Shown here: piece by piece, positions 1 to 64,000 of the stretch | Layout of the letters: each line of letters begins with the position of its first letter | Position numbering within the stretch: position 1 is the stretch's first letter | Assembly: GCF_000002985.6 (NCBI RefSeq) | Contig: NC_003280.10 | Location: 14,256,501-14,320,500 of the forward strand | DNA: 64,000 bases | Direction: 5' to 3' | DNA from: Caenorhabditis elegans | Taxonomy: Eukaryota > Nematoda > Chromadorea > Rhabditida > Rhabditidae | Notes under the pieces: model-generated | Database searches by the model: none | What the model saw: only the letters and a program-made list of their open reading frames with translations | What the model was told of the DNA's origin: nothing | Translations under genes and position numbers: made by a program

Positions 1-1359
1 AAAATTGAATTTTTTCCAGTTTTTAAAATTTTTGAAGATCAAAAGTGTAATTTTTCGCGCATTTTTCAACATATTCAAGTCAAAAAATAATTTTTTGTGC
101 TGCATAAAACTAAAAATGGAACAATTCTTTCAAAAGCGTGCGCGCGCGCGTACAAAGGAAAAAATAAAACATTGAAGTGATGAAAACCGTAAAATTGGGG
201 CAATTATTTTGGGAAAAAGGGTGGAAAAAACAGAAAAATAGAGTAAAAAACGGACAAGTTATTACTGTAAAATGGGGAAAAAAGTGCAGAGAGATCTTTT
301 TTTTTTTGGGGAAAAAAGAAAAGAAAAATGATATTACAACGGTGTCAATGATATAAAAATTGTGACTATTTCGAGGCATTTTCGAGAGCAATCTAGGGCT
401 TTGGAGACGGTGGAAAATGGCTTTTTTTTTTTGAAAAACTAGAAAAAAAATCGGAATTTTTTTTCCAGAAATTTGTTTAATCAAAAAAATCGAGAAATGT
501 GCAGAAAAATTCCAAAAAATTTTAAAAATTCAATTTTAAAAAAATCAGTTTTTTCCCAACAAATCGGGAAAATCTTAATATTCGTTAAAAGTTGAAAGGT
601 CTGGGAATTTCAAAAAAAAAGTCCCAAATTCACAGGAAAATCAAAAAATATCAGATTTTTCGAAAAAATTGTTCCTTGCAAAATTTTAGAATTTTCAAAA
701 AAAAAAACGTTTTCAAAAATTTTTTCGCTAGAATTTCAATTTTACAGAAAAAAAGTTCAAAAACTCTCCTAAATTCTTAAGAAAATGAGAATTAATGGAA
801 ATTTTCGGCAAAAAAATTCAGAAAACTCTTCTTTTTCGAGATTTTTGATGATGAGAATATGCTAAAAATTAGGATTTTGGAAACTTTTAATATTGTTTCA
901 AATTAAAGAAATTCTCTTTGAATTTTAAGAGAATTTTTGGGAAAAACATTCGGTAAAAAACATTTTTTCTTGAAATGCTTCATTTTCTATGAGAATTTTG
1001 GTAATTTTTCTGGAAAAAAGTTTCAAAAATTTTTGGGGATTTTTTAAATTTTAATTTTTCAAATATTAAATTATTTTTTCAAAAATCCAAAAGTTCTCCA
1101 AAATCTCCAAAATCCAATAGCGGGCCTAAAAAATCTTCCAAAATTCAAATTTTTGTTGGAATTTCAGTAATTCTATACGAAAATTGAAATTAGGAAGAAT
1201 TTCGGAATTTTTACGAATTTTTTTTTTGGAAAATTTTCAATTTTCCTATGAGATTTTTGGGCATTTGTGTGGATTTTTTCAAAATTCAAAATGCTCAAAA
1301 ATCCAAAAAGTTCTCCAAAATCTCCAAAATCCAATAGGGGGCCTAATTCTAGTCCGATT
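1..1359. other. AT-rich non-coding DNA
   Basis: No convincing exon is seen. The stretch is A/T homopolymer-rich, like C. elegans introns and intergenic DNA. About 50 bp are repeated directly, at 1080-1130 and 1299-1350 (shared core ccaatag.gggcctaa), roughly 220 bp apart. It lies just downstream of the minus-strand exon ending at 1360, so its right part may be 3' UTR. Confidence 0.6.
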
Positions 1360-2018
1360 CTAGTCCAGCAAGCAATAAAAAACACAGAAAATCATCAAAA
1401 ATCCATAAATATTCCAATTCGACGCAGCATTTTCCGTAGACATTTCCATCGCCGATGAGATCTGCTCAACCTCTTCCTCCTCAACTTTATCGAATCTCAT
1501 CACCGGAAGATTATTGGTCTGAACCGCATTGTGATGGGAAAAATCGGCGGCTTCTTCCTCTGCTGGAGCTCCCCCGAGCGTTCTTTTTGTTTCCTGATCC
1601 TCCTGAGCCTCCCGATCCTCTTGATGCTCCACCTCATCCCATGGATCCGGATGATCCCGGCTCCCAAGTATCTCAATTGCTCGGGGATCTTGTGCTCCGG
1701 CTCCAAGCTCTGGTGGCTCCACAAATTCCAGCTTCTCATTCGGCTGAGCCCGTGGTACACTTGGATATTCTACCGGCAGCTCTGGCAACTTTGCAGCCAT
1801 ATTCAGAATCGGCCGAGCATGAACTTGAGCACTATCGTTGATCATTGGTTTTCCGTTTTGAATTAGCTTCGGCGGATCCTCGACAGCCGCTTTTTCATCG
1901 TTGGAAGACGGAACTCTGTGGAGCAGCCGGGAGCGAATTTGGACGTATTGACGGGCGGTGCAGAACACTGCTTCAAGGTCGTCGGCGGCTTTTCCGATGG
2001 AGGAATTCCATGAGGTTC
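1360..2018 (-). CDS. 3' terminal exon of an unrecognised tail-anchored protein (partial)
   Basis: The minus-strand exon opens after an AAATTTTCAG acceptor at 2019-2020 and reads about 218 residues to a stop at 1360-1362. It enters with two bases of a split codon and has no early in-frame ATG, so at least one upstream exon must exist; I could not find it between 2019 and 6510. The protein is polar and acidic (ending in a VEEEEVEQ segment), rich in proline in its middle, and finishes with a hydrophobic run of about 18 residues (YGFLMIFCVFYCLL) followed by Asp and stop. This is the layout of a C-terminally anchored membrane protein facing the cytosol. GC content is clearly above the flanks, which supports coding. 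I do not recognise the family. Confidence 0.6.
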
Positions 2019-2126
2019 CTGAAAATTTGGAGATGTTGCTTTAAAAATCAAAAAAAAAAGTCTGCTAAAAATGGAGAACATTTGGATTTTTTAGGAATCT
2101 ACGATATTTTTCAGACGATGCAAGTG

Positions 2127-2261
2127 ACTAGCGGGCCCTATGGGGCCCGCTAGTAGAGGTGGGGTTGGGGCGAGTCCGCTAGCTGGCGCGGGTTCTCGGC
2201 TTCGCCTTGAACGTGCGATTGGCAATGTTTTGGGTCTCGCACCGCAGGCCTACGGCCTGCG
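2127..2261. repeat. GC-rich hairpins of a dispersed repeat
   Basis: Two perfect hairpins stand out from AT-rich surroundings. At 2127-2138 and 2143-2154 a 12-bp stem (ACTAGCGGGCCC) closes on a 4-base loop. At 2243-2249 and 2255-2261 a 7-bp stem (CGCAGGC) closes on a 5-base loop. The GC-rich stretch around them, about 2127-2290, looks like the end of a mobile repeat. The first hairpin is followed by CTAG, which fits the CTRR end rule of Helitrons, but I see no partner end. Confidence 0.45.
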
Positions 2262-3914
2262 TTGCTTCCTGTACCAGTATAGATTGTTAGGGATATTCAA
2301 AATCTCCTTGAAATTCGGATTCGGATGGTCCAAGAACGATTTTTCGAAGTCCCTAAACTGGCCAAGTTGTTTCCAATAACAAAAACAACTACATACATTT
2401 GTTTACCGTCACTCCTGGGAGAATGGTTTTTGAGTAAGTAGGTCATTATGTGGTTATACAATCACCACATACCCTCGAATATAAGGCTAAGACTTTGGTT
2501 TGGATGTACTGAATGTTATGCTATAGTCGACATGTTAGAGGGTTTTATGGTGGGGTGACGATGTGTCGAGTAGAAAATATGTTGATTTTTGGGAAGAGTT
2601 GGGTACCCAGGTGACTTGAATAATACCACTGGCGGATGAGGGGGAGGAGGGGGCCGGGCAAAGACTTTTCAAACTTCGACGCGTCGTAACTCAGCTCATA
2701 ATAGGAATTGGAAAAAGAAAAGTATATATTTGAAATCAGCGTCAAAAGTAGAACATTATAGCATTCAAAATTTTGAAAATTGGTCAAGAATGAACTTTTG
2801 AGCTTCCTGAGCATGGCCTGAAGCCCACAACTTCAGGAACGGGGCTCGAGGAACTCATGATCAAAAAATTTTAGTTTGTCTCGCTTCTCATAGCAAAAAT
2901 AATAAGATTTAGGACATAACATTCACATTTCAGTGAAAAACTGGTCCAGGAAAAGAGGGAAATTGAAATTTCGAAGTCAAAAATTAAATAAACTAAAATC
3001 GTTGAAAATGATTGTAGAGAGCTGTGCTTTCAGTTTGCATTCGGTATTTATGTACTAATTACGAATTTAACATAAAATCCCATTCGGTAGTGGAAAATTT
3101 TTTATTTTTCCAGCAAAAACGTCATTATTTTGAGAAAATCATGAAATTTGCGATTTCTGAAGTTATTTTTGACTTTTTTGTAAAAAAAAAGTATATTTTT
3201 GAAGAGTAAATTTCCTGAAAAATACGTTTTTCGAAAAATTTACCCCAAAAAGTGCCAAACTGACCGACTTATAGGCGAAAGAATCTCAAAAATCACTAAT
3301 TTGCACACCAAAAACACCAGGGGGAATGCGCACAATTTCATTGAAAAATCGTCAATTTATGCTTTTTTTCGTAACTTTCCGGTTGGATAATGAGAAAACT
3401 ATTTAGAAAAACGGAATCTACGTTAAAATTTACATTTGGTAATGTAAAATAAAAGAAAAATACGAACGTTAAACATGTTTTCAACGCAATTTTCGAAATT
3501 CCGGGATTTTTCGAGTCCGATTTTCAAATCATCATAACTCAGTTCAAAATTGATGAAATTACAAAAACTAAAAATTTTTAACAATCCCAGATATACAGTT
3601 ACCTTATCTCGAACATTTTATACTATGACCTCTAAACGTGTGCAAAAAAAGCGACACGACACGCGAAAAAAGTTATTTTTTCGTGTTTCATCAAGAATTT
3701 CTCTTAAAAGATAAAATCAAATCAAATAACCATTTAGATAATAAGATAGAAAAAGCGATTCTCTATTTCCTACAAAAAAGAAAATTGAAAAATGTGCAGA
3801 TACAGCAAAGTTAGACACGAAAGTGCACACCCAACTTTTTTAATTTTTTGTTACACTTTTTGCGCAAAAAGTGACGACCCTTGCACTTTCCGGATTTAAT
3901 ATAGGAAGAAGGCA

Positions 3915-4703
3915 GAATTTTTCTACATTTCTCAACAATTTATTTGCAATGCAAGTAAGCATCGAAATGACGCGAAATTCGCAATTTTTTTACATTTTTT
4001 ACATTTCTCTACATCTCGACATGGGAAAAAACACTCATTTTTCATCAAAACCACGTCTTTAGTTCACGACTTTACCTTCCCAGACGTTCACGTTTGCTAA
4101 AAGTAGTGTAAAATGGGAAAAATAAAATAATTTGACAATTTTAAAAGATAGATGCGTGGCCATTCAACGTGGTGTTGCAAAACAGCCAAATTTGAAAAAT
4201 CAAACTTGATCATTTTTAAATTTTAGAATTCAAAACCACGTTGAATGGCCACGAATCTATCTTTTAAAATTGTCAAATTATTTTATTGTTCCCATTTTAC
4301 ACTGATTTTATTATCAAAATATATAAACTGTCATGTGAAACGTGGCTTATTTTTTATTTTATTTTTTATTCACGCTCCTCCCATTTTTTAAAATAAACTA
4401 ATAAATGAAAATTTCAACGAAAGGTCAGAAATGGGAGGAGCTTAAATAAAAAACAAAATAAAAAATAAGCCACGTTTCACATGACAGTTTATATATTTTG
4501 ATAATAACAAACATGAAAGTCTGGGAAGGTAAAGTCGTGAACTAAAGACGTGGTTTTGACGAAAAATGAGTGTTTTTGCCCATGTCGAGAAATGTAGAGA
4601 AATGTAAAAAAAAATGTAAAAAAATGTAAAAAAATTGCGAATTTCGCGTCATTTTGCTGCTTACTTGCATTGCAAAAAAATTGTCGAGAAATGTAGAAAA
4701 ATT
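3915..4703. repeat. Foldback element with a second palindrome nested inside
   Basis: The outer arms (3915-4110 and 4512-4703) are inverted copies, sharing for example the sequence around ACTAAAGACGTGG. An inner pair near 4130-4165 and 4240-4285 is also inverted (GTGGCCATTCAACGTGG). A separate palindrome with ends TATCAAAATATATAAACTG occupies about 4312-4508. The partial copy at 5700-6010 continues across that site without it, so the inner palindrome looks like a later insertion. Confidence 0.75.
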
Positions 4704-5699
4704 CACTTGCATCATCCCATTAATGAATTTTTTGAAAAATTCTTCGAAATATAACTCGAATTTTTAAGAAATCATTTTGGCGGGAACACAAATTTTTCAG
4801 AAAAATGTTTTTTTTTAATGTTTGACGGCAATTCAAATTTTTTAATTAAAATTTACCGGGAAATTCAATTTCTTATTAAAAAATTTTTGGCGGGAAATCA
4901 TACTTTTAAAGAGAACTTTTGGCGGGAATTCAAATTTCTTTTTAAAAAAATTTTGGAGGGAATTGAAATTTTTTGGACACAATTTTGCCGGGAACTCAAA
5001 CTTTCTGAGAAGAATTCTGGCAGTAAATTCGATTTTTTCTGAAAAATTTTGGCGGGTTGTTGATTTTTTGGAAAAAAAAAATTTTGGCGGTATTTAAAAT
5101 TATTAAAAAAAAATTTTTTTTTAGTGGAAGTCCGATTTTTTTAAATTTTGAAGTAGTAGCTCAACATTTAAAATCCCACATTTTGGCGAGATTCCCAAAT
5201 TTTTGTCGGAAAATTCCGAAAAGTAAAACATTCTTGAAATTCATATATTTATGTTCAAAAATATATTCAAGATTAAAAAAAAACTCCCCATATTTTCTTC
5301 ATTTCCAACTTTCTTCTAACTTAGCTCTTCTCATTATTACAGACAGTGCACCTTTTGTCTTATATCCCTTTGGCTCACCAAAAACCATATGCCCACAAGT
5401 TTTTGCCCTTTTCTCCCAGCCTCCCCCCCCCCCCCCCCGTCTCCCCGTTCTATTGAATAAAAATCAGAAATCGTTTGGCTTCTCGTCTATACCTAGTAGT
5501 TTATGCTTATTGACTATGCCGTTTTCCCGGAAAATTTGTGTCCAAATACAATATATATATATCCTTATTTTTCCAATCAAAAACACCACGTGGCTAGCTG
5601 AAATTGGAGATTTTCTCTCGAATCCCAAATAATTTCGAGATTGTTTTGGCGAGAATTCAATTTTTCCGAAAAAAAACTATTTTGGCGAAAAAATTAAAC

Positions 5700-6010
5700 T
5701 TGATCATTTTTTAAATTTTAGAATTCAAAACCACGTTGAATGGCCACGCATCTATCTTTTAAAATTGTCAAATTATTTTATTTTTCCCATTTTACACTAC
5801 TTTTAGCAAACGTGAACGTCTAGGAAGGTAAAGTCGTGAACTAAAGACGTGGTTTTGATGAAAAATTAGTGTTTTTCCCATGTAGAGAAATGTAAAAAAA
5901 ATTGTAAAAAAATGTAAAAAAATTGCGAATTTCGCGTCATTTCGCTGCTTACTTGCATTGCAAAAAAATTGTCGAGAAATGTAGAAAAATTCACTTGCAT
6001 CATCCCATAA
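5700..6010. repeat. Partial copy of the 3.9-4.7 kb foldback element
   Basis: It matches the right half of the element at 3915-4703 in direct orientation (shared segments CCACGTTGAATGGCCACG, AAAGTCGTGAACTAAAGACG, GCTGCTTACTTGCATTGC) but lacks the palindrome found at 4312-4508. Confidence 0.7.
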
Positions 6011-6510
6011 CAGAAATGGCAAAAAGTTTTCAGAAAATGATTTGTGGAATTTTTTGTTGCTGTTTGAAATAAAAAATCTTTTAATTCGGAAAAAAGTTAA
6101 AACTTGAGAAAATTTATTGATTTCTCAAAAAATCCAAATAGTGGATATTTTCGGACAAATTTTTTACTATTTTCTATTACTTTTTTTTTTAGTTATTCCA
6201 ATTTTTCACTGAAAAATCATTGAGAATTCAAATTTTTCGGAAAAATTAGTTTTTTTCTCGAAAATTCCGAATTTCGGAGATTTTCGGACGTTATTTTTTT
6301 TGAAAAATATTTTAAAAATCCAAATTTTTGCCATTTTTTCATTAAAAAATTTCTGAAAAATTCAAATTTTAGAGATTTTCTGACTTTTTTCAAGAATAAA
6401 TATTTGAAAATTAAAAATATTGAAAATTCCTTAAAAAATCCAATTCTCTCCATTTTTTATTAAAAAATTTCGGTTTTCGAGATTTTCCAATTTTTTCCAT
6501 TTTTTCCATC

Positions 6511-9500
6511 TCAAAACTGTGTACCCATTTCATCAATCATAATAGTTCTCATTTGTCCAATTTTCCTTGCTGCTTCTTTTTCCGGATACATTGTATGACA
6601 TACTGGAGTGGTTCCTTCCAAATTTGAAACACCTTTCAGTACGTGTTCACAGTAGAATTGTTGAGCAACACGTTTATCGGAGGAAGACTTGATTTTTACG
6701 TTTATGAATTTTTGAAGAGTCTCGTTTTTTGGAGCAAACCCATCGGAGCGCAGGTCGTAGAATCTGAAAAAGATGTGGGGTTTTTTGGATGAAAATTAAA
6801 TAAAATTTTTTAAAAAATTTTCTCTAAAATCTTTAAAAACTTAATTTTTATATATTTTTTAAAATTTTAGCTTTAGAAATACAATTTTTCCATTAAAAAA
6901 ACTTTTCGGTTTAAAAGTTTAATTTTTTTAAATGTTAGCTTTAACACTTTAAAAATTTAACTTTTTCATTAAAAAAAATGTTAAGCTTTAAAAATTATAC
7001 TTTTCCATTTTTTCAATTTTTTTCCTAAAAAATATAATTTTCATATATTTTTTAAATTTTCAGCTTTCAAAATTCAATTTTTCCTTTTTTTTTTAAATTT
7101 TTGGCTTTAAAAATTTATTTATTTAATTTTTTAAAAATTTTAGATTTAAAAATTTAAATTGTCCTTTTTTTTAATTTTATCTTTCAAAATATAATTTTTC
7201 CATTTAAAAAAATTTTTAATTTCTAAGATTGAATTTTAGCAATTGATTTACTACAACAGTTTTTTTGTGAATTTTTATTCAAAAAAAAAAAAAAAAAAAC
7301 ACGGTACCAGGTCTCGAAGCGAATATTTTTTTTGTCAAATTTCGCTCAGTTTTCAATATTGTTATATGCAAAAAACTATGTCTAGAATATACAGTGGAAT
7401 TTTTTTTTTTTGGAAAAAAACAATTCTGGCATTCTGTTGCTGTGAAATTTCGATCGTTTCGATACCCTTTTTGGGAGAAATTTTTTTTGCAACTATGTAA
7501 TATTTGCTGAATTCCAATTTTAAGAATTAGGAAAAAAACAAGGATTTTTCTATTTTTCTTGAATTTTTGAAAAAAAATAAAACAATAATTTTGAAAAATA
7601 ATTTTTTACAGATTTTTTTCAATTTTTCTTACTATTTTGAAAAACAAGTTTGCTTAAAAATGCGTGATTTTTGCGCTAAAATACAATATCCGGTCTCGAC
7701 ACGAATTGAAAATTTCCGGCAAATCGGCAAATTGCCGGAATTGTTAATTTCCGGCAAATCGGCAAATTGCCGGAACTGTTAATTTCCGGCAAATCGGCAA
7801 TTTACCGGAATTGCAAATTTCCGGCAAATCGGCAAACTGTCCGAATTGAAATGTTTCGGCAAATCGGCAAACTGCCGGAATTGCAAATTTCCGGCAAATC
7901 GGAAAATTGCCGAAAATGAAAGCTTCCGGAAAATCAGCAAATTGCCGGAATTGTTAATTTCCGGCAAATCGGCAATTTACCGGAATTGAAAATTTCCGGC
8001 AAATCGGCAAACTGTCCGAATTGAAATGTTTCGGCAAATCGGCAAACTGTCCGAATTGAAATGTTTCGGCAAATCCTCACATTGCCGATTTGCCGAATTT
8101 TTTTAGAATTTAAAATTTTCCAAATTTCGAAAATCCAATTTTGGGCTTTTTCCAATTTTTTCCAAAAAAATTATACAATTTTCAAGTAATTTTAAAAAAA
8201 TATATTTTCCTCGACATTCTCATCGATTTTTTTCCAGAATTCTCATTACCCCATCAATTTCATCTGTTGATTTTTGCCCCATTTATCCCAATTCTCGGCC
8301 GTCGGTGCAATCTTCTTCTCACAAACATCTAAATAACCATTTCCAGTTGGATCAATCAAGAACAAATCTCCGGCTCCATCATCAAACATTGCAAGTGTAT
8401 CGACAGTAAATCTCCATTTATCGAGTGGAGCACCGAGCACTGATCTCCACTCGTAGATCACGATGGGCTCGGCTCTCGCGGTAAATGTGCTCCGATTACT
8501 GCTGGCGTCGCCGATTTCCATTCGATACGCTCCCCAGCCACCATCATCTTCAAGTGGGTAGAGTGAGCAGCCGGCGGCTCCGAATTTCAGCACACATTTG
8601 TCGTAGAGCTGGAAAAAAAATTATAAAAAAATTCCGAATTTTTGAAAATCGTGAAAAAAACTGTTTTTGTTTAAATTTTCATGTTTCATTTAAATAAGTG
8701 TTCTTAAAATTTTAATATTTTTCCAAAAATTTCAAAAAGTAGGGTTACTGTAGGATTACTGTAGGGTTACTTTAGGATTACTGTAGTTCAGAAAAACACT
8801 TAGTTTTAAGCTTTTGAACAGGTATTGACTTGGGGGTTGGTGGGGGGTAATGTCAAGGTACTGTAGGGTTACTGTAGGAGTACTGTAGGGTCACGGTGGG
8901 AGTACTGTAGGGGTACGGTAGAGGTGCTGAAGGGGGGGGGGTACTGTATGATTACTCTAGGGTTAGTGTAGGGTTACTGTAGTTTGGGAATTTTTGAATT
9001 TTAAGCTTTTCAAGAGGTATTAGCTTGGGAGTTGGTGGGGGATAATGTCAGGGTACTGTAGGATTACTGTAGTTCAGAACAAATTTAGTTTTAAGATTTT
9101 GGAGAGGTATTGGCTTGGGAGCTGGTGGGGGATAATGTCGGGGTACTGTAGTGGTACTGTAGGAGTACGGTAGGGTAACTGTAATTTGGGAAAATTTGAA
9201 TTTTCAGTTTTTGAAGTGGTATTGGGTTGGGAGTTGGTGGGGGATAATGTCAAGGTGCTGTAGTAGTACTGTAGGGTTACTGTAGTATTACTTTAGGGTT
9301 ACTGTAGATCAGAAAAAACTGCATTTTTCAAAACTTTTTTTTTTGAAATTCCGGAGAAACAATTGAAATTGTGTTAAAAAATTGGCTATAATGTCATATT
9401 TTTTTTCTGAAAATTTCAACTTTTTCAATAAAGTTTTCTGCACAATTTCCATAAAATATTATACAAACCTGATGAAGTTGACAGCTGACTTCTCCACTAA

Positions 9501-12500
9501 CATAAACCGTCTTTTTGCCCAAAATCACACTTCGAACAAACGGTCCGACTGGAACAAATATGCATTGATTATCAGTCAGAAATCCGATAATATCCTCAAC
9601 AGTTTTCGATAGTCCTTTCACTTGAAGTGATTTCATCCAACTCCAATGATAGGTCAGGCCCTCGCTTCGTGAAACCTGAAAAAAGACGGAATTTCGATAA
9701 TTTTACTATGAAAAACGCCTCGAATAACCCGAAAACTTAAATGTTTCCTGAAAAATGTTTAAAATCGGTTCAAAATTTCAATTAAAAAAACGGAAGTCAT
9801 TTACTAATCGATAAAATATTAAAAGAAAGCACAAAAATTACACAGAAAAATTGAATTTCACAATTCGTATAGAAATTCGTTTAAAAAATCGAGTCCCCGT
9901 AAATCGACATACAGTAGTCATTTAATGGATTACTGTAGTTTTCGCTGCGAGATATTTTGCGCGTCAATTATGTTGTGTAATACGCATTGTGTTATCGCAA
10001 TCTGTGTTTATATTCATGAAATTTGAAGAAAAAAAAACGCTAAAAACGTATCTAATTGTAATTGTTTTTTTTTTTGAAAACCCGGAATGAAAAAAGAAAT
10101 AAGCTTTGAAAAATTAATTTACAGTAGCTATTTTTGAACGTATAGCCCCAAAATGTGCTCAAATGAACGAAATTCGTAATGAAACTTCTCAAAACTTTTC
10201 AAAAATTTTTTATGTCTCGGTTCAAAATTTCAAAAAAAATTACACTGATTTTAGCTAGTAAAATCTAGAATTTTGGCAACTTTCCCGTGTCGTATCTGTT
10301 CAAAATGGACCTTTTTTTAAATTGTCATTTTTTATTCCATATTTTGGTGGTTTATCTCATTTAATTTCGTTGATTAAGGTACATTTAAAGCCGACAGGTA
10401 ACCAAAAATCATCGAAATTGTACTTTAATAAACGAAATTAAATGAGATAAACCACCAAAATATGGAATAAAAAATGACAATTTAAAAAAAAAGGTCCATT
10501 TTGAACAGATACGACACGGGAAAGTTGCCAAAATTAGAGATTTTAGCTAAAATCGGTGTAATTTTTTCGAAATTTTGAACCGGGAAATAAAAAAATGTTG
10601 AGAAGTTTTATTACGAATTTCGTTCATTTGAGCACATTTTGGGGCTATACGTTCAAAAATAGCTACTGTAAATTAATTTTTCAAAGCTTATTTCTTTTTT
10701 CATTCCGGGTTTTCAAAAAAAAAAAAAACAATTACAATTAGATACGTTTTTAGCGTTTTTTTTCTTCAAATTTCATGAATATATACACAGATTGCGATAA
10801 CACAATGCGTATTACACAACATAATTGACGCGCAAAATATCTCGCAACGAAAACTACAGTAATCCATTAAATGACTACTGTATGTCGATTTACGGGGACT
10901 CGATTTTTCCAACGAATTTCTGTTCGAATTTTGACATTCTATTTTCTGTAGTTTTTTTCTCATTTTTTATCGATTAATAAACGATTTCCGTAAATCGACA
11001 CAAGAGCTACAGTAGTCATTTAAAGGATTACTGTAGTTTTCGCTACGAGATATTTTGCGCGTCAAATATGTTGTGTGATACGCATTCTCCGACATTTGTG
11101 GTCGTGTAATTATAAAATATCCCGTAGCGAAAACTACAGTAATCCATTAAATGACTACTGTAGCTCTTGTGTCGATTTACGGGCTTTTTGAAATGAATTT
11201 ATTTTCCAAATGCGGCAGCGACATTCCATTTTCAGTCGATTTTCCGCATCATTTTCTCATTTTCAGCTTGCTTTTAATATTTTATTGATAAACAAATGAT
11301 TTTAATCCATTCGAGCCCGCAAATCGACACAAGAGCTACAGTAGTCATTTAAAGGATTACTGTAGTTTTCGCTACGGGATATATATCGTCTTTTTTCGAC
11401 AATTAATTCTCCAATGATTGATGCTTCTTCTCCTTACCTTTGCCAATTTTCCATCTGCTCGTTGCCACGGAGGCGTCAAATTTGCATATTGTGACGGCAA
11501 ATGTAGTTGTGACGGGTCTTCCTGAACAAATTTGAAATATTGGAATTGGGGGAAAATTTTCCAAATTTTTGTGGTTTTTTGGCGAAATTTCAGGGTTTTA
11601 AAGGGAGTTTCGTGAAAAAAAATCGGCGAAATTTTTTTTTTCGAGAAATTTGAGAAAAGTTACAGTAATCCTATTAGAAATATCAAAATTTTCTAATTAA
11701 TTTTCAGATTATTTCAAACTAAATAAATAGTTTAAATTTTTTTTTTAAAATAAAATCGAAAAAAATTGCTTAACTTTTTGAAATTTCATGTTTTTTGACA
11801 AATTGGGATTTTTTTTTAAATTAATTTTTTAAAGTTTTTCAAAAAAATTCTTTAAAATTGTGAAAAAAAGTAGATAATTTCGTGAAAATTAAAGTTTTTT
11901 CAACATTTTTTTTTCGAAAAAATTATTGAAATTTCTAAATTTTGGGAAATTTCGTTTTTGTTTCAAAAATTCATTTTTCAACATAAAAAATTTTTTAACC
12001 GATAATTTGAATATTTTCGAGTAGTTTTTTAGTTTTTTAAAAAATCATTTCCAATTTTCAAATATTTAAATTAATTTGCGGTTTTTAAAGCGAATTTTCA
12101 TGGTTTTTAAGGGAATCTTATTAGGAAAATTTCCAGAAATTAGGGTCCTAATTGGAAAAGTTACAGTAATCTTATTTGAATTTTCATATTTTTTGAAAAT
12201 TTAATGTTTTTCAAAAATATTATTGGAAATTTTGAAAAAGTTTAATATTTTCTAAAATTTTTTTAATTTTTAAATTATTCTCATAATTAGGTTAAATTGT
12301 TTCAAAAATAAAAATCGGAAAAAAAAAAAGTTTTCTGAAAAAATTATTTTTTTTTACCAAAAATTTTATATTTACTGAAATAATTTTCAGCAAACCTTGA
12401 AAATAGGCCTTTTCAGACCCAAAATGGCCCGGAAACCTCGAATTTCGTAGGGAAATCCAGCTAAAATCTCTATTTTTGCACAAAATGAGAGTTTTTCGGG

Positions 12501-12653
12501 CCATTTTGGGCCTGAAACGGCCCCAAATTCGATAGAAAATCTCACAATTTGGCTATCGAGACATGGATCTGAACTCGTTGAAACGGTGTCTGTGAAGATG
12601 AGAAATGTGATGATGAGTATGAGTAGATTCGTTCGTCTTCTAGGCATCCGCAT
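6511..12653 (-). CDS. Secreted protein of unknown family (5 exons, 336 aa)
   Basis: The exons are 12546-12653, 11438-11521, 9469-9675, 8250-8608 and 6511-6763. All have GT-AG borders, the phases agree, and they sum to 1,011 nt. The start at 12653 is followed by Arg-rich residues and a hydrophobic core (LLILIITFLIF), a clear signal peptide probably cleaved near residue 26. The mature protein has about eight Cys, a WSW motif in exon 3, and a LFLIDPTGNGYLDV stretch in exon 4. No transmembrane segment follows, so secretion or lumenal location is inferred. A tttccag acceptor about 35 bp upstream of the ATG suits trans-splicing. An AATAAA lies at 6456-6461 (minus). I do not recognise the family. 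The introns are packed with repeats. Confidence 0.8.
7700..8095. repeat. GCCG-rich tandem array in an intron
   Basis: About a dozen degenerate copies of a ~35-bp unit (TTTCCGGCAAATCGGCAAAT plus TGCCGGAATTG) lie in the last intron of the secreted-protein gene. They belong to the same family as the arrays at 13.0, 14.4, 15.1, 16.8, 17.7 and 22.3 kb. Open frames across the array are repeat artefacts. Confidence 0.85.
8735..9310. repeat. GGTTACTGTAG-type repeat cluster
   Basis: Short imperfect units (GGGTTACTGTAG, GTACTGTAGG) alternate with a longer repeated phrase containing TTGGTGGGGGATAATGTC, seen about four times. The same phrases occur at 28200-28800. The cluster lies in the intron between exons 3 and 4 of the secreted-protein gene. 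Confidence 0.8.
9886..10907. repeat. 1-kb near-perfect palindrome in intron 2
   Basis: The two arms, each about 0.5 kb, are inverted copies around a centre near 10396. The outer ends read TCGAGTCCCCGTAAATCGAC and its complement. An inner palindrome (about 10125-10675, CAGTAGCTATTTTTGAACGT) is related to the element at 22843-23446, so this looks like one foldback transposon nested in another. In the transcript it would form a hairpin of about 500 bp. Confidence 0.85.
10975..11390. repeat. Palindromic CGTAAATCGACACAAGAGCT element plus half copy
   Basis: The arms at about 10990-11085 and 11115-11185 are inverted copies containing CTACAGTAGTCATTTAAAGG and TTTTCGCTACGAGATATTTT. A further left half is at 11315-11385. 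The same family recurs at 27.8-28.1, 54.7-54.95 and 56.8-57.6 kb. Confidence 0.8.
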
Positions 12654-13004
12654 TTTTGAACGAGCGGACTATTTTCTGAGGAGTTTGGTCCTGGAAAACA
12701 TTTAAAAAATTGGAAAACACAAAAATTATTCGAGAAAATTCGATGAAAAATGAGGATTTCGTCTAAAATACCCAAAAAAGTCGAAAAATCACGAATTTTG
12801 GCAAAAAATCGCTCTAAAATAAGAAAGAGCAAACCGACCAATCAGCGAGATTCGCCCCGCCCACTTTCCAACCAATCAGAGGAAGTGGGCGGAGTTCGAG
12901 GACGCTGATTGGTCGGGGAGTTTAATGTTGGCGGGAATTCAGCTAAAATTGAAGAGTTTTTGGCTAAAACGACGCGAAAAAAATCCGAAAATCATTTTTG
13001 GTAA

Positions 13005-13450
13005 ATGAAAATTTCCGGCAAATCAGCAAACCGGCAAATGGGCAAATTGCCGAAAATGAAAGCATCCGGCAAATCGGCAATATGTCGGTATTGAAAATTT
13101 CAGCCAAACCGGCAAATCGGTAAATTGGCGGAATTGAAACTTTCCGGCAAATCGGTAAATTGGCGGTATTGAAACTTTCCGGCAAACCGGCAAATCGGTA
13201 AATTGGCGGAATTGAAACTTTCCGGCAAACCGGCGAATTATCGGAATTGAAAATTTCCGGCAAATCGGCAAAATGTCCGAATTGAAAATTTCCGGCAAAT
13301 CGGTAAATTGGCGGTATTGAAACTTTCCGGCAAATCGGTAAATTGGCGGTATTGAAACTTTCCGGCAAATCGACAAATTGCCGAAAATGAAAGCTTCCGG
13401 CAAATCGGCAACATGTCGGTATTGAAAGCTTCCGGCAAACCGGCAAATTG
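13005..13450. repeat. GCCG-rich 35-bp tandem array
   Basis: Degenerate units of TTTCCGGCAAATCGGTAAAT with TGGCGGAATTGAAAC. All frames stay open because the unit has few stop triplets; the predicted ICRKFSIP-like peptides are not credible proteins. Confidence 0.85.
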
Positions 13451-14404
13451 GAAATCCATTGAAAATCAGAAATTCGTAAGCCTACACCGTGCAGACATCA
13501 GGCATGAAAATACAGCTTCTAACCAATCAGGGGAAGTGGGCGGAGTTCGAGGACGTTGATTGGTCAGGGACAAGGGTGCCGTTTTTTGATTTTTTTTTTT
13601 GTTTCGATATTTCGATGTTATTGATGGAAAATTGAAAATTTTCCAGTTTTCGGTATTTCCAAAAAACCGGTAGGCCTGTGAGCTCTCATTTTAGAGGGAA
13701 TTCAGTCAGAATTCCATTTTTTGTCTAATTTGAAGCGGAATAGGTTGATCCCAAAGCCTCTAAAAATCAGAAAATTTATTTTGAATTTATCGGACACACT
13801 AGATTGTTCCGAATTTCTATGAATTTCGAAACAAATCGACGGCAATCCTGTGCGTGTGGATTTACGAGGTTTTCAAACCGATAAAACCGAGGATTTGAAA
13901 TCTTCTTCTTATCCTTCTCCCTCAGCAACATATCCTATCCGTTTTTTGCTCTTTTGAGCATAATAAGAACAAGATTGGCGGCGGCTCAGCTTGGAGGGGG
14001 GTACTAAGGACATCTCTTTTCATGTGTGTTGTCGTTTTTATTTTTTTTTTCAAAAAAAAAGACAGAGCACCACCAAAAAAAAGTTGAGAAAAGTGGCGCA
14101 GAGCTCGGAGACAATTGACTTCCTTCCGTTTTTGCTCGTCAAAGGGACACTTTGTATGTGTGGAGAAGAGAGAGAGAGGAAAAGTCATTTGAAGAACACC
14201 AATGGTGTCGTCATCATCATCATCATCAGAAAATGGGCAAATGTTTTGTGGTAAACAACAAAACTTTGTGCTCATTTGGCTCAGGGGGTCTTCTCAACTG
14301 GGTGCTCCAAAGCTATAAAAAGCATGGAACGGATGGTTGGATTAATGAGTGTATGCTTCCTTTTGGAACAATGGAACAACAATTGTGTACTCAGATGTTC
14401 TGAA
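13451..14404. other. Intergenic segment without a supported gene
   Basis: It contains the CCAATCAGGGGAAGTGGGCG motif pair near 13520-13570, an (ATC)n microsatellite at about 14210-14228, and a less AT-rich island at 14235-14410 of unknown nature. A 117-codon minus-strand frame covers 13922-14275, but its composition is poor and it has no splice context I can support. Confidence 0.45.
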
Positions 14405-14825
14405 GCTTTTTGCGCACCCGGAAATTTCAGCAAATTTGGAGAAATCGGCAAACCGGCAAGTTGTCGGAATTGAGAATTTCTGGCAAATCGGCAATTTACC
14501 AGAATTGAAAATTTCCGGAAAATCGGCAATTTTCCGAAAATCAAAATTTCCGGCAAATCGGGAAATTGCCGGAATTGGAAATATCCGGCAAATCGGCAAA
14601 TTGCCGGAACTGGAAATGTCCGGCAAATCGGCAAATTGGCGGAATTGGAAATTCCCGGCAAATCGGCAAATTGCCGGAATTGGAAATTTCCGGCAAATTG
14701 ACGGAATTGGAAATTTCCGGCAAATCGGCAAATTGCCGGAATTGGAAATTTCCGGCAAATCGTCAAATTGCCGGTTTGCCGATTCGCCGAATTTGTCGAC
14801 AAATCAATTTGCCGAACGGCAATTG
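14405..14825. repeat. GCCG-rich array linked to the inverted helicase-exon copy
   Basis: This is a 35-bp unit array (CCGGAATTGGAAATTTCCGG core) that matches the array at 22310-22830 in inverse orientation. Taking the two single-unit variants (GACG at 14761-14764 and at 14700-14703) as anchors, the 22-kb copy is about 105 bp longer between them, which is three units. Confidence 0.8.
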
Positions 14826-14944
14826 CCGCCCAGCCCTGGTGTAGTCCATGTGTAAAGCAGTACCAATTTCAACTCCTCCTCTACAAGCCTCGACTTGCTC
14901 CGGTCTGGATCCTCCTCCATACAGGCAAACGCTCTTATATCCAT
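14826..14944 (-). pseudogene. Inverted duplicate of a DDX43-like helicase exon end
   Basis: On the minus strand, 14864-14944 repeats the last 81 bp of helicase exon 3 (22195-22275), including the codons for [20 protein letters not shown]. It is followed by the same splice donor and the first 25 bp of the following intron, up to a CAGGGCTGGGCGG repeat terminus. It is a dead fragment: no other helicase exon is nearby, and the open frame continues only into repeat DNA. The helicase gene at 20-27 kb must be the donor, because only there does the segment sit in a working gene. Confidence 0.9.
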
Positions 14945-15049
14945 CAACAAACCGACAATTGCCGACAATTTTCGCCAAATTGTGGTTTTGCACATGTGTT
15001 TCCGTCTTATAAAAAATCCCTCTAAACACTTCTGGTAAATTGATGTCCG

Positions 15050-15775
15050 GCAAACGGAAATCGGCAAATCGCGGAATTGAAAATATCCGGCAAATCGGCA
15101 AATTGCAGGAATTTAAAATTTCCGGCAAATCGGGAAATTGTCGGAATTTAAAATTTCCGGCAAACGGCAAACCGGCAAATAGTCGGGATTGAAAATTTCC
15201 GGAAAATCGGCAAATTGTCAACATTGAAATTTCCGGCAAATCGGCAAATTGCAGGAATTTAAAATTTCCGGCAAATCGGGAAATTTTCGGAATTTAAAAT
15301 TTCCGGCAAACGGCAAACCAGCAAATAGTCGGGATTGAAAATTTCCGGCAAATCGACAAATTGCCGGAATTGAAAATTTCCGGAAAATCGGCAAATTGTC
15401 AAAATTGAAATTTCCGGCAAATCGGCAAATTGTCAAAATTGAAATTTCCGGCAAATCGGCAAATTGCCGGAATTTGAAAATTCCGGCAAATCGGCAATTT
15501 ACCAGAATTGAAAATTTCCGGAAAATCGGCAAAATTGTCAAAATTGAAATTTCCGGCAAATTGCCGGAATTTGAAAATTCCAGCAAATCGACAATTTACC
15601 AGAATTTAAAATTTCCGGCAAATCGGCAAATTGTCAAAATTGAAACTTCCGGCAAATCGGCAAATTTTCAAAATTGAAATTTCCGGAAAATCGGCAAATT
15701 GCCGGAATTTGAAAATTCCGGCAAATCGACAATTTACCAGAATTGAAAATTTCCGGAAAATCGGCAATTGCCGCC
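15050..15775. repeat. GCCG-rich tandem array
   Basis: About 20 degenerate 35-40-bp units (TTTCCGGCAAATCGGCAAAT, with TGTCAAAATTGAAAT and TGCAGGAATTTAAAA variants). It ends at GGCAATTGCCGCCCA, close to the terminus seen at 14826-14838. Confidence 0.85.
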
Positions 15776-15806
15776 CACTTCTCGGGTGGAGTACCGAAAA
15801 ATTAAA

Positions 15807-16051
15807 TATTGCCTTTTTCGAAAAAAAAATGGCCCAAAACTACCGAATTTCGCTATGAGAGGTTCTGAAAATTTCTCAGAAAAAAAAATGACGGTTCAAA
15901 ATTTAAGGTAAAAACGGCTCAAATTCGCTGAAAATAAGCCGTTTTTTCTTAAATTTTGAATCACCACAATTTTTTATTTTGAGAAATTTTCAGATCGTCT
16001 CATAGCTAAATCCGGTAGTTTTGGGCCATTTTTAGCCTAAAAAGCAATGTT
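15807..16051. repeat. Palindromic element
   Basis: The inverted arms share ATTGCCTTTTTCG / AAAAGCAAT-type ends, GGCCCAAAACTACCG and CTATGAGA, with a spacer near 15900-15950. It directly follows the GCCG array. Confidence 0.7.
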
Positions 16052-16068
16052 TCAGATTGTGGCAAATG

Positions 16069-16275
16069 CACGTGGTGGTGCCAGGCTGTCCCATACCGGT
16101 TTGATCTACAAAAAATGAGGGAATTTTTTTTTGAATTTTTCGCCCAAAGCAATTTGACGTCAGCAGCACGTTCTTAACCATGCGAAATCTGTCGAAAACT
16201 CTGCGTTTCTCACTCCCGCATTTTTTGTAGATCTACGTAGATCAAACCAAAATGAGACTCTCTGACACTACGTGT
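16069..16275. repeat. CACGTGGTG-type miniature inverted-repeat element
   Basis: Its ends read CACGTGGTGGTGCCAGGCTG and GACACTACGTG. Inside are ATCTACAAAAAATG and CGCATTTTTTGTAGAT arms and a TTTGACGTCAGCA core. It is one of six members of this family in the window; the others lie around the TTC38 and catalase genes. Confidence 0.8.
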
Positions 16276-16794
16276 AAATGGCTGGTTTGCCGATTTGCCG
16301 GAAATTTTAAAGGCTTCTCATAATTTTCAGAACTCTGTTTTTTCTCCAAAAATCAAAATATAATTTCATTTTGTCGAATGTGCAAAAAAGCCAATAGCGG
16401 CACATGAAAAACAAGATTTTTTGTTCGTTTGTGGCTCCTTTTCCCGAGATAAACAGATGAAATTGTGGCGGCGGAGCACAAGAAATTGTGCATAGCCTAG
16501 GAATATAGCTAGCACACACAGAGATTGGTTGCCGTGATAAGTGGACGAAAAAAACCGAACGGAAACTCATAGTCAACTCAAAAATGGAGAAAGACGCAGA
16601 AGAAGAACTCAAAGTTCTTTTTGAGGAAGAGATTAAGGGTCTTTTACTGAGGGTCGGGAGAGATGTTGAAATACGAGTAGGTAGGCGTGCCTGTGCCTAC
16701 CGCTTTTTCAGAAAAAAACTACGAAAAAATGGAAAAAAGGCGAGATTTCTTTCAATGTCGTCTAACTTCAATGGTGGGCGGCAAACGATTTTTT

Positions 16795-17080
16795 CCGGGA
16801 AACCGGCAAATCGGCAAATTGCCGGAATTTAAATTTCCGGCAAATCGGCTAATTGCCGAAATTGAAAATTTCCGGCAATTTGTTGGTTTGCACTTTTTTT
16901 TGGAAATTTCAGAATTTCAATTTAAATCTGGAAAATTGCACGCATCCAAGGAAAACCGGCAAATTGCCGGAATTGAAAATTTCCGACAAATCGGCAAATT
17001 GCCGGAATTGAAAATTTCCGGTAAATCGGCAAATTGACGGAATTGAAATTTCCGGCAAATCGGAAAATTGCCAAAATTGT
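16795..17080. repeat. GCCG-rich repeat cluster
   Basis: Scattered CCGGCAAATCGGCAAATTG units, interrupted at 16880-16950 by unrelated sequence. Confidence 0.8.
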
Positions 17081-17247
17081 CGAAAAACCAATTTTTTTTT
17101 CAACGTTTGCGCTCCAACTTTCCAACCAATCAGACGATGTGGGCGGAGCAAAAATCGCTGATTGGTTGGTGATCTTCGGTTCTCATTTTGGAGATAATTC
17201 AAACTTTAAATAAAACCAAAATTGGAGAACATCGTGTCTAAGTTTAA

Positions 17248-17448
17248 ATGCTGCTCGAAAAAGTACTAACCGAGCCCTTTTTCGGCTATAAAAACCCGAA
17301 AAAAAATGAATCCAGTCGGGTCGGCTCCCACAGAATTCAAGAAGAACAAAGTTCCGATTTCGATGGAAAAAGAGTCGCGAAATTGGTGTGTGTGTACTGC
17401 GGAAACAGCAGTGACGAGGAGGACGACGGCGTGGTGGTGCAGAATTAA
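17248..17448 (+). CDS. Possible small gene or exon, unrecognised
   Basis: A 66-codon frame starts with ATG at 17248 and ends in a stop at 17446-17448. Codon use in its second half is GC-rich and non-repetitive, unlike its flanks. The encoded tail has a Cys pair (CVYCGN) followed by an acidic SSDEEDD stretch. About 600 bp upstream, 16584-16676 has a second coding-like stretch (ATG, then an acidic, Leu-rich helix-like sequence), but I could not join the two with a good acceptor in the right phase. It could be a real small gene, an exon of one, or a decayed fragment. Confidence 0.3.
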   Translation: MLLEKVLTEPFFGYKNPKKNESSRVGSHRIQEEQSSDFDGKRVAKLVCVYCGNSSDEEDDGVVVQN

Positions 17449-17659
17449 AATCGAAAAAAGAGAAGAACTTCTGCTTTTTTCTCACTTTTTTGGGGAAAAA
17501 ATGGCGAAAAAAAGAACGAATGAACTTTTTTCGGCTGTATGGAGGAGGAAAAAGGGCTTATGAATAAGGGGTTAGATTTTTTTTTTGGAAAATTTAAAAA
17601 CGAAAAAAAAAATTTTTTTCTGACATTTTTATGCAATTTTGAATTCTCGATCAGGAATG

Positions 17660-18035
17660 GACGGCAATTGCGGTTTGGCAAATTCTGCAAATTTGCCGGA
17701 AATTTCAATTCCGGCAATTTGCCGATTTGCCGGAAATTTCAATTCCGCCGATTAGTGGAAATTTTAAATTCCGGCAATTTACCGAATTGCCGGAAATTTT
17801 CAGTTCTGGCAAATTCCCCATTTGCCGGAAATTTTTAATCCCGACTATTTGCCGGTTTGCCGTTTGCCGGAAATTTTACATTCCGGCAATTTGCCGATTT
17901 GCCGGAAATTTTACATTCCGGCAATTCGCCGATTTGCTGGAAATTTTTCATTCCGGCAATTTGCAAAAATTTTAAATTCCGGCAATTTGCCGAGTTGTCG
18001 GAAATTTTAATTCCGGCAAATTGCGATTTGCCGGA
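17660..18035. repeat. GCCG-rich array in opposite orientation
   Basis: The units read TTTGCCGGAAATTTCAATTC, the complement of the arrays at 13-15.8 kb. Confidence 0.85.
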
Positions 18036-18439
18036 AAAATTGTTTTTTTTTCTAGATTTTAGAACTCTTCCAAATATAAAAAAAAGTGTGTTGAAGTGCA
18101 AAAAGTTCCCATTTTTTGGCGGGAATTTTTGATTATAGTGCAGTTTTTTTTTGGAATATGGAACATTATTTATTCTCAGTATACACATATGCACTTAATC
18201 ATACATACATACGAATTTGCTCATCGAACAACAGAGAAAAGACCGAAAAAAGAGACATTTGGATGGATGGATGAGTATTGAAAATTGGGGGGACGGAGAG
18301 AAGGGGGGAGCCGCTGGGGCCATTATTCTGAGAACAGATTGATGAGAGCCGGCCAGTAGTCACAGAGAACATATTTCGGATATGGATGGGTTTTAGTGAT
18401 GTTGGTGGTCAAGAAAATGCTACTTTTCGGCGGGAAAAA

Positions 18440-19445
18440 TCCCTAATAATCCGACCAATCAGCGCTCAGCTCCACTCATTTTGGAACCAATCAGCGTTGA
18501 GCTCTTCCCATTTTGAAACCAATCAGCGTTGAGCTCCTCCTACTTTTGAAACCAATCAGCGATGGGCTCCACCCTTTTTGAAACCAATCAGCGATCGGCT
18601 CCACCCATTTTGGAACCAATCAGCACTCAGCTTCTCCCATTTTGAAACCAATCAGAGCTCAGCTCCACTCATTTTGGAACCAATCAGCGCTCAGCTCCAC
18701 TCATTTTGGAACCAATCAGCGCTCAGCTCCACTCATTTTGGAACCAATCAGCGCTCAGCGCCGCCCATTCTGGAACCAATCAGCGATAAGCTACACCCAC
18801 TTTTGGACTTATCAGCACTCAGCTCCTCCCATTTTGGAACCAATCAGCGCTCAGCTCCACCCATTTTGGAACCAATCAGCACTCAGCTTCACTCATTTTG
18901 GAACCAATCAGCGCTCAGCTCCACTCATTTTGGAACCAATCAGAGCTCAGCTCCACTCATTTTGGAACCAATCAGCGCTCACTCCACTCATTTTGGAACC
19001 AATCAGCGCTCAGCGCCGCCCATTCTGGAACCAATCAGCGATAAGCTACACCCACTTTTGGACTTATCAGCACTCAGCTCCTCCCATTTTGGAACCAATC
19101 AGCGCTCAGCTCCACCCATTTTGGAACCAATCAGCACTCAGCTTCACTCATTTTGGAACCAATCAGCGCTCAGCTCCACTCATTTTGGGACCAATCAGCG
19201 CTCAGCTCCACTCATTTTGGAACCAATCAGCGCTCAGCTCCACTCATTTTGGAACCAATCAGGATTCAGTTCCACCCACTTTTGAACCAATCAGAACTCA
19301 GCTCCTCCCATTTCGGGACCAATCACCGATTAGCTCCACCCACTTCTGGAACCAATCAGCACTCAGCTCCACCCACTTTTGCAACCAATCAGCGCTCAGC
19401 CCCTCCAATTTCGGAACCAATCAGCGTTGAGCTCCACCAATCCGT
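18440..19445. repeat. 32-bp CCAAT minisatellite with a higher-order repeat
   Basis: About 31 copies of a 32-bp unit, consensus CCAATCAGCGCTCAGCTCCA followed by CTCATTTTGGAA. Variants carry CACCCA, CTCCCA or CGCCCA in the second half. An eight-unit block containing the distinctive CCGCCCATTCTGG and ACTTTTGGACTTATCAG variants occurs at 18761 and again at 19016. The offset of 255 bp is 8 x 32 minus a 1-bp deletion near 18980. Because 32 is not divisible by 3, each frame rotates through the unit, and two frames stay open by chance over more than 230 codons. Confidence 0.9.
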
Positions 19446-20213
19446 CCAAAATGTGCAATAAATGGTGATAATTCATAAAAAACTGAATTTCAGCTGCTGT
19501 GATAACGAAAAATTGACGAAATTTCCGATTTTCGTTTTTTTTCTGGCTTTTGAATCAATTTTTCAATTTTTTTTTTCCGGAAAATTCAAGAAATTTGCTG
19601 ATTCCACAATTTTATAACCAAATTTCTAAGATTTCAACGCGAAAATTGGATTCTTATCAATTTTTTACAGCGGAAAACCCAACAACACGTGACAAATAAT
19701 GAACAATTGCAAAAAAAACGAAAAATACGCCGGAAATATATTTAAATATGCCTCTGGGGTTTAGAAAGCGGAAAAAAGTTGCGAAAAACGGTTTTGAGCT
19801 TGGAAGTCAGACTGAATGAATGAATAATAACGTCCCGAGTACTCATACAAGCTTGTAGACGATGCGCGGAGATCGTTAACGTTTCGGACATTCATGCATT
19901 TCCGATGAGAACACACACACAATTTCGACGGAATTTGCACAGAGCTAGGGGTTTCGAAATTTTTTGAATTAAAAAATGACAAAAAAACGAAGAAAATCGA
20001 TGGAAAATGCGGAAAAAACAAAACAAAACAAAATTTAATAAATTAATTAATTAATTAAAAATTAATTTAAAGGAACATGCTCCAGCGCAGGTAGCGGGTC
20101 TCGCATGGAAAAGCATTTTTGTAGTCGGCGCAAAACGAATTGTCATCACAATTTTCGATTCTTAATTGAAATTAGCGGAAAATCACATAATATTTTAAAA
20201 TATTTCAAGAAAA
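19446..20213. other. Upstream region of the helicase gene
   Basis: No gene is seen. The region is AT-rich with a (TTAA)n run near 20035-20062. It presumably contains the promoter of the helicase gene that starts at 20214. A TATTTCAAG acceptor-like sequence ends just before that ATG. Confidence 0.4.
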
Positions 20214-23200
20214 ATGTTGACTCTAGTTCAAAAACCAGCCGGTAAGCACCTAATTTTCAAGTTTTAACGATAAAAATTAATAAAAATCCAAATTTTCAGA
20301 GCCAGAACCGCTGAAAACGATCGAAAGCTCAATCGAAGATCGTTTGAAGGATGAGAATTTCAGTTGGATGAAGCCGATCGTGAGAGATCTCTACAAAATC
20401 CCGAACGAGCAGAAAAATCTGTCACCAGAGCAGCTGCAGGAGCTCTACACGAATGGTGGAGTGATGAAAGTCTACCCATTCAGAGAGGAGTCCACGGTGA
20501 AGATTCCGCCGCCAGTGAACTCGTTCGAGCAAGCTTTTGGCAGCAATGGTGTGGATTTTGGAGGATAATTGGAATAATTGAAATAAATTAAATTTTTTAA
20601 AAATTGCTTTATTGGACTCAAAATTGCCTGAAAACACCGAATTTCATAACGAAACTTCTTGAAAATGCCTCAAAAAATGGCCTAAAATTAGTTAAAATTT
20701 GAAATTTGACTTGTCAGCGCTGGTTTTGAAATCACCGTCAAATTTTGAGTATATATTGTAATTATCTTGCATTTTCAACTAGACTTAGATATTTTAAATT
20801 CGATGGACTGCGAGATTTTTAATTTAATTTTTGATTTTTTTAAAACTAAACGAAGAGATTTGGTTTAAAAAAATCAAAAATTAAATTAAAAATCTCGCCG
20901 TCCATCGACTTTAAAATACCTAAATGAAGTTGAAAACGCAAGATAATTACACGATATACTCAAAATTTGACAGTGATTTCAAAAAAAAAAAAGTTTCCTG
21001 CTGACAGCGCTGACTAGTCAAATTTCAAATTTTAACTAATTTTAGGCCATTTTTTGAGGCGTCAGAACTTTTTTTTGAAAAGTTTTCAAGAAGTTTCATT
21101 ACGAAATTCGGTGTTTTCAGACAAGTTTTGGTCTAATAAAGAATTTTTTTTAAAAATTCGACTACACCACCTTTAAAGGTGGACTACACACAGTGGGGAA
21201 AATGCTTTAAAACATGCCTATGGGGCCACAATGACCGAATATCATGATAAAAAGTTTTAAAAAAATGTTCTAGATTTTATATGATTTTTTGAAAATTGAA
21301 AAAATCTCAGTTTTCCCCTAATTCCTATTTGAATTTCCGCCAATTGGATTTGTTCGGTGGAGCGCGCTTGCATTATTTTTATTAATTTATTTTATTTATT
21401 CTCGTTATTTGACTGGTTTTCTTCATTTTCTATGTTTTTTCAACGGAAAATGGAAGAAATAAACGAGACAAATGCGAAATGTTTGTTAAAAAGTAATTGA
21501 AAATGCGTAAAACTGTGATATTCTGAGTTCCGTCTCTCAGTTTTACTCATTTTCAATTACTTTTTAACAAACATTTCGCATTTGTCTCGTTTATTTCTTC
21601 CATTTTCCGTTGAAAAAACATAGAAAATGAAGAAAATCAGTCAAATAACGAGAATAAATAAAATAAATTAATAAAAAAATAAAGCAAGCGCGCTCCACCG
21701 AACAAATCCAATTGGCGGAAATTCAAATAGGAATTAGGTGAAAACTGTGATTTTTCCAATTTTCAAAAAATCATATAAAATCAGGAAAATTTTTTTGAAT
21801 TTTTTTAATCATGATATTCGGTCATTGTGACCACATAGGCGTGTCTTAAAGCAATTTCCCCACAGGGTGTAGTCCACCTTTAATATAATATATTTATTTT
21901 TTTCAGCTTCAATTATGGGAGAAATCCGTAAGAACGGCTTCGAAAAGCCATCACCAATCCAATCACAAATGTGGCCACTGCTTCTCTCCGGACAGGATTG
22001 CATTGGAGTCTCTCAGACCGGATCAGGAAAAACGCTGGCGTTTCTTCTTCCCGCACTGCTTCACATTGATGCACAACTTGCTCAGTATGAGAAGAACGAC
22101 GAGGAGCAGAAGCCCTCGCCATTCGTCTTGGTTCTCAGTCCAACTCGCGAGCTGGCTCAGCAGATCGAAGGAGAGGTGAAGAAGTACAGTTATAATGGAT
22201 ATAAGAGCGTTTGCCTGTATGGAGGAGGATCCAGACCGGAGCAAGTCGAGGCTTGTAGAGGAGGAGTTGAAATTGGTACTGCTTTACACATGGACTACAC
22301 CAGGGCTGGGCGGCAATTGCCGTTCGGCAAATTGATTTGTCGACAAATTCGGCGAATCGGCAAACCGGCAATTTGACGATTTGCCGGAAATTTCCAATTC
22401 CGGCAATTTGCCGATTTGCCGGAAATTTCCAATTCCGCCAATTTGCCGATTTGCCGGACATTTCCAGTTCCGGCAATTTGCCGATTTGCCGGAAATTTCC
22501 AATTCCGGCAATTTGCCGATTCGCCGGAAATTTCCAATTCCGTCGATTTGCCGGAAATTTCCAATTCCGGCAATTTGCCGATTTGCCGGAAATTTCCAAT
22601 TCCGGCAATTTGCCGATTCGCCGGAAATTTCCAATTCCGGCAATTTGCCGATTTGCCGGAAATTTCCAATTCCGGCAATTTGCCGATTTGCCGGAAATTT
22701 CCAATTCCGGCAATTTACCGATTTGCCGGAAATTTACAATTCCGGCAATTTGCCGATTTGCCGGAAATTTCCAATTCCGGCAATTTGCCGATTTGCCGGA
22801 AATTTCCAATTCTGGCAATTTGCCGATTTGGAGAAATTGCTTTAAAGGAGGACGGTTCGGACGATTTGGAACGTATAGACCCAAAATGAGCTCAAATGGA
22901 CGAATTTCATAATGAAACTGCTCAACATTTTTTCAGAAATTTTTAATGGCGGTTCAAAATTTTGAAAAATTACAAATTACACTGAGTTTGGTTAATATCA
23001 CGAATTTTTCCCATTTTTCCGTGTCACATCTGTCCGAAGTTGGCTTTTTTTGGCATTATCGTCCTTTATTACATATATTGGTGATTAATCTCATTTAATT
23101 TCGTCGATTAAGGTACATTTAAAGCCGACAGGTAACCAATTTCGATGATTTTTGGTTACCTATCGGCTTTAAATGTTCTTAAATCGACGAAATTTAATGA

Positions 23201-26200
23201 GATAAACTACCAACATATGTAATAAAGGACGATAATTTCAAAAAAAAGCCAACTTCGGACAGATGTGACACGGAAAAATGGGAAAAATTCGTGATTTTAG
23301 CCAAGATCAGTGTAATTTGTAATTTTTCAAAATTTTGAACCGCCATAAAATATTTTTGAAAATTTTTTGAGAAGTTTCAATACGAAATTCGTTCATTTGA
23401 GCTTATTCTGGGTCTTTACGTTCAAAATCGTCCGAATTGTTAGTCCTCCTTTAAAACATGCCTATGGGGCCACAATGATCGAATATCACGATTAAAAAAA
23501 TTCAAAAAAAAATGTTCTAGATTTTATATGATTTTTTTGAAATTTGAAAAAATCTCAGTTTTCCCCCCTAATTCCAATTTGAATTTCCGCCAATTGGATT
23601 TGTTCGGTGGAGCGCGCTTGCATTATTTTTTTATTAATTTATTTTATTTATTCTCATTATTTCAGTGATTTTCTTCATTATTCGTGTATTTTTATCGGAA
23701 AGAGAACTGAAAAAGCAAGATAATGCAAATTTTTTATTAAAAAGTCACTGAAAATGAATAAAACAAGCTTGAAATTAGCATATTTTACAGTTTCACCCAT
23801 TTTCAGTGATTTTTTAATAAACATTTTGCATTTATCTTGAATTTCTGTCTCTTTTTCCGATAAAAATACACAAATCAAGAAGAAAATCAGTGAAATAATG
23901 AGAACAAATAAAATAAATTAATAAAAAAATAATGCAAGCGCGCTCCACCGAACGAATCAAATTGGCGGAAATTAAAATATAATTAGGGTTAAAAAAACTG
24001 AGATTTTTCCAATTTTCAAAAAAAAAAAATCATATAAAATCTAGAACTTTTTAATCAAAAAAAAAATAATAAATAAATAAAATAATTTTCTAACTAATTT
24101 TTGAATTTTTTTCCAGTTATCGCCACTCCAGGACGTCTCACGGATCTTTCCAATGATGGAGTCATCTCACTCGCATCCGTCACATATGTGGTTCTTGACG
24201 AGGCCGATAGAATGCTGGATATGGGCTTCGAAGTAGCTATTCGTCGCATTCTATTTGAAATCCGTCCTGATCGGCTCGTCGCATTGACCAGTGCTACCTG
24301 GCCAGAAGGTGTCAGAAAGCTTACTGATAAATACACAAAGGAGGCCGTGATGGCTGTAAATGGAAGTCTGGATTTGACTGTAAGTTTCGTCGGAGAAGAA
24401 GGACAAACGGTTCGGACGATTTTTTTGAAGATTTTCAAGGATTTAAGAGCATTTTTGAGAAATTTTGGAGTTTTTCAGAGATTTTGGAAGACATTTAAAC
24501 AATTTTCAGGATGTTTGGGAATTTTCTATGATGTGGGGCATTTGAGAGAAATTTTGCAGTGTTTCGAGGATTTCTGATAAATTTTCTATGATTTTGGAGC
24601 TTGTCAGAGATTTTGGAAGATTTTAAAACCAATTTTGGTGCTTTTTTAGGGATTTTGGAGGAATTTTGAGCAAATTCGGAGTTTTTTGGAGATTTTGGAC
24701 TAGTTTTCGGGATATTTGAGAATTTTCCGTGATTTTGGAGCATTCTAGAGAAATTTTGGTGGTATTTTAAAGTAAATTTCAGCATTTTTAGGGATTTTTG
24801 AAGATTTTGGAGTACTTTTCAATGATTTGGAGGACATTAAGCAAATTTAAACTTTTAAAGGGGGGTTTTGAAGATTTTCTAACTGTTTGGAGCATTTTTG
24901 AGAAATTTTAGAGCATTTTTCCGACATTTTGGAAGATTTTTAAAGCAATATTGGAGCTTTTTAGAGGATTTTTGATATATTTTGGAGAAATTTTTGTGCT
25001 TTTTAGGGAGTTTGGAGGAATTTTTGAGCAATTTTGGAGTTTTCAGAGATTTGGAAGACTTTCAAAGCAATTCTGGAGCTTTTTAGTGAATTTTTGAAGA
25101 TTTTCTTAGTTTTTAGAGCATTTTCTAACATTTTGGAGCTTTATAGAGGAATTTTTGAGAAAATTTGAAGCATTTTTAAGGATTTTTGAAGATTTGGGAG
25201 CATTTTGTAGCATTTTTGAGCTTTTTTCGGGTTTTTGGAGCATTTTTAAGCATTCAAAACGTAAAAAATCGTCCAACCCGTTAGTCCTCCAATATTAAAC
25301 AATTAATTCCAAATATTTTCAGTCATGCAAAAGTGTCACCCAATTCTTCGAATTCGTGCCACACGACAGCCGATTCCTCCGTGTCTGCGAAATCGTCAAT
25401 TTCTTGACAGCAGCTCACGGTCAAAACTACAAAATGATCATCTTTGTGAAATCAAAGGTGATGGCAGATCATTTATCGTCGGATTTCTGCATGAAAGGAA
25501 TCAATTCGCAAGGACTTCACGGTGGAAGATCTCAATCTGATCGCGAAATGTCGCTGAATATGCTGCGATCTGGAGAAGTTCAAATTCTGGTTGCCACCGA
25601 TTTGGCCAGCAGAGGAATCGATGTGCCGGACATTACGTACGAATTTCGTAACAAAACTGCTCAAAAATTCTTCAAAATTACACTGAAATAAAATAAAAAT
25701 TAGGTTCCAACCGCTGTGACACTGAAAAATTGCCAAAATTTGAAATTTTAGCTAGAAAAATAGATCTTTTTTTTTCCAAAACTTTGAGCGGCCATAACCT
25801 TTTTAATGAAAAATTTTCAGAAATTCTCATTACGAAATTTGGTAGTTTTGGACCATTTTGGGTCAGTTTCGGTACTCCATGGCGGTTCAAAATTTCGAAA
25901 AAAAGTACTCTGATTTTAGCTAAAATCTCGAATTTTGGCCACTGTTCTGTGTCGCATCGGTCCGAAATTGACTTTTTTGGAATTAAGATGATAATTCCAA
26001 AAAAAAAAAGCCAACTTCAGACCGATTCGACACAGAAAAGTGGCAAAAATCCAGAGATTTTAGCTAAAATCAGAGTACTTTTTTCGAAATTTTGAACCGC
26101 CATGGAGTACCGAAACGGAAGACTGTTTTTTTTTTGACCGAAAATGGTCCAAAACTACCAAAAATTTTTCATTAAAAAGGTTATGGCCGCTCAAAGTAGT

Positions 26201-27352
26201 TGAAAAAAAATGATCTATTTTTCTAGCTAAAATTTCAAATTTTGGCAATTTTTCAGTGTCACAGCGGTTGGAACCTAATTTTTATTTTATTTTTTTAAAT
26301 CATTTTTTAATACATGTCATCGCAATTTATTACGTCTTATTCCGTTAATTGAGATGCTTTTTCGGTCAATTTGTGCCCGCATCTACCGAAAAATCATCTC
26401 AATTAACGGAAAAAAAGGTAATAAACAAACGCATGTATTACAAAAATGTATTACAAAACATGTATGTACATGTACATGTATTACAAAAATGTATTACAAA
26501 AATGTTTTTTTTTTTTGAAAAATTAGGTTCCAACCGCTGTGACACTGAAAAACTGCCAAAATTTGAGATTTTAGCTAAAAAAAATAGATCATTTTTTCCA
26601 CAACTTTGAGCGGCCATAACTTTTTTAATGAAAAATTTTCAGAAATTCTCATTACGAAATTTGGTAGTTTTGGACCATTTTGGGTCAAAAAAAAACAGTC
26701 TTCCGTTTCGGTACTCCATGGCGGTTCAAAATTTCGAAAAAAGTACTCTGATTTTAGCTAAAATCTCTGGATTTTTGCCACTTTTCTGTGTCGAATCGGT
26801 CCGAAGTTGGCTTTTTTTAGAATTATCATCTTAATTCCAAAAAAGTCAATTTCGGACCGATGCGACACAGAACAGTGGCCAAAATTTTTTTAGCTAAAAA
26901 AATAGATCATTTTTTCCAAAACTTTGAGCGGCCATAACTTTTTTTCTTTTGAAAAATTTTCAGAACGTCTCTATTATTACGAATTTTGGTAGTTTTGGAC
27001 CAATTTTGGGGGGTCTAAAAAAATAATTCTCCTCCAAAATATTTTTTTTTGCATTTTCAGTCACGTTCTCAACTACGATTTCCCAATGGATATCGAGGAA
27101 TATGTGCATCGTGTCGGCCGAACCGGACGAGCTGGCCGCAAGGGAGAAGCCATGAGCTTCCTTTGGTGGAATGATCGCTCAAACTTCGAGGGATTGATCC
27201 AGATTTTGGAAAAATCTGAACAAGAGGTGCCGGATCAGCTGAGACGGGACGCCGAGAAATATCGTCTGAAGTGTCAAAGCGGCCGTGATGGCCCACGTCC
27301 CAGCTTCCGCAACAACAAGAACAAGAACTCGAACTTCCAAGCATCCTATTAA
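20214..27352 (+). CDS. DEAD-box RNA helicase, DDX43-like (6 exons, 504 aa)
   Basis: The exons are 20214-20241, 20300-20548, 21907-22275, 24117-24379, 25323-25636 and 27061-27352, all phase-consistent. The protein carries every DEAD-box motif: a Q motif ([10 protein letters not shown], ~103-112), SQTGSGKT (128-135), PTREL (171-175), GG (199-200), TPGR (219-222), DEAD (243-246), SAT (274-276), [11 protein letters not shown] (394-404) and [11 protein letters not shown] (424-434). It is therefore an ATP-dependent RNA unwinding enzyme. The FEQAF and PIQSQ surroundings are most like DDX43/DDX53. No KH domain is visible in the ~84 residues before them, unlike human DDX43. The exon 2 donor (G|GTGTGG) is weak. 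The poly(A) signal is at 27453-27458. The long introns are nearly all transposon palindromes. Confidence 0.92.
20605..21142. repeat. Foldback element in helicase intron 2
   Basis: The arms are inverted copies with ends TTGCCTGAAAACACCGAATT and its complement near 21105-21125. Inside are TCAAATTTTGAGTATAT-type arms around a centre near 20850. Confidence 0.8.
21176..21883. repeat. TTTAAA-flanked palindromic element
   Basis: The ends read AAAGGTGGACTACAC and GTGTAGTCCACCTTT, and the two ~340-bp arms are inverted copies around 21520. It belongs to the class of C. elegans palindromic elements that insert at TTTAAA. Related copies without these outer ends lie at 23447-24050 and 63525-64000. Confidence 0.8.
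22301..22830. repeat. GCCG-rich array with a CAGGG terminus, helicase intron 3
   Basis: It starts 26 bp inside the intron with CAGGGCTGGGCGG and runs on as ~14 units of 35 bp (CCGGAAATTTCCAATTCCGG core). Its left end and flank, including the end of exon 3, were copied in inverse orientation to 14.4-14.9 kb. No matching right terminus is visible; the array stops at 22830 next to another element. Confidence 0.85.
22843..23446. repeat. GGAGGAC palindromic element nested at TTTAAA
   Basis: The ends GGAGGACGGTTCGGACGATT and AATCGTCC..GTCCTCC are each flanked by TTTAAA. The flanking DNA (GAAATTGCTTTAAA on the left, TTTAAAACATGCCTATGGGG on the right) joins into the continuous sequence seen at 21201-21225. 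This element therefore inserted into a copy of the 21.2-kb element and duplicated TTTAAA. Confidence 0.85.
23447..24050. repeat. Second copy of the ACATGCCTATGGGGCC palindrome
   Basis: It is homologous to 21201-21840, with the same AATTGGATTTGTTCGGTGGA and GCGCGCTTGCATTATTTT blocks on both arms. It is the host of the nested element at 22843-23446. Confidence 0.8.
24399..25290. repeat. GGAC..CGGTTCGGACGATT element filling helicase intron 4
   Basis: Terminal repeats GGACAAACGGTTCGGACGAT and ATCGTCC..CCGTTAGTCCTCC resemble those of the 22843-23446 element. The interior is different: a degenerate run of GAGCATTTTTGAG and GATTTTGGAG phrases. The left end lies only 20 bp after the exon 4 donor. 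Confidence 0.65.
25697..26960. repeat. Palindromic elements in helicase intron 5
   Basis: A palindrome at about 25702-26277 has ends TTAGGTTCCAACCGCTGTGA. A second, smaller inverted pair lies at about 26330-26415 (TTCCGTTAATTGAGATG). A partial further copy of the first element lies at 26523-26960. A short ATGTATTACAAAA microsatellite is at 26430-26510. Confidence 0.8.
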
Positions 27353-27484
27353 CTCGTTTTAAAATTCCATGCATGTACCTTTAAATTCGTTGTTTTCCCC
27401 CGGTACTTTTTTATTTATCTGTTTCATTCATCTCGTGTTGATTTTTTTAGTGAATAAATTCACAAAAAGTTTTAAAATTTCGTT

Positions 27485-28170
27485 TTAAAATACGGTACAA
27501 AGGGTCTCGACACGACAATTTTTATAAACTTGAACGGGCATGCGCCTTTAAGGAGTACTGTAGTTTCAAACTTTTGGTGCCACGGGTTTTTATCGATTTT
27601 TCTCACTTTTTTGATATAAATGTTACAAATCTGTGTTTTTTAACTAAAAATCGATAAAATTTTTGCAATTACAGTACTCTTTAAAGGCACACACATTTTT
27701 GCATATAGCAAAAAATGTCGTTTCGAGACCTGGAAAAGCGCAAAATTTGTCGTCTGGTAACACAAAAATTCGAGAATGCGTACTACACAACATATTTGAC
27801 GCGCAAAATATCTCGTAGCGAAAACTACTGTAGCTCTTGTGTTGATTTACGGGGGCTCTCGAATATATTAAAATCATTAATTTATCAATGAAATATTAAA
27901 ATAAAGCTAAAAATGAGAAAATAATGCGAAAAACCCTGTCGAATTTCGAGAATAAACTTAAATTTCAAAAAAATCGAGCCCCCGTAAATCGACAAAAGCG
28001 CTACTGTAGTTTTCGCTACGAGATATTTTGCGCGCCAAATATGTTGCGGAATACGCATTCTCAGGATTTTGTGCTGCCGTAATACCAGACGACGACAAAT
28101 TTTGCGGTTTTCCAGGTCTCGAAACGACAATTTTTTAAGTGCGAAAATGTGAGCGCTAAAGAAAAAAATA
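27485..28170. repeat. Cluster of GGTCTCGAAACGACA and CGTAAATCGAC palindromes
   Basis: Inverted arms containing GGTCTCGACACGACA, CCTTTAAGGAGTACTGTAG and ATCGATTTTTCTCA lie at 27500-27735. Arms with TTTTCGCTACGAGATATTTT follow at 27790-28090. The elements overlap each other. Confidence 0.7.
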
Positions 28171-28199
28171 TACGAGTTTTGCGCGTAAAATGTGATGTA

Positions 28200-28800
28200 T
28201 TAACTTTACAAAATTTAAGTTCTCAGCTTTTGAGGAGGTACTGGATTGAAAGTTGGTGGGGGATAATGTCTGGGTACTGTAGTGGTACTGTAGGGGTACT
28301 GTAGGTATACGGTAGGGTTACTGTAGTTTGGAAAAATTTAAGTTCTCAGCTTTTGAGGAGGTACCACGAGGAGGCAAACCTTACTAATTTCTAAAGTAAA
28401 AAAAACTACAGTACCCCTACAGTACCACTACAGTACCCAGACATTATCCCCCACCAACTTTCAATCCAGTACCTCCTCAAAAGCTAAAAATTCAAATTTT
28501 TCCAAACTACAGTAACCCTACCGTATACCTGCAGTACCCCTATAGTACCCCTACAGTACCTTGACATTATCCCCCACCAACTCCCAACGCATTACCTCAT
28601 CAAAAGCTAAAAATTCAAATTTTTCCAACCTACAGTAACCCTACCGTATACCTACAGTACCCCTACAGTACCACTACAGTACCCAGACATTATCCCCCAC
28701 CAACTTTCAATCCAGTACCTCCTCAAAAGCTAAAAATTCAAATTTTTCCAATCTACAGTAACCCTACTGTATACCTACAGTAACCCTACAGTACCACTAC
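28200..28800. repeat. Inverted GGTACTGTAG phrase repeats
   Basis: One copy of a ~160-bp phrase (TTGGTGGGGGATAATGTCTG, then GGTACTGTAGGGGTACTGTA) at 28220-28370 faces three inverted copies at 28395-28800. Confidence 0.8.
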
Positions 28801-28917
28801 CTGTTCGTAACGCGCAACTGCGGACAGATGGGTCGAGTTGATACCCTCACGCCAGTGTTATGCTCATTGAACAGTAGAGCGCACTTTCATGGACGTAGCT
28901 TTTGCTGCCCCGTGGAA

Positions 28918-29085
28918 CTAACTCAAAAACTTGAAAACATTACCGTTGGAACAACATTTATCCCAAGTCTCTTTATCCTCCTTCCGGAACCCTTTTGTCA
29001 CTTTGTCGACTGGGAAATCTGGGAAGAGAGCGCGAAACTTCTCGTAGATCACATCCTGCTGCTCACTGAGCCGGAGCTTTGTCGA
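28918..29085 (-). pseudogene. PBDC1-like gene fragment
   Basis: Read on the minus strand, 29085 down to about 28940 encodes a protein-like stretch including LRLSEQQDVIYEKFRALF and a later KEDKETW. It resembles the middle of PBDC1 (polysaccharide-biosynthesis-domain protein, DUF757), where a KLTKVDDQIY..FR..F block is followed by a KE.W motif. It runs into an AACG|GTAATG donor-like site and then a stop at 28918-28920. On the other side the homology stops at GCCG repeat sequence (from about 29090). No start codon and no other exon is nearby, so this is a copied exon fragment and not a gene. The family call rests on remembered pattern similarity. Confidence 0.5.
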
Positions 29086-29279
29086 AATCGCGAATTGCCG
29101 GAAATTTCCAAAACGGGCAGTTGCTGAATTTGCCGATTGCCGAAAATTTCCAAACTTTCCGATTCCCGCCGGCGAACGGCGCCTTCAAATCCCGGTCTTT
29201 TTGGAGCCCTAATACCCACAAAAGCGTATACATCACAAATTATTGATCTGATAATAAAATCAAATATTGATTAAGAGCA

Positions 29280-30877
29280 TCACGCCGGCGCCGTTCTCCC
29301 ACCACTTCTATCGGATACACTCGCTACAATGGTCACAGGCCTTGGCTCCGGCAGCTTTAGAATTTCTGAAAAATCTCATATACTCTTTTTTCAAATCCTC
29401 CGCTTTTTCTCACTATAAAAAATTAACTTCTTTGTGTAAACTCTATATGGCTTGTAGATAAAAATAACTGCGATTGAAGACGATGTACCATGAAGGGTGA
29501 ATAGAATAATGCTTATATTATTCAGTTCCTGGGAGTAATAGTCAAAGGAAATTGAAATGTTCCAATATAGATTCGGAAGAAGCAATACAACAATTGGAAT
29601 AGTCACTTGAACACACATGGAGATAAAAAAGTTTCTAAGCATTTTCCGAGTTCCGGATGACATTGACGGGTTGTTTCTTGGTAGGAGGTGCCAGAGGACA
29701 TGTAAACAGTAGAAGCATACTAATACAGATAGAATAAAACAACAGGTGTACATATGCGGGTTGAATAAACTCGCGTCTCTTTGAATTACAGCTGACGTGT
29801 CATCGAAAAAGATCGGAGGAAGGCATGGATGCTGCTTGAAAGCTTTTTGTTTGGCGTGTGCCTGGTCTTCCGGGATAGTCAGAAGTTCCACGAGTCCGAA
29901 GTTTATGGAAATTGCGTAGAATAGGGGGTAGATTATTCGACGAGTCCATTTTCGCTTCATGACGAACCAGCTTCTCGTGACGATTGCTTGATGGCGGTGC
30001 TCGAATAGAGTGATTAGACACGCGGCCATGCCTGAAAATTGAAGCGTCAGCTTAGGCTAAGGGTAGGCTTAGATTTAGGCTTAGTCTTAGGCTTAGACTC
30101 AGGCTTTAGCGTAGCCTTAGGCATAGGCTTAGGCTTAGACTTTGACTTAGGCTTAGGCTTAGACTCAGGCTTCGGCTTAGGCTCAGGCTTGGCGTCAGTG
30201 GCAAGCGTTAGCTGTCCTAGGCTTTAACTTAGGTTTTGGGTTGGACTTAGGTTTAGGTTTAGGCTTGGTCCCAGGCTTAGTCTTATGCTTTGGCTTAGGC
30301 TTGAGCTTGGGCTTAGGCTCCCCCCTCCCCTTTTGAAACTTCTCTCTTTTTGAAAGTTTGTCTATGTTTTTTTCAGCTTTTTTTAAAGCTCTGATTCAGT
30401 TTTTCAAAAAATAAAAAAACAATCAGCTCGATTTCAGAAATAGGCACAACTATGCCTACCAACAGAACCCAAGTGGTAACTTTCTTTATGGAAAAAAAAA
30501 GTCAGTAGACTATAATTTACCCAAGAAAGTCCTAGATGCCTACCTCCTAGAACTGCAAATGGTGGCCAAAGAATAACATTTCGCTCCCTGGTAACCCATG
30601 TTAATATTCCAGAGGCATGTGCTGCAATAACCGGCATAAAAAACATTGGCAGAACTATAACTGCCCATGTCAAATCACATATCATAGTTGCTACATGCAA
30701 ATTTATCATGTAGGGAACACTTGATTTCATTGTATCCGGAGATTTTTTAGCCATTAGGAATAACGTATAAATTGAAGAAGTTAGCATAAATACAGATCCA
30801 ATGTGACAACCGGTCTCGAGGAAATCTGTTGAAGCTAGATAGGTTGGGGGCTTGCAAGATTGATTGGATATACTCAT
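29280..30877 (-). CDS. Serpentine receptor class H (srh) chemoreceptor, 345 aa
   Basis: The exons are 30544-30877, 30031..29414 and 29365..29280, with phases agreeing (334+618+86 nt). The protein is a seven-transmembrane receptor of the nematode Srh group of the Str superfamily. It has an N-terminal TDFLETGCHIGS block, FFMPVIAAHASG in TM3, FEHRHQAI, a PCLPPIFF loop motif, and the family-typical HGTSSSI..KPYRVYTK end of TM7. Srh proteins are expected in ciliated chemosensory neurons. Exon 2 is the same length as in the next gene. Intron 1 contains telomere-like TTAGGC repeats. The exact srh number cannot be told from the sequence. Confidence 0.88.
30052..30315. repeat. Degenerate internal telomeric (TTAGGC) repeats
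   Basis: About 260 bp of imperfect GGCTTA units, with runs such as TTAGGCTTAGGCTTAGAC. TTAGGC is the C. elegans telomere repeat. The tract lies wholly inside intron 1 (30032-30543) of the srh gene, on the strand opposite to transcription. Confidence 0.85.
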
Positions 30878-31242
30878 GGATAGGGAAAACAGAAAACAGT
30901 TGAGAATACTTATGTGGCAGAGCAGATGTTTTCAATGCTTTGAAAGCAGGTGGAAGTATATTAAAAATTGATTTTTCAATATAATATCTTTGCTGGCTCA
31001 TAGCTAAAGATATATGTATGTAGAACACATCATATGATATTTGAAATACTTCAAATGTATTTATTTCTCACAATCAGTAATAATTTTGATATGCCCAATA
31101 TTTCAAGAATCAGACAAAAAACAACAATTTAGGGAGACCTTTATAAAGTGGAAAATGCAAAAATCTAGTTTAAAAGCTTTCAACATATGCAAAATCATAT
31201 GCAAAATAATAATAATATATTTCAATTATACAATTGCATTAT

Positions 31243-32568
31243 TTATTGCAATGTAGCTATCCCAACACTTCTATTGGGTATACTCGCCAAAGTAGAAATT
31301 GGTTTGGGCTCCGGTAGTCTTAGAATCTCTGAAATAAGATCAGAAAACTGAATTAAATCTATGCCAACCCACTGTGTAATAACAACCTCTTTGTGTAAAC
31401 TCTATATGGCTTGTAGATGAAGATAGTTGCAATTGAAGAAGATGTACCATGAAGTGTGAATAGAATAATACTTATATTATTCAGTTCCTGGGAATAAAAC
31501 TCAGAGTTAATCGATATATACCAATAAATATTCGGGAGTTGAACCACAAAAGTAGGAATGGCCACTTGAATACACATAGATATAAAGAAGTTCTTAAGCA
31601 TCTTCCGAGTTCCACTTGACATTGATGGGTTGTTCTTTGGTAATAGGTGCCATGCTATATGTGAACAATAGAACCATATCATAGAAGTCAGCAAAGCGCA
31701 AGCGATATACATGTGTGGATTGAAAAGTCTTGCATTTTCTTGAATTACAGCAGAGGTGTCTTCGAAAAATATTGGAGGAAGACATGGAAACTTTTGAAAA
31801 GCATCTTGTTTAGCTTTCACTTGATCGTCAGGTACGGTAAGTATTTCTGGAAGCCCGAAATTAATGAGTTGGGTATAGAAAATAGTGTAATATATCCGAC
31901 GAGTCCATTTTCGTCTCATGACAAATCTGCTATTGGTAACGATTGCTTGATGGCGATGCTCGAATAGATTTACCATTGCACCCAGCATCCCTAAAATTGG
32001 TTACTTTCTGGAGGGAATTGTGAAGTTTTGAATCTCCCAAACACTTTGGATTTTAGAGGGTTAAAATGGTTATCCTAGTTAAAAAAATCTCTTTCGTTTT
32101 AAAATTGTAACATTTGTAAATTTCTATAAGAACAAGTTTCCAATACTTGGGACAGTATGACACCTTCTGACCAGAAATTCTGAATCGGAAAACTACAACT
32201 CTCATAGTCGGTTTAAGTAAGAACAAGGTAAAACATAAATGCTCACCTCCTGTGGACGCAAATGGCAGCCACATTAAAGCAATTGGATCCTTCGTGACAT
32301 ATAACAATAACCCAGAAGCATGTGCTGCTATGACTGGCATAAAAAACATTGGCAGAACTATAACTGCCCATGTCAAATCACAAAACATTGTCCAAAGATG
32401 CAAATGTATCATATACGGAACACTTGATTTCATCGCTTCTGATGACTTTTTATAGATTAAAAATAAAGTGTAACTAGAAAAAGTAAACATACATATTGAA
32501 CCAATATGACAACCAGACTCTAGAAAATCAGTAGAAGCTTTATAAGTCACGTTTCTGCAATTATTCAT
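31243..32568 (-). CDS. srh chemoreceptor, 341 aa
   Basis: The exons are 32247-32568, 31990..31373 and 31328..31243 (322+618+86 nt). The start chosen gives the short extracellular N-terminus typical of the family; the frame is open further upstream to 32712 but has no family similarity there. It shares TDFLESGCHIGS, FFMPVIAAHASG, FEHRHQAI, PCLPPIFF and KPYRVYTK with the gene at 29.3 kb, and its C-terminal exon (LRLPEPKPIST) is the same length. The intron 2 donor is GTGGGT. It is divergent from the pseudogene at 33.2 kb. Confidence 0.87.
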
Positions 32569-33189
32569 GATATCAACTAGAAAAGACTGGCAATAAAAAT
32601 TTGTTGAGGTAGGGGAATATGCAGGTGACTTTTTGTAGAAAAAACTAACATAGAATATTGATAAAAAGTAATATTTTATGCTAAAACCTGGAACATGTGA
32701 ATTCATTTTCAAGCGGTTTCTGGAGCTTTCTCACTTGAAAAAAGTGGCCAAATGCAACTATGCAAAAGTTTAAACATTTCTCGTAACTATGAAATTATAA
32801 TTGTAACAGTGACTTTTTCGTTTCTAGGCAATTTGGTTGTGAATATTTCTTTGTAACTGACACTTTACTGGGCGTAGGGGAAGTAGTACAATTTTACAAA
32901 TTTATTTTAAAATCTTAAAATGGCAAATTTTTCGAGATGATTTCAATATGTCAAACTATAACATTCGTTTTGTAACACATTTTATTTTGTTTTCAAGCTT
33001 TGATGGAATGCGTTCTAACTTGAGACGCAGGTAATTGTTGATAGAAAACTATACTAAAGTTAACGGAAGTTATTTGTATGTTTTGGTACTTATTACATAA
33101 TTTGGCCTATAATCTGATCGACTTGTATTCGAAAATCACCTGCCATACTCTACTCACTTTCGCATGTTTTCACTTTTTTAGTTGGTATC

Positions 33190-34375
33190 ATGAATATGCC
33201 AACGTCTTGCAAGAATTCTACCTACCTAGCTTCAGCTCATTTTCTAGAATCCGGCTGTCATATTGGTTCAATATGTATGATTAATTTTTCGAGTTACACT
33301 TTATTTTTGATCTATAAAAAGTCATCAGAAGCGATGAGATCCAGTGTTCCTTTTATGATAAATTTGCATCTTTGGACAATGTTTTGTGATTTAACATGGG
33401 GTGTATTGATACTCCAATGTTTTTCATGCCGGTTATAGCAGCACATGGCTCGGGACTATTACTATATATCACGACAGATGTAACAGTTTTAATCTGGCTT
33501 CCGTTTGCGTCTTTGGGAGGTGAGCAATAATTTACGGATTTTGAGATGTTCAAGATTATGTGTGGATAATGTTGTGCTTTCCGAAAAATCTTTCCTTTAC
33601 GCCTTCAGAGCTACTGTTTCATTTCGTAGCTTACAACATTCCTTTATTAACCTCAAAATAATTCTACCCTTACTATTCTTAGGTATGGTAGCTTCCGTAG
33701 TCCACCTATTCGAGATACGCCACCAAGCAATCGTCACCAACAGCAGATTTGTCATGAGACGAAAATGGACTCGTCGGATATATTACACTATTTTCTCCGT
33801 TCAACTTATCAATTTCGGGCTTCCAGAAATACTTACAGTACCTGACGATCAAGTGAAAGCTAAACAAGATGCATTTCAAAAGTTTCCGTGTCTTCCTCCA
33901 ATATTTTTTGATGAAAAGTCATCGGTTTTTCAAAAAGATGCAAAATTATTCAACCCACATATGCATATAACATGTCTGGTTTTTGGCGGGCTGGTCGCAT
34001 TTTATTGTATTCTACTATACTGTGGCACCTGATTCCACAGAACAATCCATCAATTTCCCCTACAACTCGGAGAATGCTCAAAAACTTTTTTATTTCAATG
34101 TGTATTCAAGTGGCTATTCCACTATTTGTAATATATCTCCCAAACTTGTATTGGAATATATCCATTAGCTTAGACTACTATTCTCAGGAACTGAATAATA
34201 TAAGCATTATTCTATTCACCCTTCATGGTACATCGTCTTCAATTGCAACGATTTTTATCTACAAGCCGTATAGAGTTTACACGAAGAACTTGCTACTTTA
34301 CAGTTAGATTTGGAATGAGAGAACTAAATCTAATAATTATATGTTTCAGAAATATTAAGACTACCGGAACGATAG
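33190..34375 (+). pseudogene. srh chemoreceptor pseudogene with two frameshifts
   Basis: It has the same three-exon layout as the neighbours (33190-33519, 33683-34302, 34350-34375), but it is broken. Exon 1 is one base short: after TWGVLIL a missing base near 33413 shifts the FFMP block out of frame. Exon 2 is 620 bp instead of 618: two extra bases near 34015-34020, before the WHLIPQNNPS block, shift the frame again. The last exon then reads KILRLPER and stops, about 19 residues earlier than its paralogues. Splice sites are intact, so decay is recent. A sequencing or assembly error would have to hit twice to explain this. Confidence 0.85.
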
Positions 34376-34786
34376 CCTGTAATTGTTATAGCAAGCATGT
34401 CAGCACGAAATTTTGAGATTAATGCAATGCACTAGCCAATAAACTTCATTAACAATTTTCTGTGCCATTTCATGTTTTTTAAAAGTATGGCCACAAATTG
34501 GTGACAAATCACAAAATTTCGCAAGTGGGTAATATTTTGTTTGTTCTCTAGTCGTCTAAAACTATCTCATAGCTATATATACACGCTCCTCGCCGTTGAC
34601 TTTTAATATTTTGTTTTCACCTTTATTTTTTAGACTTGGTTTTTTAGGTAAAAAAAATCAAGGAAGATTTTTTGTGAACTATAAGTTCACAATAAACAGA
34701 AAAAATGAACACTACTTTTTCCTGGAAGGCTGCTAATTAGAAAAATAAAATACTGGAAATAATAGAGAAGTCTTCGTAGTTCATAT

Positions 34787-34939
34787 CAGGGGTGTGCGGC
34801 AAATCTCAAAATTTGCCGAGCTCGGCAAATTCGGCAAATCTCTTTTTTCAATATTTGCCGAGCTCGGCAAATTCGGCAAATCTACTTTTTTGAAATTTGC
34901 CGTGCTCGGTAAATTCGGCAAATTTGCCGCACACCCCTG
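34787..34939. mobile_element. hAT-type miniature element with 8-bp target duplication
   Basis: This 153-bp element has ends CAGGGGTGTGCGG and CCGCACACCCCTG and is flanked by the direct repeat GTTCATAT (34779-34786 and 34940-34947). CAGGG-type ends plus an 8-bp duplication are hallmarks of hAT transposons. The interior is made of TTTGCCGAGCTCGGCAAATT units. It has no coding capacity. Confidence 0.88.
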
Positions 34940-35024
34940 GTTCATATCCATGGTAACACTTGTAATGGTTTTCGAGTTAGCAACTAAATTCGACATTTAT
35001 TCTGAGTATCATAAGCATGTAAAT

Positions 35025-35512
35025 CAGGGGTGTGCGGATAATAGCCGATTTAGCCGAATTCGCCGATCGGCTAATTCGGCTAACTCGGCTAATATTAGCC
35101 GAATTATCCGTTAGCCGACCTTTTTACCGATTAGCCGAATTAGCCGTTAGCCGACTTTTTGGCAGTTCCGCTAATACGTAGTTATCCGTTAGCCGATTTC
35201 GGCCGATGTTAGCTGAATTCGCCGATCGGCTATTTCGGCTAATTCAACTAACATATTTTTTTGGAAAACAAAATGTGGTGAATTTGTATGATTTTTTCCT
35301 ATTTGAACAGTCGTTCATCCCTGAATTTGCTCAATAACAGTGAAAAAATTAACCCAAAACCTGAATTAACAGAATGGACAAAAAAAGCTTAACCAAATGA
35401 ATATTTTCCGAATTAGCCGAATTAGCCGAATTAGCCGTTAGCCGGTTCTCAAAAAATCGGCATTAGCCGATTTATCCGTTAGCCGAAAAAATCGGTTATC
35501 CGCACACCCCTG
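35025..35512. mobile_element. hAT-type miniature element with 8-bp target duplication
   Basis: This 488-bp element has ends CAGGGGTGTGCGGATAA and TTATCCGCACACCCCTG and is flanked by the direct repeat ATGTAAAT (35017-35024 and 35513-35520). The interior consists of TTAGCCGAATTAGCCG units in both orientations. It shares termini with the element 85 bp to its left but has a different internal motif. Confidence 0.9.
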
Positions 35513-35639
35513 ATGTAAATCTAGTTTCTAATGTATGAATTGCGCCCTAGCGCACATTCGCTGTGCAGCGACTCAAGAGGAACAAGGAGGCTGGGCGTCA
35601 ACCAGAAAAATCAGTCATTCTGGCTGCTGCAGCCATGGT

Positions 35640-35923
35640 AGAATGTGACCTCCACGAAGGTTCTCGCTGTTTGGTTTTTTATCCTTTCAGCCACACCTGA
35701 AACTCATTTTTCGAGAACCGATGAGTGGACGAGCTTGGCTCCAGACGGGCAAAATTTCTCTGAACTCTCTAAAAAAATCTCGCTTCTCATAATCACTACG
35801 ATGCTCCACCTTCTTCTGATATGTCACGTCAGACAGTTTTAGGGTACCCGCTACACATCCCTCTTCGAAAGTCTTCACAAAGTCATGTTTTTTAAAATCA
35901 TAAAGTTTCCATGCAGGGAACAA
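35640..35923 (-). pseudogene. Coding-like remnant, unrecognised
   Basis: A minus-strand frame of 78 codons (35687-35923) has a protein-like composition (for example HRSDYEKRDFFREFREIL) and no repeat character. A TTTTTGGCAG acceptor lies just upstream, but an in-frame TAA follows it. At the other end the reading shifts after SRKMSFR; another frame continues with a short protein-like stretch to about 35640. I read it as a decayed exon. I do not recognise the family. Confidence 0.25.
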
Positions 35924-36323
35924 TTATCTGCCAAAAAAAGCCTAACATTGGTCAAAACTCATAAGTTATGAAAAGTTTCTAATTCCACTGAATTTCTGAG
36001 ATTGATGCTCTTGGCCATACGTAAAAGCTCAACTGAATAACATTATATGTATATTTTTATTCTAACCAAAAAATTTGAAACGAGTTTCTATGATTTTTTG
36101 ATCTCTTGATTTCTGAATTTTAAAAGTATTTGCCCACTCTTGATGACCTCCCCGTACGCGAAATGCACTGCGAGACGGCAGAGAAAAAGTCGGTGACTGC
36201 GTTTTTTTAACCCCACGTCATTAAAAGACAAACTTAAAATTAGTATGTGTACTTCCTACACAGCAAATTAATTCTACATATCGTTAATTGTTAAATCACC
36301 ACCAACCTCGTTACCTTCAGAAA

Positions 36324-39130
36324 ATGGCCGAATGGTGTGCCGATCATTTGCGCAATTGCGAAGGCTGGAAGTCGGCTGGTCTGGAACTATCAACTACGAG
36401 TGATGAGAATGCGAAATGGTTGGATGCCTGCATTCGACAGCTTGTTTCCTGGTCGGATTGCACCAGTTTAGGCGGATTTGATGCTTCGGCAGAGAAACTT
36501 GCATCTTCGGATCCTGAAGCAAGTTAGTAATCTTGTTCAACTTAGGAAGTCACTAACTGATGTTGCATTTTAAGTTATGGCCCGAACTTTTCTCATTGGT
36601 ATTACCGGGATCTTTGGTGTAGCCAATGCTCGAAATGTGGAGTTTATTGAGAAAATGAATCAACTAGAAATTGACGCTGAAAAGTATGGAAACGCCCGAG
36701 AAAAGCGACATGCCAAATCAGCGATTTTGTGGGGAAGAGGGTAAGGGCTCCTTTAGGAGATATTTTTTTGAAATTGTCATATTTTCTCAGAAAGCATCAC
36801 GAAGCAGCCATCGAGTGGGACAAGCTACTAGATGATTACCCAACAGATTTGATCGCTGTCAATTTTTCACACAGAGCTCATTTCAACAATGGGAATCTGA
36901 TTGGGAAGAAGAACGCAATTGAGAAGGTTATCGACAAATGGAATGCAGATTTACCATGCTATAGGTCAAAATGTTTGGTTAGGTGTCGATTACTAACCCC
37001 AATATTTTCAGCTACCTCCACGGTATGTATGCATTTGGTCTGGAAGAATGCGGAATTTACGGTGATGCTGAAAAACAAGCAGATCGGGCCCTACAACTGA
37101 ATCGATTTGATTGCTGGGCCTCACACGCAAAAGCTCACGTCCTCGAGATGAACGGGCGGCACAAAGAGGGAAAAGAGTTTATGTACAAGACGGAAGATGA
37201 TTGGAGGGTACGTTTAATCTATCTAGCAAAATATATAGTTACCAGCCGTTGACCGCACCTCCGGCGCGGCCCCCGACTTCTGGGGAAGAAAACAAATTTT
37301 TCTGAAACTACCGTAGTCTTATTACAGTACTCCTACAGTACCACTATTGTATCACCTCAGTACCTCGACTATAACCCTACACTAACCCCCAACTCACTAT
37401 CCCTCCAGAAGCGAAAACTTTCACAGACTACAAAAACTAATGCACGTGCTCGCTGGCTGTCTCAAAATTCACGTTTTCTCGCGGACGAGAAAACTTGAGA
37501 AATGTGAGAAAATGGCCTAGAAAATCCTGGAAGAGGAGAATTCCTCGTCCACAGCCAAAATAGCGTGTGAAAGAAGAGACGCAGACGGCAAAACGGTTAT
37601 TCTTGGCGTTTTTCACGTCCAGAGAAAAAAGTAGTATCTGCGTCTCTCACGCCCAATGGATAGCGAGAGTTGGTGCCAACGTGAATTCTCAATGAGGCGC
37701 GTTTGCTTCAAAATTATGCAAAAGGACAGCCAGCGACCACGTGCTAATGTACATAGACTACAAACTATGGACACACGGAATAAGCGGTTTAGATATAGTA
37801 AATGATGTTTCCAGCAAGGCTGGATGCTAGCCGCCCACAACTACTGGCACACAGCTCTCTTTCACATCGAATCCGCGGAATATGAGCCAGCGCTAGAGAT
37901 TTTCGATCGAGAAATTGTGAAACGATCTAGCAAGGTTGATGGTAGCTCACTGCTATGGAGATTGGAACTAGAAGGTGTCAATGTTGGAAGGGATCGGTGG
38001 GAGAAGATAGAAAACCTCTCCAAATTCATCGGTGATCACTCTTCTGTTAGTAATGATGTACAAATAGGAATTGCAACTTATATGCAAGAGGATTTGGAGA
38101 CAGAGAAGAAATTGAGAGATTCGTTGGTGAAGTATTCAGAGTGAGTTGGAGCCTAGGCAGAGCAAAATGTTTTTACTTCTAAAATTAGCGCTCATTAGCT
38201 GAGTCTACCAATGTGCCTTCAGTGATTGATCCGAAGGGTGTAGAGAACCTGGGCTCCCATTACGGTTTGATCTACAAAAAAATGCGGCAAATGTGACGTC
38301 AGCACGTTTTTCACCATGCGAAATCGAAGTCTGCGTCTAAATTCCCGCGACTCTCGTAGATCAAATCGAAACGGGACACTCTGACATCACGTGGGGCTAA
38401 GAGAATCATCCAAGTTTTCTGGTTTTTGACACTAGGTGATACAGATCTAACAGATATTCAAATAGGTGCAGCTGATAAAAAACACATTTTTTGCCGCACA
38501 CATCAAAAATTTGACAATGCAATTTTGACCAAAACTATTGATTTTGTTTCCAAAAAATGTAGTAAAATTACACAAAATTGATTTATTTTGATGCTTAGGC
38601 AGACACACTACACGGAACTTATTCAGAAACCAGATGTGTGCTAAGAATTCCTTAGATTTGGTGCTCCAAAAAATTTCAAAAAATATCAAATTTTTCGGAG
38701 TTTGTTAAGCACTGCAAATTTTGAGATTTCCCGCATACCCCTGGCCTATAGTGTCGTACATTTTTGAAAACTTGTCAATTTATTTTTCCATATCTGAAAA
38801 TCGTTCAGGCTTCTCACCGAGGACAACGCGCAAATTAGCAAGACCACCGGTGTGCCGCTCTACGACGGAATGCTCAACTTTGCTCGTCGCGACTACGACA
38901 CAGCAGCCGATACTATGTACCCAATCAGGGACAAAATCGTCCAGATCGGTGGATCTAATTCTCAGCGGGATCTTTTTGTGCAGACACTGATACAGTCTTG
39001 CATTTTGAGCAAGGATCCCAAAAATTGGGGATTGACACCTGAGCTGCTGGCGGAGAGGAATGCCTTGCATCATAACTCGTTGGTGGGACTGCGACTTGCT
39101 GATAAGTTTAGAAATTTGCATCCGTTGTAA
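36324..39130 (+). CDS. TTC38-family protein, proximal copy (6 exons, 460 aa)
   Basis: The exons are 36324-36522, 36575-36740, 36791-36964, 37012-37207, 37815-38140 and 38809-39130 (1,383 nt with stop). The product matches tetratricopeptide-repeat protein 38: family blocks include DYPTDLIAV, HGMYAFGLEE, NRFDCWASHAKAHVLEM, HNYWHTALFHIE and the C-terminal GVPLYDGMLNFAR and VGLRLADKFR. TTC38 proteins are alpha-helical repeat proteins, probably cytosolic, of unclear biochemical role. A CTTCAG acceptor three bases before the ATG suits SL1 trans-splicing. Poly(A) signals are at 39193-39202. It is 65% or more similar to the next gene. Confidence 0.9.
37442..37744. repeat. Inverted-repeat element in TTC38 intron 4
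   Basis: The ends GCACGTGCTCGCTGGCTGTC and GACAGCCAGCGACCACGTGC pair with one mismatch. An inner inverted pair carries AGACGCAGA/TCTGCGTCT. The paralogous intron of the second gene (41957-42004) is only 48 bp and lacks it, so the insertion came after the gene duplication. Confidence 0.8.
38247..38394. repeat. CACGTGGTG-type miniature element, TTC38 intron 5
   Basis: It contains GGTTTGATCTACAAAAAAAT, TGACGTCAGCACG and an inverted CTCGTAGATCAAATCGAAAC arm, ending in GACATCACGTGG. Confidence 0.75.
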
Positions 39131-40807
39131 GTTTCTGGAGAGTTTAAGTTATAATATGTATGTAATTATTTTCGATATCCTTTTGTTTTTTCAATAAATA
39201 AAGTTATTACATTACAACAGTTTCGGGCCCCAGGAGTTCGTGATTTTTGCAATAAGTTGTCAAAGTTCAGAACACGCGATTTTTTCATAATCCGGGAGAT
39301 ATCGGCTGCGATATGAGACATACAAGACGGATGAGTTTTAAATAACACAATTTCGCAGCCGACATTTTACGGGGAAATTTCGACTGGCATCACAGTTGTA
39401 TTGTGCTGCTTTTAACGACCCTGGAGACGTCGGTTGCTTTTATAAAACCTGTGAACTTCTAGGCACTCTCTAAAAATTAGTCACTGCTGGCTTAGTTATA
39501 CTCAACTTTTCTTAGACTTTATAAATAAATTTTGGCCAGCGAGATGTCGGCTGATGTATCACTGAAAATGGGATATTTTTCCCAGGAACCCGGGAAATGT
39601 CAGCCGCAATGTAAAAACCAGTTAGGTGTCGGCTGCTAGTTATCCAAATATAATGTCGGTGGATACATGCTCTATATTATACACTTCCCATCAACCCGGG
39701 AACAGTCCGCTGCTGATGCCGTTTTGACCTGTAAAGTGTCCTGGGAAGATGTCGGGTGCTTTTTTTTTAATATCAGTTAAATCATAACACTCATTTTGAC
39801 CCGTAAAGTGTCGTCTGCTAAGCTATTGTTTCCTGTATAACCCTGAAAAATGCCCTTTTTCCCGAATTGATTGTTTGATTCTAAAACCGTTTTTTTCAAT
39901 TTTTTTATCAAACCCCAACTAATCGTCAAAACTTTCACGTATTTTCCAGGTGTTATCAACATCAGTATCACAAATGTCCTGGACACACAAGCTTACCTAT
40001 TTCTTTCCATTTTGCATGTATGTTGTTTTTGTCCCAATGAAGACGCACGTGCTATATCTGTTTGTCGTCTAGTCGTCTGGCACTCTCTTCTAGACTGCAT
40101 ACTCTCTAATTGTTGACCCTTCTTTTCTTGTTTTCACTTTTCCTTTTTTTAGATTTGGCAGTTTTAAGAGGTTTTTGAGAGGTTTTTTTTCGAGAATTTT
40201 ATATGGTTTTTTCGCATTTTTGGCCGTTGATAACGTGGTCTTTAGATTAAAAATCGTAAAAATTTGGAATTTTTTAGAAAATCTAAAGTGCAAATTTTAC
40301 TAATTTTTATGTTAAAAAGCTATGATTGAAGTTATACTCCATTTTATTTCTCATAAGGTCACAATTTTTTTTCTCAACAACTGTGATTGTCTACTAACTT
40401 TGGGTACTTCAAAATTGCTACAGTATATCAAAAATCGCGAAAAACTAGAAAACTGGTGATCACAGTTCTTTAATGTTTATTTTTTTACTTTTTCATGTAA
40501 AAATAAAGTCTAAAATCAGAACTGAATAATGTAGAGCCATTTTTGGAAATTACCGAAAATTTTGAAATTTCCTACCTAGCGAAACTTGCGCGTAGGATAT
40601 GTTGTTTTCCGTGCCGATTTTATTATGAATTTAGTTTCGAACGGAGCAACTCTATGTCAACAGTAGAATATCGTGCTTTTTCAATGCAAAAAAAATCCGA
40701 AAATTCTAAACTTTCCTATCAAGTCCTCCCTCCCCCACTTGCATCATCTAACCCCGTCATATCGTTCATTAGACCTACCGCCCATTCCTCCTCTCTTCCT
40801 TCAGAAA
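39131..40807. other. Intergenic region between the TTC38 copies
   Basis: After the poly(A) signals of the first gene, no gene or clear repeat is seen. From 39290 to 39760 a loose phrase around GATGTCGGCTG recurs five or six times. The region up to 40800 should include the promoter of the second copy. Confidence 0.45.
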
Positions 40808-43035
40808 ATGGCCGAATGGTGTGCCGATCATTTGCGCAATTGCGAAGGCTGGAAGTCGGCTGGTCTGGAACTATCAACTACGAGTGATGAGAATGCGAAA
40901 TGGTTGGATGCCTGCATTCGACAGCTTGTGTCCTGGTCGGATTGCACCAGTTTAGGCGGATTTCATACATCGATCGAGAAGCTTGTGGCTTCGGATCCTG
41001 AAGCAAGTTAGTTTGTTTTTTGTTTAGCACTTGGAGTCTCTGAATTTTCAGTTATGGCCCGAACTTTCCTAGTGGGCCTCTCCGGGCTCGGCACAGAAGC
41101 CGCTGCTCGAAATGTCGAATTTGCCAAGAAAATGGATCAACTAGAAATTGACGCTGAAAAGTATGGAAACGCCAGAGAAAAGCGACATGCCAAAGCAGCG
41201 ATTTTGTGGGGAAGAGGGTAAGGGCTCCTTTAGGAGATATTTTTTTGAAACTTTCCTGTTTTTCAGAAAGCATCATGAAGCTGCCATCGAGTGGGACAAG
41301 CTTCTAGATGATTACCCAACAGATTTAATTGCAGTGAAGTTCTCACACGATGCTCATTTCTTCAATGGAAATCAGATAGGGAAGAAGAACGCAATTGAGA
41401 AGGTTATCCACAAGTGGAATGCAGATTTACCATGCTATAGGTGAGATTTAATTGTTTCTATTTTCGAAATATTTTAGTCTCTAAAATTGGTTTCATTTTA
41501 AAATAGCGCCATCTACAACAAGAAAACTGTCCTAGTAAGCGCTGCGTTCAGATTTTCCGAATTTCAAAAAACCAATGCGTCTAGAGTGGGATTTGAATCC
41601 ATCTAAATAAAAGAGGTTATGGTTCATAAGGTCTAGGAGTTCAAGCTAGGTTCAGGCCTATTCACAACTAAATATGAAAATTAAAACAAAAATAACTAAA
41701 TAGGTTTTATATCTACATGCTTCGAAACCGGCTTCTATCCCCAACATTTTTTTTCTTTAGCTATCTCCATGGCATGTATGCTTTTGGCCTTGAAGAATGT
41801 GGTATCTACGATGATGCTGAAACACAAGCAGATCGGGCCCTACAACTGAACCGATTTGATTGCTGGGCTTCCCACGCAAAGGCTCACGTCCTCGAGATGA
41901 ACGGGCGGCACAAAGAGGGAAAAGAGTTTATGTACAAAACGGAGGATGATTGGAGGGTACTTTTCAATCTATTCAATTAATTGTAAATATACTTCCCCTT
42001 TCAGCAAGGTTGGATGCTAGCCTCTCACAACTACTGGCACACGGCACTATTTCACATTGAGTACGCAGAATATGAGTCAGCGCTGGGGATTTTTGATCGA
42101 GAAATTGCGAATCGATTCAACAAAACCAACTCCTTGCTAGACATGGTTGATGCCAGCTCACTGCTGTGGAGGTTAGAACTGGAAGGTGTCAATGTTGGAA
42201 GGGATCGGTGGAGGAAGATAGAGCATCTGTCGAAGTTCATCGACAATCACTCAATTGTGTTCAATGATGTGCACCTAGGGCTTGCAATTTATAGACAGGA
42301 GGATTTGGAGACGGAGAAGAAGTTGAGAAATTCATTGGAGAAGTATTCATCGTGAGTAACACTATCCAGTTCGCCTTATCCGAAAAGAGAGAAGCTACAA
42401 ATCTATGAAAGATTTTGACATGTTGTATGTACTTGGTAGGCATGTGGTGTCGAGCTGTCCCATTTCGATTTGATTTACGTAGATCTACGAGAATTGCGGG
42501 AATTTAGACGCAGACGTCTTTGCTGATTTCGCATGATAAAGAACCTGCTGACGTCACATTTTTTAGGGAAAATTTCCCGCATTTTTTGTAGATCAAACCG
42601 TGATTGGCGAAAATTTAAAAACGTTGTATCGAAAGGTGTTAGGATATGTGGAATTAGATGTGATAATCAGCTCCTAGGTCAAACTTACCACATATCAAAC
42701 TATCATTTTTCAGGCTGCTATCCGAGGACAATGCCCAAATCAGCAAGACCATCGGGATGCCCCTCTACGACGGGATGCTTGACTTTGCCCGCTGCGACTA
42801 CGACACAGCTGCCGAGACTATGTACCCAATTCGCGATAAAGTTGTCCAAATCGGAGGATCTCATGCCCAGCGGGACCTTTTCGTTCAGACACTGATACAG
42901 TCTTGCATTCTGAGCAAGGATCCCAAGAATTGGGCTTTGACGCCTGAGCTGCTGGTGGAGAGGGAGACCCTGAAGCATGACTCGCTGTTGGGCCAGAGGC
43001 TTGCTGATAAGTTTAGAGCTTTACATCCGCTGTGA
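40808..43035 (+). CDS. TTC38-family protein, distal copy (6 exons, 467 aa)
   Basis: The exons are 40808-41006, 41052-41217, 41267-41440, 41761-41956, 42005-42351 and 42714-43035. Five have exactly the same length as in the upstream paralogue; exon 5 is 21 bp longer, adding seven residues (NSLLDMV region). The same TTC38 blocks are present, including HGMYAFGLEE and GMPLYDGMLDFAR. Exon 1 is nearly identical to that of the first copy for about 155 bp and then diverges sharply, which suggests gene conversion. A CTTCAG acceptor precedes the ATG. AATAAA is at 43099-43104, and the 3' end converges on ctl-2, whose stop is 122 bp away. Confidence 0.9.
42443..42606. repeat. CACGTGGTG-type miniature element, opposite orientation
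   Basis: It lies in intron 5 of the distal TTC38 gene, in nearly the same position as the 38247-38394 copy in its paralogue, but inverted. It carries GATTTACGTAGATCTACGAG, TGACGTCACATTTTT and GTAGATCAAACCGTGAT. Confidence 0.75.
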
Positions 43036-43156
43036 GTTGGTGGAGAGTTTAAGTTATATTAACTTTATTTATTTTTAATTATCATATTTTTTATACACAA
43101 TAAAGCAAGTTATTACAATAAAAAGTACATTTAATTTCTTTTAATTTCAAGAAAGT

Positions 43157-45520
43157 TTAGATATGAGAGCGAGCCTGTTTCTGGATGAGTGCCTTGACAC
43201 GAGCTCCAAAATCTGGATGAACCTTTGAAAAGTGATCGATCATTCCCTTAATAATGAAATCATGACATTCCCCGAGCGGCCCTGCAAAGTTCTGGCACAT
43301 TCTCTCCCGAGCCCCGGTATCCAACACCTTCTCCCAGAATTGACGGGGTTGATCATAGTTGTTGTCATCTCCACTTTCATAACGATCAACATCTCCAGTG
43401 GCTGGGAATGTGGTATCCTTGACATCCGGACGAGTCTTTCCATAGTTGAAGCTGTTCGGGAAGAAGTTTGGAGCATGTTGCTGATTGTCATAAGCCATTG
43501 CACCATCACGCTGGGTGTTATGAGCACGGGAGCGGTACGGGCAGTTGACTGGAAGCTGGATGTAGTTTGGTCCAAGGCGGTGGAAATGAGTGTCGGTGTA
43601 CGAGAAGATACGTCCTTGGAGCATCTTGTCTGGCGAGAACTCGATTCCTGGGACGATGTGGGCCGGGCAGAAGGCGGATTGTTCAACCTGGAAATAAAGT
43701 ACTGTAGGATTACTGTAGTTTTGGAAAAACGTTTTTGTGTTTCCCAAAACTAGCTATTCACGTTGAACTCACGTGGTGTCAGAGTGTCTCATTTCGGCTT
43801 GATCTACTTTGATCTACAAAAAATGCGGGAGAAGAGACGCAAGGTTTTCAACTGATTTCGCATGGTTAAGAACTTGCTGAAGTCTCATTTTTTGTGCAAA
43901 AAAAATTCCCGCATTTTTTGTTGATAAAAAAAAAACAAACCATAATGGGACAGTCTGGCACCACGTGAGAGCTATCAATTCCGTCTTATGGGCCCTAGTT
44001 TCTCGTTAGAGCGCAATTGCATGCCTTACCACACTTCACACGGTAGCACAGAAACTAGATGGCTTGGTTCATGATAATCAGTCTAAAAACCTGTATTGGC
44101 TGCTATCTCGAAAACTAACCCAAATTTGGATTTTGCGATGCATATGAAAAATGGCCGCAAGAAAATTTACTCGTTCGGTAGAGCACGTTTGCACTCACCT
44201 AGCTTCTGTACCACCCTGACTCGAATAGTAATAGTTGTGGTGAATGAGAAGAACCTGCTCTCTTTCTGTGGTAACCCCAAAAAACTTTGGCTCTGTACAG
44301 TACCAAAACACAATCCTACGAGACTACCGTACCGCAAGCTCTCCGGTATAGAAACAGTCCGAGTAGAAAAGGGACCGACTAGGCCACCTTAGCGCGCAAC
44401 TAGGCGGTCAAGCCCAGCCCATTACCTCAGCGAAGTAGTTCCTTGGATTTCTGTTCAGCACCATCTTGCCGACCTCGATCAGTGGGTAATCACCGTGTGG
44501 CCAAACTTTAGTGACATCAAATGGATTGAACTCCCATTTCTCAGCTTGTTCGAATGTCATCACTTGAATGAACATCTTCCATACTGGAAAGTCTCCCTTC
44601 TCAATAGCATTGAACAGGTCACGGATGGAATAGTCTGGGTCCGAAGAGGCAAGTTGACCGGCCTTCTCCACGGTGAGATTCTTCACTCCTTGAGTTGGCT
44701 GAAGTTGGAAATTATAGACCGAAAAATTTAAATAACATTAAGGACCCACCTTGAAATGGAATTTCACATAGATAGCCTTTCCGTCCTTGTTAACCATCTT
44801 GAATGTATGGGATCCGTATCCATTCATATGACGGTACCCATCTGGGAGTCCTCGATCGGAAAACAGGAACATCACTTGATGCAAAGCCTCTGGTCTATGA
44901 AGCCAGAAGTCAAAGATCATGTTGGGATCCTTCAGGTGAGTCTGTGGATTACGCTTCTGGGTATGGATAAAGTTCGGGAAGTGGATAGGGTCACGGATGA
45001 AGAAGATCGGAGTGTTATTTCCAACCAGATCCCAGTTTCCCTCCTCGGTGTAGAACTTGATCGCAAATCCACGTGGATCACGAGCGGTGTCGGCGGATCC
45101 GCTCTCACCACCGACTGTAGAGAATCTAATTAGCAGTGGGGTCTGCTTCCCGACCTTGTTGAAGATATCGGCCTTACAGTACTTGGAGATGTCATGGGTG
45201 ACCTCGAAGTATCCATGGGCTCCGGCTCCCTTGGCATGAACGACACGCTCGGGGATACGTTCACGATCGAAATGAGCCATCTCATCCATATAAACTACAT
45301 CTTGCATGAGCATTGGGCCACGCCGCCCGGCGGTGAGCACGGCGGTCTTCGAGTAGATCGGAGCTCCATTTGAAGTTGTGATCACTTGGGGTTTCTGAAA
45401 CAAGTTACTGTAAATAGTAGTTGTTGTTGTAGAAAATGCGTCTGTGCCTTTAAACTCTAAACTCACTGGATACGTCTCCTTGTAGGTTTTCAGTTGATTA
45501 TCCGATGGATCGTTTGGCAT
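43157..45520 (-). CDS. ctl-2: Peroxisomal catalase (4 exons, 500 aa)
   Basis: The exons are 45467-45520, 44750-45394, 44426-44698 and 43157-43687. The enzyme dismutates hydrogen peroxide to water and oxygen with a haem cofactor. Key residues are the distal His71 (in ERVVHAKG), Asn144 (in [10 protein letters not shown]) and the proximal haem ligand Tyr354 (in [10 protein letters not shown]). The C-terminus ends in Ser-His-Ile, a PTS1-like peroxisomal signal, which with the length of 500 identifies ctl-2. An AATTTCAG acceptor lies seven bases before the ATG, fitting trans-splicing. All donors are GT. Intron 3 holds a CACGTG-type miniature element (43770-43967) and a less AT-rich stretch of unknown nature at 44030-44400. 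Confidence 0.95.
43770..43967. repeat. CACGTGGTG-type miniature element, ctl-2 intron 3
   Basis: The ends CACGTGGTGTCAGAGTGTCT and CAGTCTGGCACCACGTG are well paired. Inside are TTTGATCTACAAAAAATGCG and CCCGCATTTTTTG arms. Confidence 0.85.
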
Positions 45521-47120
45521 TTTGGTTCTGAAATTTTAGTTAGGAAATTTAGAATTAAATAAAACTCTGAACAAAAAAATGACCACGACGAGGTGTAATA
45601 CGGAATATGGGTTGGGAGAGACAAGAGAAACAGAGAAAAAAGAAAGAAGATTGTAGCGTTATCACTGATAAGGAACATGTTGTTGGACACCAGACTACGG
45701 CATAGTCTCGCTTATTTTGGACAGGCAAAAAAGTAGGGGGAAAGACAAAAATTAGGTAGGTATTGATTATGGGTCAGGGTATACGGGGAATGGATTGATC
45801 TACAAATCTACAGATCTACAAAAAATGCGGGAGAATAGACGCAGAGTTTTCAACTGATTTCGCATGGTTGAGAACGTGCTGACGTCACATTTTTCTGGAC
45901 GAAAAATTCCCGCATTTTTCATAGATCAAAGCGTAATGGGACAACCTGGCACTACGTGGAAAAGTGGTACCTGTACGCAATTTGTCTACCGTATACCTGA
46001 ACTTTTGGGCTTGTCGTTTTTATCAAAAACGAGTGGCCCAATATTTTTGTGATGTATATAAAAAATGTCCGAAAAAAATAAACTCTAAATTTTTTGGTCC
46101 AAAGCTTTTTTCTTATCTTGCGCCTAAACCTGGTTAAACTCAAATTATCAGTAGAGCGCATTTGCATGGATGTACCACTAGCCGGGCCGCGGGGTGTTGC
46201 TGTATGGTGCATATGTGCAAACACCATAACTTACGCGCAAATTTGACAAACTTACTGTCAAAAAGGCGCGCTATAAATAAGCAATATATTGACTATTTTG
46301 AATTTTAAAAACAAAAAATAATCCAAAGTTGTCCACGAGCAGTACACAGCGGCTTGTAGAAGTATTGCGCGTCAAATATGGTGCATCGAAAAATGATCAT
46401 ATTTTACGCTCAATTTTCACTTCTACCGAACTGATTATTGATGTTTTCCGGCGATTCTTATACTCCCAGTCGCGGTGCTCTGTACAAGAGATGATGACGT
46501 CACATGTTTATGATAAGCGATAAGGGAAACCCAAAAATAAAATAAAGTGTTGTGTCGGTCTCGCAGCGATGAAATTGTTGACCAAATTTTGCAATGTTTT
46601 CACCAAAAACTACGGTACCCGGTCTCGAAACGACAAATACTGTAACTTTAAACTTTCGTTGACGCGGATTTTTTATCGATTTTTTTTTTAATTTTGTGTT
46701 TTTATTGTTATATTTGAGTTGTTTTCATCGAAAAAATATAAAAAATCGATAAAAACTCCACAGCGACAAAAGTTTGCAACTACAGTACTCTTTAAAGGCG
46801 CACATATTTTCGCAATAGATAAAAAACTGTCGTTTCGAGACCCGATACCGTAATTTTGGCGCGAAAATTGCTTTTACAGTCTAACTTAAGTTTTCATCTT
46901 TAAAAATTGACTGAAACAAAAAATTTTCCAGATTTTCTTCAAACAGGAAAATGATGACGTCACGTGGCCAATTTTCTGCCTGATAAAACGCTATTTAATT
47001 TCCGGCTTTTTTGATTTATGTGCACATAAAATTTCTTATCATCAAAAACCAGAAGAAATACAAAAAAAAGAGTTTATAAATAACGAGATTCTATATACAA
47101 AAGTTTGAATATCAAACAAT
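45521..47120. other. ctl-2 upstream / ctl-1 downstream intergenic region
   Basis: These 1.6 kb contain the ctl-2 trans-splice acceptor, a truncated CACGTG-type element (about 45795-45958), and a GGTCTCGAAACGACA palindrome (46625-46850). No gene is visible. An identical copy (49754-51353) lies upstream of ctl-1. The ctl-2 promoter is probably here. Confidence 0.6.
46625..46850. repeat. GGTCTCGAAACGACA palindrome (duplicated at 50858-51083)
   Basis: The inverted arms carry GGTCTCGAAACGACA / TGTCGTTTCGAGACC and TTTTTATCGATTTTT / AAAAATCGATAAAAA. It is related to elements at 27.5 and 59 kb that contain CTTTAAAGGCGCACA. Confidence 0.75.
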
Positions 47121-49753
47121 TTAATGCTTCTTCTGGCAGAGCTGATGGCGAAGAGCATTTCCGAAATCCGGATGAACTTTCGTGAACTCTTTGACCATTC
47201 CATTTTGAATTTCCTCCAAACAGCCACCCAAATCACTAGCCAAATTCCCAACGAGCCGATCTCTCTCCTCCTCCTTGAGCACTTTCTCCCAGAACTGACG
47301 TGGCTGCTCGTAGTTGTGATCGTCTCCAGTCTCATAACGATCAACATCTCCAGTCGTCTGAAATGTCGACTCCTTCACATCATCACGAGTACGGTATCCG
47401 CGGAAACTGTTCGGGAAGTAATTCGGCGCATCTCCCTGGCTTTCATAAGCCATTGCACCATCGCGTTGAGTGGTATGAGCACGGGAGCGGTACGGGCAGT
47501 TGACTGGAAGCTGAATGTAGTTTGGTCCAAGGCGATGGTAATGCGTGTCCGTGTAGGAGAAGATACGCCCTTGGAGCATCTTGTCTGGCGAGAACTCGAT
47601 TCCTGGGACGATGTGGGCCGGGCAGAAGGCGGCTTGTTCGACCTGAAAACCAAAATAAAAAATATTTTTACTCCACCTTTAAAGCTAGACGTAAAATGCA
47701 ATTTTTATTGTTCCTATTAGGTCTCCAAATAAGTTCCGGGTCAAAAATCAGAACTTTTTTTGCCTTTTATAGATTTTTTTGAAACTTTGGGAATTTATGT
47801 TATCAACTATGACCTTTCATTTTGAAATGGTCACAAAATTTTTTGACCACCCGGAGCGCCCTAACTCGGAGCCATTTTTTTCAGGCATTTTTCAGATCTC
47901 GCTTCTTTTCAGGTTTCAATTGAGGTTTGTGTGCGGATTTTGCTTAGTTTAGTACACAATGTAAGAAAACAAAAAAAGTTTGGAAAAAATCCGTCCAAAA
48001 AAATTTTTTTTGTCGGTCGTCAAAAAATCTTCAAAAAAATTTTTTTTCGAAAATTCTCGATTTTTTATACAAGAATGATGTAACCATGTGCAAACTATTT
48101 TTACACATACAAAACATTTGAGTATGAAATTTGGATCTCGAGAAATACTCCAAGAACTCGAAAATTTTTCGAAAAAGCTGTGTTTTCTGTTATTGTTTTA
48201 GTGTGACGCAATAAATTGAAATGTTTTGTATGTGTAAAAATAGTTTGCACATGGTTACATCATTTTTGTATAAAAAATCGAGAATTTTCGAAAAAAAAAT
48301 TTTTTGAAGATTTTTTGACGACCGACAAAAAAAATTTTTTTGGACGGATTTTTTCCAAACTTTTTGTTTTCTTACATTGTGTACTAAACTAAGCAAAATC
48401 CGCACACAAACCTCAATTGAAACCTGAAAAGAAGCGAGATCTGAAAAATGCCTGAAAAAATTGGCTCCGAGTTAGGGCACTTCGGACGGCCAAAAAATTT
48501 TGTGACTATTGTCAAATGAAAGATCATAGTTGATAACGTAAATTCCTACAGTTTCATAAAAATCGATACACAGCGAACAAAGTTATGATTTTTGACCCGG
48601 AACTTATTTGGAGACCTAATATTAAAAAAAACTAATTCATCTTCACACCACTTGCCTCAGCGAAATAATTCTTCACATTCCTGTTCAGCACCATCTTGCC
48701 GACCTCGATCAGTGGGTAATCACCGTGTGGCCAAACTTTAGTGACATCAAATGGATTGAACTCCCATTTCTCAGCTTGTTCGAATGTCATCACTTGAATG
48801 AACATCTTCCATTCCGGGAAATTTCTTGACTCAATGGCATTGAACAGGTCGCGGATCGCATAGTCTGGATCCGAAGAGGCGAGCTTTCCAGCGTCAGTTG
48901 GATCGAGATTCTTGGAACCTTGAGCAGGCTGAAAAATAGAAAATGAAAATTTAATTCTAGTCCCCGTCTCTCTTAGGCTTACCTTGAAATGGAATTTACA
49001 ATAAATCGGATTTCCCTCCTTGTTGACCATCTTGAAAGTATGCGCTCCGTATCCATTCATAAAACGGAATCCATCAGGAATTCCACGATCCGAGTAGAGG
49101 AACATCACCTGATGAATGGATTCAGGGCGATTCATCCAGAAATCGAAGAGCGCATTCGGATCCCTCATGTGAGTCTGTGGATTGCGCTTCAGGGCATGAA
49201 TGAAATTCGGAAAGTGGATTGCGTCACGAATGAAGAAGATCGGAGTGTTATTTCCAACCAGATCCCAGTTACCCTCCTCGGTATAGAATTTGAGAGAGAA
49301 TCCACGTGGATCGCGGACAGTATCAGCGGATCCCGATTCTCCAGCGACCGTTGAAAAACGAACGAGAAGTGGTGTCTGTTTTCCGACCTTGTTGAACATA
49401 TCGGCCTTACAGTACTTGGTGATGTCATGGGTGACCTCGAAGTATCCATGGGCTCCGGCTCCCTTGGCATGAACGACACGCTCGGGGATACGTTCACGAT
49501 CGAAATGAGCCATCTCATCCATATAAACTACATCTTGCATGAGCATTGGGCCACGCCGCCCGGCGGTGAGCACGGCGGTCTTCGAGTAGATCGGAGCTCC
49601 ATTTGAAGTTGTGATCACTTGGGGTTTCTGAAACAAGTTACTGTAAATAGTAGTTGTTGTTGTAGAAAATGCGTCTGTGCCTTTAAACTCTAAACTCACT
49701 GGATACGTCTCCTTGTAGGTTTTCAGTTGATTATCCGATGGATCGTTTGGCAT
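47121..49753 (-). CDS. ctl-1: Catalase, chimeric middle gene (4 exons, 497 aa)
   Basis: The exons are 49700-49753, 48983-49627, 48656-48928 and 47121-47642. The 497-residue length and the lack of a peroxisomal signal (C-terminus QKKH) fit cytosolic ctl-1. Catalytic His71, Asn144 and haem ligand Tyr354 are all present. From the start to about residue 78 it is identical to ctl-2, and after about residue 87 it is identical to ctl-3; the switch lies in the 30-bp tract 49421-49450. Intron 3 begins with GC (GAG|GCAAGT), a GC-AG intron, and is almost entirely one 905-bp palindrome. The assignment to ctl-1 rather than ctl-3 rests on remembered protein lengths. Confidence 0.92.
47716..48620. repeat. 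905-bp palindrome in ctl-1 intron 3 (copy at 51949-52853)
   Basis: The ends ATTAGGTCTCCAAATAAGTT and its complement begin two long inverted arms meeting near 48168. The arms share, for example, CCTGAAAAGAAGCGAGATC and TTACATTGTGTACTAAAC. It occupies nine tenths of the intron and ends 34 bp from the GC donor. The pre-mRNA would fold into a hairpin of about 450 bp. Confidence 0.9.
48654..48655 (-). promoter_or_regulatory. GC splice donor of ctl-1 intron 3
   Basis: The exon ends GAG and the intron starts GCAAGT. Splicing here keeps the frame and matches the ctl-2 junction (GAG|GTAATG) at the same codon. The rest of the donor fits the U1 consensus closely, as known for functional GC-AG introns. 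No alternative GT nearby keeps the frame. The copy in ctl-3 is at 52887-52888. Confidence 0.85.
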
Positions 49754-52700
49754 TTTGGTTCTGAAATTTTAGTTAGGAAATTTAGAATTAAATAAAACTC
49801 TGAACAAAAAAATGACCACGACGAGGTGTAATACGGAATATGGGTTGGGAGAGACAAGAGAAACAGAGAAAAAAGAAAGAAGATTGTAGCGTTATCACTG
49901 ATAAGGAACATGTTGTTGGACACCAGACTACGGCATAGTCTCGCTTATTTTGGACAGGCAAAAAAGTAGGGGGAAAGACAAAAATTAGGTAGGTATTGAT
50001 TATGGGTCAGGGTATACGGGGAATGGATTGATCTACAAATCTACAGATCTACAAAAAATGCGGGAGAATAGACGCAGAGTTTTCAACTGATTTCGCATGG
50101 TTGAGAACGTGCTGACGTCACATTTTTCTGGACGAAAAATTCCCGCATTTTTCATAGATCAAAGCGTAATGGGACAACCTGGCACTACGTGGAAAAGTGG
50201 TACCTGTACGCAATTTGTCTACCGTATACCTGAACTTTTGGGCTTGTCGTTTTTATCAAAAACGAGTGGCCCAATATTTTTGTGATGTATATAAAAAATG
50301 TCCGAAAAAAATAAACTCTAAATTTTTTGGTCCAAAGCTTTTTTCTTATCTTGCGCCTAAACCTGGTTAAACTCAAATTATCAGTAGAGCGCATTTGCAT
50401 GGATGTACCACTAGCCGGGCCGCGGGGTGTTGCTGTATGGTGCATATGTGCAAACACCATAACTTACGCGCAAATTTGACAAACTTACTGTCAAAAAGGC
50501 GCGCTATAAATAAGCAATATATTGACTATTTTGAATTTTAAAAACAAAAAATAATCCAAAGTTGTCCACGAGCAGTACACAGCGGCTTGTAGAAGTATTG
50601 CGCGTCAAATATGGTGCATCGAAAAATGATCATATTTTACGCTCAATTTTCACTTCTACCGAACTGATTATTGATGTTTTCCGGCGATTCTTATACTCCC
50701 AGTCGCGGTGCTCTGTACAAGAGATGATGACGTCACATGTTTATGATAAGCGATAAGGGAAACCCAAAAATAAAATAAAGTGTTGTGTCGGTCTCGCAGC
50801 GATGAAATTGTTGACCAAATTTTGCAATGTTTTCACCAAAAACTACGGTACCCGGTCTCGAAACGACAAATACTGTAACTTTAAACTTTCGTTGACGCGG
50901 ATTTTTTATCGATTTTTTTTTTAATTTTGTGTTTTTATTGTTATATTTGAGTTGTTTTCATCGAAAAAATATAAAAAATCGATAAAAACTCCACAGCGAC
51001 AAAAGTTTGCAACTACAGTACTCTTTAAAGGCGCACATATTTTCGCAATAGATAAAAAACTGTCGTTTCGAGACCCGATACCGTAATTTTGGCGCGAAAA
51101 TTGCTTTTACAGTCTAACTTAAGTTTTCATCTTTAAAAATTGACTGAAACAAAAAATTTTCCAGATTTTCTTCAAACAGGAAAATGATGACGTCACGTGG
51201 CCAATTTTCTGCCTGATAAAACGCTATTTAATTTCCGGCTTTTTTGATTTATGTGCACATAAAATTTCTTATCATCAAAAACCAGAAGAAATACAAAAAA
51301 AAGAGTTTATAAATAACGAGATTCTATATACAAAAGTTTGAATATCAAACAATTTAATGCTTCTTCTGGCAGAGCTGATGGCGAAGAGCATTTCCGAAAT
51401 CCGGATGAACTTTCGTGAACTCTTTGACCATTCCATTTTGAATTTCCTCCAAACAGCCACCCAAATCACTAGCCAAATTCCCAACGAGCCGATCTCTCTC
51501 CTCCTCCTTGAGCACTTTCTCCCAGAACTGACGTGGCTGCTCGTAGTTGTGATCGTCTCCAGTCTCATAACGATCAACATCTCCAGTCGTCTGAAATGTC
51601 GACTCCTTCACATCATCACGAGTACGGTATCCGCGGAAACTGTTCGGGAAGTAATTCGGCGCATCTCCCTGGCTTTCATAAGCCATTGCACCATCGCGTT
51701 GAGTGGTATGAGCACGGGAGCGGTACGGGCAGTTGACTGGAAGCTGAATGTAGTTTGGTCCAAGGCGATGGTAATGCGTGTCCGTGTAGGAGAAGATACG
51801 CCCTTGGAGCATCTTGTCTGGCGAGAACTCGATTCCTGGGACGATGTGGGCCGGGCAGAAGGCGGCTTGTTCGACCTGAAAACCAAAATAAAAAATATTT
51901 TTACTCCACCTTTAAAGCTAGACGTAAAATGCAATTTTTATTGTTCCTATTAGGTCTCCAAATAAGTTCCGGGTCAAAAATCAGAACTTTTTTTGCCTTT
52001 TATAGATTTTTTTGAAACTTTGGGAATTTATGTTATCAACTATGACCTTTCATTTTGAAATGGTCACAAAATTTTTTGACCACCCGGAGCGCCCTAACTC
52101 GGAGCCATTTTTTTCAGGCATTTTTCAGATCTCGCTTCTTTTCAGGTTTCAATTGAGGTTTGTGTGCGGATTTTGCTTAGTTTAGTACACAATGTAAGAA
52201 AACAAAAAAAGTTTGGAAAAAATCCGTCCAAAAAAATTTTTTTTGTCGGTCGTCAAAAAATCTTCAAAAAAATTTTTTTTCGAAAATTCTCGATTTTTTA
52301 TACAAGAATGATGTAACCATGTGCAAACTATTTTTACACATACAAAACATTTGAGTATGAAATTTGGATCTCGAGAAATACTCCAAGAACTCGAAAATTT
52401 TTCGAAAAAGCTGTGTTTTCTGTTATTGTTTTAGTGTGACGCAATAAATTGAAATGTTTTGTATGTGTAAAAATAGTTTGCACATGGTTACATCATTTTT
52501 GTATAAAAAATCGAGAATTTTCGAAAAAAAAATTTTTTGAAGATTTTTTGACGACCGACAAAAAAAATTTTTTTGGACGGATTTTTTCCAAACTTTTTGT
52601 TTTCTTACATTGTGTACTAAACTAAGCAAAATCCGCACACAAACCTCAATTGAAACCTGAAAAGAAGCGAGATCTGAAAAATGCCTGAAAAAATTGGCTC

Positions 52701-53683
52701 CGAGTTAGGGCACTTCGGACGGCCAAAAAATTTTGTGACTATTGTCAAATGAAAGATCATAGTTGATAACGTAAATTCCTACAGTTTCATAAAAATCGAT
52801 ACACAGCGAACAAAGTTATGATTTTTGACCCGGAACTTATTTGGAGACCTAATATTAAAAAAAACTAATTCATCTTCACACCACTTGCCTCAGCGAAATA
52901 ATTCTTCACATTCCTGTTCAGCACCATCTTGCCGACCTCGATCAGTGGGTAATCACCGTGTGGCCAAACTTTAGTGACATCAAATGGATTGAACTCCCAT
53001 TTCTCAGCTTGTTCGAATGTCATCACTTGAATGAACATCTTCCATTCCGGGAAATTTCTTGACTCAATGGCATTGAACAGGTCGCGGATCGCATAGTCTG
53101 GATCCGAAGAGGCGAGCTTTCCAGCGTCAGTTGGATCGAGATTCTTGGAACCTTGAGCAGGCTGAAAAATAGAAAATGAAAATTTAATTCTAGTCCCCGT
53201 CTCTCTTAGGCTTACCTTGAAATGGAATTTACAATAAATCGGATTTCCCTCCTTGTTGACCATCTTGAAAGTATGCGCTCCGTATCCATTCATAAAACGG
53301 AATCCATCAGGAATTCCACGATCCGAGTAGAGGAACATCACCTGATGAATGGATTCAGGGCGATTCATCCAGAAATCGAAGAGCGCATTCGGATCCCTCA
53401 TGTGAGTCTGTGGATTGCGCTTCAGGGCATGAATGAAATTCGGAAAGTGGATTGCGTCACGAATGAAGAAGATCGGAGTGTTATTTCCAACCAGATCCCA
53501 GTTACCCTCCTCGGTATAGAATTTGAGAGAGAATCCACGTGGATCGCGGACAGTATCAGCGGATCCCGATTCTCCAGCGACCGTTGAAAAACGAACGAGA
53601 AGTGGTGTCTGTTTTCCGACCTTGTTGAACATATCGGCCTTACAGTACTTGGTGATGTCATGGGTGACCTCGAAGTATCCATG
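49421..53683. repeat. 4,233-bp tandem duplication, right unit plus 30-bp overlap
   Basis: This is the second copy of 45188-49450. The last 30 bp (53654-53683) are the third occurrence of the tract GATGTCATGGGTGACCTCGA and following bases, found once in each catalase gene. That is exactly what an unequal crossover in this tract leaves behind. Confidence 0.95.
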
Positions 53684-54243
53684 AGCACCACCACCTTTGG
53701 CATGGACGACACGCTCCGGGATGCGTTCACGATCGAAATGAGCCATCTCGTCCATATAAACGATGTCCTGCATTAGCATTGGACCACGTCGTCCGGCGGT
53801 GAGCACGGCGGTCTTCGAGTAGATCGGAGCTCCATTGGATGTGGTGAGCAGGTGGGGTTCCTGGAAAAATCAGTTTTTATATAAATTGCGAAGAAAATCG
53901 CTGAAATTGATTTTTCTCACCTGATTTCTATCTCTATAAGCTTTCAGCTGATCCTCAGCCATTGGTCCGGGTTTTGTGTCGTTGACCGCTAAAAATATAT
54001 AGTCACGTGGTGCCAGACTGTCCCATTACGGTTTGATCTACAAAAAATGCGGGAATTTTTGCCCAAAACAATTTGACGTCCGCACGTTCTTAACCATGCG
54101 AAAGCAGTTGAGAACTCTGCGGCTCAATTCCCGCATTTTTTGTAGATCTACGTAGATCAAACCGAAATGAGACAATCTGACATCACGTGTATTTTGTAAC
54201 AAAGAAACTCACTTAGATTGACCATGTGGGGAAGCATTGGCAT
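51354..54243 (-). CDS. ctl-3: Catalase, distal gene (5 exons, 512 aa)
   Basis: The exons are 54213-54243, 53921-53988, 53216-53860, 52889-53161 and 51354-51875. The 5' end differs from its neighbours: two short exons encode a 33-residue N-terminus starting [10 protein letters not shown], giving 512 residues. The catalytic residues shift to His86, Asn159 and Tyr369. Exons 3 and 4 of this gene and its last exon are identical to ctl-1 apart from the first ~180 bp of exon 3. It shares the GC-AG intron (52887-52888) and has no peroxisomal signal. A TTTTCAG acceptor at 54281-54287 (minus) suggests trans-splicing or an upstream UTR intron. Its upstream DNA is unrelated to that of the other two. Confidence 0.93.
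54004..54189. repeat. CACGTGGTG-type miniature element, ctl-3 intron 1
   Basis: The ends CACGTGGTGCCAGACTGTCC and GACATCACGTG are inverted copies. It nearly fills the 224-bp intron between the two short 5' exons. Confidence 0.85.
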
Positions 54244-54689
54244 TTTGAAGATTTACTGTTGAATTTCCGAGAATCGGCACTGAAAAGGAAAACAAATAAA
54301 TAATATAATCGTTTGCGAAAACCGGAGAGATTGCTCGGAGTCAAGAATCAACAAAATCGAGAGATTAATGGCGAAAATTCGTGGAAATTATCGTTTAAAA
54401 TTGGTAAATAATTTTTTTTTACGCAAGAAACAATAGAAATCCACGCTGAAAACGTTTTTGTTTTCCGGGAAAAAAAATTAATCGATTTTAATTACAAAAA
54501 AACAACATTGTTTTCACTTATGTGCAAACACCGATGTACTTTTTTGCGTACCGTAGTTTCGAGTTTGTTTTTCAAAAGTAATTTTTCATCCGAACGGCAT
54601 TTTTGCGTAGAAAATTACACTTTTGAAAGAGTTTTTTATGGTTAAAATGTGAAATTTGATTTAAAAAAATATTACGGGGACACAAAACA

Positions 54690-54965
54690 TATTTGACGCG
54701 CAAAATATCTCATAGCGAAAACTACAGTAATCCTTTAAATGATTACTGTACCGCTTGTGTCGATTTACGGGCTCGATTTTTGAAAATAGCACGAAGGAAA
54801 ATGAAATATCGATGTAACTTTTCGAAAAAAAATTAATTCGAAAACTTGAGCCCGTAAATCGACACCAGCGCTACAGAATTACTGTAGCTTTCGCTACGAG
54901 ATATTTTGCGCGTCAAATAGGTTGTGCAAAACGCATTCTCAAAATTTTGTGCTCCCGTAATACTC
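54690..54965. repeat. CGTAAATCGACAC palindromes upstream of ctl-3
   Basis: Two members in a row: 54690-54775 and 54848-54965, with TTTTGCGCGTCAAATA, TTACTGTAG and GTCGATTTACGGGCTCG blocks in inverted orientation. Confidence 0.75.
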
Positions 54966-55144
54966 GAAATTACCCAAAATTTATAGATTTTCAATTTTAC
55001 AGAGCGAGAAAAGCACGAAACAATGGCGATTATTTAACAAAAATATTAAAATTCACTAATTTTTTAAGATGGAAATTTCGACTTTTTTCAATTTTTTTTC
55101 GATAAACGTAAAAAAAACTAGCTACGAACCAAAAAAAACCTTCT

Positions 55145-55669
55145 CAGCGAGCAGTTCTTAGCTTATAAACAAACTCTTAGAGACCATAGATCACCATAAA
55201 AACAACATGCAAACAGCTGAGAGAGAGAGAGTGGAAAAAAAAAGAAAAGTGAACAACAAAAACACATTTGCGGGGATGGTGTCTGGCCGCCTCTTTTATA
55301 CATTTTCAATGTCAACGGGGGACGCCAGGAATTGTCAGCAAAAAAAAATATATTTATACTCTAGTACTTAATGTCATCATTATTGTTCTAGTTTTCTCAC
55401 AAAGGACAGCCAATTTATATAAATTTTCCATCAGGCAAATGGTGGCAAGAACAGCTGTGTTTTGGTGGAAGAAAAATGGGTTTTGCAGGTTGAAAGGGTG
55501 AAAAATAAAAAATCTGAAAAAAAACGTTTGTGTTTTGCAAAAAATAATAATAATTTTTAAAAAAATTGATTTATGTGCACATACACCAATAGGCTTAGTC
55601 TTAGGCTTAGGCTTAGGCGTAGGCCTAGACTCAGCCTTAGGTTTAGTCTTAGATTGGGGGGGGGGGGGG
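55145..55669. other. Intergenic DNA with a short TTAGGC tract and a G14 run
   Basis: A short degenerate telomere-like tract (55588-55650, including TTAGGCTTAGGCTTAGGC) is followed directly by 14 consecutive G at 55656-55669. A GAGAGAGAGA microsatellite is near 55222. A possible first exon of the small gene below lies at 55438-55490. Confidence 0.6.
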
Positions 55670-56365
55670 AACAAAAATTCCAGAAACTTCAAGAATTCAG
55701 AAAAAAGGACGATGAAAATGCACTAAAAGTTGCACAATTCCAAAAAAAGCACAAAAAATCTCATTTTCAGAAAATTCACTAAAATTAATGCAATTTGTTA
55801 TTTTTCTTGTATTTTGGCATTTGCATTTTCAAAAATAAATCCCCATTGACCGTACTCCAGATTCAAAGGAGCACACTTCTGCTGAGTGGTCTCGGCACGC
55901 GTACCGAAACTTTTGTGTGTGCGCCTTTAAAATTACTGTATATATTTTTTCTTCATTTTCTTTGCTGATTTCGTAATGTTTTTTTCGAGTTTTTGATTGT
56001 TTTTTCTCATTTTTTTTTGTTTTTCTTTATTATTAGTTAAAATATAAAAACTATTTTAAGCTAATCAACGCAAATCGAGGCGAAAACCGATCGCAGAAAG
56101 AGGAAAAGTCGAAAAGTGAGTTTTTTTGCAAAAATATTTCAGCCGCCGCCGTCAGCTGGATTCCATAGAAGTGTGACGAAGGAATTAAGGTTTGCTTATC
56201 GAAAAAATGTTGATTTTTCCTAAATTAATTTTTTACAGAGCTCGTCGATCCGGACAATTCCGCAGAAATCAGGAAATCAACAGACGGAATGGCTCCGGAG
56301 TCCAATGGAGCGCACAAGCATTCGCCAATCTGAGATCCACAATGCGGCTGGGCTACGGATGCTGA
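55438..56365 (+). CDS. Possible small basic-protein gene
   Basis: The best-supported exons are 56143-56189 (after ATATTTCAG, ending AAG|GTTTGC) and 56239-56365 (after TTTTTACAG, stop TGA). Their phases agree, and they encode a basic, non-repetitive tail (RRSGQFRRNQEINRRNG, ending in RLGYGC). GC content is well above the flanks. No in-frame ATG lies close upstream. A tentative link adds a 19-bp exon (56097-56115) and an ATG exon at 55438-55490 (MVARTAVFWWKKNGF), which keeps the frame, but its donor (CAG|GTTGAA) is weak. I do not recognise the protein. Confidence 0.35.
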
Positions 56366-56399
56366 ATAGATAATTAAATTGCAATATTAAATTTTAAAA

Positions 56400-57600
56400 A
56401 CGTTTGGAACAAGACCGCCCGTCCGGAAACTGGCTATGGGCTCCCCGGGGGAAAAAAATGGAAGAATGCACGTTTCTCCGACTCGCTTAGGTACACTCCT
56501 CTACAAAAATTCGTTTTGCGACACGGAAAAGTTGTCAAAATTGTAGAATTTAGCTAAAATTAGACTACTTTTTCGAAATATTAAATCACATTTAAACTAA
56601 TTTTCAATACGACTTTCTCACAAAATTACAAAACTCGTTATATTGAGCACATTTTGTATATAGTTCAGAATAAAAAACAATAATTTCTTTAAAAAAAACA
56701 GTAATTTCTATTTAAAACTACAGTAACCGATAATGTTTTTACGTACATTTTTCACATTAAAATAAATTTAGAAAGAACATTTAGAAATTAGACATTAATG
56801 GAACACAAAATTATGAGAATGCGTATTGCACCACATATTTGACCCGCAAAATATCTCGTAGCGAAAACTACAGTAATCCTTTAAATGACTACTGTAGCGT
56901 TGATGTCGATTTACGGAAATAATTCATTTATCGATAGAATATTAAAATTAAGCAAAAAAATGCGAAGAAGCAAATGAAAATGGAATATCGCTAAATATCA
57001 TTATTCAAAAATAAATCAATTTCAAAAATCGAGCCCGTAAATCGACACGAGCACTACCAGTAACCACGAGATATTTTGCGCGTCAAATATCTTGTGCAAT
57101 ACGCATTCTAAGAATTTTATGCTACCGTAATACAAAAACAATTTGCGAAATTCGAAAACTTTTCCTCGAGAAGTACACGAGCTGCGTAAATCGACAAAAT
57201 ACCGTATCCTCCATTTGTGAATATGAGGGAGCCAGTGTCATCGAGAGCAGAGCTAAAATTTTCATTATTTTACAGTTTAAAAAAAAAAAGAGTGGTCGTT
57301 GAAATTTTTTTACAGGAACACTAAATTCTAAAAATGGGTATTGCGCAACGAATTTGACAAAAAATTTATATAATATCTCGTAGCGAAAACTACAGTAATC
57401 CTTTAATTGACTACTGTAGCGCTGGTGTCGATTTACGGAAATCATTTATAAAGAAAATTGAAAAAAAATCGAGCCCGTAAATTGACATCAACGCTACAGT
57501 AGTCATTTAAAGGATTACTGTAGTTTTCGCTACGAGATATTTAGCGCGTCAGATATGTTGTGTATAATACGAATCCTTAAAATTTAGTGTTCCCGTAATA
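56400..57600. repeat. Cluster of CGTAAATCGAC palindromes
   Basis: Three to four overlapping copies (56815-56935, 57030-57130, 57340-57440, 57470-57600) share TTTTCGCTACGAGATATTTT or its complement, CTACAGTAATCCTTTAAATG, and GTCGATTTACGG. No gene is seen. Confidence 0.75.
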
Positions 57601-60600
57601 TAAAATTAGTAGTTTCGACCACTCTAGCTAGACTACCAAAAATTGTAATTTTTAATGATTTGAGAATGACAGTGATCTCGTCAGTAGCTAGCCATTCTCG
57701 TTTTATTTTTGAATTTTTTGGTGCTGTTTAAAATATTGAGAAATTACTCGGTAGAATAAAAAAAAATTACATCTTAGCCATGTAGGCGTAGGTCGCCTAC
57801 GGTCACTTTTTTGGGAAAATTCTTGATTTTTTTCGGGAAAACTACGAAAAAAACTAATGATTTAAGTATCAAAAAATATAGTGTTTTTGATGATAAAATA
57901 ATTTTTGTTTAAAATATTGAGAAATTATTCGTTGATTTTTCAACGGAAACATTTTTTGTCGATAATTTTGAAAATAGGCATAGGTCGCCTGAAACCTTTT
58001 TTTGAAAAAAATCCTCAATTTTTTGGGAAAACTACGGAAAAGCTAATGATTTATAAAAACTTTTTTTTTTAATCTTGACGATCCTCACATTTTAGCCACG
58101 GAAAGTAGGCGTAGGTCGCCTACGGAAATTTTTTGTAAATTTTTTTAAATGTAGTGGCCGTTAGAAACACTTGAAATTTGTAGTTTCGACCACTCTAGCT
58201 AGACTACCAAAAATTGTAATTTTTAACGATTTGAGAATGGCCGTGGTCTCATCAGTAGCTAGCCATTCTCGTTTTATTAGAAAATTTTTGGAAAAAAAAC
58301 TTGAAAAAAGTCGAAAACATGCACCATGCCGTCGCCTACAACTCGCCTGGTAGGCGGCCTATTTTGAGGAGCCACGACGATCGACCAATGTGTGCACCTC
58401 TCCGCTGATTTCTGTCGATTCTTCTGAAATAAAGTTATTATTCATAGCATATTATACTCTTTATTTTCTGAAATTTGTATGTAAATACCAATTTTCATGT
58501 AAATATTTCTCGTGCCTCTGCTCCAACTTCTTTTTTTTTTCGTAAAATAATGATTTATTGACTATTTCTGTCAACTGAAGTCTTTTTTTAAAGAAAATCC
58601 TGGATTTTTGGGAAAAATTTACGAAAAAAACTATCAATTTATCAAAAAATTGTGATTTTGACGATGAAATTTTTTTTAGAAAATTGAAAAACGACCGGGA
58701 ATTATTGAAATATTCGATTTTTTCCACTAAAACAGTAATTTTCAATTATTTTGAAGATTAAAACGAACGACTACGCTCCTAAAACTCACCTAATAGGCGA
58801 CCTACTTTTTGAAAAATTAAATTTAGCCACGGAAAAGTAGGCGTAGGTCGCCTAAACGCTTTTTTTTTGAGAAAATTCTACGGAAAAAAATTGATTTATA
58901 AAAAAAGGCGTTTTTGGCCATAAAAATAATTGAGAAATTATGCGGAATTAAAATATTTTTTTTCTTCATTTACGAATTTAAAGGCGCAAGCATTTTCGCG
59001 AAATGGTCTCGCCACGCGCCAATTATTGCTTAAAAAATTCAAAATCATTTCGTGGCGAGACCATTTCGCAAAAATACACGCTCCTTTAAAGTCGTTGTGG
59101 AAAAATAAATAAATACTGTATTGAAAAAGTCGATTTTCAACGAAAAAACAAAAAAAAATCGATTATTTTTAAAAAATTTGGGAAAATTCCACGGAAAAAG
59201 AAATTGACTTATCGAAAATATGCTGATTTTTGTGAGAAAAAATACATTTTCTTTGAAATATTGAGAAATTCCCCGGATTTATTGAAAAAATCGACTACTT
59301 TAACGAAAATATTCGATTATTATTGGCATAGAAACAACAACTTATGAAAAGACCGATTTTCTAAAAAAAAAAACCGAAAAACCGACACCTTTGCTGGCCG
59401 CGTGCCTAAAACTCACCTGGTAGGCGACGTAATTTTCGAAAAATAATATTTTAACATTATAGCCACCGGAAAGTAGGCGTACATCGCCTGACGGTTTTTT
59501 TTGGAGAAAATTATCGAATTTTGATTTTTTTTTTCTTCCACTGTGACTCATTTTCACGAAATTTGCACGCATTTTCACGAAATGGTCTCGCCACGCACCA
59601 CAAAAAATATTATAAAAACAATGCGTGGCGAGACCATTTCTCGAAAATGTGTGCGCCTTTAAAGCCGTAGTGAAAGAAAAAGAAATAATGTTTGAAAAAA
59701 TTGAAAAAAGTTGATTTTTAACGAAAAAACAAAAAAAAAACGATTATTATAAAAATCAAAGACAGTAGGCGCGGCATTTTTGAAAAAATTCTACGGAAAA
59801 AAATATTGATTTTGGTAAGAAAAATATACATTTTCATCGAAATATTCAGAAATTGCCCGGATTTATTGAAAAATCGACTTCTTTAGCTAAAATATCCGAT
59901 TTTCCAAAAAAACTGAAAAACCGACACCATTATTGACCACGTGCCTGAAACTCACCTGATAGGCGACCTACTTTTTGAGAATTTTTTGTTAACATTTAAG
60001 CCACCGGAACGTAGGCGTAGATCGCCTACGGTAACTTTTTGAGAGAATCCTCAATTTTTTGGGAAAACTGCAAAAAAAAACTAATGATTTATTAAAAAAA
60101 AAATATAGTGATTTTGATGTATAAAATTGTATAAAATTGATGTATAAATTTATTTAAACTATTGAGAAATTATTCGTCGATTTTTGAAGATAATATTTTT
60201 TTTCGATAATTTTAAAAATGCTTTTTTCTAAAAATATAATATTATTAGTCACAAAAACGTCATTGAAAAGTAGGTAAAGGCCGCCTGAAGGATTTTTTTT
60301 TGAAAAACTTCGAAAAAACTAATGATTTATCAAAAAACATTGAGAAATTACTCGGAATTATTGAAAAAAGTCGACTTTTTTAACGAAACATAAGCGAAAA
60401 AATTTAAATATTTTAAATATCAAAAAAAAAACAAAAAAATTCACTTTTAACTACATTTTAGCCACGGAAAGTAGGCGTAGGTCGCCTACGGAATTTTTTT
60501 GATTTTTTAAAAATAGTGGCCGTTAGAAGCACTTGAAATTAGTAGTTTCGACCACTCTAGCTAGACTACCAAAAATTGTAATTTTTAATGATTTGAGAAT

Positions 60601-61330
60601 GGCCGTGGTCTCGTCAGTAGCTAGCCATTCTCATTTTATTTTTGAATTTTTTGGAAAAAAAATTAGAAACTTGAAAATTGGCGTTTTTCAGTGATTTTCT
60701 CAGTTTTTTTTTCAAAATTTTGATGATCCTGATAATAAAAAAAATGCTGTTTAAAATATTGAGAAATTACTCGGAAGAATAAAAAAAAAAATTACATCTT
60801 AGCCATGTAGGCGTAGGTCGCTACGGTCACTTTTTGGGAAAATTCTTGATTTTTTTTGGGTAAACTACAAAAAAAACTAATGATTTAAGTATCAAAAAAT
60901 ATAGTGATTTTGATGATAAAATAATTTTTGTTTAAAATATTGAGAAATTATTCGTTGATTTTTCAACGGAAACATTTTTTGTCGATAATTTTGAAAATAG
61001 GCATAGGTCGCCTGAAACCTTTTTTTGAAAAAAATCTTCAATCTTTTGGGAAAACTACGGAAAAGCTAATGATTTATCAAAAACATTTTTTAAAAAAATC
61101 TTGATGATCCTCACATTTTAGCCACGGAAAGTAGGCGTAGGTCGCCTACGGAAATTTTTTTGATTTTTTAAAAATAGTGGCCGTTAAAACACTTGAAATT
61201 TGTAGTTTCGACCACTCCAGCTAGACTACCAAAAATTGTAATTTTTAACGATTTGAGAATGACCGTGGTCTCGTCAGTAGCTAGCCATTCTCATTTTATT
61301 TTGGAATTTTTTGGAAAAAAAAGTTAGAAA
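57600..61330. repeat. Repeat field with GTAGGCGTAGGTCGCCTAC motif, partly duplicated
   Basis: A 110-bp block (CCACTCTAGCTAGACTACCA to GTAGCTAGCCATTCTC) occurs four times in the same orientation: 57610, 58178, 60543 and 61200. The self-complementary motif GTAGGCG..CGCCTAC recurs about ten times in between. The segment 57720-58290 is repeated nearly intact at 60740-61310, so this field grew by duplication of ~0.57-kb blocks. Short palindromes with AAATGGTCTCGCCACGC lie at 58975-59100 and 59560-59675. No coding gene is apparent. Confidence 0.75.
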
Positions 61331-61657
61331 CTTGAAAATTCGTGTTATTTAGTCCTGTTTCCATGTGGAATTCCTGAAATTTTAAAAAATAAAAAACTAA
61401 AAAAAAACCTAAAAATAGTCAACATTTTGCGAAAAAAAAAGAATGTTGGAGCAGAATTTTTCCGTCCCCACGATAATTTTCAATAATTTTGCAGATCATC
61501 TTTATTTTAAAAGATCGAAGCAAGAAGTCCAGAATGTCTGTGCCAACCGATCCCCAGGTCGGTCCGCGAGCTCGTAATCGATGGTGGTGACGGGAACTCC
61601 TTCACACTGGAAAGGGAGCCCAACTCCAGAACCGTCATCACCATCGCACACTACAGG

Positions 61658-63482
61658 ATGACCGAGCCCGAGCCTGTGGTGATGCGGTTGAGCCTGCCGG
61701 CATCTGGCGCCGGAAGACGAGGAAGAGGTGGTGTGGAAGAGGATGAGGAGGAGGAAGAGGACGAGGATGAGGAGGAGGAGAACGAGGACGAGGACGAGGA
61801 CGAGGATGATGATAATGATGATGATGAAGATGATGATGAAGAGGAGGAAGATGAGGATGAGGAGGAGGATGAAGCAGAGGATGAAGCAGAGGATGATGAG
61901 GAGAATGAGGAAGTGAAGGAAGAGAAGGAGGACGAGGAGGTGGTTGAAGAGCGCGTGAAGGTGGAGGAACCAAGACCAAGAGCCGTGGCCGAAAGAGACG
62001 ATGCCAGCGAGGGAGACGCGTCACTTGGCAGCCTTCGTGCTCCATCTGATGACCAGGGGGAGCAATCTCCTTGGAGTTCAGATGTGGCCGAAGAGGGACG
62101 CAGATCTCCGACCTGGTCAGACCGGTCATGGTACACCGTAAGTTACAGCTCTTTTTGAAATGGATTTTTTCAACAAAGAAATTCGATTTTTTTAAACAAT
62201 TTTTTTCTTAATTTTGCAAAATTGAAAAAATCATTTGAAAAAAAAAACAATTTGAATTTTTAAAAATTTTCTGACTGTTTGTCCCAAAAAAAAAATTTTT
62301 TTTTGACTAATTTTGAAATTTTAGCGAATTTTTTTTTGGAAAATTTTGAAAAAAAAAACGCGAAACTATCGAAAATTAATCAATTTTTTAAGTTTGCAAA
62401 ATTGAAAATAGGTCCGCTAAAAAATTACTAAAATTTTCAAAAGTGGTATTTCTAATGAAATACCCAAAAATATTGAATTTGGTCGGGATTTTTGATTTTT
62501 ACAAAAATTGCCAATTTTTTTTTAAATCTTGAAAAATTAAAAAAAAAATTATTTGAAAAAATTCTCTATGTTTCTGACTGTTTTTCCCAAAAAAAAAATT
62601 TTTTTTGGAACATTTTGAAAAAAAACGCGAAAATATCAAAAATTAGCCAATTTTTTAATTTTGCAAAATTTGTTAAATTATTTAAAAATTTAGAAAAAAA
62701 ACCTACAAAATTCAGGATCTTGGCTCCTGGAACGCAATGATGGCCGGGTCGTCGGTAAGTAGCCGTAGCTCGAGCAGCATCAGCTCGCTGTCGACTTTCC
62801 GGTCGCCAGTGAGCTCGACCTCGGGCTACGTCTCCGGCGTCTCCGGTGGCGCATTCAACCCGGATGATGATGAAGGTGTGATGGGCGATGATGATGAGGA
62901 GGAGGAGGAGGAGGAGGAGGAGGAGGAGGAGGAGGAGGAGGACGTGGCGGATGTTGTTGACGCCGAAGCAATCGACGATGCGGTGCCAGAGGCGGAGAAG
63001 GAGGAAGCTGCTGCCGGGCCGTCGGCTTCGAATCCATTGAAAAGATCCGGCACAGATCTTGGAACCGACGCGCCGAGCAGTAAGCGACCAACTTCCTCGT
63101 CGCTGCCCACATCCGATCGTCGATTTGCTCTCGTGAATGTGGCAATGCAACATTCAAAGGATCCCCTTCACCAGGAATTGAAGAAGCATTTGGAGGAGCT
63201 TGGGTATCGACGAATTTTTAGACTAATTTCATTTATTTTATGATCTTATTTCAGAATTGATGATCTTGAATCGGCCGAGTATCACTCAATGCCATTCAAG
63301 AATCAACTCCCTCACTTCCTGGTGATCTTCGTGGTTGGAAGCGATGCGTCGGCATCGCTCATCAACGAGATGATCAAAGAAGATGAATGGATGGCCAAGT
63401 TCAAGGAATGCGGCACGCAACAGTTCTTGTGGCGCGAGTTGGATGCGGAGGAGCTTGTCAGAACGTTCCTTTTGGCGATGGC
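61658..63482 (+). CDS. Acidic, Ser-rich protein, 5' part (3 exons seen, runs off the window)
   Basis: The exons are 61658-62137, 62716-63203 and 63255-63482, phase-consistent, giving 398 residues before a GTAAG donor. Residues ~26-105 are a long Glu/Asp run. A Ser-rich stretch and a second run of 15 Glu follow (62895-62942), and then a globular-looking part (FKNQLPHFLVIFVVGSDASA). Such acidic runs are common in nuclear, histone- or RNA-binding proteins, but I do not recognise the family and assign no function. The start is uncertain: the frame is open upstream to 61511 and is protein-like there (FTLEREPNSRTVITIAHYR), so 61658 may be internal and an earlier exon may exist. Confidence 0.7.
62138..62715. 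repeat. Intron with an internal direct repeat
   Basis: A ~130-bp block (TTTCTGACTGTTTGTCCCAA through CGCGAAACTATCGAAAATTA) at 62267-62400 recurs at 62570-62670 with changes. Nothing else is seen. Confidence 0.6.
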
Positions 63483-63524
63483 GTAAGTTTTTCGATAATT
63501 TTTCAAAAGTGGAGTAGCGCCAGC

Positions 63525-64000
63525 GGGGAAATTACTTTAAAACATGCCTATGGTACCACAATGACCAAATATCATAGTAAAAAAAGTTTTAAAAAATTTT
63601 CTAAATTTTATATGATTTTTTGAAAATTGAAAAAAATCTCGAATTGCATTAAATTCCTATTCGAATTACCGCCAATAGTTCGATGTGTTCGATGGAGCGC
63701 GCTTACATTATTTTAACTTTTATTTATCAATTGTTCTTATTTTTAATTGATTTTTCATGTTTTTTAAAGTAATTTTGCTGAAAATTTAATGAAAAATTCA
63801 AGATAAATGTAGGTTGTTCACTAAAAATAATTTAAAACAGAGAAAGAACGGTTTCCAACGACGTTGAGCCTGAAATAATCTATTTCAAAGATTTAGGCTT
63901 TAGCGCCCGCTTTTTAATAAAAAATTTATATTTATCTTGAATTTTTTATTAAATTTCCAGTAAAATTACTCAAAAAAAAACATGAAAAATCAATCGGAAA
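63525..64000. repeat. TTTAAA palindromic element, truncated by the window end
   Basis: It starts GGGGAAATTACTTTAAAACATGCC like 21190 and 23447, with GATGGAGCGCGCTTACATTA. The second arm begins near 63880 and is cut by the end of the window. It lies in an intron of the acidic-protein gene. Confidence 0.8.

What the first reader, a model, noticed from the sequence alone, without database searches (positions are those of the whole stretch)
45188..53683. Middle catalase gene is a chimera made by unequal crossover
A 4,233-bp unit is directly repeated with no difference visible by eye. The repeat edges fall in exon 2 of the three catalase genes: identity begins at 45188 in ctl-2 and ends at 53683 in ctl-3, leaving a 30-bp tract (49421-49450) shared by all three. 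The simplest history is a two-gene array (ctl-2-like and ctl-3-like) that recombined out of register in this tract. The new gene has the upstream region, exon 1 and first ~60 codons of exon 2 of ctl-2, and everything downstream from ctl-3. The near-perfect identity, including introns and intergenic DNA, implies a very recent event or ongoing homogenisation.
Basis: partly seen in the sequence, partly recalled or inferred. Interest (0 to 1): 0.85.

Follow-up and report, generated by a model that had tools for sequence, protein, structure and literature searches.

The report
Recombinant middle catalase gene, ctl-1
The middle of three neighbouring worm catalase genes is a recent hybrid with the promoter and front end of one neighbour and the rest of the other, which explains where it works and why it is very hard to study apart from its neighbours.

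Summary
Confirmed. In the C. elegans ctl-3 / ctl-1 / ctl-2 array (minus strand), 45188-49420 and 49421-53653 are identical over 4,233 bp with no differences, and identity runs on 30 bp. The edges fall in homologous exons of all three genes. ctl-1 equals ctl-2 from 3.9 kb upstream of the ATG through codon 87, and equals ctl-3 from codon 78 onwards.
Trees built on either side of the tract conflict as a chimera predicts. Caenorhabditis sp. 36 carries both parental protein types. This supports a two-gene ancestor and one out-of-register exchange.
Likely consequence: a ctl-3-type catalase without the ctl-2 C-terminus came under ctl-2's intestinal promoter. The two 1,600-bp upstream regions are identical and carry GATA sites; ctl-3's has none. 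Published reporters agree.
Corollary: ctl-1 has no private DNA word shorter than 32 bp, so short probes, siRNAs and Cas9 guides cannot match it alone. CTL-1 has one private fully tryptic peptide, at the crossover.
The mosaic identity and identical promoters are in print. In ten paper searches I did not find the explicit crossover reading, but the key 2004 paper was not held. Age, wild-strain frequency and mode of exchange remain open.

The parts
43157..45520 (-). ctl-2, exons 45520-45467, 45394-44750, 44698-44426, 43687-43157; 500 aa ending in SHI
   Evidence: Splice-site gene model, open frame; PF00199 matches
47121..49753 (-). ctl-1, the chimeric middle gene, exons 49753-49700, 49627-48983, 48928-48656, 47642-47121; 497 aa ending in KKH
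   Evidence: Model (corrected); chimeric pattern
51354..54243 (-). ctl-3, exons 54243-54213, 53988-53921, 53860-53216, 53161-52889, 51875-51354; 512 aa ending in KKH
45188..49420 (-). Repeat unit A, 4,233 bp
   Evidence: 0 differences to unit B
49421..53653 (-). Repeat unit B, 4,233 bp
   Evidence: 0 differences to unit A
49421..49450 (-). Exchange tract in ctl-1 (30 bp, codons 78-87); the recombination junction
   Evidence: Identical in all three genes
45188..45217 (-). Copy of the tract in ctl-2 exon 2
53654..53683 (-). Copy of the tract in ctl-3 exon 3 (homologous to exon 2 of the others)
49420..49451 (-). The only private 32-mer in 45188-53683; no private word of 31 or fewer bases exists there
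   Evidence: k-mer scan against the window, both strands
49754..51353 (-). ctl-1 upstream region, 1,600 bp, identical copy of the ctl-2 upstream region
   Evidence: Identical; 7 TGATAA and 3 TGACGTCA sites
45521..47120 (-). ctl-2 upstream region, 1,600 bp
44451..44582 (-). 132-bp tract of ctl-2 exon 3 identical to ctl-3 (and so to ctl-1): probable older gene-conversion tract
   Evidence: Longest identical run found; codon permutations
47693..48643 (.). Palindromic dispersed repeat in the last intron of ctl-1 (second copy in the last intron of ctl-3 at 51926-52876); not found in the ctl-2 intron
   Evidence: Inverted repeats; genome-wide family, other listed copies at most 97% alike

Best explanation
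An ancestral two-gene array, 5'-ctl-3 - ctl-2-3' on the minus strand, underwent one homology-guided out-of-register exchange in a 30-bp tract of a shared exon. The duplication product is the present array: ctl-3, then ctl-1 (ctl-2 upstream region, exon 1, intron 1 and first 77 codons, then the shared 10 codons, then ctl-3 body, 3' UTR and downstream DNA), then ctl-2. Shown: the exact mosaic, zero divergence, conflicting trees, and both protein types in a relative. Inferred: that one event did it, that it was recent, and that the functional effect was promoter capture, placing a catalase that lacks the ctl-2 C-terminal peroxisomal signal under the intestinal promoter of ctl-2.
For: 0 of 4,233 differences, with edges at homologous coding positions. 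Alignment columns 1-60 of CTL-1 have Ks = Ka = 0 to ctl-2, and columns 121 onwards have Ks = Ka = 0 to ctl-3, against Ks 0.785 for ctl-2 versus ctl-3 overall. N-part tree: CTL-1 identical to CTL-2, while CTL-3 groups with brenneri (97/91) and then sp. 36 (96/87) ctl-3-like proteins. Body tree: CTL-1 identical to CTL-3, while CTL-2 groups with sp. 36 (95/92). sp. 36 carries both types, with matching N-termini (MPNDPSD versus MPMLP) and C-termini (SHI versus KKHK). Upstream regions of ctl-1 and ctl-2 are identical, with 7 TGATAA sites (shuffle mean about 2); 0 in 1,940 bp before ctl-3 (shuffle mean 2.6). In PMC4404050 (passages) the ctl-1 promoter, stated there to be identical to that of ctl-2, drove expression mainly in intestine and the ctl-3 promoter in nervous system and pharynx. 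PMC9635881 (legend) draws the same identical intervals.
Against: The 30-bp tract is shorter than the length quoted for homologous recombination (about 50 bp in E. coli, up to 300 bp in mammals; PMC3449122 passage), and longer identical tracts, up to 132 bp, were available. Zero difference alone cannot tell youth from homogenisation. No read depth or wild-isolate data could be examined. Relatives do not fit perfectly: the one listed C. angaria protein has a ctl-2-like start and a KH end, sits on the ctl-3 side of the body tree (99/97), yet is closer by identity to CTL-2 in both parts (87% versus 72%, 81% versus 76%). The sp. 36 ctl-3-like protein is only slightly closer to CTL-3 than to CTL-2 in the body (75.1% versus 72.0%) and not in the N-part (77.4% over 93 columns versus 80.8% over 78). 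A scan for DAF-16 and SKN-1 motifs did not reproduce published statements, and PMC8291716 calls all three genes peroxisomal catalases induced together (passage).
Confidence: 0.86

Rival explanations
1. The duplication was made by replication template switching or microhomology-mediated break-induced replication at the 30-bp tract rather than by meiotic unequal crossover.
For: The tract is only 30 bp, 30 of 351 bp (9%) of the identical tracts of 30 bp or more that I tallied between ctl-2 and ctl-3 in two whole exons and the first 300 bp of the last.
Against: The tract lies in a 645-bp exon that is 83% identical (533 of 645) and at exactly homologous codons, as homologous pairing predicts. The product is the same, so sequence alone cannot decide.
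Confidence: 0.25
2. A three-gene array is old, and the 4.2-kb units are kept identical by continuing gene conversion.
For: ctl-2 and ctl-3 share a 132-bp identical tract with too few synonymous changes (longest run reached in 6 of 20,000 permutations), so conversion has probably occurred in this array. C. angaria has a protein with a ctl-2-like start that the body tree puts on the ctl-3 side, so a mixed form in another species is not excluded.
Against: It would have to homogenise every base of 4,233 bp and stop at homologous points, leaving no patch. By identity the C. angaria protein is nearer CTL-2 in both parts, so it is no clear ctl-1 counterpart, and I saw no other candidate among the best 120 hits of each (capped lists, of which I fetched 11 proteins; members inside clusters were not seen).
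Confidence: 0.08
3. The second unit is an assembly or clone artefact of the reference.
For: Zero divergence is what a false duplication shows, and read depth could not be checked.
Against: A C. elegans protein record with 5 differences from the window's CTL-1 is chimeric in the same way (P0001). Papers use separate deletion alleles (ctl-1 ok1242, ctl-2 ok1137, ctl-3 ok2042; passages). PMC4404050 cloned a 1,600-bp stretch between ctl-3 and ctl-1, exactly the length here.
Confidence: 0.03

Closest known systems
Chimeric gene duplicates of C. elegans (Katju and colleagues: PMC3637608, PMC2728529, PMC3449122; passages only)
   Same: A young duplicate whose parts come from two ancestral donors; 40 of 130 young pairs in PMC3637608 were classed chimeric. 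The span of 4.2 kb is within the reported 128-6,335 bp.
   Different: Here both donors are paralogous coding genes joined in frame inside an exon, so the product is a full-length enzyme. 'ctl' and 'catalase' have 0 occurrences in the main text of those three papers; supplements were not seen.
Published description of the C. elegans catalase array (Petriv and Rachubinski 2004, not held and not read; PMC9635881, PMC7213980, PMC4404050, passages)
   Same: Tandem ctl-3, ctl-1, ctl-2; [quoted passage not shown] identical ctl-1 and ctl-2 promoters; 'newly duplicated' ctl-1 and ctl-3.
   Different: The passages I saw do not state a crossover point, a two-gene ancestor, or the limits on gene-specific probes.
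Unequal-crossover hybrid genes such as haemoglobin Lepore/anti-Lepore and the red/green opsins (recalled, no call)
   Same: Hybrid formed between tandem paralogs paired out of register; the array gains or loses one unit.
   Different: Here the gain product is in the reference strain and, as inferred, changed tissue of expression rather than causing disease.

Membership tests
Unequal-crossover chimera between tandem paralogs | Direct tandem repeat whose edges lie at homologous points of both parents | tested here: met
Unequal-crossover chimera between tandem paralogs | Recombinant gene equals one parent upstream and the other downstream, intergenic DNA included | tested here: met
Unequal-crossover chimera between tandem paralogs | Two-gene ancestral state in relatives | tested here: inconclusive
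   Two catalases each in sp. 36 and C. auriculariae on contigs of equal length; gene order in those genomes not seen; C. angaria fits poorly; the closest sister species not in the listed hits
Unequal-crossover chimera between tandem paralogs | Reciprocal deletion product or presence/absence variation in the population | not testable with these tools
   I found no wild-isolate sequence to examine; the aCGH study PMC2822765 used only probes without non-unique 20-mers (passage), and 45188-53683 has no unique 20-mer within the window
[quoted passage not shown]
   Definition seen; two genic donors
Monofunctional haem catalase | Pfam Catalase PF00199 over threshold | tested here: met
   7 matches over the three genes, bits 118 to 491 against a cut-off of 25
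Ongoing gene conversion/concerted evolution | Homogenised patches with boundaries unrelated to duplication edges | tested here: inconclusive
   One 132-bp exon-3 tract between ctl-2 and ctl-3; no patch can be seen between the two 4,233-bp units because they do not differ at all

The most novel reading that the evidence does not exclude
ctl-1 is a new gene born within C. elegans, young enough to be present in some wild lineages and absent from others. By promoter capture it gave the intestine its own cytosolic catalase, so strains with two and three genes should differ in resistance to hydrogen peroxide from bacteria.
Probability: 0.4. Interest if true: 0.7.

Novelty: new member of a known kind. 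Interest (0 to 1): 0.42.

Why it matters
[quoted passage not shown] If it was born by promoter capture, its role is a clear case of one exchange making a gene with a new pairing of tissue and compartment, testable in natural populations. [quoted passage not shown]

Tried and rejected
Searched for wild-isolate or copy-number evidence: nothing on this locus. One search listed one paper (PMC7694339, which chose C. elegans alone for its genus, passage). One search listed one paper, PMC8291716; its passages give gene induction only. One search shows why array CGH is blind here.

Searched for an explicit statement of a chimeric or unequal-crossover origin: one search listed 1 paper (PMC3853187; its one 'gene duplication' match is in the reference list), searches listed 0, and one search listed 3 (PMC8291716, passages, nothing relevant; the other two, on a crab transcriptome and on soil bacteria, I saw as listings only). 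Petriv and Rachubinski 2004 is not held, so I cannot exclude that it says so.

Scanned for the recalled DAF-16 core TGTTTAC and the SKN-1 motif: no DAF-16 core in the three upstream regions and one SKN-1 match, before ctl-3. This does not reproduce the statement in PMC7213980 that all three promoters have such sites; my motif set is simple and its names are recalled.

The search of the genome with the whole unit was swamped by the dispersed intronic repeat and says nothing about further copies.

Considered that the 30-bp tract was a chance edge of conversion patches: rejected as primary, because identity is unbroken over 4,263 bp.

Dating with recalled mutation rates (1.3e-9 to 2.7e-9 per site and generation) gives an upper 95% bound of about 1.3e5 to 2.7e5 generations for the whole unit, or 2.0e5 to 4.2e5 if only the 2,739 noncoding bases are used. 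This holds only without conversion.
Full report
Observation. The window is 14256501-14320500 of contig C2 of a 100,286,401-base genome in 7 contigs. That it is C. elegans chromosome II is my naming, since the tool gives none; the proteins (P0001) and the published array agree. Comparing 45188-49420 with 49421-53653 gives 0 differences in 4,233 positions. Identity runs on for exactly 30 bases to the right and not one base to the left. The tract is the same in all three genes.

Gene models. Using splice sites on the minus strand I modelled ctl-3 (51354-54243, 512 aa), ctl-1 (47121-49753, 497 aa) and ctl-2 (43157-45520, 500 aa), each with one terminal stop. The tract lies at codons 78-87 of ctl-1 and ctl-2, in their exon 2 and in the homologous exon 3 of ctl-3. 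The last intron of ctl-1 and ctl-3 starts with GC, while that of ctl-2 starts with GT. The Pfam catalase model finds 7 exon matches in the genome, all 7 here. The DNA search with the unit was swamped by a dispersed repeat and does not bear on further copies.

Mosaic. Between ctl-1 and ctl-2, alignment columns 1-60 have Ks = Ka = 0. Between ctl-1 and ctl-3, columns 121 onward have Ks = Ka = 0. The 61-120 block holds the switch. ctl-2 against ctl-3 has Ks 0.785 and Ka 0.151 overall. ctl-1 and ctl-2 share 3,930 bp upstream of their ATG (follows), including the whole 1,600-bp intergenic region.

History. I used the three window proteins, the record P0001 and 13 proteins chosen by me from two searches, each of which listed 120 hits of about 8,000 scored candidates. 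In the tree of the N-part, CTL-1 is identical to CTL-2, and CTL-3 joins C. brenneri (97/91) and then the sp. 36 ctl-3-like protein (96/87); only those 2 of 12 inner branches are starred. In the body tree CTL-1 is identical to CTL-3, inside a group with C. brenneri (81/68) and sp. 36 (94/90), and CTL-2 joins sp. 36 (95/92). Species sp. 36 has both types (513 aa starting MPMLP and ending KKHK; 500 aa starting MPNDPSD and ending SHI) on contigs of the same length. C. auriculariae also has two catalases on contigs of one length, but both branch outside the ctl-2/ctl-3 split in the body tree. C. angaria has one listed protein with a ctl-2-like start and a KH end; the body tree puts it on the ctl-3 side (99/97), but by identity it is nearer CTL-2 in both parts. 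The sp. 36 ctl-3-like protein is only slightly nearer CTL-3 in the body (75.1% versus 72.0%), so its placement rests on the tree and on its two ends. So the ctl-2/ctl-3 split most likely predates the C. elegans - sp. 36 split and a two-gene ancestor is likely; gene order in relatives was not seen.

Mechanism. Pairing ctl-2 on one chromatid with ctl-3 on the other and exchanging in the tract gives exactly ctl-3, then a ctl-2/ctl-3 hybrid, then ctl-2, with the intergenic DNA doubled. The tract is short: longer identical runs exist in exon 3 (132 bp), exon 4 (64 and 40 bp) and exon 2 (44 and 41 bp), in ctl-2 numbering. Published lengths for homologous recombination are about 50 bp in E. coli and up to 300 bp in mammals (PMC3449122, passage). 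Template switching is therefore a live rival with the same product. The longest run of identical codons between ctl-2 and ctl-3 is reached in 0 of 20,000 permutations for all 406 codons and in 6 of 20,000 for the 325 same-amino-acid degenerate codons, which suggests an older conversion between the parents; as all three genes share the 132-bp run, it most simply predates the duplication.

Age. With zero differences, recalled mutation rates give an upper 95% bound of 1.3e5 to 2.7e5 generations for the whole unit and 2.0e5 to 4.2e5 for its noncoding part, if no conversion has acted. [quoted passage not shown] other listed genome copies are at most 97% alike, so it was most simply inserted before the duplication.

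Artefact? Record P0001, named 'catalase 2 [Caenorhabditis elegans]', has the chimeric form and 5 differences from the window's CTL-1, at residues 385-399. It looks independently sequenced, though its source was not seen. Separate deletion strains for the three genes are used in print (passages). A 1,600-bp ctl-3 to ctl-1 interval was cloned (passage), the same length as here.

Function. CTL-2 ends in SHI, CTL-1 and CTL-3 in KKH. That SHI is a peroxisomal signal is recalled; CTL-2 as peroxisomal and CTL-1 and CTL-3 as cytosolic is stated in PMC7213980 and PMC9635881 (passages), whereas PMC8291716 calls all three peroxisomal and reports them induced together (passage). The shared ctl-1/ctl-2 upstream region has 7 TGATAA sites (mononucleotide-shuffle mean about 2.1) and 3 TGACGTCA palindromes (shuffle mean 0.02, counted on both strands); one of the three lies in the dispersed repeat at 50046-50144. 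The 1,940 bp before ctl-3 have none of either, where 2.6 TGATAA are expected, so that absence alone is weak. TGATAA as an intestinal GATA site is recalled. In PMC4404050, the ctl-1 promoter, stated to be identical to that of ctl-2, drove fusion proteins mainly in intestine, and the ctl-3 promoter in nervous system and pharynx (passages). [quoted passage not shown] Hence promoter capture: inferred, well supported, not tested here.

Practical corollary. Ten word lengths from 15 to 33 were tested: none up to 31 is unique within the window in 45188-53683, and the first is one 32-mer at 49420-49451. On modelled mRNAs ctl-1 has 0 of 1,539 private 31-mers and 19 of 1,520 private 50-mers; UTR ends were assumed. 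Of 33 fully tryptic peptides of 6-40 residues one is private to CTL-1: [16 protein letters not shown], 1701.81 Da, against 1687.80 for both the CTL-2 and CTL-3 counterparts; with up to one or two missed cleavages 3 of 88 and 6 of 142 are private, all containing it. Peptides were compared among the three proteins only.

Prior knowledge. PMC9635881 already draws the intervals of 100% identity; PMC7213980 calls ctl-1 and ctl-3 newly duplicated; PMC4404050 notes identical promoters. I did not find the crossover reading in ten searches of an open-licence library. The 2004 source paper was not held, so priority is undecided.

Noticed in passing
48643-48656 (ctl-1) and 52876-52889 (ctl-3): The donor of the last intron is GC (GAG|GCAAGT) in ctl-1 and ctl-3 but GT in ctl-2; retention of the intron would end the protein within a few codons.
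   Followed up: partly
47693-48643 and 51926-52876: Long palindromic dispersed repeat in the large intron; 80 strand-wise matches from 40 scored candidates of 210 in the genome, the window's two copies included, other listed copies at most 97% alike.
   Followed up: partly
44451-44582: 132-bp tract in exon 3 of ctl-2 identical in all three genes, probably an older conversion between ctl-2 and ctl-3 ancestors.
   Followed up: yes
43811-43909, 45813-45911, 50046-50144 and 54042-54189: A short repeat carrying GATCTACAAAAAATGCGGGA sits in the last intron of ctl-2, in both promoter copies and, inverted, in intron 1 of ctl-3.
   Followed up: no
36729-39130 and 41148-43008: A second pair of similar plus-strand coding stretches beside ctl-2 (83% over 300 bp; similar ORFs). 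Two ORFs of the region gave no Pfam match; a resemblance to TTC38 is recalled only.
   Followed up: no
Protein P0006 (C. angaria, 498 aa): Ctl-2-like start and KH end; on the ctl-3 side of the body tree but nearer CTL-2 by identity. It may keep an ancestral mix of features or have recombined on its own.
   Followed up: partly
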